Below are positions 1 through 53,962 of a DNA stretch of 53,962 nt, piece by piece. The notes beneath the pieces were generated by a model. The model did no database searches. It had not been told where the DNA came from and saw nothing but the letters and a program-made list of their open reading frames with translations. The position numbers and the translations under genes were made by a program. This stretch comes from Mariprofundus sp. EBB-1 (GTDB lineage Bacteria; Pseudomonadota; Zetaproteobacteria; Mariprofundales; Mariprofundaceae), in NCBI RefSeq assembly GCF_003665155.1, contig NZ_RCFQ01000019.1, forward strand, positions 1 to 53,962. The letters run 5' to 3'. How positions within the stretch are numbered: position 1 is the first letter of the stretch; each line of letters opens with the position of its first letter.

Positions 1-123
1 AACTATTATTATTTTTAATATTAACATGCGCCGCCAGGTCGGCTGTTATTTTAGATAGATGCACAGCAATAGTTGCAAGCGTGATAACGACCGCTATCTA
101 TCAGTGAGCGATAATGGCTGAGC

Positions 124-879
124 TTATGGAACGAGCGCAGCCTCAATATCGGCAAGGAAAGGAAACCAGTCGATTAACCATGCTGCCACGCGACTGAAGC
201 TGCCCAGGAAGATTAACGAACCTACAAAAATTAACAGTACGCCCGACAATTTTTCAATAATCATCAGGTGACGTTTGAAGCCCTGAGACCAGCGTAAAAA
301 TGCATCCGTTGCTAATGCGGCCAACAAAAAGGGGATGGCCAAACCCAATGAGTATGTCGCTAACAGCGCGATACCGCGCATCAGCTCAGCCTGAGCTCCT
401 GCCACGGCTAGAATGGCTCCCAGAATAGGGCCGACACAAGGAGTCCAGCCAAATGCAAAAGCTGCGCCCAACACCAGTGCTCCCATACCATGCTTGGCAT
501 TGATGCCACCTGTATCAAAATGTGCATCCATCATCAGGAATGGGATTCGGATAATGCCGGTATAGTGAAAACCGAATACTACAATCACGGCACCGGCCAC
601 TTTCCCCAGCACGGCAAGATGCGACAACATCCATTGTCCTAGCAGCGATGCTGATGCTCCGAGTATAATAAAGACCAGACTAAATCCTGCTACAAACCAG
701 ATAGACTGCACTACTGCACGGCGTCGAACCGATGACGTTTGCCCATCCTGCTGACGCAGGTCGTTCACTGATACACCGGATATATAAGAGAGATAAGCCG
801 GCACTAAAGGCAATACGCAGGGCGATAAAAATGATAACAGCCCTGCCAATAGGGCTCCTGCAAATGTTACTTCAATCAT
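124..879 (-). CDS. ccdA: CcdA-type cytochrome c biogenesis / thiol-disulfide transmembrane protein
   Basis: This 251-residue integral membrane protein belongs to the CcdA/DsbD-transmembrane family, which passes reducing equivalents from cytoplasmic thioredoxin across the inner membrane for cytochrome c maturation. It shows the two family cysteine motifs, SPCVLPLVPAY near the N-terminus and GWTPCVGPILGAIL near residue 150, and about six hydrophobic helices. The length matches the short CcdA form without the DsbD periplasmic domains. I chose ATG at 879 because GGAG lies 5 bases upstream; a GTG at 885 is also in frame but is poorly placed relative to that site. It follows cutA on the same strand after 69 bases, so the two may be cotranscribed. 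The family call is firm; the physiological partner is not visible here. Confidence 0.9.
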   Translation of the reverse strand: MIEVTFAGALLAGLLSFLSPCVLPLVPAYLSYISGVSVNDLRQQDGQTSSVRRRAVVQSIWFVAGFSLVFIILGASASLLGQWMLSHLAVLGKVAGAVIVVFGFHYTGIIRIPFLMMDAHFDTGGINAKHGMGALVLGAAFAFGWTPCVGPILGAILAVAGAQAELMRGIALLATYSLGLAIPFLLAALATDAFLRWSQGFKRHLMIIEKLSGVLLIFVGSLIFLGSFSRVAAWLIDWFPFLADIEAALVP

Positions 880-948
880 GAACACTCCATCATTTTATTT
901 AAGTTAAGAATATATAAGCGAACCTTAGTCGGTTCATACAAGCAGAGC

Positions 949-1263
949 TTACCCTACCTCTGAATCAACCCACTCCGTATATTGCGCACTGCAATCACGC
1001 AGATCCCAGGTTATTTCCGGCAATTCATAAGGGTGCACTTGATGTAGCCATTCAAGCACTCTGTCTTTATGATTGATATTTGTTTTAATGCTCAGATAAT
1101 ATTCTTCTGCCTGCTCTACCTTACCTTTCCATCTGTAAGTGGAAATCCCAGGTCCTGTCATTTGTACGCAAGCGCACAGCTTCAGATCAATTAGCGTTGT
1201 AGCAATCAAACTGGCTTCAGAGCGTGAGCAGACACTGGTGTGAATAATACATATTTTTTGCAT
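949..1263 (-). CDS. cutA: CutA divalent-cation tolerance protein
   Basis: This 104-residue protein is a CutA family member of normal length. CutA proteins form very stable trimers and were named for copper tolerance, although their biochemical role is still debated. Visible family features are an N-terminal strand followed by a small cysteine cluster, the CACVQ segment, and the C-terminal half with HPYELPEI and a final EWV. It is transcribed away from acs, and ccdA lies 69 bases downstream. Pairing of cutA with dsbD/ccdA-type genes is common in proteobacteria, which supports both calls. Confidence 0.92.
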   Translation of the reverse strand: MQKICIIHTSVCSRSEASLIATTLIDLKLCACVQMTGPGISTYRWKGKVEQAEEYYLSIKTNINHKDRVLEWLHQVHPYELPEITWDLRDCSAQYTEWVDSEVG

Positions 1264-1289
1264 GGGCTATCTTAACGCTTGCTCAATAT

Positions 1290-1329
1290 AATCTAAAGTA
1301 GATTGTTTACACCGCTCTATGACTATAAT
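1290..1329 (+). promoter_or_regulatory. Candidate sigma70-type promoter and dyad upstream of acs
   Basis: A perfect -10 hexamer TATAAT (1324-1329) is preceded by TTGTTT (1303-1308) at a short 15-base spacing. Overlapping the -35 side is a perfect 6-3-6 dyad, AATCTA-AAG-TAGATT (1290-1304), that could be an operator. The position, about 95 bases before the acs start codon, fits. The spacing is below the optimum, so this is only a candidate. Confidence 0.4.
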
Positions 1330-1422
1330 TAAGAACAGACATGCAATGCTGCGACTATTCTGGTGTCGGAACCTTGTTTGAGCTCGGCATGCCTGCTAGA
1401 AATGAGTGTGGAGGATCAACCC

Positions 1423-3378
1423 ATGTCAGACAACATTGATAGTATTCTCGAAGAACATCGCTGCTTTTCACCACCGCAAGGGGACAAGGGCAATATCGCT
1501 TCTTTGCAAGCGTATCGTGCGCTGTGCGATGACTTCGCCAATGATTCTGATGCTATGTGGGAGCGTCTTGCTTCAGAACACCTGGATTGGAAGACACCAT
1601 TCTCTAATGTCCTGAATCAAGACAACGCGCCATTCTTTCGCTGGTTTGAAGGCGGTACATTAAACCTGTCTGAAAACTGTCTTGATCGCCATGTTGCCGC
1701 AGGTCTTGGTGATCGCAACGCCATTATTTGGGAGAGTGAAGCTGGTGAGGTGCGTAAGATCTCATACCGTGCCCTATTGGCTGATGTTTGCCGCGCCGCC
1801 AATGCCATGACCACTCTCGGCATTGGTACAGGCGACCGCGTAGTAATTTATATGCCAATGATTCCGGAAGCCGCTATTGCCATGCTGGCCTGTACCCGCA
1901 TCGGCGCTATTCATTCGGTAGTATTCGGTGCATTTTCTCCACACGCATTGAAAGATCGCATTGAAGATACCCAAGCTCGGTTGGTGATTACAGCCGATGG
2001 TGGTGGCCGCCGCGGGGGTGTGCATGCGCTTAAACCGAATGTAGATGAAGCCATCCATGAGGGTTGTCAAAGTGTTGAACACGTATGTGTGGTGCGCCAT
2101 GCTGACAATGATATTGATATGTCTGGCAAGCGTGACATCTACTGGCACGAAATCCTGCAAGTTGAACCCGATCATTGCGAACCTTTAGCTGTAGATTCCG
2201 AACATCCACTATTTATTCTCTATACATCAGGCTCTACCGGCAAACCGAAAGGCATTCTACATAGTACGGCGGGTTATCTCTTGTGGGCGCGCCTCACCAT
2301 GTTATGGACCTTTGATTTTCAACCAGAAAGTGATGTGTTCTGGTGTACCGCAGATGTCGGTTGGATCACAGGTCACACCTACTCGATTTACGGGCCGCTG
2401 GCCTGCGGTGGTACAACGGTAATGTATGAAGGGGTGCCAACATTCCCTGATCCGGGTCGCTTGTGGAAAATTTGTGAGGATCATGATGTCACTGTTTTTT
2501 ACACTGCTCCGACTGCTATTCGCGCTCTGATTAAAGCCGGTGACGAATGGCCGAATCAATATGACCTTTCCGCTTTACGCATACTTGGAACTGTAGGTGA
2601 ACCGATAAATCCGGAAGCATGGATGTGGTATCACAATGTCATTGGCAAAGCTAAGTGCCCGATTGTTGATACATGGTGGCAAACAGAAACGGGGGGCCAC
2701 ATGATTGCGCCTTTGCCATTTGCCACTCCGACCAAGCCCGGATCTGCTACACTGCCTCTGCCCGGCATTGATGTCGCTGTGGTCGATGAAAGCGGTGAGA
2801 ATGTCAGTGGTGATGGTGGTTTGCTGGTTATACGAAAACCGTGGCCATCGATGTTGCGTGGTGTTTGGGGCGATGATCAGCGTTATATTGACACGTATTG
2901 GCATAAATTTGAGGGTAAATATTATTTCGCCGGCGATGGTGCCAGGTGTGATAAAGATGGCTATATGTGGATCATGGGGCGGGTTGATGATGTATTGAAC
3001 GTTTCCGGTCACAGGCTTGGTACGATGGAGATTGAATCCGCACTGGTATCACACTCGGCTGTTGCTGAAGCTGCCGTTGTTGGTCGCCCACACGATATCA
3101 AAGGTGAAGCCGTGTGTGCATTTGTCACGCCGAAAGGCAATGTGGAGGATGCCGACGCGGCAGCCTTGGCTGCTGAACTGCGCATCCATGTTAGCAAAGA
3201 GATTGGCGCTATAGCGAAGCCGGATGATATTCGTTTCTCCAATAGTCTGCCTAAAACACGTTCTGGAAAAATCATGCGACGCCTGCTGCGGGATATTGCC
3301 GCAGGTCGAGAGATTACCTCGGATATATCAACGCTTGAAGATCAAAGTGTAGTTCAACAATTACAAAGGCCAAGATAA
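1423..3378 (+). CDS. acs: Acetyl-CoA synthetase (AMP-forming)
   Basis: Acs activates acetate to acetyl-CoA through an acetyl-AMP intermediate in the cytoplasm. The frame opens at 1363, but ATG at 1423 is the likely start: it has a strong GGAGGA 7-8 bases upstream and gives 651 residues, essentially the family length. Visible motifs are the P-loop-like [11 protein letters not shown], the acetate-pocket region [22 protein letters not shown], and the C-terminal [11 protein letters not shown] whose lysine (about residue 616) is the residue acetylated in characterised Acs enzymes. The next gene, a large AsmA-like protein, begins close to the stop codon, so acs may be the first gene of a transcript. 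I see no protein acetyltransferase or deacetylase gene nearby. Confidence 0.96.
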
Positions 3379-3473
3379 CCGATGGCAGCCTTATTCCTTT
3401 TGGTGTTCAGCTGAAATCGCGTCATATTTTTCATCATCCGGTCGGCACCTTTCCAGCTGGTGCGCGTTGGTAC

Positions 3474-6254
3474 TTGGCTGGTATTGCAGTGTTCACATTG
3501 TTGTGTCTGGCTATGCATTTATCGATTCAAACAGATGCTCAGCAACGCGCCGAATTGCTGGTGCAGGCCTGGGCTAAGACAGCAGATGTTCAAGTACACG
3601 ATATCCGTTATCACCTGCTTCGTAATGCGTTAATTCTTAAAGATATTCATACTGAGCGAGGTGGCGATTCCATTACCATCAAGCATATTTTATTACGCAC
3701 GAGCCCTGAATCATTGAACAGTACCAAGCCACAGATAGGGCAGGTGGAAATATCAGGTATTGAAGCGGAACTTCATCAGAATCAAGTGACCCATGCATGG
3801 CAATTAAATCAGTCACTGATGCAGATATGGCAAGCTGCTTCTTCACTGCAAGTCCGAAACGGCCATCTTGCACTGCATCTTCAGCAGCATGATAGCACCC
3901 CTTTGGTACTGGAAAATATCTTCATCTTGCAGCACTTGCAGTCGCAAACACGAATGATCATTGCATCAGCCAGTCTGCAGCATGGTTTATTACAGTGGCA
4001 GTTGCATACCGATCGCGTCAGCAATGAATCGGATGGGCTATTCAGCTGGAAGCGTGTAAATACGCAACAATTGACGGATGCATTGGCGTTACAGCCGATG
4101 GGTGGGCAGCTTGATGGCGAACTTACTTGGCACCAGTCAGGGGCCGGGCCGCAATATCCTCTTAATATTCAGGGTGAAACTCATCTGAGTTTCGCCAATA
4201 TGGTTTCAAACAACTCCGCAGAGCCCGGCAACAAGCAGCCCTTACATCACTTACGCTTTTCAGCAGCACAACAGGCAGATGCATGGAGCATCGATATCGA
4301 TGCAAGCGCATGGCCTCTTGCCGCATGGTCATCGCTCATGCCGGGTCTTGGAGAGCGCCAGTTTATTGCTGGCCACATTGATGGTTCTACGCATTGGCAG
4401 GGAGCGCCCGGGGGATGGGTCATCAACGGTTCCAAAGGAGCTATACGCGATATTGTGTTTGCTCAACCAGTGCAGGGGGATGACAAATATAATCATTCTA
4501 CTGCATGGTCCTGGAATGGCATCGATTACGACAGTTTTCATGTTGATACAAAGCAACAATATTTACACGTATCCCGCATGGCGTTGAACGATGGGAAGAT
4601 GACGCTCAACACAGAAAGGGATCCAACAGCCGCAGCTCAGCGGACTCCTCAAACAGCTACGTTGTCTGATGGTTGGAATATCAGCATTGATGACATCCAG
4701 GTACACAATATGACCATGGATATTAAGCTGCCTGATGGTGATATAACACTGCAATCCCTCACCGGGCAAGGCGCATGGCCAAAACAACATGAGCTGAGCT
4801 TTGATCTTGCTACTGACAAGCAAGACAGTTCACCTGATCCAAAGTGGCGACTGCGTGGCAATGTGAGAAAGAATGAAGCGATGCACGCTACTGATGCTGA
4901 ATTGACGGTGCATGCCAGAGATATTCCTATCACCAGCATGCGTCCTTTATTGCCTCTACGCATTGATGATAATAGTCCAGTCACTTTAGCGGGTAAGATG
5001 GATATGCGAAGCAATGTATCCGTGCAGCAAGGCATATGGCGCATGCAAGGAAAAGCCAGTGCCACAGATGTGCAGGTGTCGCATGCCGGTGATGTCTGGA
5101 TGGCCGATCATATTAGCACCACATTCGGTCCCGTCGGTATGAACCTTGATATGCAGCACATTGATAAAATCAATGTTGAACAGTGGTTATATCTCGCAGC
5201 ACTGGAACCATTACAACCGGTTCCTCAGGAGCAGGTCATCGCACCAGTGCAGAGGGCTTGGTGGGCCGCTGCCTTACGCAATAAAGGTATCCGGATTGAT
5301 CAACTTCGACTGCAAGATGGTACGCTTAGTGTGGGTCAAAAAGAGTCCCGCTGGGCTGAACATTTTGATATTCAGCTCGATAATATGGCTATAAACAGCC
5401 GTGCAAAGGTTAAAGCCAAGGCAGAAGTAGGAGGGGGGCTGTTTGAATTAAGCGGTCAGTGGAGCGCATTAACTCAAACACAGCAGTTTATGGGCTCAGC
5501 CTCACTGCACCATGCATCACCGTTCTTTTTGCATTCATGGATGTTGGCATCAGGCATGCCGCGGCTTCTTCGTGGTCATCTGGATTTACAGCTAGATATT
5601 ATTGAGGCCAGTGAGCCTGACAGTTATCAAAGCAGGTGGATGGTTCAGTTGCAGCGAGCATTATCAGAGACAGGCAATGACCAGACCGATCCTATGCTCG
5701 TTCGCACCGGTTATAATACGCATGATCTGATTCAGCGTTTAGGAGGTGAGCGTGAAATGATAAAGCTGGAGAATAGCATCGCTGGTTCCTGGCAGCAGCA
5801 GCCACTTAACTTTACTATGATCGAGCAATCCTTTTTGAGCACATTATATGATGCCTCACAACAGCAGCATTCTTCACAGGAACCATTGCACCAGCATGTT
5901 GTTCCTCAGAAGCCGACAAAGCCCTCTCTTCCTGCTGCAATAGGTTTAAATACGCAAACGCGTTTACATAATAAGAATGGCGTGCTGTCTCTGAATGAGC
6001 GTAGCCGTTTAATTAAAGTTGTACGTTATCTGCGTACAAAACCGGAGATGAGTATTGATTTGATTCCACGTTGGTCTGGAGAGAGGCTCGATGATGAAAT
6101 GCTTGCTCGAATACTGCATACGCAACATTTGATCAAACGCTATATGGTGCATCGCAAGATTGATGAAAATCGCATTTTTCCGCTCTGGCCTGCCAAAGCA
6201 GATCATGATCAGGAAATCAGTTCAATCCAGATTAAACTCAACGCACAGCATTGA
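3474..6254 (+). CDS. Large DUF748 / AsmA-superfamily envelope protein
   Basis: This is a very large protein (926 residues from the TTG used here) with one N-terminal membrane helix (AGIAVFTLLCLAMHLSI) and a long beta-rich body. It ends in the segment typical of DUF748 proteins, where a NERSRLIKVVRYLRTKPE stretch precedes the terminus. AsmA-superfamily proteins such as TamB, YhdP and YdbH form periplasm-spanning lipid conduits in characterised species; a similar role here is inferred. The start is unresolved: the frame is open back to 3339 and encodes plausible protein before the helix (GAGARWYLAG-like), but holds no ATG, GTG or TTG there. Candidates are ATA at 3375, overlapping the acs stop, and CTG at 3411. 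A 10-codon open frame at 3382-3414 ends exactly on that CTG. Confidence 0.75.
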   Translation: MAGIAVFTLLCLAMHLSIQTDAQQRAELLVQAWAKTADVQVHDIRYHLLRNALILKDIHTERGGDSITIKHILLRTSPESLNSTKPQIGQVEISGIEAELHQNQVTHAWQLNQSLMQIWQAASSLQVRNGHLALHLQQHDSTPLVLENIFILQHLQSQTRMIIASASLQHGLLQWQLHTDRVSNESDGLFSWKRVNTQQLTDALALQPMGGQLDGELTWHQSGAGPQYPLNIQGETHLSFANMVSNNSAEPGNKQPLHHLRFSAAQQADAWSIDIDASAWPLAAWSSLMPGLGERQFIAGHIDGSTHWQGAPGGWVINGSKGAIRDIVFAQPVQGDDKYNHSTAWSWNGIDYDSFHVDTKQQYLHVSRMALNDGKMTLNTERDPTAAAQRTPQTATLSDGWNISIDDIQVHNMTMDIKLPDGDITLQSLTGQGAWPKQHELSFDLATDKQDSSPDPKWRLRGNVRKNEAMHATDAELTVHARDIPITSMRPLLPLRIDDNSPVTLAGKMDMRSNVSVQQGIWRMQGKASATDVQVSHAGDVWMADHISTTFGPVGMNLDMQHIDKINVEQWLYLAALEPLQPVPQEQVIAPVQRAWWAAALRNKGIRIDQLRLQDGTLSVGQKESRWAEHFDIQLDNMAINSRAKVKAKAEVGGGLFELSGQWSALTQTQQFMGSASLHHASPFFLHSWMLASGMPRLLRGHLDLQLDIIEASEPDSYQSRWMVQLQRALSETGNDQTDPMLVRTGYNTHDLIQRLGGEREMIKLENSIAGSWQQQPLNFTMIEQSFLSTLYDASQQQHSSQEPLHQHVVPQKPTKPSLPAAIGLNTQTRLHNKNGVLSLNERSRLIKVVRYLRTKPEMSIDLIPRWSGERLDDEMLARILHTQHLIKRYMVHRKIDENRIFPLWPAKADHDQEISSIQIKLNAQH

Positions 6255-6641
6255 TCAGATAGTTTCACCACTCTGGCGGCAACCTTATCCTGAATAAACA
6301 TCATTTTTATTCGTCACTGTTAACCAGCTGAATGCATTGTAGTTACCGGCATTGGTTTTTACCTTGGATCCATTTACGCTCACTATAAATTAGCGAAAAA
6401 TAATCGCAGGATGCTATCAAGTGAACGAAATCTCACTGTTATCTTAGTATCCAGAACACCTTTCGTACAAGCTGCTTGGCTAGGCCTTTTGTTGTGCTAC
6501 ACACTCAGGTTAATCCAAGTCCCCTCCCTCTCCATCCCCCCGATCAGGGGGTTGTGGCAAGAATGTCCGGTTATACATTCGCCCCTGATACTTTTTACAG
6601 ATAAGCGTCTGTTCCTGTGAAATCGTATCCGGGGGATATTT
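6255..6641. other. 387-base intergenic region with a GC hairpin
   Basis: No convincing gene lies here. The clearest structure is a short hairpin with C-run arm 6536-6541, loop GATCA and G-run arm 6547-6551. It has no following T-run, so I do not call it a terminator. GGGGGAT at about 6631 is the ribosome binding site of the next gene. A TATAAA at about 6382 has no good -35 partner. I see no recognisable riboswitch consensus. Confidence 0.4.
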
Positions 6642-9600
6642 ATGATATATATCAAACTCAAACAGATGATTGTGCTGATGCTTGTTGCAGGCTTGATGGC
6701 CTGTGGTGGAGGAGGCGGAGGTGGCGCCACAGCAGGCGGCGGACTCTCGGGTACAGCCGCAACCGGTAAACCTATTGCCGGTCTCGTCTTCGTAAAAGAT
6801 GCCAATGGCGTCGTGCAGCAGATTGGAACGCAGGTCAACGGTAGTTTCACCCTGAACGCAACCGGCCTTACTCCACCCTTATTACTCAAGGTAGTGCCGA
6901 CCAATGGCAGTGCACCGCTATATTCTTATGCATCCAGCGTCACGCAAACCATCAATATCACACCGCTGACCAGTCTGGCTCTGTTTCTGGGCAACAATAA
7001 AGCGGATCTCGGAGCGTTATATGCCACATGGAATGGCACAGGCATCACCGCTGCAGCTATCGCCAGCGCACAGAAAACAGTCAATGCCAACTTTGCCAAT
7101 CAGTTACGCGCTGCCGGTGTGAACCCGGCCAGCTACGACTTCATGACAACCCCCTTCACAGCCAACAGCACCGGTGTAGATGGATTCCTCGACACACTAC
7201 GTCTTACGATCAATCAGCAGGCAGGCACTTTCACAACCAGCATCAATGCCGCACCATTGAGTTTTAATAAGCGTATCAATACGGCAGGCATCAATATCGG
7301 TGCCCCTGTTGTAGCTGAAACCATACCACCTGTTGTCACGGTTCCTGCGAATATCACGGTCGCAGCCGCGAAGGGAGCAACCACCGTAGCGGCCACACAA
7401 GCAACAATTGCGGCATTTCTGACTGCAGCCACGGCAACCGATAATACCGCAGTCGTTGGTCCGATTACGCATAATGCACCGGCGACCTTTCCTGCAGGTA
7501 CTACAACAGTCACATTTTCAGCCGCGGATGCTGCAGGCAATACAGGTACAGCAACGGCCACCGTTACTGTGACCGTCAATGTAGTCCCGACTAATCCGAC
7601 CATCACTTCACTGACGCCCGCCAGCGGTGCAGTAGGCAGCACGGTAACCATTAATGGAACAAACTTTATTTCAGCCACCTTTCCTGCAACCGCCGTTACT
7701 TTTGGCGGCAATATCCAGGCTACTGGTGCCAATATTGTCAGCCATACTGCCACCCAATTTGTCGTCAATGTTCCGGCAGGCGCACAATCCGGCCCCATCA
7801 CTATTCAACATATTCCCAATGGACCATCAGTAAGCACGGCCAACTTTACGATTACGACGGCAGGTGGTGGCGCTCCGGCTGATGTCACTCCTCCAGTCGT
7901 AACCCCACCAGCAAATATCACGGTTACGGCAGCGCAGGGAGCAACCAGCGTACCTGCTACTCAGGCTGCCATTGCCACCTTCCTTGGTGCTGCAACAGCT
8001 ACAGATAACGTGGCCGTAGTCGGGACCATCACCAATAATGCACCTGCCAACTTTCCTGTCGGTGTAACCACTGTAACTTTTTCCGTCTCGGATGCGGCAC
8101 GCAATACCGGTACGGCTACTGCAACCATCACAGTTAATGCGGCTCCGCTTGTGGATGCCACGCCGCCAACAGTGACCCCACCAGCAAACATCACCGTCAC
8201 GGCAGCGAAGGGTGCCACCAGCGTTCCCGCTACCCAGACTGCAATTGCCACCTTCCTAGGTGCTGCAACAGCTACAGACAATGTGGCCGTAGTCGGAGCC
8301 ATCACCAATAATGCACCGGCCAACTTCCTGATCGGTGCAACCACTGTCACCTTCTCAGCCTCGGATGCGGCGGGCAACACCGGCACTGCGACTGCAACAG
8401 TGACCGTCAATGCAGCGCCAGCTCCGGGTGGAGCCAGTCCGTTAAGTGCTTTTTGCCCGGCCACGCCGAATAATGTGCCACCCACATTAAATGGTTGGAA
8501 ATGGGCTAATCCATCTCCACAAGGTGCCAGCTTGTTAGCCGTTGCTGAAGGCAATGGTGTATTTGTTGCTGCTGGCGCAAGCGGACAGATGGTTCGAAGT
8601 ACTGATCGTGTGAACTGGACTGTTGTGGATTCAGGAACTAGATCCAAAATCGACAATTTATCATGGGATGGTAATGTTTTTTATGCATTTGCGTCTAAAT
8701 CATCTACAACCCCCGAGACTATTCTCAGTTGTGATGGTATCACATGGGCGAAGGTGCCATTTAATATTACATTTGACCCAGCTATACCAGTGCGTAGCCG
8801 AGCTTACAGTAACGTCGGAATTCATAGCCCTGTTTTTATCAATGGGAATTATTTTGCGACTGATGGAAGCTTAATATATAAAAGTACGGATGGCCTTAAT
8901 TGGGCTGCAAGCCTCTTAAACTCACCGGTCAACCCGGGTTTGATCCTTCAGCTTGTTAGCAATGGCACAAACACCATTGTCGCTCTGGGCCGTGATGGTC
9001 TTTATACTTCAACGGATTCGGGGATAACATGGCAAAAGCCGGCAACGACCCCTGTTTTCAATTATACAGGGTATGGATTTGCTAAAAAATTGGTTTGGAC
9101 AGGTAGTCAGTTTGCAATATATGTGAGTAAAACGGAGCTATCCACCAGTACTGACGGACTGACGTGGACACCGGTTGTCACCAATTCCGCAATTCCCGCC
9201 TTTAATGTCGTCTATCATCCGGAGATGATCTATTTCAATGGCACCGCTATCATGTATGGCGGTAATGACTTCACTCAGGTTACTTCCTATAACAACAATG
9301 CTGGCTTTTACTTGCTGGATGCAACCAATAATTGGATAGAAGGCGATTGGCACAGCACGAATCAGAGAGCCTTAACAAAGGTCAATGATGCTATAGTAAC
9401 CTCCGCCAATACCCTGTTGGTAGTCGGTGATGGCGGCATGATTGCAGAACAAACCGGAGCCAGTGTACCATCACAGAATGCTGTAAATCGTAACTCATGG
9501 ACCCGTCGCTCTGGTGATGCCACGCCCGGACTATTGACCAGTATCGCTACCAACGGTACGTCCTATGTCGCAGTTGGCACAGAAACAGATATTCTTTACT

Positions 9601-10532
9601 CCATTGATGGCATCACATGGACCAGACCAGTATTACCAACCTTTAAATTTGCAATTTGGAGCCCCGCTACACCAGTTACCGGGGAAATAGGTCAGGTGCA
9701 ATGGACAGGCACACAATACGTTGCCTTAGGCGACACGGGTATGATCCTGACCAGTGTGGATGGACAAACATGGGTCATCGAGAAAAAACCCGGCACAAGC
9801 AATGCTTTACCGACCCCTGACGTCAGTACATTTTTTAACGGGACTTTATTCTGGAACAATTCATTTCGCTTAAGAACGCGTACCGCAGTCAACACATATG
9901 GAACAGTAGACCCGAGTGCTGGGGCTCCTTTAATTGGTGGTGCTGGAGTCATTGTGACATCTGGCTTTGCTGACAATGGAACACGCCTCGTATCGGTAGG
10001 TAACTATGGTATCACCACAACACTGGATGGCGTGACATGGGTTTCATCCTCATTGGCTAATATCCTCAATAGTGCCAATTTTGAATTTACCGGTGTCGCT
10101 TTTAATGGAGTCAAATTTCTGGCTATCGCGAATTACAGCGTGACTGATCCGATTACCAACATCACCACAGTCACTGAAAATGTATTACAGAGTCTGGATG
10201 GGTTGGCCTGGACTCAAATTACAACCTTCCCGAATGGAAAACCATTAACGCTGGGCAGCACGTTGCGAGGTCATGCCCGTAATATTCTGAAAGGGAGCAA
10301 TGGCAAATTCATGGCTTTCGGCAGCACTATTGCCAATAGCAGCCCACGAGAAAGTCTGGATGGTATTACATGGACTGATTCAATTCTCCCTCAGGGATCT
10401 GCTAACAACTCCATTGATGCGCGTGTTTACGATCCTACTGGCAGCTATTGGAGGAGAAGCTGGGGGGACTTCATTAAAACCCCTACGCATGAGATTTTAA
10501 CCGGCTTTAGAAATGGCATTCTGGTGAAGTAA
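6642..10532 (+). CDS. Giant surface lipoprotein with HYR, TIG and BNR-like propeller modules
   Basis: This 1296-residue protein starts with a lipoprotein signal ending LMAC (Cys21), followed by a run of seven glycines that may act as a flexible tether. A carboxypeptidase-regulatory-like beta domain (about 36-110) and a mostly helical part follow. Then come HYR module 1 (about 225-312), a TIG/IPT Ig-like module (about 315-405), and HYR modules 2 and 3 (about 413-595). The rest (about 600-1296) carries ten SxDGxTW-type motifs such as STDGLTW, SIDGITW and SLDGITW, the turn signature of BNR/Asp-box beta-propellers. The ATG is preceded by GGGGGAT. The architecture suggests a secreted adhesion or ligand-binding protein. 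I see no catalytic residues and cannot name a ligand. It is followed by an inverted-repeat element and then a two-component pair. Confidence 0.85.
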   Translation: MIYIKLKQMIVLMLVAGLMACGGGGGGGATAGGGLSGTAATGKPIAGLVFVKDANGVVQQIGTQVNGSFTLNATGLTPPLLLKVVPTNGSAPLYSYASSVTQTINITPLTSLALFLGNNKADLGALYATWNGTGITAAAIASAQKTVNANFANQLRAAGVNPASYDFMTTPFTANSTGVDGFLDTLRLTINQQAGTFTTSINAAPLSFNKRINTAGINIGAPVVAETIPPVVTVPANITVAAAKGATTVAATQATIAAFLTAATATDNTAVVGPITHNAPATFPAGTTTVTFSAADAAGNTGTATATVTVTVNVVPTNPTITSLTPASGAVGSTVTINGTNFISATFPATAVTFGGNIQATGANIVSHTATQFVVNVPAGAQSGPITIQHIPNGPSVSTANFTITTAGGGAPADVTPPVVTPPANITVTAAQGATSVPATQAAIATFLGAATATDNVAVVGTITNNAPANFPVGVTTVTFSVSDAARNTGTATATITVNAAPLVDATPPTVTPPANITVTAAKGATSVPATQTAIATFLGAATATDNVAVVGAITNNAPANFLIGATTVTFSASDAAGNTGTATATVTVNAAPAPGGASPLSAFCPATPNNVPPTLNGWKWANPSPQGASLLAVAEGNGVFVAAGASGQMVRSTDRVNWTVVDSGTRSKIDNLSWDGNVFYAFASKSSTTPETILSCDGITWAKVPFNITFDPAIPVRSRAYSNVGIHSPVFINGNYFATDGSLIYKSTDGLNWAASLLNSPVNPGLILQLVSNGTNTIVALGRDGLYTSTDSGITWQKPATTPVFNYTGYGFAKKLVWTGSQFAIYVSKTELSTSTDGLTWTPVVTNSAIPAFNVVYHPEMIYFNGTAIMYGGNDFTQVTSYNNNAGFYLLDATNNWIEGDWHSTNQRALTKVNDAIVTSANTLLVVGDGGMIAEQTGASVPSQNAVNRNSWTRRSGDATPGLLTSIATNGTSYVAVGTETDILYSIDGITWTRPVLPTFKFAIWSPATPVTGEIGQVQWTGTQYVALGDTGMILTSVDGQTWVIEKKPGTSNALPTPDVSTFFNGTLFWNNSFRLRTRTAVNTYGTVDPSAGAPLIGGAGVIVTSGFADNGTRLVSVGNYGITTTLDGVTWVSSSLANILNSANFEFTGVAFNGVKFLAIANYSVTDPITNITTVTENVLQSLDGLAWTQITTFPNGKPLTLGSTLRGHARNILKGSNGKFMAFGSTIANSSPRESLDGITWTDSILPQGSANNSIDARVYDPTGSYWRRSWGDFIKTPTHEILTGFRNGILVK
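7881..8426 (+). repeat. Tandem 273-bp direct repeat encoding HYR modules 2 and 3
   Basis: Two consecutive 273-bp (91-codon) units, 7881-8153 and 8154-8426, are closely similar at the DNA level and stay in frame. Shared stretches include GTGGCCGTAGTCGG and CATCACCAATAATGCACC. Module 1 (about 7315-7575) is a more diverged relative separated by the TIG module. The similarity indicates recent duplication within the gene and a site where module number could vary. Confidence 0.85.
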
Positions 10533-10534
10533 CT

Positions 10535-10642
10535 AGTAATACAACCCGGAAGTTCGTGAAAAAACAGTATGCTATAATTCATTGGTTTTAAGGCATTTCA
10601 AGCATTATTAAACTTTCACGAACTTACGGGTTAGCGTATTAG
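10535..10642. repeat. MITE-like inverted-repeat element with internal TATAAT
   Basis: Two long arms face each other: 10543-10561 (core CCGGAAGTTCGTGAAA) and 10614-10632 (core TTTCACGAACTTACGG) match at 18 of 19 positions. A further TAATAC pair outside them is offset by two bases, giving arms to 10535 and 10642. The 52-base loop is AT-rich and contains an extended -10 box, TGCTATAAT (10570-10578). The structure could be a small non-autonomous mobile element, a long-loop hairpin at the end of the lipoprotein transcript, or both. I see no encoded protein and no clear target duplication. Confidence 0.7.
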
Positions 10643-10806
10643 CAGAGGAATGCCTGATAATAGATTCCAGAGGTGGCCTCTGCGCCGCCTTGGGGCCTTT
10701 CCTGAGCAAAACAGTTGGTTTTAGTCTACAATCAAATATGGCTATCAATATGTATGGCTAAAACCGTGGGAGGATACTCACCTGAAGGCAATGGTATGAT
10801 AAAATT

Positions 10807-12933
10807 GTGATCCAGACGCGCCCTATGCGTATGTCTCCGCTCTCTATATTGCTCACCTGTTCGACGCTTGGGTTGGCTGGCATGCTGGCGGCAATCTGGC
10901 TCGCCATGCAAATCCCGCTTCTGCAGGCTGAATTTCAGATAGACCCATCAGGCAACCGTTTAATGATTCACACATCTGAGTTAGATCATGAACCACTCCG
11001 GTCACTCGGAACCGGTACACAACATATACCTGCTGTCCCGGCACTGCTGATCGAAGATATGGATGCCTTGCCTGACTATGCAGCCAGACGGGATTTTCTG
11101 GACGGCCAACAGTTTCTGATCAACAGCATGCAACAAGGCTCCTTGCAGCTCACGCTGGATGACGGGCAAACCCTTTCACTACCGGTATTACAACGCGCCT
11201 TCACAGATTTACCGTTCATGTTCTGGTTCCAGATGATCAGCGGCTACCTCGGGCTCATCATCGGGTCTGCGGTATGGGCATTCAGCCGCCAGAAGCAGGC
11301 TGCACTACCGTTGGCCATCATGGGACTGGGTCTGGCGATGGCGGCCTGGTCGGCCGGCATTTACAGCACACGCGGCCTGGCGATGGATGCGAATTGGTTC
11401 CGTCTGCTCGGATCGATCAATCATCTGGGAGCTATCCTGTATGCCTGTATGATGAGCGCCCTGTTATGGCGTTATCCGTTGCCTATGCGCGGTGATAAAT
11501 GGATTGGTATGACTGCTCTGTTTACCGCTTCCATGATCTGGGGGGCAGACACGCTGGCGCTCGGATCAACACCGAACATCACGTTTTTTATACCCTTTTT
11601 CATCGTGTTTTTGTCATCCATCCTACTGGCGGTTCGGCAATGGCGGGCATCGGCATGTGATCCAGTTGCTCGCGCAGCACTCGGCTGGCTATTGTTATCC
11701 GTATTTTTCGGCACCGTATTGTTCTCCGGCCTGTCCATGCTGCCCATGATGCTGACAGGGCATGCGCTATTGGGATCGCAGGGCTTATTGATGGGAGCGC
11801 TGGCACTGGTGCACCTCGGATTGGCGCTGGGCATTATCCGCTATCGCCTGTTCGATATCGGTCAATGGTGGTTTGCCGTCTGGAGCTGGCTAGTCGGTGG
11901 AATGCTGGTCATTGCATTGGATTTTCTACTCCTGTCACTATGGGTCTGGCCACAGACGCTGGCTTTGCCTGTCACCATGCTGATTGCAGGACTGATCTAT
12001 TTTCCGCTCAGGCAGTGGTTGTGGCAACGGCTTATGCGTCATCCGGAGCCAGAACATGAATTATTCTATACACAGCTAGCTGCCATGTGTTCACAACCGG
12101 ATAAAAATCTACAGATAGAAACAGACTGGAGTAGCTTGCTGGCAAGCATGTTTTCACCCATGGAAATCATCCCTCAAGCACACGCCTACGCATTACCGCA
12201 ATTACTGAACAATGGCAGTCATTTACAAGTGCCTGCGCTTATTGACGAGAGTTCCTTGTTACTGGGTTACCCGGCTAAAGGTAAGCGCCTGTTCACCCAA
12301 GTAGATGTACGGATGGCCGAGCATTACATCACCATGGGACGCAATATGTTAAGCCAGATTCGTGAAAAACAGGCGGCCACCAGGTTGGAACGACAACGCA
12401 TCATGAACGATCTGCACGACGAACTGGGTGGAAAGTTACTGGAGCTGAGCTATCAATCATCCGAATCACCGGTGCAATCACTGGCTCGTTCGGCCATTCA
12501 GGATATGCGCGATCTGGTTCATTCCAGCCATGAAGAAAACCTGGTGCTGGACCATGTGCTATCGGACTTGCGTGGTATGATTGCCAGCCAGACCGAGCTG
12601 GCTGATATTATGCTGAAATGGGGTAGTGCTATCGCGGATGATACAAACATCGCAGGCTGGCAGGCATTGCATCTGCGTCGCATCATAAAGGAAGCGGTGA
12701 CCAATGTTATTCGACATGCTCAGGCCACAGAAATAGTCATCAGCATTGCACTCGAAGATGGTCTGTTGTTACTATCTATAGCCGATAATGGTGGTGGTTT
12801 GTACCAGACACAAAGCAAGGGGAGTGGCTTGATGAGCATGCGACAGCGAGCAGAAAAACTGGCCGGAGAAATTCGCTGGGAAAATCAACCGGAAGGTGGC
12901 TGTAAAGTGAGCCTGCAATGCCCCCTATCATGA
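10807..12933 (+). CDS. NarL-type membrane sensor histidine kinase
   Basis: This 708-residue kinase has an N-terminal helix, a periplasmic segment (about 40-135), then a block of about seven helices (about 138-400) resembling 7TM sensor modules. A linker leads to a HisKA_3-type dimerisation domain and HATPase domain. The phosphoacceptor is His537 in NDLHDELGGKLLEL; the ATPase shows KEAVTNVIRHA and IADNGGG. This subclass normally phosphorylates LuxR-type regulators, and one follows with a 4-base ATGA overlap. The start is GTG at 10807 or ATG at 10825; neither has a good ribosome binding site. A 4-codon frame (10796-10810) ends on that GTG and might couple translation. The signal is unknown; the neighbouring giant lipoprotein is a possible target or partner, by position only. 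Confidence 0.88.
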   Translation: MIQTRPMRMSPLSILLTCSTLGLAGMLAAIWLAMQIPLLQAEFQIDPSGNRLMIHTSELDHEPLRSLGTGTQHIPAVPALLIEDMDALPDYAARRDFLDGQQFLINSMQQGSLQLTLDDGQTLSLPVLQRAFTDLPFMFWFQMISGYLGLIIGSAVWAFSRQKQAALPLAIMGLGLAMAAWSAGIYSTRGLAMDANWFRLLGSINHLGAILYACMMSALLWRYPLPMRGDKWIGMTALFTASMIWGADTLALGSTPNITFFIPFFIVFLSSILLAVRQWRASACDPVARAALGWLLLSVFFGTVLFSGLSMLPMMLTGHALLGSQGLLMGALALVHLGLALGIIRYRLFDIGQWWFAVWSWLVGGMLVIALDFLLLSLWVWPQTLALPVTMLIAGLIYFPLRQWLWQRLMRHPEPEHELFYTQLAAMCSQPDKNLQIETDWSSLLASMFSPMEIIPQAHAYALPQLLNNGSHLQVPALIDESSLLLGYPAKGKRLFTQVDVRMAEHYITMGRNMLSQIREKQAATRLERQRIMNDLHDELGGKLLELSYQSSESPVQSLARSAIQDMRDLVHSSHEENLVLDHVLSDLRGMIASQTELADIMLKWGSAIADDTNIAGWQALHLRRIIKEAVTNVIRHAQATEIVISIALEDGLLLLSIADNGGGLYQTQSKGSGLMSMRQRAEKLAGEIRWENQPEGGCKVSLQCPLS

Positions 12934-13568
12934 TTCAAACGGTACTCATACTTGATGACCAGCCTCATGCCAGAGCTTGGCTACGCACAGCTGTGGAAGC
13001 CAGCTTCCCACATGCACAAATGCATGAAACAGCGTCTCTGGCAGCGGCGCGTGAGGCTCTATTATCGACACCCTTCAACCTGTTTCTATGTGATCTGGGC
13101 TTGCCTGATGGTAATGGCCTTGATCTGCTTATGGATCCTTCCCTCAGGCACAAAGATATGATTACCGTTGTCTCCACCATTCATGATGAAGATGAATATC
13201 TCTTCCCGGCCCTCCGCTTTGGAATTCAAGGCTACATTCTCAAAGATCATCCGACTGAAGAGATCGCTGCCATGCTGGAACGAGCTGTATCCGGTGACCC
13301 TCCGGTATCCCCTGCCATCGCCCGAAAACTGTTACAATTCTTCCATCACCAGGGACAAAACAAACCTGAGATTCCTTTAAGCAAGCGTGAAGAAGATGTC
13401 CTGCGTATTGTATCCAAAGGTTACACTACAGCTGAAGCTGCTGGGCTGCTGGATATCAGCCAACATACGGCCCGCGAATATTTGAAATCCTGTTACCGCA
13501 AGCTGGAAGTCTCCTCTCGCTCGGAAGCTACTCTAGCAGCTATAAGACTGGGCCTGACCAAGGCGTAA
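12930..13568 (+). CDS. NarL/LuxR-family response regulator
   Basis: This is a 212-residue cytoplasmic DNA-binding response regulator. The receiver domain (1-125) has the acidic pair DD at 9-10 and phosphoacceptor Asp55 in LCDLGLPDG. The C-terminal LuxR helix-turn-helix (about 147-212) reads LSKREEDVLRIVSKGYTTAE and continues through ISQHTAREYLKSCYRKL. I place the start at 12930, where ATGA joins the kinase stop to this start; an in-frame ATG at 12918 would add four residues. The coupling makes this the cognate regulator of the preceding kinase. The target promoters are unknown. Confidence 0.92.
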   Translation: MIQTVLILDDQPHARAWLRTAVEASFPHAQMHETASLAAAREALLSTPFNLFLCDLGLPDGNGLDLLMDPSLRHKDMITVVSTIHDEDEYLFPALRFGIQGYILKDHPTEEIAAMLERAVSGDPPVSPAIARKLLQFFHHQGQNKPEIPLSKREEDVLRIVSKGYTTAEAAGLLDISQHTAREYLKSCYRKLEVSSRSEATLAAIRLGLTKA

Positions 13569-13647
13569 GCATTACGGATGAATCGCTGTAATGCCAACGC
13601 TCCAGGAGTTTATCGGATGTCGAATGTTTGTTTGATCAAAGAAGTCT

Positions 13648-14091
13648 TCATGTAATACCTGCTGCAATTTTTGCCTGGATGAATTGTGAATGATGCAGAC
13701 CTAGCAGGTCAGCTACACGGCGAATCAGCTGCTCTTCATAGGGGTCAATATGACCATCGGCCAACGCTACAGCCCACAATTCTGCCAGAATATCAATGCG
13801 TTCAGCGGTGTTAAAACCCTTTACCACGACGGATGTAAACTGGTGCATATCCAGAGCATCTTCGACCTGTTGTGATGCCTGTTCAATCAAGACATGAATC
13901 TCTGCATGGCTCAAGGCAAAACGCTTCTCCAGATGTTTGATGATTTCACTGCGCTCAGCATCCTGCAGTTTTTCATCCATACGCATGATTTCCACCATCA
14001 GGGCTGCGACCGCCAGCGTTACATCGTGTTTCCGCTCTTCTTGTGGGCTCTCTGCTGCTTTTTTCCACATCTGTTTCAGTTTTTGAATCAT
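13648..14091 (-). CDS. TerB-like (tellurite resistance TerB fold) protein
   Basis: This 147-residue, mostly helical cytoplasmic protein has the TerB-like layout: two copies of a helical unit with acidic loops, the first around MRMDEKLQDAERSEI and the second around ALADGHIDPYEEQLIRRVAD. Such acidic loops bind metal in studied TerB proteins. ATG at 14091 is chosen because GGGAGA lies 6 bases upstream; the frame is open to 14199 but that extension has no family look. There is no ter operon here: it sits alone between a response regulator and pst genes on the opposite strand. TerB-fold proteins occur in many contexts, so I do not infer tellurite resistance. Confidence 0.75.
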   Translation of the reverse strand: MIQKLKQMWKKAAESPQEERKHDVTLAVAALMVEIMRMDEKLQDAERSEIIKHLEKRFALSHAEIHVLIEQASQQVEDALDMHQFTSVVVKGFNTAERIDILAELWAVALADGHIDPYEEQLIRRVADLLGLHHSQFIQAKIAAGIT

Positions 14092-14338
14092 GCATTCTCC
14101 CAGTACGCTTTCGGCGACTCTAACCATCTCTTGTATGCATGCGAAACGGATGTTGTAAGAGATTAGGGTTCCATGAATCTCGGGAGTCCTAATCGACATA
14201 CCACAATCGATAATCCGGATGCGTTTTTAAAGTGAGCGCATTGCCTCTTTATTCATATACGCGCGCTTTGTCATGTTGGTTTTGTAATGTTTTGATCAAT
14301 GCAGCGACTTAGCCAGATATATCAGGAGAGCCGCTCAT

Positions 14339-15178
14339 ATGAAACATAAGAATATCCTATCCATTATTGCCTGCGCTATAACCGCTGTTATTTCGATCAC
14401 TCCGGTCTATGCGCATGAAACACTGCATGCCATGGGTTCAACGACGGTCATGCCAGTCGTATCAGAGGCAGCAACAGCCTTTCACAAGGCCTATCCAGAT
14501 ATTTCGATCACGGTTTCAGGCGGTGGCTCCGGCGTTGGAATCGCTGCCATGATTCAACATACCGCACAGATCGGCATGGCTTCTCGCAACACTAGCCCTG
14601 AAGAGCAGGCTAAACTGAATGAGTGGGTGGATAATATCGTCATTGCCCGTGATGCGGTTGCTGTTGTGGTATCTAAAGAAGTCTATCTTGGTGGTGTGAC
14701 ACATCTGTCCCTGGCTCAGATTGCACGCATTTATCGTGGTCAGATCACAAACTGGAAACAGTTGGGCGGGCCGGATGCACAGATTCTCGCTATCGATAAA
14801 GAAGCCAGTCGTGGCACCAGGCATGTCTTTGCCGAGGCTGTGCTCGGCAATGCCCATGCTCGCGCGCCGGGCGCATCGTTAATTTCGGGCTCGAATAATG
14901 AAGAACAGGCGATTGTCGCACGCAGTCACCAGGCGATCGGCATGCTATCCAATGCATGGCTAAATGATCGGGTACGTGGGATTGCGATTGATATGGATGG
15001 TGTGGCGATCAGTCCAACGCTTGAGCAGATTCGTAACGGCCACTATCCGATTAGCCGTGGCTTGCATATTCTCATTGCCAAAGATGCATCTCCGGCCGCC
15101 CGCGCATTTGTGCAGTTCTTACTCTCTGAAAAAGGGCAGGGCATTGTTAAAAAGGTCGGTTATCTGCCTGTGCATTAA
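14339..15178 (+). CDS. pstS: Phosphate ABC transporter, periplasmic binding protein
   Basis: This 279-residue PstS-family protein has a signal peptide of about 25 residues ending VYA-HE. Phosphate-contact segments typical of the family are visible: GSTTVMPVV, SGGGSGVGIAAM, ASRNTSPEEQ and EASRGTRHVF. It binds phosphate in the periplasm and hands it to PstCA. AGGAG lies about 10 bases before the ATG. It opens a tight pstSCAB operon (13-base gap, then a 4-base overlap, then 2 bases). The upstream region (14267-14290) has weakly PhoB-box-like TTGTCAT and TTGTAAT heptamers, but their spacing does not match a canonical Pho box. Confidence 0.93.
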   Translation: MKHKNILSIIACAITAVISITPVYAHETLHAMGSTTVMPVVSEAATAFHKAYPDISITVSGGGSGVGIAAMIQHTAQIGMASRNTSPEEQAKLNEWVDNIVIARDAVAVVVSKEVYLGGVTHLSLAQIARIYRGQITNWKQLGGPDAQILAIDKEASRGTRHVFAEAVLGNAHARAPGASLISGSNNEEQAIVARSHQAIGMLSNAWLNDRVRGIAIDMDGVAISPTLEQIRNGHYPISRGLHILIAKDASPAARAFVQFLLSEKGQGIVKKVGYLPVH

Positions 15179-15190
15179 TGGCATCATAGT

Positions 15191-16036
15191 ATGATTCTAC
15201 TTAAACCGGGGCTGTACCTGATAACAAGCTTCATAGCCTTGCTTGTACTGGCTGTGCCGTTCTTTCTGGTGCAGGCATCAGCGCCGTTCTGGGCATCTGC
15301 CGGCATCATGGTGTTAACGGGCACGGAATGGTTTCCCTATGAAATGCTATTTGGCATGTTACCTGCCATCATCGGTTCAACATGGGCAATCTTGATTGCG
15401 CTGTTTATCGCTATTCCATGCGGTGTTGCCACCGCCATTGTCACTACAGAATTGGTCTCTTCTTCACTGGCATCGGCTACGCGTATGGGTATGGAAGTGT
15501 TGGCTGCTATCCCTTCGATTGTTTACGGTTTGATTGGGCTGTGGTTACTGCTTCCTCTACTTCAGGCGTCATTTGATCTGTTGAGTGGGCATAGCCTGCT
15601 GGCTGCTGGCTTGATTCTGGCGTTAATGATTTTACCTCTGATTACCTTGATGAGCATGGATGCTTTAAAGCTGGTGTCGAGCACTCAGCGCGAAGCAGGG
15701 ATGAGTCTCGGACTGAGTTGGGAAGCACTGCTATTTCGCGTCCTGTTGCCACAAGCCTGGCCAGCCATTCGGGGCGGCATTCTGTTGGCAATGGGGAGGG
15801 CACTTGGAGAAACGATGGCTGTAATGCTGGTGGTTGGTTCACTTGATCGCATGCCGGAACCGATCATGAATGTCCTGCAACCTGCCCAGACCTTAACCTC
15901 GCGCATTGGCCGTGAAATCGGAGAGGCTGCATTTGGCTCTATCCATTTCTCCGCACTGATGGCTTGTGGTCTGTTACTGGCACTGATCGGGCTGAGCATT
16001 TCCTTGTTTGCCCATACCAGAGTCGTTAAAGCATGA
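15191..16036 (+). CDS. pstC: Phosphate ABC transporter permease PstC
   Basis: This 281-residue permease has six predicted helices and the MetI-like EAA loop near REAGMSLGLSWEALLFRVLLP. A segment typical of PstC, GGILLAMGRALGETMAVMLV, follows. It forms the inner-membrane channel with PstA. Its stop overlaps the pstA start by four bases (ATGA), which supports coupled translation and a 1:1 ratio. Confidence 0.93.
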   Translation: MILLKPGLYLITSFIALLVLAVPFFLVQASAPFWASAGIMVLTGTEWFPYEMLFGMLPAIIGSTWAILIALFIAIPCGVATAIVTTELVSSSLASATRMGMEVLAAIPSIVYGLIGLWLLLPLLQASFDLLSGHSLLAAGLILALMILPLITLMSMDALKLVSSTQREAGMSLGLSWEALLFRVLLPQAWPAIRGGILLAMGRALGETMAVMLVVGSLDRMPEPIMNVLQPAQTLTSRIGREIGEAAFGSIHFSALMACGLLLALIGLSISLFAHTRVVKA

Positions 16037-16887
16037 TGTTTTGGAAAGCCTTGAGACAATACAGGGTAAAAGGATTGCTTATCCTGATTTCTTTGCCTGC
16101 ACTGGTTCTACCTACTATTAGCCTTGTTTATATTTTATGGCAAGGGCTACCGGCTCTCAATTGGCAAACACTCAGTGGTGAAGGTGTGACTGGATTCGGG
16201 CTTGAGCATGGTATGTTTGGTCAAATATGGGGATCATTGCTATTGATGCTCGGAGCCAACGTGCTTGCGGCTCCCGCAGCACTGGGCCTGGCCCTGTTTT
16301 TTAATCTCTATGCCAATGACAACACACAACGAACGATCTTCACCCTATTGCATCTGCTTCAGTCTATCCCTCCTATTGTCTATGGTCTGTTTGGTTTGTT
16401 TGTCTTCGTTCATCTGCTGCATTTGGGGATTTCGCTTTTGGCAGGGATGATTATCTTAGCAATGATTATTTTGCCGTTGTTGGTGCTCAATGCCTTGCAT
16501 GCTCTCAAAGCAATTTCAGTTGAGCAGACGGAATCAGCCCGCTCGCTTGGTTTGAATGATATGCAATTGATCTGCCGGGTATGGGCTCCGCTGGCATGGC
16601 CTACCATGCTCACAGGCCAACTGCTCGGCATGGCTCGCGCACTATCCGAAACCGCACCAATCTTATTCACAGCCACAGTTTTTTCGGGCGTGTTGTGGCC
16701 GAGCTCCATATTTGAACCTGTCACTACTCTGCAAACACACATCTTCTACCTGGCCCAGGAAGGCGGCAATGCACACGTCGTCAGCATTGCCTGGGGGGCA
16801 GCTACGCTGCTTATTGCGCTGGTCTTGTTGTTCAGCCTGACAGCACTTTTTTTACGACGAATCGATCAACACCACAGGATATCATAG
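16033..16887 (+). CDS. pstA: Phosphate ABC transporter permease PstA
   Basis: This 284-residue inner-membrane permease partners PstC. It has six helices, IPPIVYGLFGLFVF in the central part, the EAA-type loop EQTESARSLGLNDMQLICRV, and a GMARALSETAPILF segment typical of PstA. The start overlaps the pstC stop by four bases, and pstB begins two bases after its stop. Confidence 0.93.
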   Translation: MMFWKALRQYRVKGLLILISLPALVLPTISLVYILWQGLPALNWQTLSGEGVTGFGLEHGMFGQIWGSLLLMLGANVLAAPAALGLALFFNLYANDNTQRTIFTLLHLLQSIPPIVYGLFGLFVFVHLLHLGISLLAGMIILAMIILPLLVLNALHALKAISVEQTESARSLGLNDMQLICRVWAPLAWPTMLTGQLLGMARALSETAPILFTATVFSGVLWPSSIFEPVTTLQTHIFYLAQEGGNAHVVSIAWGAATLLIALVLLFSLTALFLRRIDQHHRIS

Positions 16888-16889
16888 CC

Positions 16890-17684
16890 ATGCCTCAACA
16901 ATTAAACAGAATAGAAACGGTAGTGAAACCAGTGAATACGATGGAGGTAGAGGCAAGCAGACTCTGCATTGATCACCTCTCCTTGCAGCTTGAAGGCAGG
17001 GCAATTCTCTCCAAGCTCAGTACAACACTGCCCGCCACCGGCATTATTGCACTTATCGGGCCTTCCGGAGCAGGGAAAAGTACCCTTTTGCGCTGCTTGA
17101 ACCGCCTGTATGAACAGTGGCAGGGCGATATTACCTGGGCCGGCCAATCCATTCGCAACCGGGATACCGACCTGCTCAGACGTCAAATCGGCCTTATTGG
17201 CCAAAAACCAGCTGTTTTTCCCTGCTCAATACGGGACAATGTCATCTTCGGTTTATCGCGCCAGCAGCGCCGCGCTATTGCCGATGAAGAGATTTACAAA
17301 GCACTTCAACAGGCGGCACTCTGGCAAGAGGTTGAGCATCGATTGGGAGAGCCTGCTGAGCATCTGTCTGTTGGCCAACAGCAGCGCCTATGCCTGGCCA
17401 GAGCATTGATCCTCAAGCCCGACATGTTGATGCTTGATGAACCGACATCCGCCCTTGATCCCCGTTCGCGAGATATTATTGAACGATCAATGATGGAACT
17501 GGGCAGATCCATGCCGTTGCTATGGGTCAGCCATGACCTTGATCAGGCTCGGCGTATCAGCAATCACATCCTGTTTATGTGTGATGGAAAACTTATCGAA
17601 CAGTCGGATACCGAAAGCTTCTTCAATCAACCGAAACGCATTGAATCACGTGAATTTATGCGTTGGAGCGTGTGCGACTGTTAA
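16890..17684 (+). CDS. pstB: Phosphate ABC transporter ATP-binding protein
   Basis: This 264-residue ATPase drives PstCA. Walker A is GPSGAGKST, the signature is LSVGQQQRLCLARAL, Walker B is LMLDEPTSALDP, and the switch histidine is in WVSHDLDQ. The Q-loop region reads IGQKPAVFPCSIRDNVIFGL, which matches PstB in pattern but is diverged. An extension of about 20 residues precedes the ABC fold, and an in-frame ATG at 16941 could remove part of it. No phoU or phoBR lies in the window. The stop codon overlaps the stop of the convergent pirin gene (17681-17684), leaving no room for a terminator between them. Confidence 0.92.
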   Translation: MPQQLNRIETVVKPVNTMEVEASRLCIDHLSLQLEGRAILSKLSTTLPATGIIALIGPSGAGKSTLLRCLNRLYEQWQGDITWAGQSIRNRDTDLLRRQIGLIGQKPAVFPCSIRDNVIFGLSRQQRRAIADEEIYKALQQAALWQEVEHRLGEPAEHLSVGQQQRLCLARALILKPDMLMLDEPTSALDPRSRDIIERSMMELGRSMPLLWVSHDLDQARRISNHILFMCDGKLIEQSDTESFFNQPKRIESREFMRWSVCDC

Positions 17685-18400
17685 TCCACATATGGGCCGC
17701 GCTGATAGATTGTTTCATGATGAGGCTGGCCGAAACACCACATCAAGCGGGCACTCCTGGAAGATTGCAATTCCACCTGTGCAACATCTTCGATAAAGGC
17801 AGCATCACCACTGGCAACACGTTTCCCATTGATCTCTGCACTGCCATGCACAACATAGATAAAACCACGGTGTCCGGCGACCAGCTTGCGCGTATATGAA
17901 GATTCTGCATCCATGATTATATCAAAATACTCAACGTCCAAGTGCAAACGAATGGCTCTCTCTGCATCAACAATGGCCCTGATCGTAACACCATTTTTCC
18001 GACTTTCGGGTATCATCTCTGATTGCAGTTGCTGATAATCAGGTTCAATCGATTTCAACCGTTTGGGGAGATTAATCCATAGCTGAATGCCATGTGCACG
18101 CTCATCTGGAAATTCTGAATGCACAATGCCGCGACCGGCTGTAAAGCGTTGCGCTCCACCGGCAGCAACAGTGCCCCGATTACCAAGCGTATCGGTATGT
18201 TTCATGCCACCATCGAATAGATAGGTGATGGCCTCGAACCCCCGGTGCGGGTGATTAGGAAAACCACCCCCTGAAATATCAAAATGATCCCATAACACAA
18301 ATGGATCAAAGTTACGCAACCCTGCCACAGGCATTAGTCGCTTGACGCTCACGCCATCGCCTTCGGGTACTGTAATTGCAGATTGAATCGTTATGCTCAT
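17681..18400 (-). CDS. Pirin family protein (YhhW-like quercetinase-type bicupin)
   Basis: This 239-residue pirin is a bicupin. The N-terminal cupin carries the metal ligands in HPHRGFEAITY and GIVHSEFP. Some relatives have quercetin 2,3-dioxygenase activity and others are regulators, so the substrate is unknown. I set the start at ATG 18400, where AGAGG lies 8 bases upstream; the frame is open to 18766 but the upstream part runs over the next gene in another frame. It follows glutathionyl-hydroquinone reductase and old yellow enzyme on the same strand, suggesting a shared role in handling quinones or other electrophiles. The first two residues match the SITI-type start often seen in this family. 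Confidence 0.88.
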   Translation of the reverse strand: MSITIQSAITVPEGDGVSVKRLMPVAGLRNFDPFVLWDHFDISGGGFPNHPHRGFEAITYLFDGGMKHTDTLGNRGTVAAGGAQRFTAGRGIVHSEFPDERAHGIQLWINLPKRLKSIEPDYQQLQSEMIPESRKNGVTIRAIVDAERAIRLHLDVEYFDIIMDAESSYTRKLVAGHRGFIYVVHGSAEINGKRVASGDAAFIEDVAQVELQSSRSARLMWCFGQPHHETIYQRGPYVD

Positions 18401-18476
18401 GCTAAACCTCTTTTTCAAGACTGAGTTGATATGCGTTATACGGGGCTCTGAAAGATTCGGTGCGCCTTCAGCAATC

Positions 18477-19439
18477 TTAAAGTGAATCTCGCTGGTGCAG
18501 AGCATCAAAATCCAGTACGGGCCCTTTTGGTACAATACGGGTCGGGTTAATGGACTCATGACTATAGTAATAGTGATGCTTAATATGTTCGAAATTAACT
18601 GTCCCGGCGATGCCCGGCTGCTGATACAGGTCGCGCAAATAGCCCCATAAATTTGGCATGTCGCAGATGCGATTGCGGTTACACTTGAAGTGGCCGACAT
18701 AGACGGCATCAAAACGAACCAAGGTCGTGAACAAACGCCAATCGGCTTCAGTGATCTGATTACCAACTAAATAGCGCTGTCCGGACAATCTCTTCTCCAG
18801 TTTATCGAGTGCGGCGAACAGCTTGTCAAACGCCTCGTCATAAGGTTCTTGCGCGGTGGCAAATCCACATTTATAGACACCGTTGTTGATATCACTGTAA
18901 ACAAAATCGTTAACCTTGTTGATCTCATCATGCAATCCATCCGGATAATAATCATGCATGTTGCCGGTAAGCATGTTGAAGGCAGAATTAAACATGCGGA
19001 TAATTTCGGCCGACTCATTGGAGACGATGGTTTGTTGGTGCTTGTCCCACAAAATCGGCACAGTCACCCGCCCTGTGTAGTTCGCATCGGCCTTACTATA
19101 CAACTGGTGCGCATGCTCAAATCCATACAATGGCTCGGCTGGATCGAACTGCCAGCCTTGATCCAGCATGTGCGGGTGAACAATGCTCACAGGAATCAGA
19201 TCTTCCAGACCTTTCAGTTTGCGGAAAATGAGCGTGCGGTGAGCCCACGGACAGGCCAGAGAAACATAGAGATGATAGCGATTTGGTTCAGCTTTAAAGC
19301 CAGCTTTGCCTGCAGGGCCTGCTGAACCATCAGCAGTCAGCCAATTACGGAATTGTGCGGCCTTGCGTTCAAATCGACCTCCTGTGCTTTTGGTGTCATA
19401 CCATTGATCGGTCCAGGTACCATTGACAAGCAGGCCCAT
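18477..19439 (-). CDS. yqjG: Glutathionyl-hydroquinone reductase (Xi-class GST, YqjG/PcpF type)
   Basis: This 320-residue protein is an Xi-class glutathione transferase, which reduces glutathionyl-hydroquinones using glutathione. The catalytic cysteine motif is ACPWAHRT, preceded by the RYHLYVSL segment typical of the family; the C-terminal helical domain includes the TEADWRLFTTLVRFDAVYVG region. The ATG shares one base with the stop codon of the upstream old yellow enzyme gene (TAATG at 19437-19441), so the two are very probably translated together. This is a tighter link than the usual association of these families. Confidence 0.93.
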   Translation of the reverse strand: MGLLVNGTWTDQWYDTKSTGGRFERKAAQFRNWLTADGSAGPAGKAGFKAEPNRYHLYVSLACPWAHRTLIFRKLKGLEDLIPVSIVHPHMLDQGWQFDPAEPLYGFEHAHQLYSKADANYTGRVTVPILWDKHQQTIVSNESAEIIRMFNSAFNMLTGNMHDYYPDGLHDEINKVNDFVYSDINNGVYKCGFATAQEPYDEAFDKLFAALDKLEKRLSGQRYLVGNQITEADWRLFTTLVRFDAVYVGHFKCNRNRICDMPNLWGYLRDLYQQPGIAGTVNFEHIKHHYYYSHESINPTRIVPKGPVLDFDALHQRDSL

Positions 19440-20509
19440 TATATTGTCTCCAGTATCGGATAATCGGTGTAACCATGTTCATCGCCGCCGTAAAATGTAG
19501 CCTGATCGGCGTCATTGAGTGCTGCATCCTGCATAAACCGTTCGGGTAGATCCGGATTGGCCAGATAGGGGATGCCGTAGGCCACAATGTCGGCATCGTC
19601 ATCGGCAATGACTGTATTGCCGCGTTTCTTGTCGTAACCGCCGTTGGCAATATAGAGGCCATCAAAATGTTGTTTGATCTGTTGCATATCGACACTGCTA
19701 TCTGTTGCACCTGTCATCGAAACCTCAACCACATGCAGAAAGGCCGGCTTGAGAGCAGAGAGTGCCGTGGCGACATGGTTGAACAGTGCTTGCGGATCGG
19801 AGTCCTGCATATCGTTGAAGGCATTGATAGGTGAAATGCGGACACCCACTTTGTCTGCGCCGATTTCATTGCATACGGCCGTAGTGACTTCCAGTAACAA
19901 ACGGGCGCGATTTTCAATGGACCCACCGTAAGCATCGGTGCGGCTGTTGCTGCCATCACGCAGGAACTGATCCAGCAAGTAGCCATTGGCCGAATGGATT
20001 TCCACGCCATCAAAACCTGCCTGCACTGCACAGGCTGCGGCATGACGATACTGTTCGATAATACCGTCAATTTCCTCCAGTTCCAGCGCTCTGGGGGTGA
20101 TGAAATCTTTCAACCCTTCATAGGTAAATGCCTGACCTTCCGGCTGGATAGCAGATGGCGCGACAGGCGCTTCGCCCTGGTGAAAATCAGGGTGCGATAC
20201 ACGCCCGCAATGCCATAATTGCACAAAGATATGGCCACCCTTTGCATGCACGGCATCGGTTACAGCCTTCCAGCCGGCAATCTGCTCCTCGTTATAGATG
20301 CCCGGCGTAGCCGGATAACCGACGCCCTGCTCAGAAATTTGAGCACCTTCGGTGATGATCAATCCGGCACTGGCTCGCTGTTGATAATATTCAGCCATCA
20401 GCGGAGTGGGCGTGCCACCCGGTGCGCGGTTGCGTGTCATTGGCGCCATCGCCATGCGATTGCCTAGGGTTAGCGACCCCATTTGAACGGTCGAAAATAA
20501 AGTTGTCAT
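19439..20509 (-). CDS. Old yellow enzyme family alkene reductase (NemA-like)
   Basis: This 356-residue FMN enzyme reduces activated C=C bonds and nitro compounds with NAD(P)H. Family marks are the N-terminal GNRMAMAPMTRNRA, the substrate-contact region QLWHCGRVSHPDF, the AGFDGVEIHSANGYLLDQFL block and GVRISPINAFND. Length and order match NemA-type enzymes. AAGGAG sits just before the ATG. It is the first gene of a probable electrophile-detoxification operon with glutathionyl-hydroquinone reductase and pirin. An imperfect inverted-repeat element lies immediately upstream (20537-20669). I see no NemR-type repressor gene beside it. Confidence 0.93.
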   Translation of the reverse strand: MTTLFSTVQMGSLTLGNRMAMAPMTRNRAPGGTPTPLMAEYYQQRASAGLIITEGAQISEQGVGYPATPGIYNEEQIAGWKAVTDAVHAKGGHIFVQLWHCGRVSHPDFHQGEAPVAPSAIQPEGQAFTYEGLKDFITPRALELEEIDGIIEQYRHAAACAVQAGFDGVEIHSANGYLLDQFLRDGSNSRTDAYGGSIENRARLLLEVTTAVCNEIGADKVGVRISPINAFNDMQDSDPQALFNHVATALSALKPAFLHVVEVSMTGATDSSVDMQQIKQHFDGLYIANGGYDKKRGNTVIADDDADIVAYGIPYLANPDLPERFMQDAALNDADQATFYGGDEHGYTDYPILETI

Positions 20510-20536
20510 ACATGCTCCTTAAAAATATTTACTACA

Positions 20537-20669
20537 GAGGACGCAAAGGTTCGCAAGGGAGAGGCTATAAAAGAGATAGACATAACATCCTCTTACTATT
20601 TCAGGATGATAGCCGTCTATATCTTATTCTACTGTTTTACCTTTGCGAACCTTGGCGTCCTTTGCGGTT
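20537..20669. repeat. Inverted-repeat element with GGACGCAAAGG core, copy 1
   Basis: The left arm (20537-20560, core GGACGCAAAGGTTCGCAA) and the right arm (20640-20669, core TTTGCGAACCTTGGCGTCC) are imperfect inverted repeats around about 80 AT-rich bases. The right arm runs into the TGA codon of the nitroreductase-methyltransferase gene, so it overlaps a coding end. A second element with the same core lies on the other side of that gene at 21892-22134. Similar extragenic repeats are widespread in proteobacteria; their mobility is an inference. Confidence 0.8.
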
Positions 20670-21874
20670 CAAGCCTTTCTTAAAATAGAAAACAGGGCTT
20701 TGGGGGACTCTTCGCAGTCCGGTGAGCCAAAATAGCTGTCGCGTGACTCGATCAGTTCAAAACCATTGGCAAAAAAACGGTGTATATCCGCTTCGTTATA
20801 TCGGCAGGGAGGCCCCATCTCGCTGGTTTCATCCTTGTGAAAACATTTGAGTAGCAATAGGCCGTCCGGTGCTAATAGTTGTGCCATACTGTTCAGATAA
20901 GCTTGTTGGTCATTCGGATTCGGGAAGCAGTGGAAGACACCGCGATCAATAATCAGATCAAAGGAGCCGTGGAGCTGGCTATCCAACACATTATCGACCG
21001 TACAATGGATATCGACTTGTTCCTGTTCGGCCAGCACCCGTGCAGATGCTACGGCCGAGCTCGAGACATCGCTGGCGGTGACGCTGAATCCCATCTTTGC
21101 CAGTGCAACCGCCTGTGTGCCCGGGCCGCAACCTAGATCGAGAGCGGTGCCTCTGTTCAGGCTGCGATCTGTCAGTGTTCGGGCAAAGTCAGCATCCAGT
21201 TCAGGATAAAACCATGGTAGTTGTTCGGCTGATGTTTCCTGATAACGGGCTTCCCAGCCGGCTGCTGCCGGTGGGCTATATGTCGTTCCCCAACGGCCGT
21301 TATGAACGATTTCTGACAGGGGCTTACGCGTTCTGGAGGCGGCTTCCATGGGCTGGAAATCTGCATCGATTGTTGCGAGATCTGCAACATAGCCCAAGGC
21401 TGTGACGCTCATGATCTGTAAATTTTCAGGAATCGCGAGTGCGCTACTCAGGGCAGCAGAATCAAAGCCACCCATCTGATGGCTGGCAAGCCCCAGTGAC
21501 TCTGCCTGTAAGCAAAGGCATTGGGTGGCCTGACCTGCATCATATTCTGCCCATCGGTTGGTCTTACCATTATGGGGAAATATCGGATCTGTTGTAGTCA
21601 CGATCAGCACAGGGGCATGTGCTGCCCATAACTGATTCTTCGGCGCCAGTGCGTCCAGCACCAACTGCCAGCTGGCAGCATCATAGAAACGGTCAACGAC
21701 AAGATATTGCCAGGGCTCTGCTCCAAAGCAGGAGGGCGCCCAGCGAGCGGCTTCCAGGCAGCTGGCCACCTGTTCGGCTGAAACCGGCTTCGCTGCATCA
21801 AAGGCACGCGTGCTCCAGCGCTTGGCAAACAACCGTTCAATCGGCGCCTGCACATTTATCCGTTGTTGTGCCAT
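20669..21874 (-). CDS. Nitroreductase-SAM methyltransferase fusion
   Basis: This 401-residue protein joins two enzymes. Residues 1-195 are a nitroreductase-family FMN fold, with RWSTRAFD near the N-terminus, AARWAPSCFGAEPWQYLVV, and YDAGQATQCLCLQAESLGL followed by GGFDSAAL. Residues about 205-401 are a class I SAM-dependent methyltransferase with motif I ALDLGCGPGTQ (244-254), acidic motif II near ASDVSSSA, and FDLIIDRGVFHCF. The methyltransferase half resembles the TehB/thiopurine group. ATG 21874 is chosen because AAGGAG lies 6 bases upstream. There is no frameshift; the two halves are joined by a short linker. The substrate is unknown. A reduce-then-methylate activity on a nitro, quinone or metalloid compound is an inference from the fusion. 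Confidence 0.88.
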   Translation of the reverse strand: MAQQRINVQAPIERLFAKRWSTRAFDAAKPVSAEQVASCLEAARWAPSCFGAEPWQYLVVDRFYDAASWQLVLDALAPKNQLWAAHAPVLIVTTTDPIFPHNGKTNRWAEYDAGQATQCLCLQAESLGLASHQMGGFDSAALSSALAIPENLQIMSVTALGYVADLATIDADFQPMEAASRTRKPLSEIVHNGRWGTTYSPPAAAGWEARYQETSAEQLPWFYPELDADFARTLTDRSLNRGTALDLGCGPGTQAVALAKMGFSVTASDVSSSAVASARVLAEQEQVDIHCTVDNVLDSQLHGSFDLIIDRGVFHCFPNPNDQQAYLNSMAQLLAPDGLLLLKCFHKDETSEMGPPCRYNEADIHRFFANGFELIESRDSYFGSPDCEESPKALFSILRKA

Positions 21875-21891
21875 ATGAACTCCTTGATATT

Positions 21892-22134
21892 TTTGAACCG
21901 CAAAGGACGCAAAGGAAATACTTAAGAAATGGGAGTATCCGCTCCAGATCATGTTTTGTTTGCTGGTTCGACTTAAATTTTAACTGCAAAAGTGCACAAT
22001 GGATAAGCGAAACAAGGGGCAATACATTGTGTGCTCGCTTTATATTCCATGCCGTCGTATGTTATGAATGTATTCAGCACGCTATATATAATTTGCTTTT
22101 CCTTTGCGAATCTTTGCGTTCTTTGCGGTGAAAG
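21892..22134. repeat. Inverted-repeat element with GGACGCAAAGG core, copy 2
   Basis: The left arm (21892-21918, core GAACCGCAAAGGACGCAAAGG) and the right arm (22097-22134, core CCTTTGCGAATCTTTGCGTT, then CTTTGCGGT) are imperfect inverted repeats around about 180 bases. The centre holds no convincing gene. It shares its arm sequence with the copy at 20537-20669 and lies between the start of the nitroreductase fusion and the end of the CDGSH gene. Confidence 0.8.
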
Positions 22135-22139
22135 CGTTG

Positions 22140-22376
22140 TTACAGGTTGTTATGTGATCCGTCGCAGAAGGGTGGGTTTTTCGTCTGCTTACACTGACAT
22201 AGTGCAACTGTTTTTTTCTCAGTGATTTCAATCACCTCGGGGGTAAACGTCGTGCCTTTATGTGAGCCATCACAAAAGGGCTGATTGGCTGATTTACCAC
22301 AGCTACACCAGTAATATGTACCAGCTTCAAGTTCAAGCACGGCGGGTTCTTTTGCTGCAATTGTTGCTTCACTCAT
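22140..22376 (-). CDS. Dual CDGSH iron-sulfur domain protein
   Basis: This 78-residue protein has two CDGSH motifs: CSCGKSANQPFCDGSH and CQCKQTKNPPFCDGSH. Each 3Cys-1His set binds a [2Fe-2S] cluster in characterised family members. It has no signal peptide and is probably cytoplasmic. AGGAG precedes the ATG by 7-8 bases. It is downstream of yceI on the same strand, but a strong hairpin between them (22417-22445) suggests separate transcripts. Its stop lies only about 6 bases from the arm of a repeat element. The redox partner is not evident. Confidence 0.93.
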   Translation of the reverse strand: MSEATIAAKEPAVLELEAGTYYWCSCGKSANQPFCDGSHKGTTFTPEVIEITEKKTVALCQCKQTKNPPFCDGSHNNL

Positions 22377-22416
22377 ATCTAACTCCTTTTATTTATCATT
22401 TGTGCATCATGAATAA

Positions 22417-22445
22417 GGCCGGGGCGAGAGGAGGAGGCCCCGGCC
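22417..22445 (-). terminator. Hairpin terminator downstream of yceI
   Basis: A perfect 9-bp stem, GGCCGGGGC (22417-22425) and GCCCCGGCC (22437-22445), encloses an 11-base loop. Read on the minus strand, after yceI, it is followed by a weak T-containing tract (TTATTCAT). Read on the plus strand, it is followed by TTTCTTTCTGTTT. It could therefore stop transcripts in both directions. The stem is very stable, but the U-tract for yceI is imperfect. Confidence 0.6.
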
Positions 22446-22492
22446 AGTTTCTTTCTGTTTAGATTATCGCGTGCTGGCAAGGCCAGTGTTTG

Positions 22493-23077
22493 CTATTGGC
22501 GAACACCCTCAATTGAGAAGAAGAGTTCGACGTTGTTAGCAACCGGACCGAGCATTGCAGCTTTTTTCATATTATAGTCGGAGAGGTGCAGAGTGGTCGA
22601 ACCTTCAAAACCGCGACGGAATCCGCCCCATGGATCTTTACCGGCACCAACCTGTTTCACATCAAATGATATTGCCTTAGTTACACCGCGCAGGGTGAAT
22701 TTTCCCTTCAGTACAGCAGTGCCATCGCCCTTATCTTCAAAGCTCGTACTGGTGAAGCTTGCCTTTGGATAGTTGGCAACATCAAAAAAATCAGCACTTC
22801 TTAAATGTTTATCACGTTCGGCATGGTTGGAATCGATACTGGCTACATCAATTTCTGTGCTTACGCTGCTGTTTGCAGGGTGTGCTTCATCATAGGTGTA
22901 AGAGCCGGTAAATGTGTTGAAGTTACCGATCAACCAGCTGTAACCCAGGTGTTTTACTTTGAACTGAATAAAGGCGTGCTGGCCTTTGATGTCAAATGTA
23001 TAGTTTTCTGCGGCTTGTGCTGTTACGGTAAAGCCCAGTGCCAGTATTAGCGATAGTAAAAGTTGTTTAAGTTTCAT
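22493..23077 (-). CDS. YceI family periplasmic lipid-binding protein
   Basis: This 194-residue YceI protein has a signal peptide of about 22 residues ending TAQA-AE. YceI proteins form a lipocalin-like barrel that binds isoprenoid or fatty-acyl ligands in studied cases. The mature part begins YTFDIKGQHAFIQFKVKHLG, and VASIDSNHAERDKHLRSADFF and FTLRGVTKAISFDV are typical. AAGGAG precedes the start. It is 20 bases after the cytochrome b561 gene, a common pairing that suggests joint handling of a lipid-soluble redox ligand such as a quinone. The divergent LysR gene is the likely regulator. Confidence 0.93.
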   Translation of the reverse strand: MKLKQLLLSLILALGFTVTAQAAENYTFDIKGQHAFIQFKVKHLGYSWLIGNFNTFTGSYTYDEAHPANSSVSTEIDVASIDSNHAERDKHLRSADFFDVANYPKASFTSTSFEDKGDGTAVLKGKFTLRGVTKAISFDVKQVGAGKDPWGGFRRGFEGSTTLHLSDYNMKKAAMLGPVANNVELFFSIEGVRQ

Positions 23078-23097
23078 GGTTGTATCTCCTTGGTTTT

Positions 23098-23637
23098 TTA
23101 TTTTTTTCCTAACATACGCATTAACGTAGTATCTTTATCAATAAAATGGTGTTTCAGTGCTGCTCCCGCATGTGCGACCGCCAGTGCTATGACTGCCCAT
23201 GCGATATAGAGATGAATCAGACCGATCAGATCAGCCTCTTCTTTGGTGAATGAAAAACTAGCCGGCACAGTGAACAGGCCGAACAGATCAATGCCGACGC
23301 CTTCTGCGGTAGGGATCAAATAGCCTGTTATGGTGATGCCAAACAACAACAGGTAGTGACTACGGTGAACGAGTAGAGCAATGCATTGTTCCCAGGCTTC
23401 TCCCATCAGGTTGGGACGTGTATTGCTTAACCTCCAGACCCATCGAAAGATCAAAGCAAATAGCAGTAACATGCCGATGCCTTTATGGATGTAGGGGGCA
23501 TCGTGATACCAGCTGTCGTAATAGTTGAGCTCCACCATCCACAAGCCAAGGCCGAACATGCCGAAGATGATCAGCGCCATCAGCCAGTGCATAATGATGG
23601 CAATAAGGCCGTATGATGTTGATGTATTGCGTAACAC
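23098..23637 (-). CDS. Cytochrome b561 family diheme membrane protein
   Basis: This 179-residue inner-membrane protein has four helices and the haem-ligand histidines expected for bacterial b561: one in IMHWLMAL, one in YIHKGIGML, one in VHRSHYLLLFG and one in VAHAGAALKHHFID. Such proteins exchange electrons with quinones, and some oxidise superoxide. The start is GTG at 23637, because GAGGAGG lies 9 bases upstream and the family usually begins with LRNT-like residues; the frame is open to 23739. It leads a two-gene operon with yceI. A candidate promoter and LysR-type dyad lie just upstream. Confidence 0.9.
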   Translation of the reverse strand: MLRNTSTSYGLIAIIMHWLMALIIFGMFGLGLWMVELNYYDSWYHDAPYIHKGIGMLLLFALIFRWVWRLSNTRPNLMGEAWEQCIALLVHRSHYLLLFGITITGYLIPTAEGVGIDLFGLFTVPASFSFTKEEADLIGLIHLYIAWAVIALAVAHAGAALKHHFIDKDTTLMRMLGKK

Positions 23638-23711
23638 GCTCTGTAGCCTCCTCTTTGTGCCCTTCTTTTTGGGTGGTGGAACTATGATGCGTGGAATGAT
23701 TGAAGAAAAGT

Positions 23712-23739
23712 ATAATAAACCAATAGACTTGATTAACAA
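23712..23739 (-). promoter_or_regulatory. Candidate promoter of the b561-yceI operon
   Basis: Read on the minus strand, TTGTTA (23739-23734) and TATTAT (23717-23712) are separated by 16 bases, close to sigma70 consensus. The start of transcription would be about 23705, giving a leader of about 70 bases before the GTG start codon of the cytochrome b561 gene. Confidence 0.55.
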
Positions 23740-23742
23740 ATC
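23731..23742. promoter_or_regulatory. LysR-type dyad between the LysR gene and b561-yceI
   Basis: GATTAACAAATC is a GAT-N6-ATC dyad, the form of many LysR-family sites. It lies 18 bases before the LysR start codon and covers the -35 box of the divergent b561 promoter. That position fits autoregulation plus control of the neighbouring operon. It is a pattern match only. Confidence 0.4.
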
Positions 23743-23759
23743 GAATCGTATAGTTTTTC

Positions 23760-24647
23760 ATGATGACGTTGGAACAGTTGCGTGCTCTGTGCGCTGTGGT
23801 CGAACAAGGAGGCTTTCACGCCGCCTCCGTTGCCCTGTTTCGCAGCCAGTCGGCGATCAGTATTGCGGTAAAGAACCTGGAACAGGAATTGGAGATCTCT
23901 CTGTTTGATCGCAGCTCTTATCGCCCTATCTTAACGCCAGAAGGGCAGGTGCTTTACGGCAAAGCCAAAAGTATTCTCTCCCGTTCGGATGAGATGAGCA
24001 GTATTGCGAAACACTTTGCAAAAGGTGCCGAAACTGAAGTCTCTATCGCTCTTGGGGCGATTGCTCCGGTAGAAGAGGTGTTGGAGGTCATCAAACAAAT
24101 TTCTGAAACAGCGCCAGCCACGCGCATGAGTTTGCAGGTTGAAAATATGGGTGGCACGATTGAACGCTTGTTAGAAAAAGATGTCGATTTCGCCATTGCT
24201 GAGCGATTCATGCCAGTACCGTACACCGAAGAGGTGCGTCTCACTTCTACAGAGATGATCGCAGTAATCTCCCCTGACTTTCCTCTGGCAACTCATTATC
24301 CGGCTATCACCGTATCAGATCTGGAGCAGTATGTTCAAGTGGTGGTACGCGATACCAGTCGCAATCAACCCAGACGCTCAGCAGGTATTCTCGAGGGCGC
24401 AAACCAGTGGCTGGTCAACGATTTTGACATGAAGAAACGCATGATTCAATCCGGTGCAGGCTGGGGGCGTATGCCTAAACACCGCGTCGCAGAAGAGTTG
24501 CTTGATGGCAGTCTACTGCCGCTCTGTGGTAAAGAACTCGATCCGTTAAAGATCGATATCTATCTGTTCAGAAGGGCTAATGAACCCATGGGCCCTGTTG
24601 GCGAACGCCTCTGGCAACAATTGCAGTCCCGTATTTATATACCATAG
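23760..24647 (+). CDS. LysR family transcriptional regulator
   Basis: This 295-residue LysR regulator has an N-terminal winged helix (2-60) with TLEQLRALCAVVEQGGFHAA and SQSAISIAVKNLEQELEISL, and a periplasmic-binding-like effector domain (about 88-290). It is divergent from cytochrome b561-yceI across 122 bases containing a candidate dyad, so it probably controls that operon. Two adjacent ATG codons (23760, 23763) could start it. The inducer is unknown; a redox-active or lipid-soluble compound is an inference from the neighbours. Confidence 0.93.
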   Translation: MMTLEQLRALCAVVEQGGFHAASVALFRSQSAISIAVKNLEQELEISLFDRSSYRPILTPEGQVLYGKAKSILSRSDEMSSIAKHFAKGAETEVSIALGAIAPVEEVLEVIKQISETAPATRMSLQVENMGGTIERLLEKDVDFAIAERFMPVPYTEEVRLTSTEMIAVISPDFPLATHYPAITVSDLEQYVQVVVRDTSRNQPRRSAGILEGANQWLVNDFDMKKRMIQSGAGWGRMPKHRVAEELLDGSLLPLCGKELDPLKIDIYLFRRANEPMGPVGERLWQQLQSRIYIP

Positions 24648-24705
24648 TCCTAACGTATTTGGTGGATGCTAGTGCAAAGCGGTTTTGCTGTGCTATGCTT
24701 TCGGC

Positions 24706-25515
24706 ATGATTCGCGGTGATAAACTTAGTAAAGTATATGGTACCACTACGGCAGTATCTTCCACAGATATACATGTGCGTGATGCTGCTATTACAGTTAT
24801 TATGGGTGGTTCAGGTTCAGGTAAAACCACCCTGCTCAGGCTGTTGGCCGGATTAGAGAAACCAACTGCAGGTCATATCTGGTATGGTGATGAAGACCTC
24901 TGTACGATGACTGATAATCGTCTGTATGAACTGCGCGAAAGCATGGGGATGCTATTCCAGTACTCTGCCCTGCTGAACTCCTTAAATGTCTATGACAATG
25001 TGGCTTTTCCGCTGCATGAGCATACGGATCTGGATGAAGAGGTTATTCGCACGATGGTATCCATGAAACTTGAACAGGTCGGGTTACGTGGCTTTGAACA
25101 TCTCATGCCTTCCGAATTATCCGGTGGGATGGCTAAGCGTGTTGCCTTTGCGCGTGCCATGGCGATGGATCCGAAAATCGTCTTTTTTGACGAACCGACA
25201 TCCGGTCTGGATCCTATATCCGCAGGTGTAATCAGTACTTTGATTCGGGAGACATCAACCAAGAACCGCATGACATCGATTGTTGTTACCCATGATGTTG
25301 GTGCAGGCCTGTCTATGGGGGATAATGTTATTCTGTTGTGGCAGGGCCGTATTATTGCTGAAGGAACCCCCGATGAAATCAGACACAGCGATGATGAGCG
25401 TGTGCAACAATTTTTGGAAGGTCGGCCGGATGGACCGATTCCTTTTTCACGCAGTACAACCTCCTATGTCGATGACCTCACCCACAAACCGGGTACAGTG
25501 AGATTAGAATCATGA
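24706..25515 (+). CDS. mlaF: Phospholipid ABC transporter ATP-binding protein MlaF
   Basis: This 269-residue ATPase powers the Mla system, which moves phospholipids between inner and outer membranes. Walker A is GGSGSGKTT, the Q-loop lies in MLFQYSALLNSLNVYDNVAF (typical of MlaF), the signature is LSGGMAKRVAFARA, and Walker B is IVFFDEPTSGLDP. The C-terminal part after the ABC core (about 225-269) is longer than a minimal ATPase and could hold a subunit contact. ATG 24706 gives the usual MlaF N-terminus; an in-frame TTG at 24685 exists. The stop overlaps mlaE by four bases. No MlaB-like STAS gene is present in this operon. Confidence 0.92.
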   Translation: MIRGDKLSKVYGTTTAVSSTDIHVRDAAITVIMGGSGSGKTTLLRLLAGLEKPTAGHIWYGDEDLCTMTDNRLYELRESMGMLFQYSALLNSLNVYDNVAFPLHEHTDLDEEVIRTMVSMKLEQVGLRGFEHLMPSELSGGMAKRVAFARAMAMDPKIVFFDEPTSGLDPISAGVISTLIRETSTKNRMTSIVVTHDVGAGLSMGDNVILLWQGRIIAEGTPDEIRHSDDERVQQFLEGRPDGPIPFSRSTTSYVDDLTHKPGTVRLES

Positions 25516-26315
25516 GTGATGTGACTTTTGTGCAACAATCAGCATTAGCCGTGTTTTTTGGCCGTCTCGGGCGCTCCACACTCTCTGGTATGGAGAAGCT
25601 TGGTGATGCGACCATGCTTGGTTTTCACGCCTTAGGCCTTATTTTTTCCAAGCCATGGCAAGGCAAACATTTTGTATTACAGCTTTATGCTTTGGGCGTT
25701 GGCTCCTTAGCCATTATTGTGGTTACGGGCGCTTTCACCGGCATGGTATTGGCGCTGCAGGGTTATTACACCCTGGCCAAATTTGGTTCAGAATCACTGC
25801 TTGGAGCAGGTGTAGGCATGTCGATTATCAGGGAGCTCGGGCCTGTGCTTGGGGCTTTTATGATTATCGGGCGGGCAGGTTCCAGTATTACCGCTGAAAT
25901 TGGTATTATGCGTGTAACCGAGCAAACCGATGCGTTGGAAATGATGGCCGTAAATCCGAAGCGGCGCATTCTATTGCCGCGTATTGTGGCTGTAATCATC
26001 GCCGTACCGCTACTCGTCGCCATCTTTGATGTGGTAGGGATTGGTTCCGGTTACATCGTTGGTGTTGAGCTGCTCGGTGTGAATCCCGGCGCCTACATTG
26101 CCGAGTTGGTCGCCAAAGTTGGCATGCATGATATTTATGGTGGCTTGGTGAAGTCAGTCGTGTTCGGTTTTCTGATCGGCATGATCTGTTCATATATGGG
26201 TTACCGTTCGACCCCGACCACTGAAGGTGTTGCTCAGGCAACAACTCAGGCTGTGGTCATTTCATCAGTCAGCGTACTCATTGTCGATTACATATTAACC
26301 TCATTTTACCTGTAA
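25512..26315 (+). CDS. mlaE: Phospholipid ABC transporter permease MlaE
   Basis: This 267-residue inner-membrane permease has about five helices. It carries family marks FTGMVLALQGYYTL, IIRELGPVLGAFMIIGRAGS, EIGIMRVTEQTDALEMMAV, and SYMGYRSTPTTEGV near the end. It forms a dimer with MlaF ATPases and the MlaD hexamer in studied species. It starts within the mlaF stop (ATGA). Confidence 0.93.
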   Translation: MSDVTFVQQSALAVFFGRLGRSTLSGMEKLGDATMLGFHALGLIFSKPWQGKHFVLQLYALGVGSLAIIVVTGAFTGMVLALQGYYTLAKFGSESLLGAGVGMSIIRELGPVLGAFMIIGRAGSSITAEIGIMRVTEQTDALEMMAVNPKRRILLPRIVAVIIAVPLLVAIFDVVGIGSGYIVGVELLGVNPGAYIAELVAKVGMHDIYGGLVKSVVFGFLIGMICSYMGYRSTPTTEGVAQATTQAVVISSVSVLIVDYILTSFYL

Positions 26316-26396
26316 TAACGATGATGAGAGAAACGGGTTTGATGCAATTTAAGAATTTACTACAGTTTGACTATTCAACTGTAACTGGAGAATCAA

Positions 26397-26846
26397 ATGC
26401 AAGCGTATAGACGTGTTGAAATGACTGTAGGTGTTTTTGTGATTGTCGGGCTACTTGCCATTAGTTGGTTGGCTATCAAAGTGGGGCAAGTCGGAGGTAT
26501 TGGAGAATCCGGCTATACACTTATTGCCAATTTTGACGATGCTGGCGGCGTTCGCAAAGGTAGTGATGTGATGATGGCAGGTGTTGCTATCGGCCGTATC
26601 AACTCGGTAACACTCACGGATAATGATCATGCGACCATGGTGCTACGCATCAATGAGGGCATAAAAATCACTGAAGATGCATTCGCATCGGTGCGTACCA
26701 AAGGGATCATTGGTGATCGCTACATCAGAATCACGCAGGGTATGGATGATACAAGTCTTGAACCGGGCAGTGAAATTGAAGAAACAGAATCTGCGATCAA
26801 TATTGAAGACTTGATCAGTAAGTATATTTTCAGCGGTAAGGAGTAA
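26397..26846 (+). CDS. mlaD: MCE-domain phospholipid-binding protein MlaD
   Basis: This 149-residue protein has one N-terminal helix (about 8-28) and a single MCE domain (about 38-118). The domain opens with YTLIANFDDAGGVRKGSDVM and contains VRTKGIIGDRYIRITQG. MlaD forms a hexameric ring on MlaE through which lipid passes. TGGAGAATCAA lies just before the ATG. An 81-base gap separates it from mlaE. Confidence 0.92.
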   Translation: MQAYRRVEMTVGVFVIVGLLAISWLAIKVGQVGGIGESGYTLIANFDDAGGVRKGSDVMMAGVAIGRINSVTLTDNDHATMVLRINEGIKITEDAFASVRTKGIIGDRYIRITQGMDDTSLEPGSEIEETESAINIEDLISKYIFSGKE

Positions 26847-26924
26847 AGATTCCACTTCGGGTCACCAAAACCTGATGTAGTCTAAGCCTGTAATAACCTG
26901 TAAGTAGAGAACCAAGGAGTTTCT

Positions 26925-27539
26925 ATGAAACACATTCAACTAATTTTTACCATGATCATCAGCATGCTTTTCTCTATGCCGGCATGGGCGGAGAGTGATG
27001 GTAACCCAAAGGCTGTAATAGAAAGCACCATCACCCAGATTATTGAGGTGCTCAATGCACGTGAAGATAAAACGACTATTTCCAGCAAAGACCGTGATGC
27101 GATCCGCCAAGCGATAGAAGGGCGCTTTGACTACAGTGACATGGCCATGCGCAGCCTGGGTAAGCCATGGAAAAAGCTGGATGACGCTGAAAAACTACAT
27201 TTCACCGAGGTTTTTCGAGACCTGCTGGAGCGTTCATATGGTAACCGCTTAAGTGATTACAAAGGACAGAAAGTAATCTTTGCTGATGCGATCAGAAAAA
27301 ATGATAAAGCACTGGTTAAATCCACTGTTGTGGATGGCACACGTGAAACGCCCGTCGATTATAAGTTGCATCAAACGAACAGTGGTTGGCAGGTCTATGA
27401 TATCCGCATTGAAGGCACCAGTATGGTGCGTACCTTTCATCAGGACTTCAAATCCACACTTGGCGATGGCGGATATAAAGCATTAGTGAAAGCGCTGGAA
27501 GAAAAGGTCGCTAAATTAAAGGCTAAGGACGAAGGCTGA
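26925..27539 (+). CDS. mlaC: Periplasmic phospholipid carrier MlaC
   Basis: This 204-residue protein has a signal peptide of about 22 residues (MLFSMPAWA-ES) and the MlaC/Ttg2D fold: helical N-terminus followed by DRDAIRQAIEGRFDYSDMAM, FTEVFRDLLERSYGNRLSDY, and the strand-rich KLHQTNSGWQVYDIRIEG. It shuttles phospholipid between MlaD and the outer membrane. AAGGAG precedes the ATG. Its stop codon is contained in CTGA (27536-27539), whose CTG is the likely start of the following AsmA-like gene. Confidence 0.92.
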   Translation: MKHIQLIFTMIISMLFSMPAWAESDGNPKAVIESTITQIIEVLNAREDKTTISSKDRDAIRQAIEGRFDYSDMAMRSLGKPWKKLDDAEKLHFTEVFRDLLERSYGNRLSDYKGQKVIFADAIRKNDKALVKSTVVDGTRETPVDYKLHQTNSGWQVYDIRIEGTSMVRTFHQDFKSTLGDGGYKALVKALEEKVAKLKAKDEG

Positions 27540-30500
27540 GTAAACCTCAGGTAACTACCAAACCTGGTAGTACATTCACGCGCGCGCTGGCTTCATGCCG
27601 GCGCGTAGTCCTTTTACTGCTCTTTTTTTTCACGGCCGGAGGAGCATGGCTGTATTGGAATGCCCCCTCAATAGATACCATGCGGCCAAATATTGAAAGT
27701 TATTTGCAACAGCAGCTTGAATTAAATGAACTGCGTCTCGGAGAGCTTTCTTTGCGCTGGGCGGGTTTTTTATGGCTGAAAGTTGATCGGCTGGATTTTA
27801 CCAGTACCAATCATGGTATCGCCTATCATGATGGCAGTGCCAGTGTAAGAATTCCGCTAAGCGCCCTTTTTAATGGTGATATTGCACCGGATAAAATTTT
27901 GTTAAAAGATGGTGTTCTGGATATAGAACTGGATGACTCGGAAACCATCCTGCCTGAACAACTCACACTGGTAGATGTTCACGTGAATTGGCATATCGCA
28001 GCTACGCCAGCGCACCCTGACTGGCGCGGGGAACTGCCTGATGTAAACCTCACGCTTCATGCAAAGTCACGGATGATCAATGCCAAATCACCGGTATTTA
28101 AACTATCGGCACAATGGGATGATGATGGCCTTCCCGGCCAGTTAAATCTGCATTGTAACAACATTGACTGGCTACCTGAATCCATTCGCCGGCTTATCAA
28201 CGGATCACCGAAGGCTGATTTGACGCTACGGCGCAAAGATCATCAGCGATGGGAGGTAAAGAGCTCCATTGTATCTCAGAGCCCCGTCAGTCTACGTTTA
28301 ACACCAATTGGAGATATCTATCAGTTCGACAGGCTTTCAACAAAGCTACAGATTCAGATGCGCGACAACACAAAAGAAAGCGATGTATTCAAGCTGAAGC
28401 AGATCAATGTTGATGAATTGATATGGGCTTTGGGCGAAAGTAAAATTACTGCTCAGGGTCAGTGGAGTGATGGGACTTTACAAGTAAACGCTGCTTCCGA
28501 CCTGCTACCTATGCCTCTGATCTGGTCATGGCTTCAGCCACTTGGCGATCCGGGCTGGCAGCAGTGGTTAAAACAGATGCAGCATGGCATTGCCAGGCAG
28601 GCACAGGCAGATCTTTCACTACGCTGGCCTGATCCGCTTCAGGTATGGCCAAACATTGAAACATTTAAATCGATGTCCTATAAAATAAAGACTGATATTG
28701 AAGATGCCGATATTGCATTAGGCATATCCAATGGCTTTTTGAGCAATACCCGCGCCACTGTTGAGGTAGATTCGGATGCCATAAGCGCAAAAATTATAGA
28801 TACCATGCTGCCCAAAGATCTGGGCCACTCAAGCGGCAGCTTATCCATTCCACTGGACACCCTTTTACTGAATATTACAGGTTCCGCCAATACAGATGTA
28901 GCCAATTTGCTGCATTGGTTTGGTCCTGCTGAAGTCAATGATTGGCAATGGAACAAAGCACGAGCCAATAGTCAGTTTGAGTTGATGTGGGATCTCACTA
29001 AAACAAGTCCTAAAGAGGCCCGTATTACCTTGCACCCCGATGGTCTATGGAATATTAACGTGCTTAAATTTCCGCTTCAATTATCTAAGGGGGTTGTAAA
29101 GTGGGATATTAACAAAGGTATTTCATTAAAAAACATGCACCTCTCCGGCGCCCATATGCAAGGCATGTTCTCTTTTGATGCAGCAGCATCGTCTCGGACG
29201 GAGGTGTGGAAAATAACCTCTGTGCAAGCCCATGGTAGAAGTAAACTTGCCCCGCTTGCCGCACACTTTCAGTTGCCTCTGGCGCACGCTGGCGGCAGCG
29301 TCAATAGCAGCCTGCGTTTCCAGGATGGCCAATGGTTTGGCAAGCTCGATATGAAAGATGCAAGCTGGGAGCATTTACTAGGATCCAACAAGAAGAAAGG
29401 CGAACCCTTCGCGCTGCAATATCTTGGCTTGCTGGATATGAAGAGCAAACTCCCAACCATTCATATTAACAAGCTTACCAGTAGCGGAAATCACATCAAA
29501 CTGCATGATGGGTCTGGCATCATCAATAACGCCGGCTTGCAAATGCAACTTAATGGCCTGCATACGCCTTCATTCAGCGGCAACCTTGATGTTGATGTGC
29601 CATTTGATGACGGCATGGCATGGAATATTGATGTCAAAGCGAGTTACCTCAACCGTAATGCTCTACCGAACACACTGGATCACTCTGAAAAGTTGATCGA
29701 CAAAAACTGGGTGTTGCGTGCGAATATTGACCGCTTTGACTGGGATGATGCACGTATGAGTGGTGTACACCTTCGGCTGGCTTCCGACAAAGAGAGTATC
29801 GGGATTATGGAAGCAGCTCTGGTTCATACTTCGCAATTGGACATCATGGATGTTGATGCGCGTTTTACATTGCCGGGCGAGGGCAAGGTTGAACTGCGTA
29901 AATTTTCAGCCAGTTTTGAAAAACAGATATTAACCATTTCGGCAACGCTTACTCCCGAGACTGAGGGTGGTATGCGTTGGAAGGGGTTTGCAGAACTGCA
30001 TGGCGATTTTGGCCATTTGATGAACAAGGGAGGCCTCTCCAGTCGTTTTTTAGAGGGTGATGGAAATTTGCTTTTCTCGGGGCAGGGCCTGATTTTGAAA
30101 GAGCAACCTTGGTGGGAGGGCTTGGATGGTCGTTTGCGTATGCGGGTTGATCAAGGGCGTATCCTGGAGGGAGGCACACTCACCACGCTGTTGTCTGCTA
30201 TTAATCTGAGCCAACTGCCCGCCTTGCTCTTTGGTCAGCGTAAAGATCTATCAGGGCCCGGAATCATGTATGAACGTTTGCAGATGGAGGCGATTATGCA
30301 AAGTCAGAACATTCATATTCGCAATGTTGCCATGCGCTCAAGTGCATTTGATCTGGTGGGGCAAGGCAATATGAATGTCGATAACAATACCATTGATCTT
30401 TTTTTAATCGCCAAGCCGTTACAGAATCTGGATGCCTTACTGGCTAAAATACCACTTGTGCGGGATATTCTGGGTGGCAGATCACATAGCTTGATGCGTA

Positions 30501-30664
30501 AAGTATATCATCTGAGTGGTCCATTCACGGATGCAAAAGTGAAAGCAGTACGACCACGGGATGCTGGCCTATCTGACTCAGGTATCATTGAACGACTGTT
30601 TAATACCCCTAATAATTGGTTTGGCCCGAGTGAAAAAGAGCCACCTGTGAAAGGAAGTAAGTAA
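27536..30664 (+). CDS. YhdP-like AsmA-superfamily lipid transport protein
   Basis: This protein of about 1042 residues has an N-terminal inner-membrane helix (VVLLLLFFFTAGGAWLYW) and a long beta-rich periplasmic body ending in the AsmA_2/DUF3971-type C-terminus, with FDLVGQGNMNVDNNTIDLFL, PLVRDILGG and a GPFTDAKVKAV segment. YhdP in Escherichia coli carries phospholipid toward the outer membrane. The first ATG (27680) would delete the helix. Upstream, the only plausible start is CTG 27536, which overlaps the mlaC stop as CTGA and has AAGGA 6 bases before it; the frame is closed by a stop at 27524. I therefore propose a CTG start with translational coupling to mlaC, which ties this protein to the Mla system. 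Confidence 0.8.
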   Translation: MSKPQVTTKPGSTFTRALASCRRVVLLLLFFFTAGGAWLYWNAPSIDTMRPNIESYLQQQLELNELRLGELSLRWAGFLWLKVDRLDFTSTNHGIAYHDGSASVRIPLSALFNGDIAPDKILLKDGVLDIELDDSETILPEQLTLVDVHVNWHIAATPAHPDWRGELPDVNLTLHAKSRMINAKSPVFKLSAQWDDDGLPGQLNLHCNNIDWLPESIRRLINGSPKADLTLRRKDHQRWEVKSSIVSQSPVSLRLTPIGDIYQFDRLSTKLQIQMRDNTKESDVFKLKQINVDELIWALGESKITAQGQWSDGTLQVNAASDLLPMPLIWSWLQPLGDPGWQQWLKQMQHGIARQAQADLSLRWPDPLQVWPNIETFKSMSYKIKTDIEDADIALGISNGFLSNTRATVEVDSDAISAKIIDTMLPKDLGHSSGSLSIPLDTLLLNITGSANTDVANLLHWFGPAEVNDWQWNKARANSQFELMWDLTKTSPKEARITLHPDGLWNINVLKFPLQLSKGVVKWDINKGISLKNMHLSGAHMQGMFSFDAAASSRTEVWKITSVQAHGRSKLAPLAAHFQLPLAHAGGSVNSSLRFQDGQWFGKLDMKDASWEHLLGSNKKKGEPFALQYLGLLDMKSKLPTIHINKLTSSGNHIKLHDGSGIINNAGLQMQLNGLHTPSFSGNLDVDVPFDDGMAWNIDVKASYLNRNALPNTLDHSEKLIDKNWVLRANIDRFDWDDARMSGVHLRLASDKESIGIMEAALVHTSQLDIMDVDARFTLPGEGKVELRKFSASFEKQILTISATLTPETEGGMRWKGFAELHGDFGHLMNKGGLSSRFLEGDGNLLFSGQGLILKEQPWWEGLDGRLRMRVDQGRILEGGTLTTLLSAINLSQLPALLFGQRKDLSGPGIMYERLQMEAIMQSQNIHIRNVAMRSSAFDLVGQGNMNVDNNTIDLFLIAKPLQNLDALLAKIPLVRDILGGRSHSLMRKVYHLSGPFTDAKVKAVRPRDAGLSDSGIIERLFNTPNNWFGPSEKEPPVKGSK

Positions 30665-30742
30665 GATCTCAGTCATTCCGAATGTACATGCCGTTTTACC
30701 ATTCTCTGTACCATGATTCGTTAACACGTTAAAGTTCTGCCC

Positions 30743-32095
30743 ATGCGCATTTGCCATATTGGACTTAATCATAAAACAGCCCCCGTTGAACTTCGCGAAC
30801 GTCTGGCGGTGGCCGAAACAGATATTGCTGATATTCTGAATCAGCGTATTCAACACCCTGCTATTCGTGAGGCTGCACTGCTCTCCACCTGTAACCGTGT
30901 GGAAATGACTGTGGTGACTCATGATCCTGATGCTGCCATTGCTGCGGTGCATGAATGGTTTTCTGCCACGGCAAAGATGGAGATAGAAGAGGTTCGTGAG
31001 CATCTCTATTCACACACTACCGATGCCGCTATTCGTCACCTGTTTTCTGTTGCCTCCGGATTAGACTCTCTTGTGTTGGGTGAACCTCAGATTTTAGGGC
31101 AGGTTAAAACCTCCTATGAACATGCCTTGACGGCAGGTACGGCAGGCCATGTGTTGCATCGTTTGTACCAATCTACCTTTGCGGCCGCCAAACGTGCCCG
31201 CAGTGAAACAGGTATTGGCAAACAATCGGTTAATATCTCCTCCTGTGCCGTTGAATTAGCGCGTCATATCTTTGGTGATCTGACTGGAAAAACAGTGCTG
31301 TTAATGGGCGCTGGAGAAATGGCCGAATTGGCCGCTCGCCATTTGCGCGGTAACGGCTGCACCGATATTCTGGTTGCTAACCGGACACTTGCACGGGCTC
31401 AGAATCTGGCTTTAGAATTTGAAGGTCATGCGCTAACCATGGAGCAGTTGCCCGAGTATCTTGATGCTGCCGATATTGTCCTTTCCAGTACTGGTGCATC
31501 TACCTTTGTGTTGTTGCCTGATGCCGTGAAGGCAGCGATGAAGAAACGTAAAGGCAAGCCCATGTTTCTGGTGGATATCGCTGTTCCTCGCGATATTGAC
31601 CCGCGCATTAGCGATATTGATGGTGCCTACCTGTATGATATTGATGATCTTCAACAAGTCGTGCAGGGCAATATGGAAAACCGACAACATGAAGCGGATC
31701 AAGCACGCCTGCTCATTGAAGAAGAGGCGCAAGCATTTCTGCGATGGTTAAAATCGCTGGAGTCCGTGCCGTTGATTCGCACCATTCAACAACAGATGAA
31801 TGTGCGCCGTCTGGAAGAGTTTGAAAAAGCCCAGCGCTATATGAAAGATTTTAATGATGAACAGTTGCAAGCTGTAGAGCAGTTCAGTCGTGCGCTGATG
31901 AAACGTTATATGCACCCGACACTTAGAACACTAAAAAGCCTGCCTGATGATATTGAGGGGGATCTGTTGATGGGCGCAGCCAATCGACTGTTTGATCTGG
32001 ATAATCCTACTGTTGAATCAACAGCTTCAAATGACACATTGATCAGTGATAATATCGCTCATATTAAGGGGAATAATGAACACCCGTCTTCATGA
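30743..32095 (+). CDS. hemA: Glutamyl-tRNA reductase
   Basis: This 450-residue enzyme makes glutamate-1-semialdehyde from glutamyl-tRNA, the first committed step of C5 tetrapyrrole synthesis. Marks are the start [19 protein letters not shown], the catalytic cysteine in [27 protein letters not shown], and the NADPH-binding [13 protein letters not shown]. The length is slightly above the usual 420 because of a C-terminal tail that overlaps the prfA start by 20 bases. It opens a hemA-prfA-prmC cluster, an order common in gamma- and related proteobacteria. Confidence 0.96.
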
Positions 32096-33143
32096 CATCC
32101 TGCATCGGCGTGATGAAATCACCAGTTTATTAGCCGACCCTGACATCACCTCCAACAATAAGAAGTTCACGCAGCTAAGCAGAGACTTTGCTGAGATTGA
32201 ACCTGTTGCCGAGCATGCTGAAAAACACCTGCAGTTGGTTCAACAGCTACAGGACAATCAAGAGATGTTGGCTGATCCGGATTGTGATCACGAGCTTAAA
32301 GAGTTGATGGAAGAGGAAAACCTCGAACTGAAACAGGCTATTTTAGATAGTGATGAGCAGCTTACGCTATTATTACTTCCTAAAGACCCGAATGATCAAC
32401 GCAATGCGATTCTGGAAATAAGGGCAGGCACCGGTGGTGATGAAGCAGCCCTGTTTGCTGCTGATCTGTTTCGTATGTATAGCCGTTACGCCGAAACCCA
32501 GGGCTTTAAAGTATCCATCTTATCCAGCAGTGAAATTGGCATTGGTGGCTACAAAGAGATTATTGCTCAGGTGACCGGTCAGGGCGTCTTTTCCCGCTTT
32601 AAATTTGAGTCAGGCACCCATCGTGTGCAACGCGTACCTGAAACGGAATCAGGTGGTCGCATTCATACCTCAGCCTGCACAGTTGCAATCCTACCTGAAG
32701 CAGAAGAGGTGGATGTGAATATTCGCCCTGATGATATTCGTATTGATGTGTACCGTGCTTCAGGCGCTGGTGGCCAGCATGTGAACAAAACCGAATCTGC
32801 TGTGCGTATCACGCATGCACCAAGCGGTCTTGTTGTGACCTGTCAGGATCAGGCCAGCCAACATAAAAATAAAGCGCAGGCGATGAAAGTGTTGCAAGCC
32901 CGTCTGTTCGATAAAGAGCAATCAGAAGCCAATGCAGAACGATCCGGTATCCGTAAGGATATGGTTGGATCCGGCGATCGATCCGAGCGTATTCGCACCT
33001 ATAATTATCCACAGGGGCGACTCACCGATCATCGCATCAATCTGACACTGTACAAGCTCGATCAGATTCTTGGTGGTGATATGAATGAGCTGATTGACGC
33101 GCTATTGAGCCACCATCAGGCTGAACTGCTCGCTGCCCAGTGA
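32076..33143 (+). CDS. prfA: Peptide chain release factor 1
   Basis: This 355-residue RF1 terminates translation at UAA and UAG. The catalytic GGQ is in [17 protein letters not shown], and the family block [20 protein letters not shown] follows. ATG 32076 is chosen because AAGGGG lies 6 bases upstream and the length matches the family. It overlaps hemA by 20 bases, and its stop overlaps the prmC start (GTGA). Confidence 0.96.
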
Positions 33144-33988
33144 GTCATGCAACAACCCTTCGCCAACTGATTCAACAAGCTTCAGCGTTATTAAAGCAGG
33201 TTAATTGTGATGCGCCTATGCGCGATGCTGAACTGTTGTTAATGTCTGTTTGGGGTATGCGTAGAACCGATCTTATTATTCGCGCTTCAGAACCTGTGCC
33301 TGAAGCGATTGAAACAGTGTTCAATGCACTGATTCAACGCCGTATGCAACGAGAACCACTGGCCTATATTCTTGGCGAGAAAGAGTTCTGGTCACGCCCG
33401 TTTCATGTCACATCTGATGTGTTGGTTCCCCGACCGGAGACAGAACATCTGATTGAAGCGGTGCTTGAATATTTCCCGGATCAGCAAGGCGCTTACAATT
33501 TTTGTGATATCGGTACCGGTTCCGGCATTATTGCGGTTACATTGGCTTGTGAATATCCAAAGGCGCATATCATTGCGACGGATATTTCTGAGTCTGCTCT
33601 AAGGGTCGCAACGGGCAACGCGATCCAACACAAGGTTGAAGACCGCATCACGTTCAAACAGGGCGATATGCTGCAAGCTATTGAACAGCGTAACGCGCAT
33701 TTTGATGCCATTATATCCAATCCGCCTTATGTAGCGGAACATGAGATGGCCTCGTTGGAACAGGAGCTGTCTTATGAGCCTCGCAACGCCCTTACCGATG
33801 AATCGGATGGCCTTACGTTTTTAACCGATATTCTCAATACAGGGCCGGAATTTTTACAAACATCCGGTATGATCATGTTAGAAACCGGCCCATGCGGTCT
33901 GCCCGATACGCCGGAGACACTGATCTTCGAAAAAGTCATTCACGATCTGGCCGGTCATGCTCGCGGTGGCATTTACCGCTGTGTCTGA
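33140..33988 (+). CDS. prmC: Release factor glutamine methyltransferase
   Basis: This 282-residue SAM enzyme methylates the glutamine of the GGQ motif in release factors. Motifs are [11 protein letters not shown], motif [15 protein letters not shown], and the substrate-binding NPPYVAEHE. The start is GTG 33140, sharing the prfA stop as GTGA. Its product modifies the product of the preceding gene. Confidence 0.95.
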
Positions 33989-33995
33989 TTCATAG

Positions 33996-34598
33996 ATGGA
34001 AGAGTGGCTAAATATTGTGATTAGGCAACTGATTCTCTATAGCTTGCCTGTTCTCATTTCACTCACGCTTGTCGTGCTTATCGAATCACGTATGAGCAAC
34101 AGGCCCATCCCGCATCCCTTTTACGCCATCTCATGGCGCGGTACCTGGTTGCCTTTGCTGGCTGCTCTGGCCTTTCATCGGGGCATGATCATTGCGCTGC
34201 CAAATACACTTGCCTCGGGTGTCAAAATATCATCGATTCGATGTCTGGCGCATGGTCTGCTTTGCCTGTTGGGTTTTTTGTTATTCAGCTGGAGTCTGGC
34301 GCATCAGATGCCAACCGGGCTACCTCCGCTGCATCACTGGTGGTCCAAGGTGCTGATGTTTTTCAATCTGTGCATGGCATGTTTACATCTCTTGCCTTTA
34401 CCCGGCTTGCTGGCAGGAGAACTTCTGTTATCGACCCGTTGGGGTGAAAAAATCCCTGTATATTTCAATATCAAGCATGGCTGGATTGTCATAACGGTGC
34501 TCGCAGCATCGCCGCTGTTGGACTTACTGTTGGGTGCATCGGTGGTGTTCCCAATCTATGAATGGATGAGTAGCGCCGCCATAGCTATGGCGCGATAA
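33996..34598 (+). CDS. Site-2-protease-like membrane protein lacking catalytic residues
   Basis: This 200-residue protein has about five or six hydrophobic helices. Its layout and the segment CLHLLPLPGLLAGELLL recall the NLLPxPxLDGG segment of M50 site-2 proteases. The HExxH zinc motif is absent (the nearest histidine is in ALAFHRGMII), and the aspartate of the second motif is replaced. If the relationship is real, it is a pseudoprotease. It begins seven bases after prmC, so it is cotranscribed with hemA-prfA-prmC. The relationship rests on weak similarity; an unrelated membrane protein is possible. Confidence 0.45.
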   Translation: MEEWLNIVIRQLILYSLPVLISLTLVVLIESRMSNRPIPHPFYAISWRGTWLPLLAALAFHRGMIIALPNTLASGVKISSIRCLAHGLLCLLGFLLFSWSLAHQMPTGLPPLHHWWSKVLMFFNLCMACLHLLPLPGLLAGELLLSTRWGEKIPVYFNIKHGWIVITVLAASPLLDLLLGASVVFPIYEWMSSAAIAMAR

Positions 34599-34641
34599 AC
34601 AGTCCGAATCATAATTGGCCTGATTATTGCTCGCTACAGAT

Positions 34642-35451
34642 ATGACATCATCTACCTTTGACCGAGAGTCAACTCTGGAGCTACTGCGGTTCAGCGAAGA
34701 TTTACCATCGCTACCGGATCGTTTTGTAAAAATTCAGAATATTGCGCAAGATCCTGATTCCAATGCGAAAGATCTGGCCGAAGTTATTCGTAGTGATCAG
34801 GCCACTACTGTTATGATACTCAAGTTCGCCAATTCACCTGCATATAATGCTTCACACACATCAATCAGTGAATTGTCCAAGGCCATTGCCCGCTTAGGTA
34901 CCAAAGAAACAGTCCATATCGCCACAGCTATGTCATTGATGTATGGCATGATTTTACCAACAGGCATGGCCAATATCCGGATTTTCTGGTCACATGCATT
35001 TGCCGTTGCACTAGTCGCAGAACATTTGGCGAAAACTGCCGATCCGGCGCAGCAACATGGCTCGCACGAAGTCGCGTTTATGGCAGGCCTGTTGCATGAT
35101 ATTGGCCGCGCAGCCTTGGGTATGCGTGTAGATTTCTCCTATTTTGAATGTGAAACAGGTCATCTGCACGAAGATGATTTGATCAAAGCCGAAGAAGAAC
35201 ACTACGGTGTTAATCATGCAGAAGCAGGTATGCATCTATTGCGCTTATGGGGTTTTCCAAACGAGCTATGCGAAGCCGTAGCAGAGCACCATCTGGCAGA
35301 TAGTCCGACATTTCTTGCCAGGGTGTGTTATCTGTCCAATCAGTTCATCAATGCACATCTGCCCGAACGCACTGCATTTGATAATGTCGCTGACATTGTC
35401 TTTGAGAAATTAGAAAGCTCACCACCTGACATTTCAATACTGAACGCATAA
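34642..35451 (+). CDS. HDOD domain protein
   Basis: This 269-residue protein has one HDOD domain (about 15-215). It shows LPSLPDRFVKIQNIAQDPDS, the block DLAEVIRSDQATTVMILKFANSPAYN, and the helical core with AFMAGLLHDIGRAALGM, where the LHDIG segment resembles an HD motif. HDOD proteins are usually signalling adaptors linked to cyclic-di-GMP, chemotaxis or stress. No receiver or kinase domain is fused. The ATG at 34642 is favoured over a TTG at 34627. Confidence 0.88.
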   Translation: MTSSTFDRESTLELLRFSEDLPSLPDRFVKIQNIAQDPDSNAKDLAEVIRSDQATTVMILKFANSPAYNASHTSISELSKAIARLGTKETVHIATAMSLMYGMILPTGMANIRIFWSHAFAVALVAEHLAKTADPAQQHGSHEVAFMAGLLHDIGRAALGMRVDFSYFECETGHLHEDDLIKAEEEHYGVNHAEAGMHLLRLWGFPNELCEAVAEHHLADSPTFLARVCYLSNQFINAHLPERTAFDNVADIVFEKLESSPPDISILNA

Positions 35452-35580
35452 AATAGTTTCAGGGCATCTAAAATTGCCGTAGTGCCTTACAAACCGTAAC
35501 ATCGGCATTATCTGTATTGTACTATTCGGCACGGAATAGATTCAGATGACAGACACAGCGGGAGAGTCGGGCAAACAACA

Positions 35581-37377
35581 ATGGTATTGTGGAAAACGCT
35601 GCTCGACAGCAAGAAAAGAGCTTTAGCTTGGTCTCGCGAACAGGATACCCTGTATATCGTTATACTTGCTGTCGTGGTGGGCGTGTTATCCGGCTACACT
35701 GCGCTGTTGTTACGTTTCATGATCGAATGGGTCAGCCTGTTCTGGACAGGTGAACGCACTTGGGAAGAATCCATCGCAACGCTGCCATGGTATATATATT
35801 TGATCGCACCTACCGTTACCGGGTTATTGGTGGGTTGGATTACGGTTCGTTTTTTACCCGGTGGAGAACTGCGTGGAGTATCCGGTGTGTTGGCCGATAT
35901 GGTGGAACGCAAAGCTCGCGTACATCCTCGCCAGCTGGCTACAGAAACGGTGGGTACAGCATTGGCCATTGGTGGAGGTGTCAGTCTCGGGCGAGAAGGC
36001 CCAACCGTTGCACTTGGTGCTTTGATCGCCTCGGAGCTTGGTCAGCGCCTCAATCTTTCTGAGCAGCAACTGCGTATTTTAATCGGCTGTGGTGTAGCCG
36101 CTGGTATTGCTGCCTCCTTCAACACCCCGATTGCCGGTGTATTGTTTGCGCTGGAAGTCATTCTTGCTGATTACGCCATCGCCACATTCAGTCCTATTGT
36201 GATCGCATCCGTACTGGCGACCGTGGTTGCGCGCTCTGAACTGGGGAATTTTCCAGCCTTCACTGTTCCGGAATACCACCTTATCAGTATCTGGGAAATA
36301 CCGACCTATCTTATTATTGGCGCTATTTGCGGGCTGGTCGCCACGGTCTTCATTAAATCGATGCAACCTACCCGCGCATGGCTGGCAAAAATGATTCCTG
36401 ACCGGCGCATACGTCCAGCCATTGTTGGCTTTCATATTGGATTATTAGGACTCATTTTACCGCAGGTCATGTCTATTGGTTACGGTACGGTAGAGGACAT
36501 GTTACTCGAACGTATCCAGCCGGATATTCTCGGCTATGCCTTGCCTCTGGCTGCATTTCTGGCCATTGTGCTGATTGGTAAGCTGATCGTGACCGTACTG
36601 AGTGCCGCAGGCGGTTTCCCCGGTGGATTATTCGGCCCGGCCCTATTTATGGGGGCCACCGTTGGCGCCCTATTTGGTGATCTCGCACATGCCTTTTCAC
36701 CCTCATATTCGGAAAGCTACGGTGCTTATGCTTTGGTTGCCTGCGGTGCGTTAACGGCCGCTGCACTGCACGCTCCACTGACCGTTATGTTAATCGTCTT
36801 TGAAATGACAGCAGATTATCACATTATGTTACCTTTAATGGCGGCATGCAGCGTGGCGACGATGGTAACGCGCTCTTTTAGCCGCGCTTCAGTATTTACT
36901 GAAGTACTGGAAGAGCGTGGCATTGATTCTAACTGGGGACTGGAGCAATCGTGGATGCGCTCGGTATCGATTAAAAGCATTCCGTGGCGCGCCATACCCA
37001 GAGTGTCTAAACACGCTCGATTAAAAGAGTTGAAACAGGTCTATACCGGTTCAGGAAAAGGCTGTGTACAGGTTGTCGATGATGATGGTCTGCTGGTCGG
37101 TATCGTTACCTTTGGAGATTTACAAAAATGGCTGATTGACCCCACGCTGGATCAGGTGGTTGTAGCCAGCGAAGTTGCCAATACCAATGTACAGGTGATT
37201 GCTGAATCTGACACCCTGCTGGATGCTATACATATCCTGGATCATGAAGAGTTTGAGCAGATGCCCGTGGTTGCTCATGACAACCCCCGCAAGGTGCTGG
37301 GGATGCTGTCCAGAAATGCTATTTTTTCGACCTATCACAAAATGATCGTCAAACATGGTGAAGGTAGTAACAGATAG
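35581..37377 (+). CDS. ClC-type chloride channel/antiporter with C-terminal CBS pair
   Basis: This 598-residue membrane protein has the ClC fold. The selectivity segments are GGELRGVSG (about 94-102), GREGP (137-141) with the gating glutamate at 139, and GGFPGGLFGPALFMGA. A cytoplasmic CBS pair (about 450-590) follows; the second half contains HILDHEEFEQMPVV. Retention of the glutamate is usual in both antiporters and gated channels, so transport mode cannot be decided. The start codon has no close ribosome binding site; GGGAGA lies 15 bases upstream. Confidence 0.92.
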   Translation: MVLWKTLLDSKKRALAWSREQDTLYIVILAVVVGVLSGYTALLLRFMIEWVSLFWTGERTWEESIATLPWYIYLIAPTVTGLLVGWITVRFLPGGELRGVSGVLADMVERKARVHPRQLATETVGTALAIGGGVSLGREGPTVALGALIASELGQRLNLSEQQLRILIGCGVAAGIAASFNTPIAGVLFALEVILADYAIATFSPIVIASVLATVVARSELGNFPAFTVPEYHLISIWEIPTYLIIGAICGLVATVFIKSMQPTRAWLAKMIPDRRIRPAIVGFHIGLLGLILPQVMSIGYGTVEDMLLERIQPDILGYALPLAAFLAIVLIGKLIVTVLSAAGGFPGGLFGPALFMGATVGALFGDLAHAFSPSYSESYGAYALVACGALTAAALHAPLTVMLIVFEMTADYHIMLPLMAACSVATMVTRSFSRASVFTEVLEERGIDSNWGLEQSWMRSVSIKSIPWRAIPRVSKHARLKELKQVYTGSGKGCVQVVDDDGLLVGIVTFGDLQKWLIDPTLDQVVVASEVANTNVQVIAESDTLLDAIHILDHEEFEQMPVVAHDNPRKVLGMLSRNAIFSTYHKMIVKHGEGSNR

Positions 37378-37405
37378 TGCCAATTCTTACCGAGGCCAAC
37401 ACAAC

Positions 37406-39520
37406 ATGTTAAATCCTGCTCAACAACAAGCTGCCGAGGCTGGTGACGGCCCACAACTGATTCTTGCCGGTGCAGGTTCAGGGAAAACACGTACGATTGT
37501 GTATCGCATAGGGCATCTCATCGCAGATGCCGGTGTGGCACCGCATCGTATTCTGGCGGTCTCGTTTACCAATAAATCGGCGGCTGAATTAAAAGAGCGC
37601 CTGAGCCTGCTAATTGGCGATAACGGTGGCGGTGTGGTTTCCGGCACCTTTCATGCCATTTCACTGCGTTTCCTTCGTCGTTATGCTGATGCCTTGGGTT
37701 ATCCGCTGGGATTTCAGATCATCGATAGTGATGACCAGAAAGCATTGATTAAACGCATTTTAAAAGCGCGTAATATTGCCACTGACCGCTTGCACCCATC
37801 CTACCTCATCAATTGGATTGAACACTGTAAACATGCAGGGCTTACGCCAGAGGAGACCCCTGAACACGGTTGGAACGGGATCAATATGGTTGAACTTTAT
37901 GCCAGCTACCAGAGTGAATTAAAACGCCATGAGCGCATGGATTTTTCAGATCTTATTTTAAATGTTGTATTGCTCATGCGGAATCATTCCGATATCGCTA
38001 CGGCCCTGAGAGCACGTTTTGATCATGTACTGGTGGATGAATATCAGGATACCAATCCCATTCAACATGAATGGCTGATCCATTTGTGCTCTGAACATAA
38101 GAATCTGACTGTTGTCGGGGATGATGATCAAAGCATCTACGGTTGGCGGGGTGCTGATGTGCGCCATATCCTTGAATTTGAACGCTTGTGGAGTGGTGCT
38201 ACGCTGCATCGTTTACAAGAAAACTACCGCTCCAGCGCCAATATTCTCGCATTGGCCAATGCCGTGATTCGTGAAAATTCAGACAGGCATGAAAAAACGC
38301 TCAAAGCCACCAAACAGGCTGGAGAGAAGCCGGCCTGGAAAGTATGCAATGATGAATACGATGAAGCGCGCAAGATCGTGCAGCAAATTGAAGCGTGGCA
38401 AAAGCTTGGATATAAAAACTCAGAAATAGCTATTCTTTATCGCTCCAATCGCCAGTCACTTCCGCTTGAGCAGGTTTGTCGTGAAACCAATATCCCTTAT
38501 CGTATTATTGGTGGCGTGGGTTTCTTCGAGCGTATGGAGATCAAGGATGCGCTGGCCTATTGGGCTCTGCTCAACCGCTGTGGTGATACCTTGCAACTGA
38601 TGCGTATCTGCAACAGACCCAAGCGTGGTATTGGTGCAAAGGGGCAAGAGCAACTGCTTGCACAACTTTCCGCATCGGGCATGCAGGCATGTGAATGGCT
38701 TGATCTGTTAGCAACCGGTCAGGCTGAAGGCGCAGCCAAGAAACTTGCGCCGCTGGCTCAGCTATTGCTTGAAATACGCACTGAGTGTGATGGAGTGAAC
38801 GATCATGCTCCGGCTGATCGCGGCCTCAATAAAGTTTTGCAGGCCTCTGGTTATCTAGACAGCCTCAATGCCATGGGTGAGATCGAGGCAGCCAGTCGCA
38901 TCGATAACGTACGCACTTTGCAAGACTATATTGAAATTTCAATGTTGCAGGATCTAACACCGATCGAGTTCATGGATCGGGCTGCATTGCTGCAAAGCGC
39001 TGAAGGCATCAATGATAGTGATGAGGCTGAAGAGGTGGATTCAATTTGTATGATGAGTTTACATCGTGCCAAGGGTTTAGAATTTGATTGTGTGGTACTT
39101 CCCGGTGTTGAAGAGGGGCTGCTGCCGCATCAGCGTTCGCTGGATGAAGGTGAATCGGGCATCGCAGAAGAGCGTCGCCTGTTATATGTAGGCATTACAC
39201 GCGCCCGTGATTATGTGCTGATCACCTCAGCCCGATTGCGCCGCTTTTACGGTGAAACACATTATCCATTGCCCAGCCGTTTCATCAAAAACTTGAGCCT
39301 TGAGCTATTGCATCAGCAGGATGCTGTATCTATGCCTGTTCAACATGAAGCAACCGCCGGTGGTATCAATATTGGTTCTAATGTTGCACATCCAAGTTTT
39401 GGTGAAGGTGTCATCCTGTCTCTGGAAGGGGCAGGGGATGGGGCACGAGTAACCGTACAGTTTCGCCGTTCAGGTACCAAACGCTTGATGTTAAAGTATG
39501 CGGCCTTAGAACTTGTTTAA
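37406..39520 (+). CDS. UvrD/PcrA/Rep family superfamily 1 DNA helicase
   Basis: This 704-residue 3'-5' helicase has motif I LAGAGSGKTRTIVYR, motif II VDEYQDTNPIQ, motif III VVGDDDQSIYGWRGAD, motif IV QENYRSSANIL, motif V MSLHRAKGLEFD and motif VI EERRLLYVGITRARD. The C-terminal segment with HPSFGEGVILSLEGAGDG matches the Tudor-like tail of UvrD/PcrA and argues against Rep. An in-frame ATG at 37355 overlaps the ClC gene; 37406 gives the usual N-terminus MLNPAQQQA. Confidence 0.9.
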   Translation: MLNPAQQQAAEAGDGPQLILAGAGSGKTRTIVYRIGHLIADAGVAPHRILAVSFTNKSAAELKERLSLLIGDNGGGVVSGTFHAISLRFLRRYADALGYPLGFQIIDSDDQKALIKRILKARNIATDRLHPSYLINWIEHCKHAGLTPEETPEHGWNGINMVELYASYQSELKRHERMDFSDLILNVVLLMRNHSDIATALRARFDHVLVDEYQDTNPIQHEWLIHLCSEHKNLTVVGDDDQSIYGWRGADVRHILEFERLWSGATLHRLQENYRSSANILALANAVIRENSDRHEKTLKATKQAGEKPAWKVCNDEYDEARKIVQQIEAWQKLGYKNSEIAILYRSNRQSLPLEQVCRETNIPYRIIGGVGFFERMEIKDALAYWALLNRCGDTLQLMRICNRPKRGIGAKGQEQLLAQLSASGMQACEWLDLLATGQAEGAAKKLAPLAQLLLEIRTECDGVNDHAPADRGLNKVLQASGYLDSLNAMGEIEAASRIDNVRTLQDYIEISMLQDLTPIEFMDRAALLQSAEGINDSDEAEEVDSICMMSLHRAKGLEFDCVVLPGVEEGLLPHQRSLDEGESGIAEERRLLYVGITRARDYVLITSARLRRFYGETHYPLPSRFIKNLSLELLHQQDAVSMPVQHEATAGGINIGSNVAHPSFGEGVILSLEGAGDGARVTVQFRRSGTKRLMLKYAALELV

Positions 39521-39580
39521 TTGTAAGGCTATTCACATAGCTGTTGTTTAAAATATTTGAATGACCCATCAGGAGAAATC

Positions 39581-39928
39581 ATGTCCGTTACTATTTACCA
39601 TAATCCACGCTGCTCCAAATCCAGACAAACATTGGCTCTGCTAGAGGAGCATGGTGTGCAGCCTGAAATCATCGAGTATTTGAAAACACCGCCATCTGAA
39701 GGTGAACTGGATCGCATCTTAAATATGCTCGGCAAAGAACCGCATGAGCTTATGCGTAGTGGTGAAGAAGAATTCAAAGCTCACATAAAGGATAAAAACC
39801 TGTCGCGCAACGAAGCCATCGCTTTAATGGTGGCTTATCCCAAAATAATTGAGCGGCCCATTGTTATCAATGGCGACAGAGCTGCCGTCGGCAGACCTCC
39901 TGAAAGCGTGTTAAACATCTTAAATTAA
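39581..39928 (+). CDS. arsC: Arsenate reductase (glutaredoxin-coupled ArsC)
   Basis: This 115-residue thioredoxin-fold enzyme reduces arsenate to arsenite. It has Cys11 in YHNPRCSKSRQTL and the C-terminal arginine region ERPIVINGDRAAVGRP. ATG 39581 has AGGAGA 4 bases upstream. There is no arsR, arsB or acr3 beside it, so it is a stand-alone copy; ArsC/Spx-family relatives can have other substrates. Its stop overlaps the stop of the convergent histidine kinase gene by four bases. Confidence 0.9.
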   Translation: MSVTIYHNPRCSKSRQTLALLEEHGVQPEIIEYLKTPPSEGELDRILNMLGKEPHELMRSGEEEFKAHIKDKNLSRNEAIALMVAYPKIIERPIVINGDRAAVGRPPESVLNILN

Positions 39929-42018
39929 CTGCTTTCTATTAATTTCTGCGCTTTGGCAACCACGGAACGCAATGCTTCAAGGGTAAATGGTTTGCTGATA
40001 AAATCATTAGGTGGACACTGATTATCCGGTGCCAAAGCACTCTCAGCATCGAAGCCCGAGGCCATTGCTACATAGATATCCGGCCTTATCTCTCGCAGCT
40101 TTTGTAAGCATTCCAGTCCACCCATCTGCGGCATGGTTACATCCAGCAATACCCAGTCGAAATCAGAGTCTTTGATAAACAGGTCAATCGCCTGCTGGCC
40201 ATTGCATGCGGTCGAAACTGTCAAACCCAGATGTGATAACATACGGGTAGTAACCTGCAGCACGCTGGATTCATCATCTACCAATAACACGCGACCAGAC
40301 AGTGCCCGCTTTAGATCACCGGCTACGCTGGAATGGGTATAAGGCGCACTATCAATTTCCGGAATCCATATTGTCATCGTAGTGCCTTTGCCCAATCGAC
40401 TCTGAACTTCCATACCACCATCATGCGCACGCAAAATGCCAAGCAAGGCACTCAAACCCAAGCCACGGCCTGTAAACTTTGTTGTGAAAAACGGATCAAA
40501 CATGCGCCCTGCCGTTTCGGCATTCATGCCCATACCATTATCCTGCACCATCAACACAGTATAATCGCCCGGTTTCATATCGACATCGACAAAACGCTTC
40601 ACTTCATTCGCATCCAGAGATTTACGGCAGATAGAAATATGAATTTCTCCCGCCGCCTTGGTCCCGATGGCTTCTGATGCATTAATCACCAGATTCAACA
40701 ACACCTGTTTCATTTGGGCGCGGTCAGCCATGATCCATGGTTGCTGCTTATCCACGTGCAGAAACAGTTCTGCATTTTTACTCTTGGATACTTCAAGCAG
40801 CGACAACATGTCTTCTATCAAGACTTGCATATTCAATGCTTCAGGGCGCATCACTGTTTTACCTGAATAATCCAACATTTGCCGACATAGATCGGTGGCG
40901 GTATGGGCGGCCGAGTCAACACAGGCCAATGTATCCTGCATGGATACAGACAGATCACCTTCCAGCTTGGCAAGTTCAATATTGCCCTGAATTACGGTTA
41001 GCAAGTTATTAAAATCATGGGCTATGCCACCAGCCATTACGCCCAGTGATTCCAGACGCTGTGAATGCTGAACCTGTTGCTCCAATGCCTTTTGCTCTAT
41101 TTCTGCCGCTAGTTTTTCAGTGACATCAATCGCGAAACCAACAAGGCCAGTGCCATGTGCATCGTTATCGGCCAGATGTACCTTGATAAAATCAAATGTT
41201 CTTATTTGCCCGTCAGCACATGTCATCTCATCACGGCCATAAAAGGCTTGTTTATTTTCCAGGCAGATTGCATCTGATGCTAACGATTTCTCCACCATAC
41301 TTTCAGGCAGCAATAGCGTATAATCATTGGATTGCTGTGCCTGCTTTTCCGAAACACCACAGATCTCTACCCATGCCCTGTTTAAAAATTGAATTTTCCG
41401 ATTGCCATCTATCATCCACATGCCAATCGGAGAATGATCTAAAATCACCTGCATACGATTTTGTTGTTGCGTCAGTGCCCGATACGATTCTTCCAGCTGT
41501 ATTTTGCGCCATTCAAGCTGGGATTGATAAATATGTGCGAACACCCAGTAAAAAAGCACCACAGACATGATTTGAAACAGTTGCATGCCCGAATACATAG
41601 TCTCAATTATCTCAAACGACTGCAATGCACTGATGAGCATCAGTTCAATCACAAATATGGCAACCCAGTAACGTGCCTTTTTCACCTGTTGCACAAAATA
41701 AGCGACAAAAGGAAAACCAGCCAACCAGTAGATGCCAGTGTTTTCAATGCTATCGAACAGTACCAACGCAGAGAATAAGACGAGTCCTGATGCCATCAGC
41801 GTATTCTCTACCTGCAGTAGATCTGCTCCCTGGCGAATACGCCAATAGCTGAATAACATCACCAGTGCCAACATCAATTCCAACGATGCAAGCGCCAAAC
41901 AACATGATTGAAACCAATGTAAAAACACAAAGATGAGCAGTGTGATGCTGCTGATCAAATGTACCCAGGCGAATACTTGGCGTCTGTCTTCAAATATTGA
42001 TGTTACATTGATGTTCAT
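39925..42018 (-). CDS. Hybrid sensor histidine kinase (membrane sensor-PAS-kinase-receiver)
   Basis: This 697-residue protein has about six helices (residues 14-165), a PAS domain (about 185-300), a HisKA domain with His334 in GGIAHDFNNLL, a HATPase domain (N-box NLVINASEA, G-box DNGMGM) and a C-terminal receiver with phosphoacceptor Asp626 in LLDVTMPQMGG. The arrangement suggests a phosphorelay or receiver-mediated feedback. No Hpt or output gene is adjacent. A small membrane protein is divergent across 88 bases. Confidence 0.93.
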   Translation of the reverse strand: MNINVTSIFEDRRQVFAWVHLISSITLLIFVFLHWFQSCCLALASLELMLALVMLFSYWRIRQGADLLQVENTLMASGLVLFSALVLFDSIENTGIYWLAGFPFVAYFVQQVKKARYWVAIFVIELMLISALQSFEIIETMYSGMQLFQIMSVVLFYWVFAHIYQSQLEWRKIQLEESYRALTQQQNRMQVILDHSPIGMWMIDGNRKIQFLNRAWVEICGVSEKQAQQSNDYTLLLPESMVEKSLASDAICLENKQAFYGRDEMTCADGQIRTFDFIKVHLADNDAHGTGLVGFAIDVTEKLAAEIEQKALEQQVQHSQRLESLGVMAGGIAHDFNNLLTVIQGNIELAKLEGDLSVSMQDTLACVDSAAHTATDLCRQMLDYSGKTVMRPEALNMQVLIEDMLSLLEVSKSKNAELFLHVDKQQPWIMADRAQMKQVLLNLVINASEAIGTKAAGEIHISICRKSLDANEVKRFVDVDMKPGDYTVLMVQDNGMGMNAETAGRMFDPFFTTKFTGRGLGLSALLGILRAHDGGMEVQSRLGKGTTMTIWIPEIDSAPYTHSSVAGDLKRALSGRVLLVDDESSVLQVTTRMLSHLGLTVSTACNGQQAIDLFIKDSDFDWVLLDVTMPQMGGLECLQKLREIRPDIYVAMASGFDAESALAPDNQCPPNDFISKPFTLEALRSVVAKAQKLIESS

Positions 42019-42106
42019 TTGCCCCTCATCATGATTTTCTATACTAGAAACGCTTATACTGCAATACTACGTCGCAACACAGTATCATCAGAATATATCA
42101 AGGAGA

Positions 42107-42475
42107 ATGGATTTGCACGCATCTGAAGTTATCTCATTAAGCTGGATGATCTTTTTCTTCTTATTTGCAATAGCAGCATATTTCTTTGCTGACCGTGATC
42201 GCAATAATGACAGAATTGAATGGATGAAGGCTGTAATCTTTGCCAATATTATTGCAATCTCAATTCTTGGTGCCTTAACGCCTGAATTTATTGCCTATAC
42301 GCTGGATATACCGTGGCGCACCAATTCAAGCCTGAACACGACAGTCACGATTGTTGGCTTAATCACCAGTTGGGCTATTATGCAATGGGCCGTAGAGTGG
42401 CTTGCAGGCTTGGCCGTTGTAGTGCTGCTCACGGGGGCGATCAGCTGGATTGCAGTCCATCTGATAGGCTTCTAA
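42107..42475 (+). CDS. Small four-helix membrane protein of unknown function
   Basis: This 122-residue protein is strongly hydrophobic with helices near 8-27, 42-64, 78-97 and 99-120, and one charged loop (ADRDRNNDRIEWMK). AGGAGA precedes the ATG. I do not recognise a family. It is divergent from the hybrid histidine kinase and 39 bases before the deaminase gene. Confidence 0.7.
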   Translation: MDLHASEVISLSWMIFFFLFAIAAYFFADRDRNNDRIEWMKAVIFANIIAISILGALTPEFIAYTLDIPWRTNSSLNTTVTIVGLITSWAIMQWAVEWLAGLAVVVLLTGAISWIAVHLIGF

Positions 42476-42514
42476 GTATTTCATATATCATGTCAGCCTA
42501 CGCATAGTATTTCG

Positions 42515-43111
42515 ATGATGATGTCCAATGCCATTGATATCCGTATCCCTGATTGGCTGATAGAGCTGGTCAGTAAATCTGATCATCATTATGCAACATC
42601 AAAAGCGCGTATGATGTTCGCAATATCTCTGGCTCAACACAATATTGACCATGGCACAGGCGGCCCCTTTGGAGCCGCCATTTTTGATATCAAGACCCAT
42701 CAACTGATTGCTGTCGGTGTGAATCTTGTGGTTTCATCACACTGCTCCATCGCCCATGCCGAGATGATTGCCATCAGTATGGCACAGCAACAATTGGGCA
42801 GCTTTGACCTGGCCAATCTGAGCCAACAACCAGGAAGAGGTTTTGAACTGGTTACCAGTTGTGAACCCTGCGCCATGTGTTTTGGTGCCATCCCATGGTC
42901 TGGAATCAAACATCTGGTATGTGGGGCGCGTGATGAAGATGCTCGCGGAATTGGTTTTGATGAAGGTCCTAAAATGGATGCCTGGCGGCATGCTCTTGAG
43001 CAGCGGGGTATTACAGTGGAAACGGATATCTGCCGTCAAAGCGCTATCGACGTGTTGCAATATTACGCCACCCATGGCGGTGCCATTTATAATGCAGGGG
43101 AGAGCAGATGA
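42515..43111 (+). CDS. Nucleoside/guanine deaminase-like zinc enzyme
   Basis: This 198-residue member of the cytidine/deoxycytidylate deaminase superfamily has the zinc motif pair HAEMIAI and SCEPCAMCFGAI. The catalytic glutamate follows the histidine. The pattern GGPFGAAIFD near the N-terminus is typical of guanine-deaminase and TadA relatives. The substrate cannot be told from sequence; it is longer than TadA. The stop overlaps the next gene (ATGA), so it is coupled to the aldo/keto reductase and AnmK genes. Two ATG codons (42515 and 42518) could start it. Confidence 0.85.
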   Translation: MMMSNAIDIRIPDWLIELVSKSDHHYATSKARMMFAISLAQHNIDHGTGGPFGAAIFDIKTHQLIAVGVNLVVSSHCSIAHAEMIAISMAQQQLGSFDLANLSQQPGRGFELVTSCEPCAMCFGAIPWSGIKHLVCGARDEDARGIGFDEGPKMDAWRHALEQRGITVETDICRQSAIDVLQYYATHGGAIYNAGESR

Positions 43112-44148
43112 TCTATAACAAGCTTGGCAGAACGGGGCTGAATGTATCCTCCATCTGCCTGGGCAGTATGACCTGGGGCGAGCAGAACGATCAGACTCAA
43201 GGCTTTGCACAGATGCACTACGCCCATGATCAAGGTATCAATTATTTCGATACTGCGGAACTGTATGCCGTGCCGCCAAAGGCCGATACCTATGGTAAAA
43301 CAGAAAGCATTATCGGAGACTGGTTTAAAGAGACAGGCCTCCGCGATAATATCATTCTTGCATCTAAAGTATGTGGCCCAACTATCTGGTGTCCGCATAT
43401 CCGAGAAGGCAAGGCGCGTTTGGATCGCAAAAATATCATTGCCGCCTGCGAAGGATCGTTGCGCCGCTTGCAGACCGATTATATCGACCTTTACCAAACC
43501 CACTGGCCTGACCGCAATACCAACTACTTCGGCAAACTCGGTTATCAACATCAGCATGATGAATCAGGCGATATGATTGAAGAGACTCTGAGCGCCATGC
43601 AGGAACTGGTAGATGCCGGAAAAGTACGTCACATCGGCATTTCCAATGAAACACCTTGGGGTGCGATGCAGCATTTGCATCTCGCCGAAACCAAGGCGTT
43701 ACCTCGCATTGCATCCATTCAAAACCCGTATAATCTGCTCAATCGCTCATTTGAGATTGGCTTAGCTGAAATATCCTGTCGAGAAAATATGGGGCTGTTG
43801 GCTTACTCCCCGCTGGCCTTTGGTGTGTTATCCGGTAAATATTTACATGGTAACCGACCTGCGAATGCTCGAATTACGCTATTTGAACAATATACCCGCT
43901 ACAGCAATACTGAAGCTGATCAGGCCACGGCAGCTTATATTGAGATAGCCCGCAAACATGGGCTCGACCCGGCCCAAATGGCGTTGGCGTTTATCCGCCA
44001 GCAGCCGTTTGTCACCAGCACCATTATCGGAGCTACCGATATGCAGCAACTGGCTAGCAATATTGACAGCCATAGCATCACACTCACCGACGCATGTTTG
44101 GAAGAGATCGAAGCTGTTCATCGCATGCATCCCAATCCATGCCCCTAA
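43108..44148 (+). CDS. tas: Tas-like aldo/keto reductase
   Basis: This 346-residue NADPH-dependent reductase of the Tas group has the start GRTGLNVSSICLGSMTWGEQ, the catalytic Asp and Tyr in INYFDTAELYAVPP, and DLYQTHWPDRNTNYFGKLGY, a Tas-specific insertion. The physiological substrate is unknown. It overlaps the deaminase by four bases and AnmK by ten, so the three are one unit. Confidence 0.92.
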   Translation: MIYNKLGRTGLNVSSICLGSMTWGEQNDQTQGFAQMHYAHDQGINYFDTAELYAVPPKADTYGKTESIIGDWFKETGLRDNIILASKVCGPTIWCPHIREGKARLDRKNIIAACEGSLRRLQTDYIDLYQTHWPDRNTNYFGKLGYQHQHDESGDMIEETLSAMQELVDAGKVRHIGISNETPWGAMQHLHLAETKALPRIASIQNPYNLLNRSFEIGLAEISCRENMGLLAYSPLAFGVLSGKYLHGNRPANARITLFEQYTRYSNTEADQATAAYIEIARKHGLDPAQMALAFIRQQPFVTSTIIGATDMQQLASNIDSHSITLTDACLEEIEAVHRMHPNPCP

Positions 44149-45338
44149 TATCAAACCACGCTTCCGCGCCACTGTTTATAGGCATGATGTCCGGTACATC
44201 TGCCGATGGTATTGATGTCGCCGTTGTTCGCAGTGGTGAAAAGCCTGAACTACTCCAATTCAATGAATTTCCCATGCCTGATAGCCTGAGGCAAACCATT
44301 TTGCATCTGGCAGTCCCTGAAAATGAAGAAGGCAATAGTGAAATTGATGCTATGGGTGAACTCGATCGTGCGCTTGGAAATGCTTATGCCGAAGCAGTGC
44401 TCAAGACATTAAAGCAAGCTGGCATCCATACCGATGAAATTGCAGCCATTGGCTGTCACGGGCAAACCATTCGCCATCGCCCTGAATCCTTACACCCTTT
44501 CACGCTACAGATCGGCTGTGCATCGACAGTGTCAGAGGTTACCGGTATCACATGCGTATCTAATTTTCGCAGCCGTGATATTGCCGCTGGTGGAGAAGGT
44601 GCTCCGTTGGTGCCGTTTGCACACCGACACCTTTTTGCATCCAATCAACACAATACAGCTATCGTGAATATAGGCGGCATTGCCAATCTCACATGGATAG
44701 ATCAACAGGGCCATACGACAGGCTTTGATATAGGGCCCGGCAATATGTTGATGGATGCGCTCATGGTGAACATCAGTGCAGGTGAAAAAATATTTGATCA
44801 GGATGGCGCAATGGCCGCCAGTGGTCAGGTCTCTACTTTACTGCTGGCAAGACTCATGACGCATCCTTTTCTCAAACGCACGCCGCCCAAATCAACAGGT
44901 CGTGAAGCCTTTGGTGAAGATATAGTGCAACAGATCATCGGCTGGCCCGATCTGTCCGATGCTGATCGCATGGCTACCGCCTGCGCTTTTACTGCTGAAG
45001 CCATTGTCGAGAGCATGATGACGATGATAGATGCCTCATGCTCTGACTCACCAGCATCGGTATTGATCTGTGGTGGTGGCGCACGCAATAAACATCTCAT
45101 GGCTCTGCTCACTGAAAAGCTAGCGCCAGCCAATGTGCAACGCACCGATGCGGTCGGTATCCCTGCCCAGGCGGTGGAAGCGATCAGCTTTGCACTATTG
45201 GCACGTCACACCTTGATGGGGACTCCCAATACACTGGCTGCAGTTACTGGCGCTAGCCACAACGTCTGCGGTGGTCAGATCACTCCCGGCAATAACTGGG
45301 CATCATTATTACAAACAATCCCTGTCTGGAATCAATGA
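44139..45338 (+). CDS. anmK: Anhydro-N-acetylmuramic acid kinase
   Basis: This 399-residue kinase recycles anhydroMurNAc to MurNAc-6-phosphate during cell wall turnover. Marks are GMMSGTSADGIDVAVV, CHGQTIRHRP, NIGGIANLTW, DIGPGNMLMDAL and ICGGGARNKHL. ATG 44139 is preferred to an in-frame upstream start at 44094. It overlaps the end of tas by ten bases. It is somewhat longer than the E. coli enzyme (369) but otherwise typical. Confidence 0.95.
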   Translation: MPLISNHASAPLFIGMMSGTSADGIDVAVVRSGEKPELLQFNEFPMPDSLRQTILHLAVPENEEGNSEIDAMGELDRALGNAYAEAVLKTLKQAGIHTDEIAAIGCHGQTIRHRPESLHPFTLQIGCASTVSEVTGITCVSNFRSRDIAAGGEGAPLVPFAHRHLFASNQHNTAIVNIGGIANLTWIDQQGHTTGFDIGPGNMLMDALMVNISAGEKIFDQDGAMAASGQVSTLLLARLMTHPFLKRTPPKSTGREAFGEDIVQQIIGWPDLSDADRMATACAFTAEAIVESMMTMIDASCSDSPASVLICGGGARNKHLMALLTEKLAPANVQRTDAVGIPAQAVEAISFALLARHTLMGTPNTLAAVTGASHNVCGGQITPGNNWASLLQTIPVWNQ

Positions 45339-45492
45339 CAGAATCGTGCATATACGCCGGCAGCATAATATTTCATCGGGCCTTGTAGAAAAAATATTTC
45401 GTTCATTTATCCTTAAGATAACTACACTATGATGCGATACTGGTGACATAATTGTTTCTAGTGTGCTATGCATTTCACGAATGAGGTTTTAG

Positions 45493-46086
45493 ATGGCATT
45501 GTTAATGGATTGGAAGATGAAGTACCTGTTTGCGTTTATATGCTCGGTTTGTTTTTTAATCGCAGGAGAGGCTCAGGCGCAAAATTTTACGCGTGAGCAC
45601 GATGCGGTTGATGATTGTGCCGACAGTTCCGTTTCCTATGAAGAGACTTCAGGTCTGACGAGAGAGGAAACCATTCATTTAATGGATCAGGCGCTGTTGA
45701 ACTCTCTGAATAAATATGAACGTTGCCAGAACAGGCAGTTGAATGCTGCTGTTGCTAATGATGCAGCAAATGACGCGGAGAGTGGCAGCGAGAGATCAAC
45801 CGCCAGTTCTGAAATGACGGGGACAAGTAAGAGCGCCGATAGTGAGCGTCAGGATCAGGCGGCAGATGCTGATCCTGAAGCGTTGGATCAGCGTAAAAAC
45901 GTAAAAATGAAAAAGGTGTTAGGCAGCGGAAAGGTGCCGGATGATATCCCTCCTGCTGATAATGATAGTGTGCTTGAAGAGCAAATTCGGCAGGCTGCCA
46001 TCCATGAGACTGATCCTGTGATTAAAGAAAAACTGTGGAATGAATATAGGAAATATAAGGGTTTACCTGTTACGGGTAAGCATTAG
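45493..46086 (+). CDS. Secreted acidic protein, first gene of the motor-vWA operon
   Basis: This 197-residue protein has a signal peptide ending AQA (about residue 29 from ATG 45493; an in-frame ATG at 45517 gives a more compact signal). The mature part has two cysteines (in VDDCADSS and YERCQNRQ), a low-complexity acidic Ala/Ser/Asp-rich middle and a lysine-rich C-terminus. I recognise no family. The 154 bases upstream hold no convincing promoter. The next gene begins 13 bases after its stop, and everything to 53802 follows without a gap above 15 bases. Confidence 0.7.
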   Translation: MALLMDWKMKYLFAFICSVCFLIAGEAQAQNFTREHDAVDDCADSSVSYEETSGLTREETIHLMDQALLNSLNKYERCQNRQLNAAVANDAANDAESGSERSTASSEMTGTSKSADSERQDQAADADPEALDQRKNVKMKKVLGSGKVPDDIPPADNDSVLEEQIRQAAIHETDPVIKEKLWNEYRKYKGLPVTGKH

Positions 46087-46099
46087 GAGGGCGAAAAGC

Positions 46100-47347
46100 A
46101 TGATGGTGTTTAAAAAGATGGTTTCGATTGTTATTGCCTGCTCTGTCTTGTTATCGGGCTGTGCGACAGGTACTGGCGGTTCACCCCATACTAAGGTGGG
46201 GCCACAACCCTCATCTGCATATGATAAAACGGCGGTGAAGGAAGAAGTCGCTCCAGCCATTGAGAAACCAAAGCTTGATATCATTGTGCCTGTCTTCGAT
46301 CCGGGACTTCCTGATGATCCCGAAGATTATGAAGCTGAAGGTGTTTGGCCAGAACTGCGTCGCGCTGAAGCATCCCGTTTTGCCTACCAGATGAAATTGG
46401 CACTTGAAGAAACGGGAGCATTTGGAGCAGTTCGGGTGATGCCTGATAGCAGTGCAACCGGTGATCTGTATGTTGTAGGTAAGATTAATAAGTCAAATGG
46501 TGTGGATATCGATATTGATATCAATGTGTCTGATATCAGTGGAAAAAAGTGGTTTGATAAATCATTTGACCATGAAGTGGCCGCCGACTTTTACAATAAT
46601 ATAAGAAATAAAGGTAAAGATCCCTACGCGCCTGTGTTCAAGGAGGCCGCAGAAAAACTGGTGGAAGCGTTGAATGATCATAAGGATAAGCAGTTAACAG
46701 ATCTGCAGGCGCTTACTGATTTGCGTTTCGGGGCAAATTTTTCTGATGATGCTTTCTCCCGATACATGCGTGTGAAAGGCAACAAGTTTACGCTGCTGGG
46801 ATATCCGGATGCCAATGACAGCATGTTACGGCGAGTGAAGGCGATTCGGGTTAGGGATCAGTTGTTTATCGATCGTATGCAGCCGCATTACGAACAATTT
46901 AATCAGAAAATGGAAACCAGTTATGCATTGTGGCAAAAACAGAGTTTTGAAGAGGTGAAGGCGGCGCACAAGGCAAAAATGGAGTCGATCAGTAATGCTG
47001 CTGCTGGTATTGGTCTGATTGCACTTGCTGTGCTATCGGCTGTCGCTGGTGGAAACTCAAATTCCACCGGTGGTGTTGTGGCGGGAACAACCGGGGCTAT
47101 CGTTGCCGGACAGGTTGGCATGGGTATGTTGGGTTCCAGCGTAAAGATGAATGAAGAGTCTAAGTTTCATAGAGATGCGTTAATTGAACTTGGTCAATCT
47201 ATTGAGGGTGAAATGGCACCTCAGGTAGTTGAACATGAGCAGACTACGGCCAAATTAACGGGCAGCGCAAAGCAGCAGTTTTCTCAATGGAGAGCTTTTC
47301 TTAAAAGAATGTTTGAGCAAGAAGCCACTCCAGATGTTCAGCTTTAG
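46100..47347 (+). CDS. Lipoprotein with glycine-zipper-like segment, motor-vWA operon
   Basis: This 415-residue protein has a lipoprotein signal ending LLSGC (Cys21). An ordered part (about 60-190) has a strand-helix pattern reminiscent of outer-membrane assembly lipoproteins, though I cannot name a family. A helical, charged region follows, then a hydrophobic Gly/Ala-rich stretch (about 295-345, containing GIGLIALAVLSAVAGG and GTTGAIVAGQVGMG) that could be a membrane hairpin. AGGAGG lies 8 bases before ATG 46100. As an outer-membrane lipoprotein it could anchor the operon's machinery to the outer membrane. Confidence 0.75.
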   Translation: MMVFKKMVSIVIACSVLLSGCATGTGGSPHTKVGPQPSSAYDKTAVKEEVAPAIEKPKLDIIVPVFDPGLPDDPEDYEAEGVWPELRRAEASRFAYQMKLALEETGAFGAVRVMPDSSATGDLYVVGKINKSNGVDIDIDINVSDISGKKWFDKSFDHEVAADFYNNIRNKGKDPYAPVFKEAAEKLVEALNDHKDKQLTDLQALTDLRFGANFSDDAFSRYMRVKGNKFTLLGYPDANDSMLRRVKAIRVRDQLFIDRMQPHYEQFNQKMETSYALWQKQSFEEVKAAHKAKMESISNAAAGIGLIALAVLSAVAGGNSNSTGGVVAGTTGAIVAGQVGMGMLGSSVKMNEESKFHRDALIELGQSIEGEMAPQVVEHEQTTAKLTGSAKQQFSQWRAFLKRMFEQEATPDVQL

Positions 47348-47362
47348 CAGCCCCCTTTTCAG

Positions 47363-48817
47363 ATGCTAGAAGAGAAACTACAACAAGCGAGTCTAGCCAG
47401 TCAAAAGCAGAGTCAGCGTATGCTATTGTTGGTTACATTGGTGCTTGTGTTCAGTGTTGTGGCTGTAGTGCTGATGACAATGATTGGATCTAAGATGCCA
47501 GAACCTGTTGCTTCGCAATCACCTTCAGTGTCCTTGCAAGCTCAGACACCGGTTCAGCAGCAGGCACCGATTCAGGATATGCATCAGCAGGGGATTCGCG
47601 AGGTTGTGATGAAGCGTTTGCAGGCCTTTGAAGAAGAGCAGGAGCCTGCCCTTGCGCGCGCGAATCTGGAGCAGTGGAAGCCGGAAGAAAATGCGGCACT
47701 GCATACACTGAAGGAAGATGTGCTCTCATCCTTTGCCAAAGGAGACTACGCCCTTGCAAGCCAGAGACTTGATCAATTGTCATTGCTGGCACAGCAGCTG
47801 TTAGTGGAATGGGGTGAGACTTTTGTATCGGAAATGTTGATGGCGGAGAATGCTCTCAAAAATGATGATTATGTCGCCGGTAAATTTCATGTGACAAAAG
47901 CACTATTGCTTAAGCCGGATGAGTCTGGAGCCAAGAACCTTCTGAAAAAACTGGAAGCGCTGCCTGAGCTGTTGGAACTATTGAAGCGTGCAGATGTAGC
48001 ACGCATAGAAAATAATTTTGAGAAAGAACTGACGGTACTGGAACATGCATTTGCGATTGCCCCCGATCGGGGTGGCCTCAAACAGCGAAAAGAGATGTTG
48101 GCTGAAACATTGAAGGAGAGGACATTTTCGCAATGGATAAGCAGCGCATGGCAGGCACTGGAAAAAAACGATATCAACACAGCCAGGCTTAATTATCATC
48201 GAGCAAAACGTCTGTATGCCAAACGCGCTGAGTTGAAGTCTCTCAATGATGCCATCGCTAAAATCTCGGCAAGGCTTGATCTAAAGCAGTGGCTTAGCGT
48301 TGCAGGGCAGATGATCAGGCAAGATGAGTGGCTTAAGGCAGAGCGAATCTACGCGGAATCATTACAGCGACATCCTCAGGATAAAACGCTTCGAGATGGA
48401 TTCCAGCTGGCCACGAAGGTGGTGAGTTTGCAAGCTGCCTTGAACGACTATATCACACGATCAGACAGATTATCGGCACAAAATATTTCTGACGAAGCAA
48501 AAGATACGCTGATCCAGGCAGAGGTGTTTGCGCGCAATAGTAAACGATTAAGTCTTCAAATTACGAAGTTGAAAACCTTGCTCGCAAAAGTGAATGTAAA
48601 AAGAGCTGTAATGGTGAAATCGGATAATAACACATATATTCTGGTACGCGGTGTCGGGAAGGTTGGTCTTACGCCCGGTCGTGAAATTCAGTTGAAGGCT
48701 GGAGAGTATACCTTTGAAGGTACCCGCCCGGGTTACAAATCCAAGCTTGTGCAGGTGCGTGTGCCGCTTGATGGGGCGATGATCAGGGTGGAGGTCATTT
48801 GTGATGAACGCATCTGA
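47363..48817 (+). CDS. Membrane-anchored TPR-like protein with PEGA-like C-terminus
   Basis: This 484-residue protein has one N-terminal helix (about 20-41), a Gln/Pro-rich linker, then a long helical region (about 70-405) with TPR-like helix pairs, for example near ENDYVAGKFHVTKALLL-like and KAERIYAESLQRHPQDKTL segments. The last 65 residues are strand-rich and resemble a PEGA module (LKAGEYTFEGTRPGYKSKL). I infer a periplasmic scaffold. It overlaps the next gene by 14 bases. No close ribosome binding site precedes its ATG. Confidence 0.7.
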   Translation: MLEEKLQQASLASQKQSQRMLLLVTLVLVFSVVAVVLMTMIGSKMPEPVASQSPSVSLQAQTPVQQQAPIQDMHQQGIREVVMKRLQAFEEEQEPALARANLEQWKPEENAALHTLKEDVLSSFAKGDYALASQRLDQLSLLAQQLLVEWGETFVSEMLMAENALKNDDYVAGKFHVTKALLLKPDESGAKNLLKKLEALPELLELLKRADVARIENNFEKELTVLEHAFAIAPDRGGLKQRKEMLAETLKERTFSQWISSAWQALEKNDINTARLNYHRAKRLYAKRAELKSLNDAIAKISARLDLKQWLSVAGQMIRQDEWLKAERIYAESLQRHPQDKTLRDGFQLATKVVSLQAALNDYITRSDRLSAQNISDEAKDTLIQAEVFARNSKRLSLQITKLKTLLAKVNVKRAVMVKSDNNTYILVRGVGKVGLTPGREIQLKAGEYTFEGTRPGYKSKLVQVRVPLDGAMIRVEVICDERI

Positions 48818-50873
48818 ATCAGACAACCCAACGGGCGGAGAGAATCAGAGTTCCAGCCATGTAGCACGAATGACTGCCGAGCTATTGCAAGCCAAGGCCA
48901 GGCAGAGAAGACGATATATATTTGCCACGCTTGCGTTGATTCTAAGTCTGTTTGTTATGCTTGCGATTTTGGTGCTTTCCAATGCCACCAGCATAGATGT
49001 TGAGCCTGAAGAGGCCGGGCAGATTGCCAGCGTTCGGGTTGTAGATGGCGTGGGAAAGGCACTCGGTCATAAGGTCTATTCCTGGAGTGCAAATCCAACG
49101 ATTGAAGTCTCTGCTACGGGGTTCAGGGCATCGCATAAAACCTTATCAGCATCTGAAATTGGCGGAACGGTAAGAGTTGAATTGCAGCCCTTGCCAGGAG
49201 AACTTCATATCATCACAGCACCGGAGTCAGATCAAACACGTTGGTTTGTTGATGATCGCATGGTGTCTGTTGGGGCGGCGTTCAAGCAAGATCTGTATGC
49301 TGGAAACTATAGCATTACAATCGATAGTCCCTACTACCTGATAAAAACGCTTCCCATTACAATCAAGAGAGCTGAGCAGTTGCAGCTGAGTGAATCTCTG
49401 GAAAAGGTTTCCGGTCAGTTTCATATCAGCACTGTTCCAGCCGGTGCCGAGGTTCATATCAATGACGAGCTGATTGGCAAGGCTCCAGTCTCTATCGCAA
49501 AGCAGGGCGGGGCGTATCAGATTGTGGTCTCCTATGGTGATTATGAGCCGATTACCGAGGCGGTAGAGCTGACCAATAGTGCAAGTGTGGTGGAAAGAGA
49601 TTACAGGTTGCTTCTGAAAGGGGCTTATCTGGATGTGCATACCGCCCCTCAGGGTGGGCAGCTGTTGTTGGATGGAAAGGTGGTGAAGGCAGGACGTTTG
49701 CAGGTGAAGGCAGGGCTGGTTCATTCACTCAGATATGAAAAGGACGGTTACTTTCCACAGCATCGTAAGGTCTCTGCAAAATCGGGCGAGGAGAAAAGCA
49801 TCGCTTTCAACTTGAAGGCAGAGATGGGCCTTGTACGTGTTGTCTCTAGTCCAATTGCGGTGGTGAGCATCGATGGCAAAGAAGTGGGAAAAACACCGTT
49901 GGAACTCGAGTTGTCTGCAATATCTCATCACCTGGTGATCCATAAAAAAGGTTACCGTTCGCACCAACAGATTGTTGTGCCAAGCAGCGCATCTGTGCAA
50001 CGGATCAAGGTGGTCTTACCGACTGAAATAGAGGCCAAACTTGCAGAGTCACCTGCATTGATGCGCAATAGTGCAGGCATTGAACTTAAACTGTTCAAGC
50101 CAGATGATCTGTTTGTGATGGGAGCTCCGCGACATGAGAAAGGACAACGGGCCAATGAGTTTTTAAGAACGGTGCGCTTGACCAAACCATTCTACATTGC
50201 CACGCATGAGGTATCGCGCAGTCAATTTTCGCGATTTAAAGCTGTTGCCGGAGCCAAAAATGAACCGGTGACATCGATTAGCTGGATTGAAGCGGCAGCG
50301 TATTGCAACTGGCTTAGTCAGCAGGAGGGCATGGTTCCATTTTATGATATTCGGGCTGGTCGCTTGATCGGTTCGAATATCGAATCGGCTGGATACCGCT
50401 TACCAAGTGAGGCGGAGTGGGAGTGGTTATCCAGAAAAGCAGGCAAGTCAAAACAGACCAGGTTTGCCTGGGGTGATGACACTACGATTGCTCCGAAAGC
50501 GGGAAATATTGCGGATGAATCGGCCAAAGGTAGCACAGCGCGCTATGTGCCCAACTATTCCGATGGCTTTGCCGGTGTCGCACCAACAGGCAGTTTTCCT
50601 GTTGAAAGCATGGGTTTATATGATCTGACTGGCAATGTCAGTGAGTGGGTACACGATGTATATGCGTTGGTACCGAATGCCGGTGTGAAGGCAGAGGTAA
50701 ACCCCTTAGGGGCGAGAATTGGTGATACCCATACCGTTAAAGGTTCAAACTGGCGTTCTGGCGGCATCACTGAACTTAGAGCGGCTTATCGTGAAGGTAA
50801 AAAAGCAGGGCGAGATGATATAGGGTTTAGAGTCGCAAGGTATGTTTATGGAGGAATCAATGGAGAAAAATAG
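48804..50873 (+). CDS. PEGA-repeat protein with FGE/SUMF1-fold C-terminal domain
   Basis: This 689-residue protein has a membrane helix (about 38-59), a periplasmic region with about four PEGA-like modules (about 125-410; e.g. STVPAGAEVHINDELIGKAP and SSPIAVVSIDGKEVGKTPLE) and an FGE/SUMF1-type domain (about 426-689). The latter shows SISWIEAAAYCNWLSQQEG, GYRLPSEAEWEWL, LYDLTGNVSEWVHD and DIGFRVAR. The copper-binding cysteine pair of true formylglycine-generating enzymes is missing; only one cysteine lies in the domain. A binding or structural role is therefore more likely than oxidation. A GTG at 48801 is directly before the ATG. It overlaps both neighbours by 14 bases. Confidence 0.85.
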   Translation: MNASESDNPTGGENQSSSHVARMTAELLQAKARQRRRYIFATLALILSLFVMLAILVLSNATSIDVEPEEAGQIASVRVVDGVGKALGHKVYSWSANPTIEVSATGFRASHKTLSASEIGGTVRVELQPLPGELHIITAPESDQTRWFVDDRMVSVGAAFKQDLYAGNYSITIDSPYYLIKTLPITIKRAEQLQLSESLEKVSGQFHISTVPAGAEVHINDELIGKAPVSIAKQGGAYQIVVSYGDYEPITEAVELTNSASVVERDYRLLLKGAYLDVHTAPQGGQLLLDGKVVKAGRLQVKAGLVHSLRYEKDGYFPQHRKVSAKSGEEKSIAFNLKAEMGLVRVVSSPIAVVSIDGKEVGKTPLELELSAISHHLVIHKKGYRSHQQIVVPSSASVQRIKVVLPTEIEAKLAESPALMRNSAGIELKLFKPDDLFVMGAPRHEKGQRANEFLRTVRLTKPFYIATHEVSRSQFSRFKAVAGAKNEPVTSISWIEAAAYCNWLSQQEGMVPFYDIRAGRLIGSNIESAGYRLPSEAEWEWLSRKAGKSKQTRFAWGDDTTIAPKAGNIADESAKGSTARYVPNYSDGFAGVAPTGSFPVESMGLYDLTGNVSEWVHDVYALVPNAGVKAEVNPLGARIGDTHTVKGSNWRSGGITELRAAYREGKKAGRDDIGFRVARYVYGGINGEK

Positions 50874-51006
50874 ACGATCCAGGACACGGTTCTTTATCCT
50901 TGCCATGCTCGGACTAGTGGCACTCGGCATGGCAGTAGGTGCTGCCAATGCTGCGATGCAGTCGATTAAGCTCAATTCAGCAGCAACATTTCCGGTGGAT
51001 ATATAA
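50860..51006 (+). CDS. 48-residue signal-peptide or single-helix miniprotein
   Basis: This small frame starts inside the end of the preceding gene (14-base overlap) and stops one base before the proton-channel gene (TAA directly followed by ATG). GGAGG lies 6 bases upstream. The product has a basic start (MEKNRRSRTR), a hydrophobic segment (FFILAMLGLVALGMAVGA) and an ANA site followed by a tail of about 17 residues (AMQSIKLNSAATFPVDI). It is either a secreted peptide after signal cleavage or a single-helix membrane subunit. The exact packing between two real genes and the strong ribosome binding site support it as a gene. Confidence 0.75.
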   Translation: MEKNRRSRTRFFILAMLGLVALGMAVGAANAAMQSIKLNSAATFPVDI

Positions 51007-51765
51007 ATGACAGATATGATAAAGAGCTTTATAGCACTGATTGTTAGTGCGATTTCCGTTCACCTCGCATATATCGGTTTTGTACGACCTCAAGCCGATT
51101 TGATTATGCAAATGGCCAAGCAGGCAGGGCAATCAGCACCGCGCGATATCCTTGTGATTATGAAAGATTATGAGCAGGAGATCTGCATTATCCTGATGAT
51201 CTGGGCTGGTTATTTGATCTTGAGTAAATGCATGGCCATTCTCAAAGACCGCTATTTGTTCAGTGTCGATCTGCTCGATCAAAGTGAGCAGCAAGGTGCT
51301 GATCTCCATAGCGCGCTTACAAATTTAGAAAGCTTGCCGGTGGAGACCAAATCAACACCGCTGGTGATGACATTAATGGCCAGCGTGCGCCGATATCTGA
51401 TCACCAGCGATGTGCAGAATACATCCGATGCGATTGATTCGAGTATTGAAGCGATGGCCATTCGGCAAGATGCGGGTAACTCCATGATCCGGTATTTGAT
51501 CTGGGCTATTCCTTCGATTGGGTTCATCGGGACAGTGCGCGGCATTGGCGGAGCACTGGCTCAGGCCGACCAGGCCCTGGCCGGGGATATTGGTGGCATG
51601 ACCAACAGTCTGGGGCTGGCCTTTAACTCAACCTTTGTGGCCTTGCTGATCAGTATCGTTCTGATGTTTATGCTGCATCAGCTACTGCGATTGCAGGATG
51701 GTCTTGTGGTGGATACGCAGGATTATTGTGAGCAGTTTCTCTTGAAACGGATTTCCGAGCAGTAG
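51007..51765 (+). CDS. MotA/TolQ/ExbB-type proton channel protein
   Basis: This 252-residue protein has four helices (about 5-25, 58-78, 160-182, 203-226) and a cytoplasmic loop. The last two carry the family core IGFIGTVRGIGGALAQAD and NSLGLAFNSTFVALLIS. TolQ, ExbB and MotA form pentamers that use ion flow to turn or move a TolR, ExbD or MotB dimer. Four helices is the MotA-like count. The likely dimer partners are the two vWA proteins that follow, whose N-termini look like ExbD/TolR. There is no tolR, exbD or motB gene of ordinary form nearby. Confidence 0.9.
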   Translation: MTDMIKSFIALIVSAISVHLAYIGFVRPQADLIMQMAKQAGQSAPRDILVIMKDYEQEICIILMIWAGYLILSKCMAILKDRYLFSVDLLDQSEQQGADLHSALTNLESLPVETKSTPLVMTLMASVRRYLITSDVQNTSDAIDSSIEAMAIRQDAGNSMIRYLIWAIPSIGFIGTVRGIGGALAQADQALAGDIGGMTNSLGLAFNSTFVALLISIVLMFMLHQLLRLQDGLVVDTQDYCEQFLLKRISEQ

Positions 51766-51772
51766 GCCCAAG

Positions 51773-52834
51773 CTGAAAATCCACCGTAAAACAGAAGGCT
51801 TTAATATTGCATTTTTGGATATTATGGCCTCAGGCCTTGGTGCGATTATCCTCGTGCTGATTCTGGTTAAACAGGATGTGGACAGATCCTCTCCTGAAAC
51901 AGAATTGTTGAATGCGGATCTGGCCCGTATTGAGCAGCAGGATGCCGATCTTAAGCGTGCTATCGCCAGTGTTGATCAGGATAGTTTAAAAGCCGCTGCT
52001 GCAATCACCAAAGTGCAGGCGAAAATCTCAGATGTGAAATCCGAACTGATACAAAAAAGTGACCAGCTGTCGCAAAAAGCATTACAACTCTCGGCTGTAA
52101 AAAAGACGATAAAAAATGCGCCTAAAGCAAAAAAAGATGATGTTGTTCGCAGTGACCCCGGTGGTGAAGAAGATTATATCATGGGGATCAAAGTAGAGGG
52201 TAAGCGAATCGTCTTCCTTATCGATAGCAGTGCATCGATGACAGATGAAAAGCTCATCGACATCATCCGTCGAAAGAACAGTTCAGCGCTAGAGAAAAAA
52301 AGCGGGCCTAAATGGAAACGAACGCTACGTATCGTGCGTTGGTTACTTGCCCGCAGTCCTAAATCCAGTCAGCTGGCTGTAGTCACTTTTAATAAACAGG
52401 CAACAGCACTTGGCGGTGGCTGGTTCTCCAGTCGCGATGCGGCAGCACTTGGAACCGTTCAGCGTGATCTCAATACGCTAGTGCCAACAGGCTCTACAAA
52501 TTTACAACGGGGGCTGAAAAAGTCAGTCGCCTTAAAGCCAACGGATATTTATCTGGTGACCGATGGCTTGCCTACCGATGGCATATCAAGATACGCCAGC
52601 CTCAATCCGTTTGCTGCTTGTGGCTCGCTATTGGGAAAATCCAATAATATTTCAGGGTTATGTCGCGTGAAACTGTTTCGCCAGAGTGTTGCGGATAGTG
52701 CACCGGGGCAAGGCACTAAAATCAATGTCATTCTACTGCCGATTGAGGGTGATCCGGATGCAGCACCTGAGTATTGGCGTTGGACTGCTGCAACGGGTGG
52801 TCTGCTGATTAGTCCGGCATCGAGCTGGCCATGA
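51773..52834 (+). CDS. ExbD/TolR-like anchored vWA protein 1
   Basis: This 353-residue protein (CTG start) has an N-terminal helix headed by FLDIMASGLGAIILVLILV, with Asp16 at its beginning as in TolR/ExbD. A coiled coil (about 40-115) and a vWA domain (about 140-345) follow. The MIDAS metal site is complete: DSSAS (Asp151), TGSTN (Thr239) and TDG (Asp264). No ATG, GTG or TTG lies between a stop at 51743 and residue 15. CTG 51773 has AGG 7 bases before it and yields LKIHRKTEGFNIAFLDI, which aligns with the start of its paralogue MKLRRHNIEIFTISFLDI. It begins 7 bases after the channel gene. A partner of the channel is inferred. Confidence 0.82.
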   Translation: MKIHRKTEGFNIAFLDIMASGLGAIILVLILVKQDVDRSSPETELLNADLARIEQQDADLKRAIASVDQDSLKAAAAITKVQAKISDVKSELIQKSDQLSQKALQLSAVKKTIKNAPKAKKDDVVRSDPGGEEDYIMGIKVEGKRIVFLIDSSASMTDEKLIDIIRRKNSSALEKKSGPKWKRTLRIVRWLLARSPKSSQLAVVTFNKQATALGGGWFSSRDAAALGTVQRDLNTLVPTGSTNLQRGLKKSVALKPTDIYLVTDGLPTDGISRYASLNPFAACGSLLGKSNNISGLCRVKLFRQSVADSAPGQGTKINVILLPIEGDPDAAPEYWRWTAATGGLLISPASSWP

Positions 52835-53802
52835 AACTACGCAGACACAATATTGAGATTTTTACCATCTCATTCCTGGATATTATCTCATCAGCCTTTG
52901 CGGCAGTGGTGTTACTGGTGTTGATCTCCAAACCCTTACCTAATCCTTTGGATCTGGGAGCAACTGAATCCTTGCTGAAGCAGGTGGTGTCGGCGGAGAG
53001 TCAGCTTTCTGATTCAGCCAGAGAGCTTGAAAAGAAACGTCAGGAACTGGCTCGCTTGCAGCAGATTAATAGCTTGCTGCAGGCTTCTGAGAAGGGCGCA
53101 CGGAAAGAGATGGGCGATAAAACCAATCAGCTGGAGAAGCTCGATGGTGACCTTGATGGATTATCCTTGGTGCAATCATCTCTCAATAGAGCCTCCATCA
53201 GACCAAGTTCAGCGACGGTCAGGGATGAAGAGGTTGGCGGCATTCCTGTTGATAGCGATTATATTATTTTTATTGTCGATACCTCGGGCAGTATGCTTCA
53301 GATTTGGAATAGCGTGTCTAAGACCGTGCTTAATGTGTTGAAGATTCATCCCAAGGTGAAGGGATTTCAAATTATGAATGACAATGGCATGCCTCTGATC
53401 TCAAGTTATTCAGGTAAGTGGATTCGCGATACGCCGCAGCGGCGTAAGAGCGTGATGAATGTGTTCGGCGCATGGAAAAGTGCGTCAAACAGTAGTCCGG
53501 TTGAAGGGCTTGAAGTGGCGTTGAAAAAATATGCCAAGCCGAATATTTCACTGTCGATCTATATTTTTGGAGATGACTACACCGGTGCATCGTATGATGC
53601 GGTGATTGATAGTGTTGATGCGCTAAATCGCAATAAAATAACAGGGAAAAAATTAGCCAAAATTCATGCGGTCGGGTTCATGTCCAACTATGCCACCAAT
53701 CGCTTCTCTATTCTTATGCGCGAAGTGACACAACGTAATGGTGGTACTTTCCTGGCATTGCCCTATGACCAGAACCGGGCAACAGGTATGCGTTTTCAAT
53801 AA
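52831..53802 (+). CDS. ExbD/TolR-like anchored vWA protein 2
   Basis: This 323-residue paralogue of the preceding protein has the anchor SFLDIISSAFAAVVLLVLI (Asp17 at the start of the helix), a coiled coil (about 48-115), and a vWA domain (about 143-320) with DTSGS (Asp150) and an acidic YIFGDDY. The middle MIDAS threonine is replaced by a serine (NSSPVEGLEVAL). It begins in ATGA with the previous gene. The two differ strongly in sequence, so they are not a recent duplication. They may form a heterodimer in the channel. Confidence 0.85.
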   Translation: MKLRRHNIEIFTISFLDIISSAFAAVVLLVLISKPLPNPLDLGATESLLKQVVSAESQLSDSARELEKKRQELARLQQINSLLQASEKGARKEMGDKTNQLEKLDGDLDGLSLVQSSLNRASIRPSSATVRDEEVGGIPVDSDYIIFIVDTSGSMLQIWNSVSKTVLNVLKIHPKVKGFQIMNDNGMPLISSYSGKWIRDTPQRRKSVMNVFGAWKSASNSSPVEGLEVALKKYAKPNISLSIYIFGDDYTGASYDAVIDSVDALNRNKITGKKLAKIHAVGFMSNYATNRFSILMREVTQRNGGTFLALPYDQNRATGMRFQ

Positions 53803-53874
53803 GCCCATGTAGAGCCCAAAAGTCTATTCATTCTCTCTAATACATCAGGGCGCTTTTAGCCTCTAATTTTTGAG

Positions 53875-53906
53875 ATGCTTGTATGCTTGTATGCTTGTAT
53901 GCTTGT
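53875..53906. repeat. Four tandem copies of an 8-bp unit ATGCTTGT
   Basis: Four exact copies of ATGCTTGT lie in the intergenic DNA 73 bases after the second vWA gene. Such short tandem arrays can change copy number by slippage, but no reading frame or promoter is evidently affected. Confidence 0.9.
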
Positions 53907-53929
53907 GTCGGGGAATGGGGCCAAAACAA

Positions 53930-53962
53930 AATCAAAGGAAATCAAAGGAGAATCAAAGGGGT
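53930..53962. repeat. Three spaced AATCAAAGG repeats at the window end
   Basis: AATCAAAGG occurs at 53930, 53940 and 53951, and the last copy continues GGGT to the window edge. AATCAAAGGGGT is reminiscent of the end of extragenic palindromes accompanying REP-associated tyrosine transposases, but the window stops before this can be judged. Confidence 0.5.

Follow-up and report, generated by a model that had tools for sequence, protein, structure and literature searches.

A conserved bacterial operon encoding a MotA/TolQ/ExbB-type channel and two different vWA proteins: a candidate envelope motor of a recently proposed kind

An eight-gene operon near the end of the window (the whole stretch of 53,962 nucleotides from Mariprofundus sp. 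EBB-1 that was analysed) is a real, conserved system of a recently proposed kind, and several of its parts are apparently undescribed. On balance, the operon seems to encode a proton-motive-force-driven, envelope-spanning motor in which one vWA1 and one vWA2 protein would form the axle. The main idea of the first-pass annotation of this DNA has already been published: according to its accessible text, a 2025 study describes a TolQ-like channel with a heterologous vWA pair replacing TolR/ExbD (Mol Biol Evol msaf138, PMC12204202), and for an Idiomarina family it includes an AlphaFold3 model with this architecture (PMC12204202). Apparently undescribed are the fixed operon, a GldK-like FGE-fold protein devoid of catalytic cysteines, a conserved CTG start codon, and a small peptide, g5, with a P-x-D-(I/M) end.

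Organization of the operon

The genes g1 to g8 (45493–53802) are tightly packed on the forward strand, and the last two, located after the channel gene g6, encode the vWA pair. Seven bases separate g6 from the vWA1 gene, and the vWA2 start overlaps the vWA1 stop by four bases. Scans for promoters and terminators returned nothing beyond chance. No exbD, tolR or motB gene occurs in the operon; within the host genome assembly (2.88 Mb, 63 contigs), PF02472 (ExbD/TolR) and MotB_plug match only genes on other contigs, the PF02472 matches being located on two of them (C28 and C3).

The operon core opens with a conserved gene, g1 (45493–46086), whose product is a secreted protein with a low-complexity middle and a conserved C-terminus (...DIPPADND...LWNEYRKYKGLP), for which no family model scored above its curated cut-off. 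In a long version of the operon, a TPR protein that matches TonB_C weakly (E 0.003–0.008) is encoded upstream of g1 (L086:15977-17254; L087:16654-18003). The product of g2 (46100–47347), as judged from the alignment, is a lipoprotein with the lipobox LSGC, an alpha/beta domain, and then a helical, glycine-rich tail; because the lipobox Cys has Ala next to it, the protein is probably located in the outer membrane. Its AlphaFold2 model has a pLDDT of 62, and matches to the TolB N-domain and LptE recur at E 0.02–0.3; since these fold matches are not significant, any likeness to TolB/LptE may be taken as a hint only. Weak TPR matches and synteny characterize g3 (47363–48817), which has one N-terminal TM helix, TPR-like repeats, and a PEGA-like C-terminal end; the repeats, weak here, are clear in the g3 homologue of locus L086.

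The protein encoded by g4 (48801–50873) combines an N-terminal TM helix with PEGA domains (1.3e-27) and a C-terminal FGE/SUMF1-fold domain (FGE-sulfatase, 3.5e-35). Its GSNWRS...LRAxYR motif, which we take to occupy the position of the catalytic-cysteine motif of FGE, contains no Cys. In 16 of 16 members, GldK heads the list of NCBIfam families for g4; its score here is 69.9 bits, with the cut-off at 350. No lipobox was found in g4, the TM helix occupying the N-terminus instead.

The two vWA proteins

The first-pass annotation had described two non-identical copies, each opening with a basic stretch, an FLDI motif and a hydrophobic helix, and it had placed both correctly. Indeed, vWA1 (g7, 51773–52834) and vWA2 (g8, 52831–53802) share the basic stretch, the pattern F-x-[IL]-[AS]-F-L-D-I, and the helix, with an identity of ~25% over the first 160 residues (E about 1e-6). 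Asp16 of the vWA1 anchor (51773–51871; Asp codon 51818–51820) is invariant in 38/38 proteins, as is Asp17 of the vWA2 anchor (52831–52932; Asp codon 52879–52881) in 37/37. The anchors, with a mean consensus agreement of 0.71 and 0.73 in the two copies, are better conserved than the stalks and the vWA domains; together with the invariance of the Asp in all 75 proteins, this shows that the anchor pattern is not due to chance. The 1,766-aa anchor fusion that seemed to be present in locus L066 was discarded, as the apparent fusion is a run of N.

Both proteins continue with a helical stalk and a vWA domain, which take the place of a peptidoglycan-binding part, as had been suggested. The AlphaFold2 model of vWA2 comprises a TM helix (residues 15–33), an 80-residue helix (42–121), and a domain matched by Foldseek to vWA structures at a probability of 1.00. 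In Pfam, vWA1 matches VWA_2 (1.5e-6) and vWA2 has no significant match; neither g7 nor g8 matches OmpA-like peptidoglycan-binding domains, and the only solved structures related by sequence to the vWA proteins are coiled-coil and weak matches.

The reported difference between the metal sites also holds. A full MIDAS is present in vWA1 (D151-x-S153-x-S155, T242, D264), whereas Ser replaces Thr in vWA2 (D150-x-S152-x-S154, S221, D248). This Ser occurs in 37/37 copy-2 proteins and is therefore a fixed property of that copy; it may still act as a MIDAS ligand. The heads differ in their C-terminal regions as well. The vWA2 of the window ends in ALPYDQNRATGMRFQ (53764–53802), with the contig end close by, and its relatives stop at ALPL, ALA or AL.

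The start codon of vWA1 is CTG (51773–51775) in all 11 zetaproteobacterial copies, and none of them contains an ATG, GTG or TTG from the preceding in-frame stop up to this codon. In loci L051–L053, that stop lies only four codons before the CTG. Elsewhere, the same position carries other weak starts, namely GTG in L060 and TTG in L061 and L062. The TTG at 51815 was rejected as a start, since it would remove the conserved basic stretch; a gene caller restricted to ATG, GTG and TTG would presumably choose it and thereby lose that stretch.

The channel and the affinity of the anchors

The g6 gene (51007–51765) encodes a channel of the MotA/TolQ/ExbB type (PF01618, 2.8e-12) with hydrophobic helices at residues 8–26, 61–79 and 209–227, plus a less hydrophobic segment containing GTVRGIG. 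The pore threonines T176 and T209, along with P169 and G172, are invariant in 31/31 channel proteins. Profile comparisons with TolQ/ExbB and with MotA gave about equal scores, both weak, and a search by sequence yielded no solved relatives of the channel. In loci L174 and L183, the channel gene sits behind vWA2, while g5 stays after g4.

The specific assignment of the anchors to ExbD/TolR by the first-pass annotation found no support in profile comparison: ExbD was reached with a probability of 2.6–4.4%, inside the range of shuffled profiles, and PF02472 matched neither the full proteins nor the isolated anchors. Moreover, an ExbD-type periplasmic domain is absent, the periplasmic part consisting of the long helix and the vWA fold. 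The broader idea of a B-subunit-like anchor fared better, given that the TM helix begins with an invariant Asp, that the channel gene is adjacent, and that the operon has no exbD or tolR. Against MotB, a profile of 35 anchors scored 55%, a value reached by 0 of 60 column shuffles (ExbD, 2.6%), and a profile of 75 anchors scored 15%, reached by 1 of 40 shuffles (ExbD, 4.4%); for scale, 15% is also what a comparison of ExbD with MotB, accepted as homologues, yields. The MotB alignment is ungapped and places Asp on Asp. At the sequence level, the anchors thus appear B-subunit-like and lean towards MotB through a weak profile similarity, a likeness rather than proven descent.

Distribution and age of the pair

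The operon is kept in Zetaproteobacteria, Gammaproteobacteria, Nitrosomonadaceae, Nitrospina and one deltaproteobacterium. Within the genus, 10 of 23 members carry the system, with the g1–g8 order preserved as far as the contigs reach; the same order was found in two more zetaproteobacterial genera, one Nitrosomonadaceae genome, gammaproteobacterial genomes, and Nitrospina, and the short deltaproteobacterial contig shows g4–g8. Among 369 Gammaproteobacteria, a vWA1 match that is long or full-length occurs in 31, of which 28 have vWA2 directly behind vWA1 (the other three are partial matches or reach a contig end). An uncharacterised envelope machine, probably an energised one, is present in about 8% of the gammaproteobacterial genomes sampled, and several other lineages have it too. 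No plasmid-borne copies were found.

With neighbourhood profiles, the core of the operon was also recovered from nearly all of 19 further loci, where two lipoprotein-like genes are often added. Many gammaproteobacterial operons also contain a gene for a 440-residue protein with no Pfam match between the channel and vWA1 (L086:7398-8759; L087:7552-8856).

A quick maximum-likelihood tree, built from 75 proteins, has a single branch with a support of 100 that splits all vWA1 from all vWA2. The distances from Asp to MIDAS in the two copies of a genome (135 and 133 residues here) covary with r=0.90 in a thinned set (n=23), a coefficient behind which stand only two or three independent changes. As judged from these comparisons, vWA1 and vWA2 are an ancient, retained pair, as a hetero-pair requires.

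Relation to known systems

The closest counterpart is the transpore-helix vWA family of Idiomarina, which likewise combines a tolQ-like gene, a cluster without tolR or exbD, a heterologous vWA pair, an Asp in the helix, and a ring of Thr in the channel (PMC12204202, accessible text). Compared by description rather than by Idiomarina sequence, the operon shows every feature stated there for this family, including the absence of an SHLS motif. The differences lie in the PEGA/FGE protein, the lipoprotein and the small peptide, which the accessible text does not mention for the Idiomarina family (PMC12204202). The SHLS-type vWA force transducers of the Tichowtungia family, also inner-membrane-tethered vWA proteins encoded beside motor genes, are described in the same accessible text as binding beside a TolQR motor via the SHLS motif, with tolR retained (PMC12204202); here, in contrast, the anchors lack SHLS and themselves carry the Asp.

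The 5:2 motors MotAB, ExbBD and TolQR share with the operon an A subunit of the PF01618 family and a single-TM B subunit with a conserved Asp. The corresponding features were found here as a PF01618 protein with pore Thr, a B-type Asp in 75/75 proteins, and a TM helix in the vWA2 model. In contrast to those motors, the B subunits here are of two different kinds, carry a stalk and a vWA domain, and have no OmpA-like or ExbD periplasmic domain. Two copies had been presented as a departure from stators that are usually homodimeric. The part of this claim that stands is the existence of distinct, conserved copies; its novelty does not, since paired B subunits have a precedent in AglQ and AglS, which act with AglR (PMC9389320), and a vWA-tipped pair is described in the accessible text of PMC12204202. 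The Myxococcus gliding system resembles the operon in combining one channel with two different B-type subunits, but AglQ and AglS have TolR-like domains and no vWA.

The gene order gldK-gldL-gldM is typical of the type IX secretion system. Like GldKLM/PorKLM, the operon encodes an FGE-fold protein, a channel and a long-stalked axle, in that order; it differs in that g4 scores far under the GldK cut-off and is membrane-anchored, and in that the axle is a vWA pair here and GldM there (for the roles of GldK, GldL and GldM, see PMC8986121). A Zorya (ZorAB) defence system was considered and rejected (ZorA 0.033, no ZorB match).

A proposed motor and its alternatives

In the model that we infer, which extends to the heterodimer, a 5:2 stoichiometry, rotation, partner contacts and cell function, five copies of g6 would encircle a two-helix axle made of one vWA1 anchor and one vWA2 anchor. 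With its one Asp, each anchor would contribute to the ion path, alongside two threonine rings, and ion flow would make the axle rotate with respect to the channel. The paired stalks (80 helical residues, about 12 nm) would hold the vWA heads off the inner membrane, where the heads could bind operon partners via their MIDAS sites. Force might then be passed to an outer-membrane assembly containing the lipoprotein g2 and the inner-membrane PEGA/FGE-fold protein g4.

Taken alone, the vWA1–vWA2 heterodimer is the best reading of the pair and a fairly probable one. Its main competitor, which we consider unlikely, would have vWA1 and vWA2 form homodimers in separate g6 pentamers that pull different partners. 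Two such motors sharing one channel would likewise give strict co-retention, and the differences between the heads, in MIDAS Thr/Ser and in the C-terminal regions, also count in favour of this reading. To our knowledge, B subunits with known structures are homodimers. AglQ and AglS, for their part, may form either heterodimers or homodimers. Against two homodimers, a single channel gene serves both copies, nearly all genomes keep the two genes together and side by side, the stalk lengths are matched and covary, and the reading frames are tightly coupled. The system is a clean test of whether a motor axle can be an obligate heterodimer, the same question that AglQ/AglS pose.

Rather improbable is a second alternative, in which the channel and the vWA pair would act as a gated sensor or anchor (a fixed stator or regulator) whose heads tether to the cell wall or to outer-membrane partners, and in which no rotating force transducer would be involved. 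vWA domains are mainly binding modules, which counts in its favour. However, the invariant Asp and the Thr rings are features of energised 5:2 motors, and the succession of FGE-fold protein, channel and axle recalls gldK-gldL-gldM. The shared gene order, with GldK heading the list for g4 in all 16 members, might suggest a GldKLM-type motor, for gliding or type IX secretion, that moved into Proteobacteria. This is very improbable: g4, at 70 bits, stays far under the cut-off of 350 and is anchored by a TM helix rather than being a lipoprotein, and among the operon proteins no match to a GldL, GldM or GldN model was reported.

The small peptide g5

Between g4 and the channel gene, g5 (50860–51006) encodes a tiny secreted or membrane-anchored peptide of 48 aa (54 aa if the start is at 50842), in which a short tail follows a signal or anchor segment and for which there is no family model. 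Its C-terminus (50989–51006) is a conserved free end, FPVDI-stop. In 38/38 operons that have the region, several of them near relatives of one another, the peptide ends [F/Y/M/I]-P-x-D-[I/M]-stop, and 34 of the 38 ends read F-P-[VAIL]-D-I; the stretch before the tail is very variable in length. Among 11,549 ORF ends, no FPxDI end was found elsewhere. When 37 genomes were searched with a codon pattern for the g5 end, it matched the operon in 10/10 operon-bearing members of the genus, as well as a further member (G022) that has a partial operon. Four matches remain, three of which end in TGG and therefore have no stop.

Within the motor proposed above, the free P-x-D-I end could provide the vWA heads or the TPR protein with a latch or a docking ligand: with its Asp and its free carboxylate, it would fit into a MIDAS site or a TPR groove. 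Because g5 stays behind g4 where the channel gene has moved (L174 and L183), the channel is a less likely partner for it than g4, the vWA pair or the 440-residue protein. An obligately heterodimeric vWA axle that is controlled or loaded by docking of the g5 tail on an operon partner (the vWA MIDAS or the TPR protein) is a tentative extension of the model, and the tail offers a small, concrete handle, with its receptor expected within the same operon.

Elsewhere in the window, positions 6642–10532 encode a probable surface protein of 1,296 residues, which matches HYR and, weakly, bacterial Ig-like domains.
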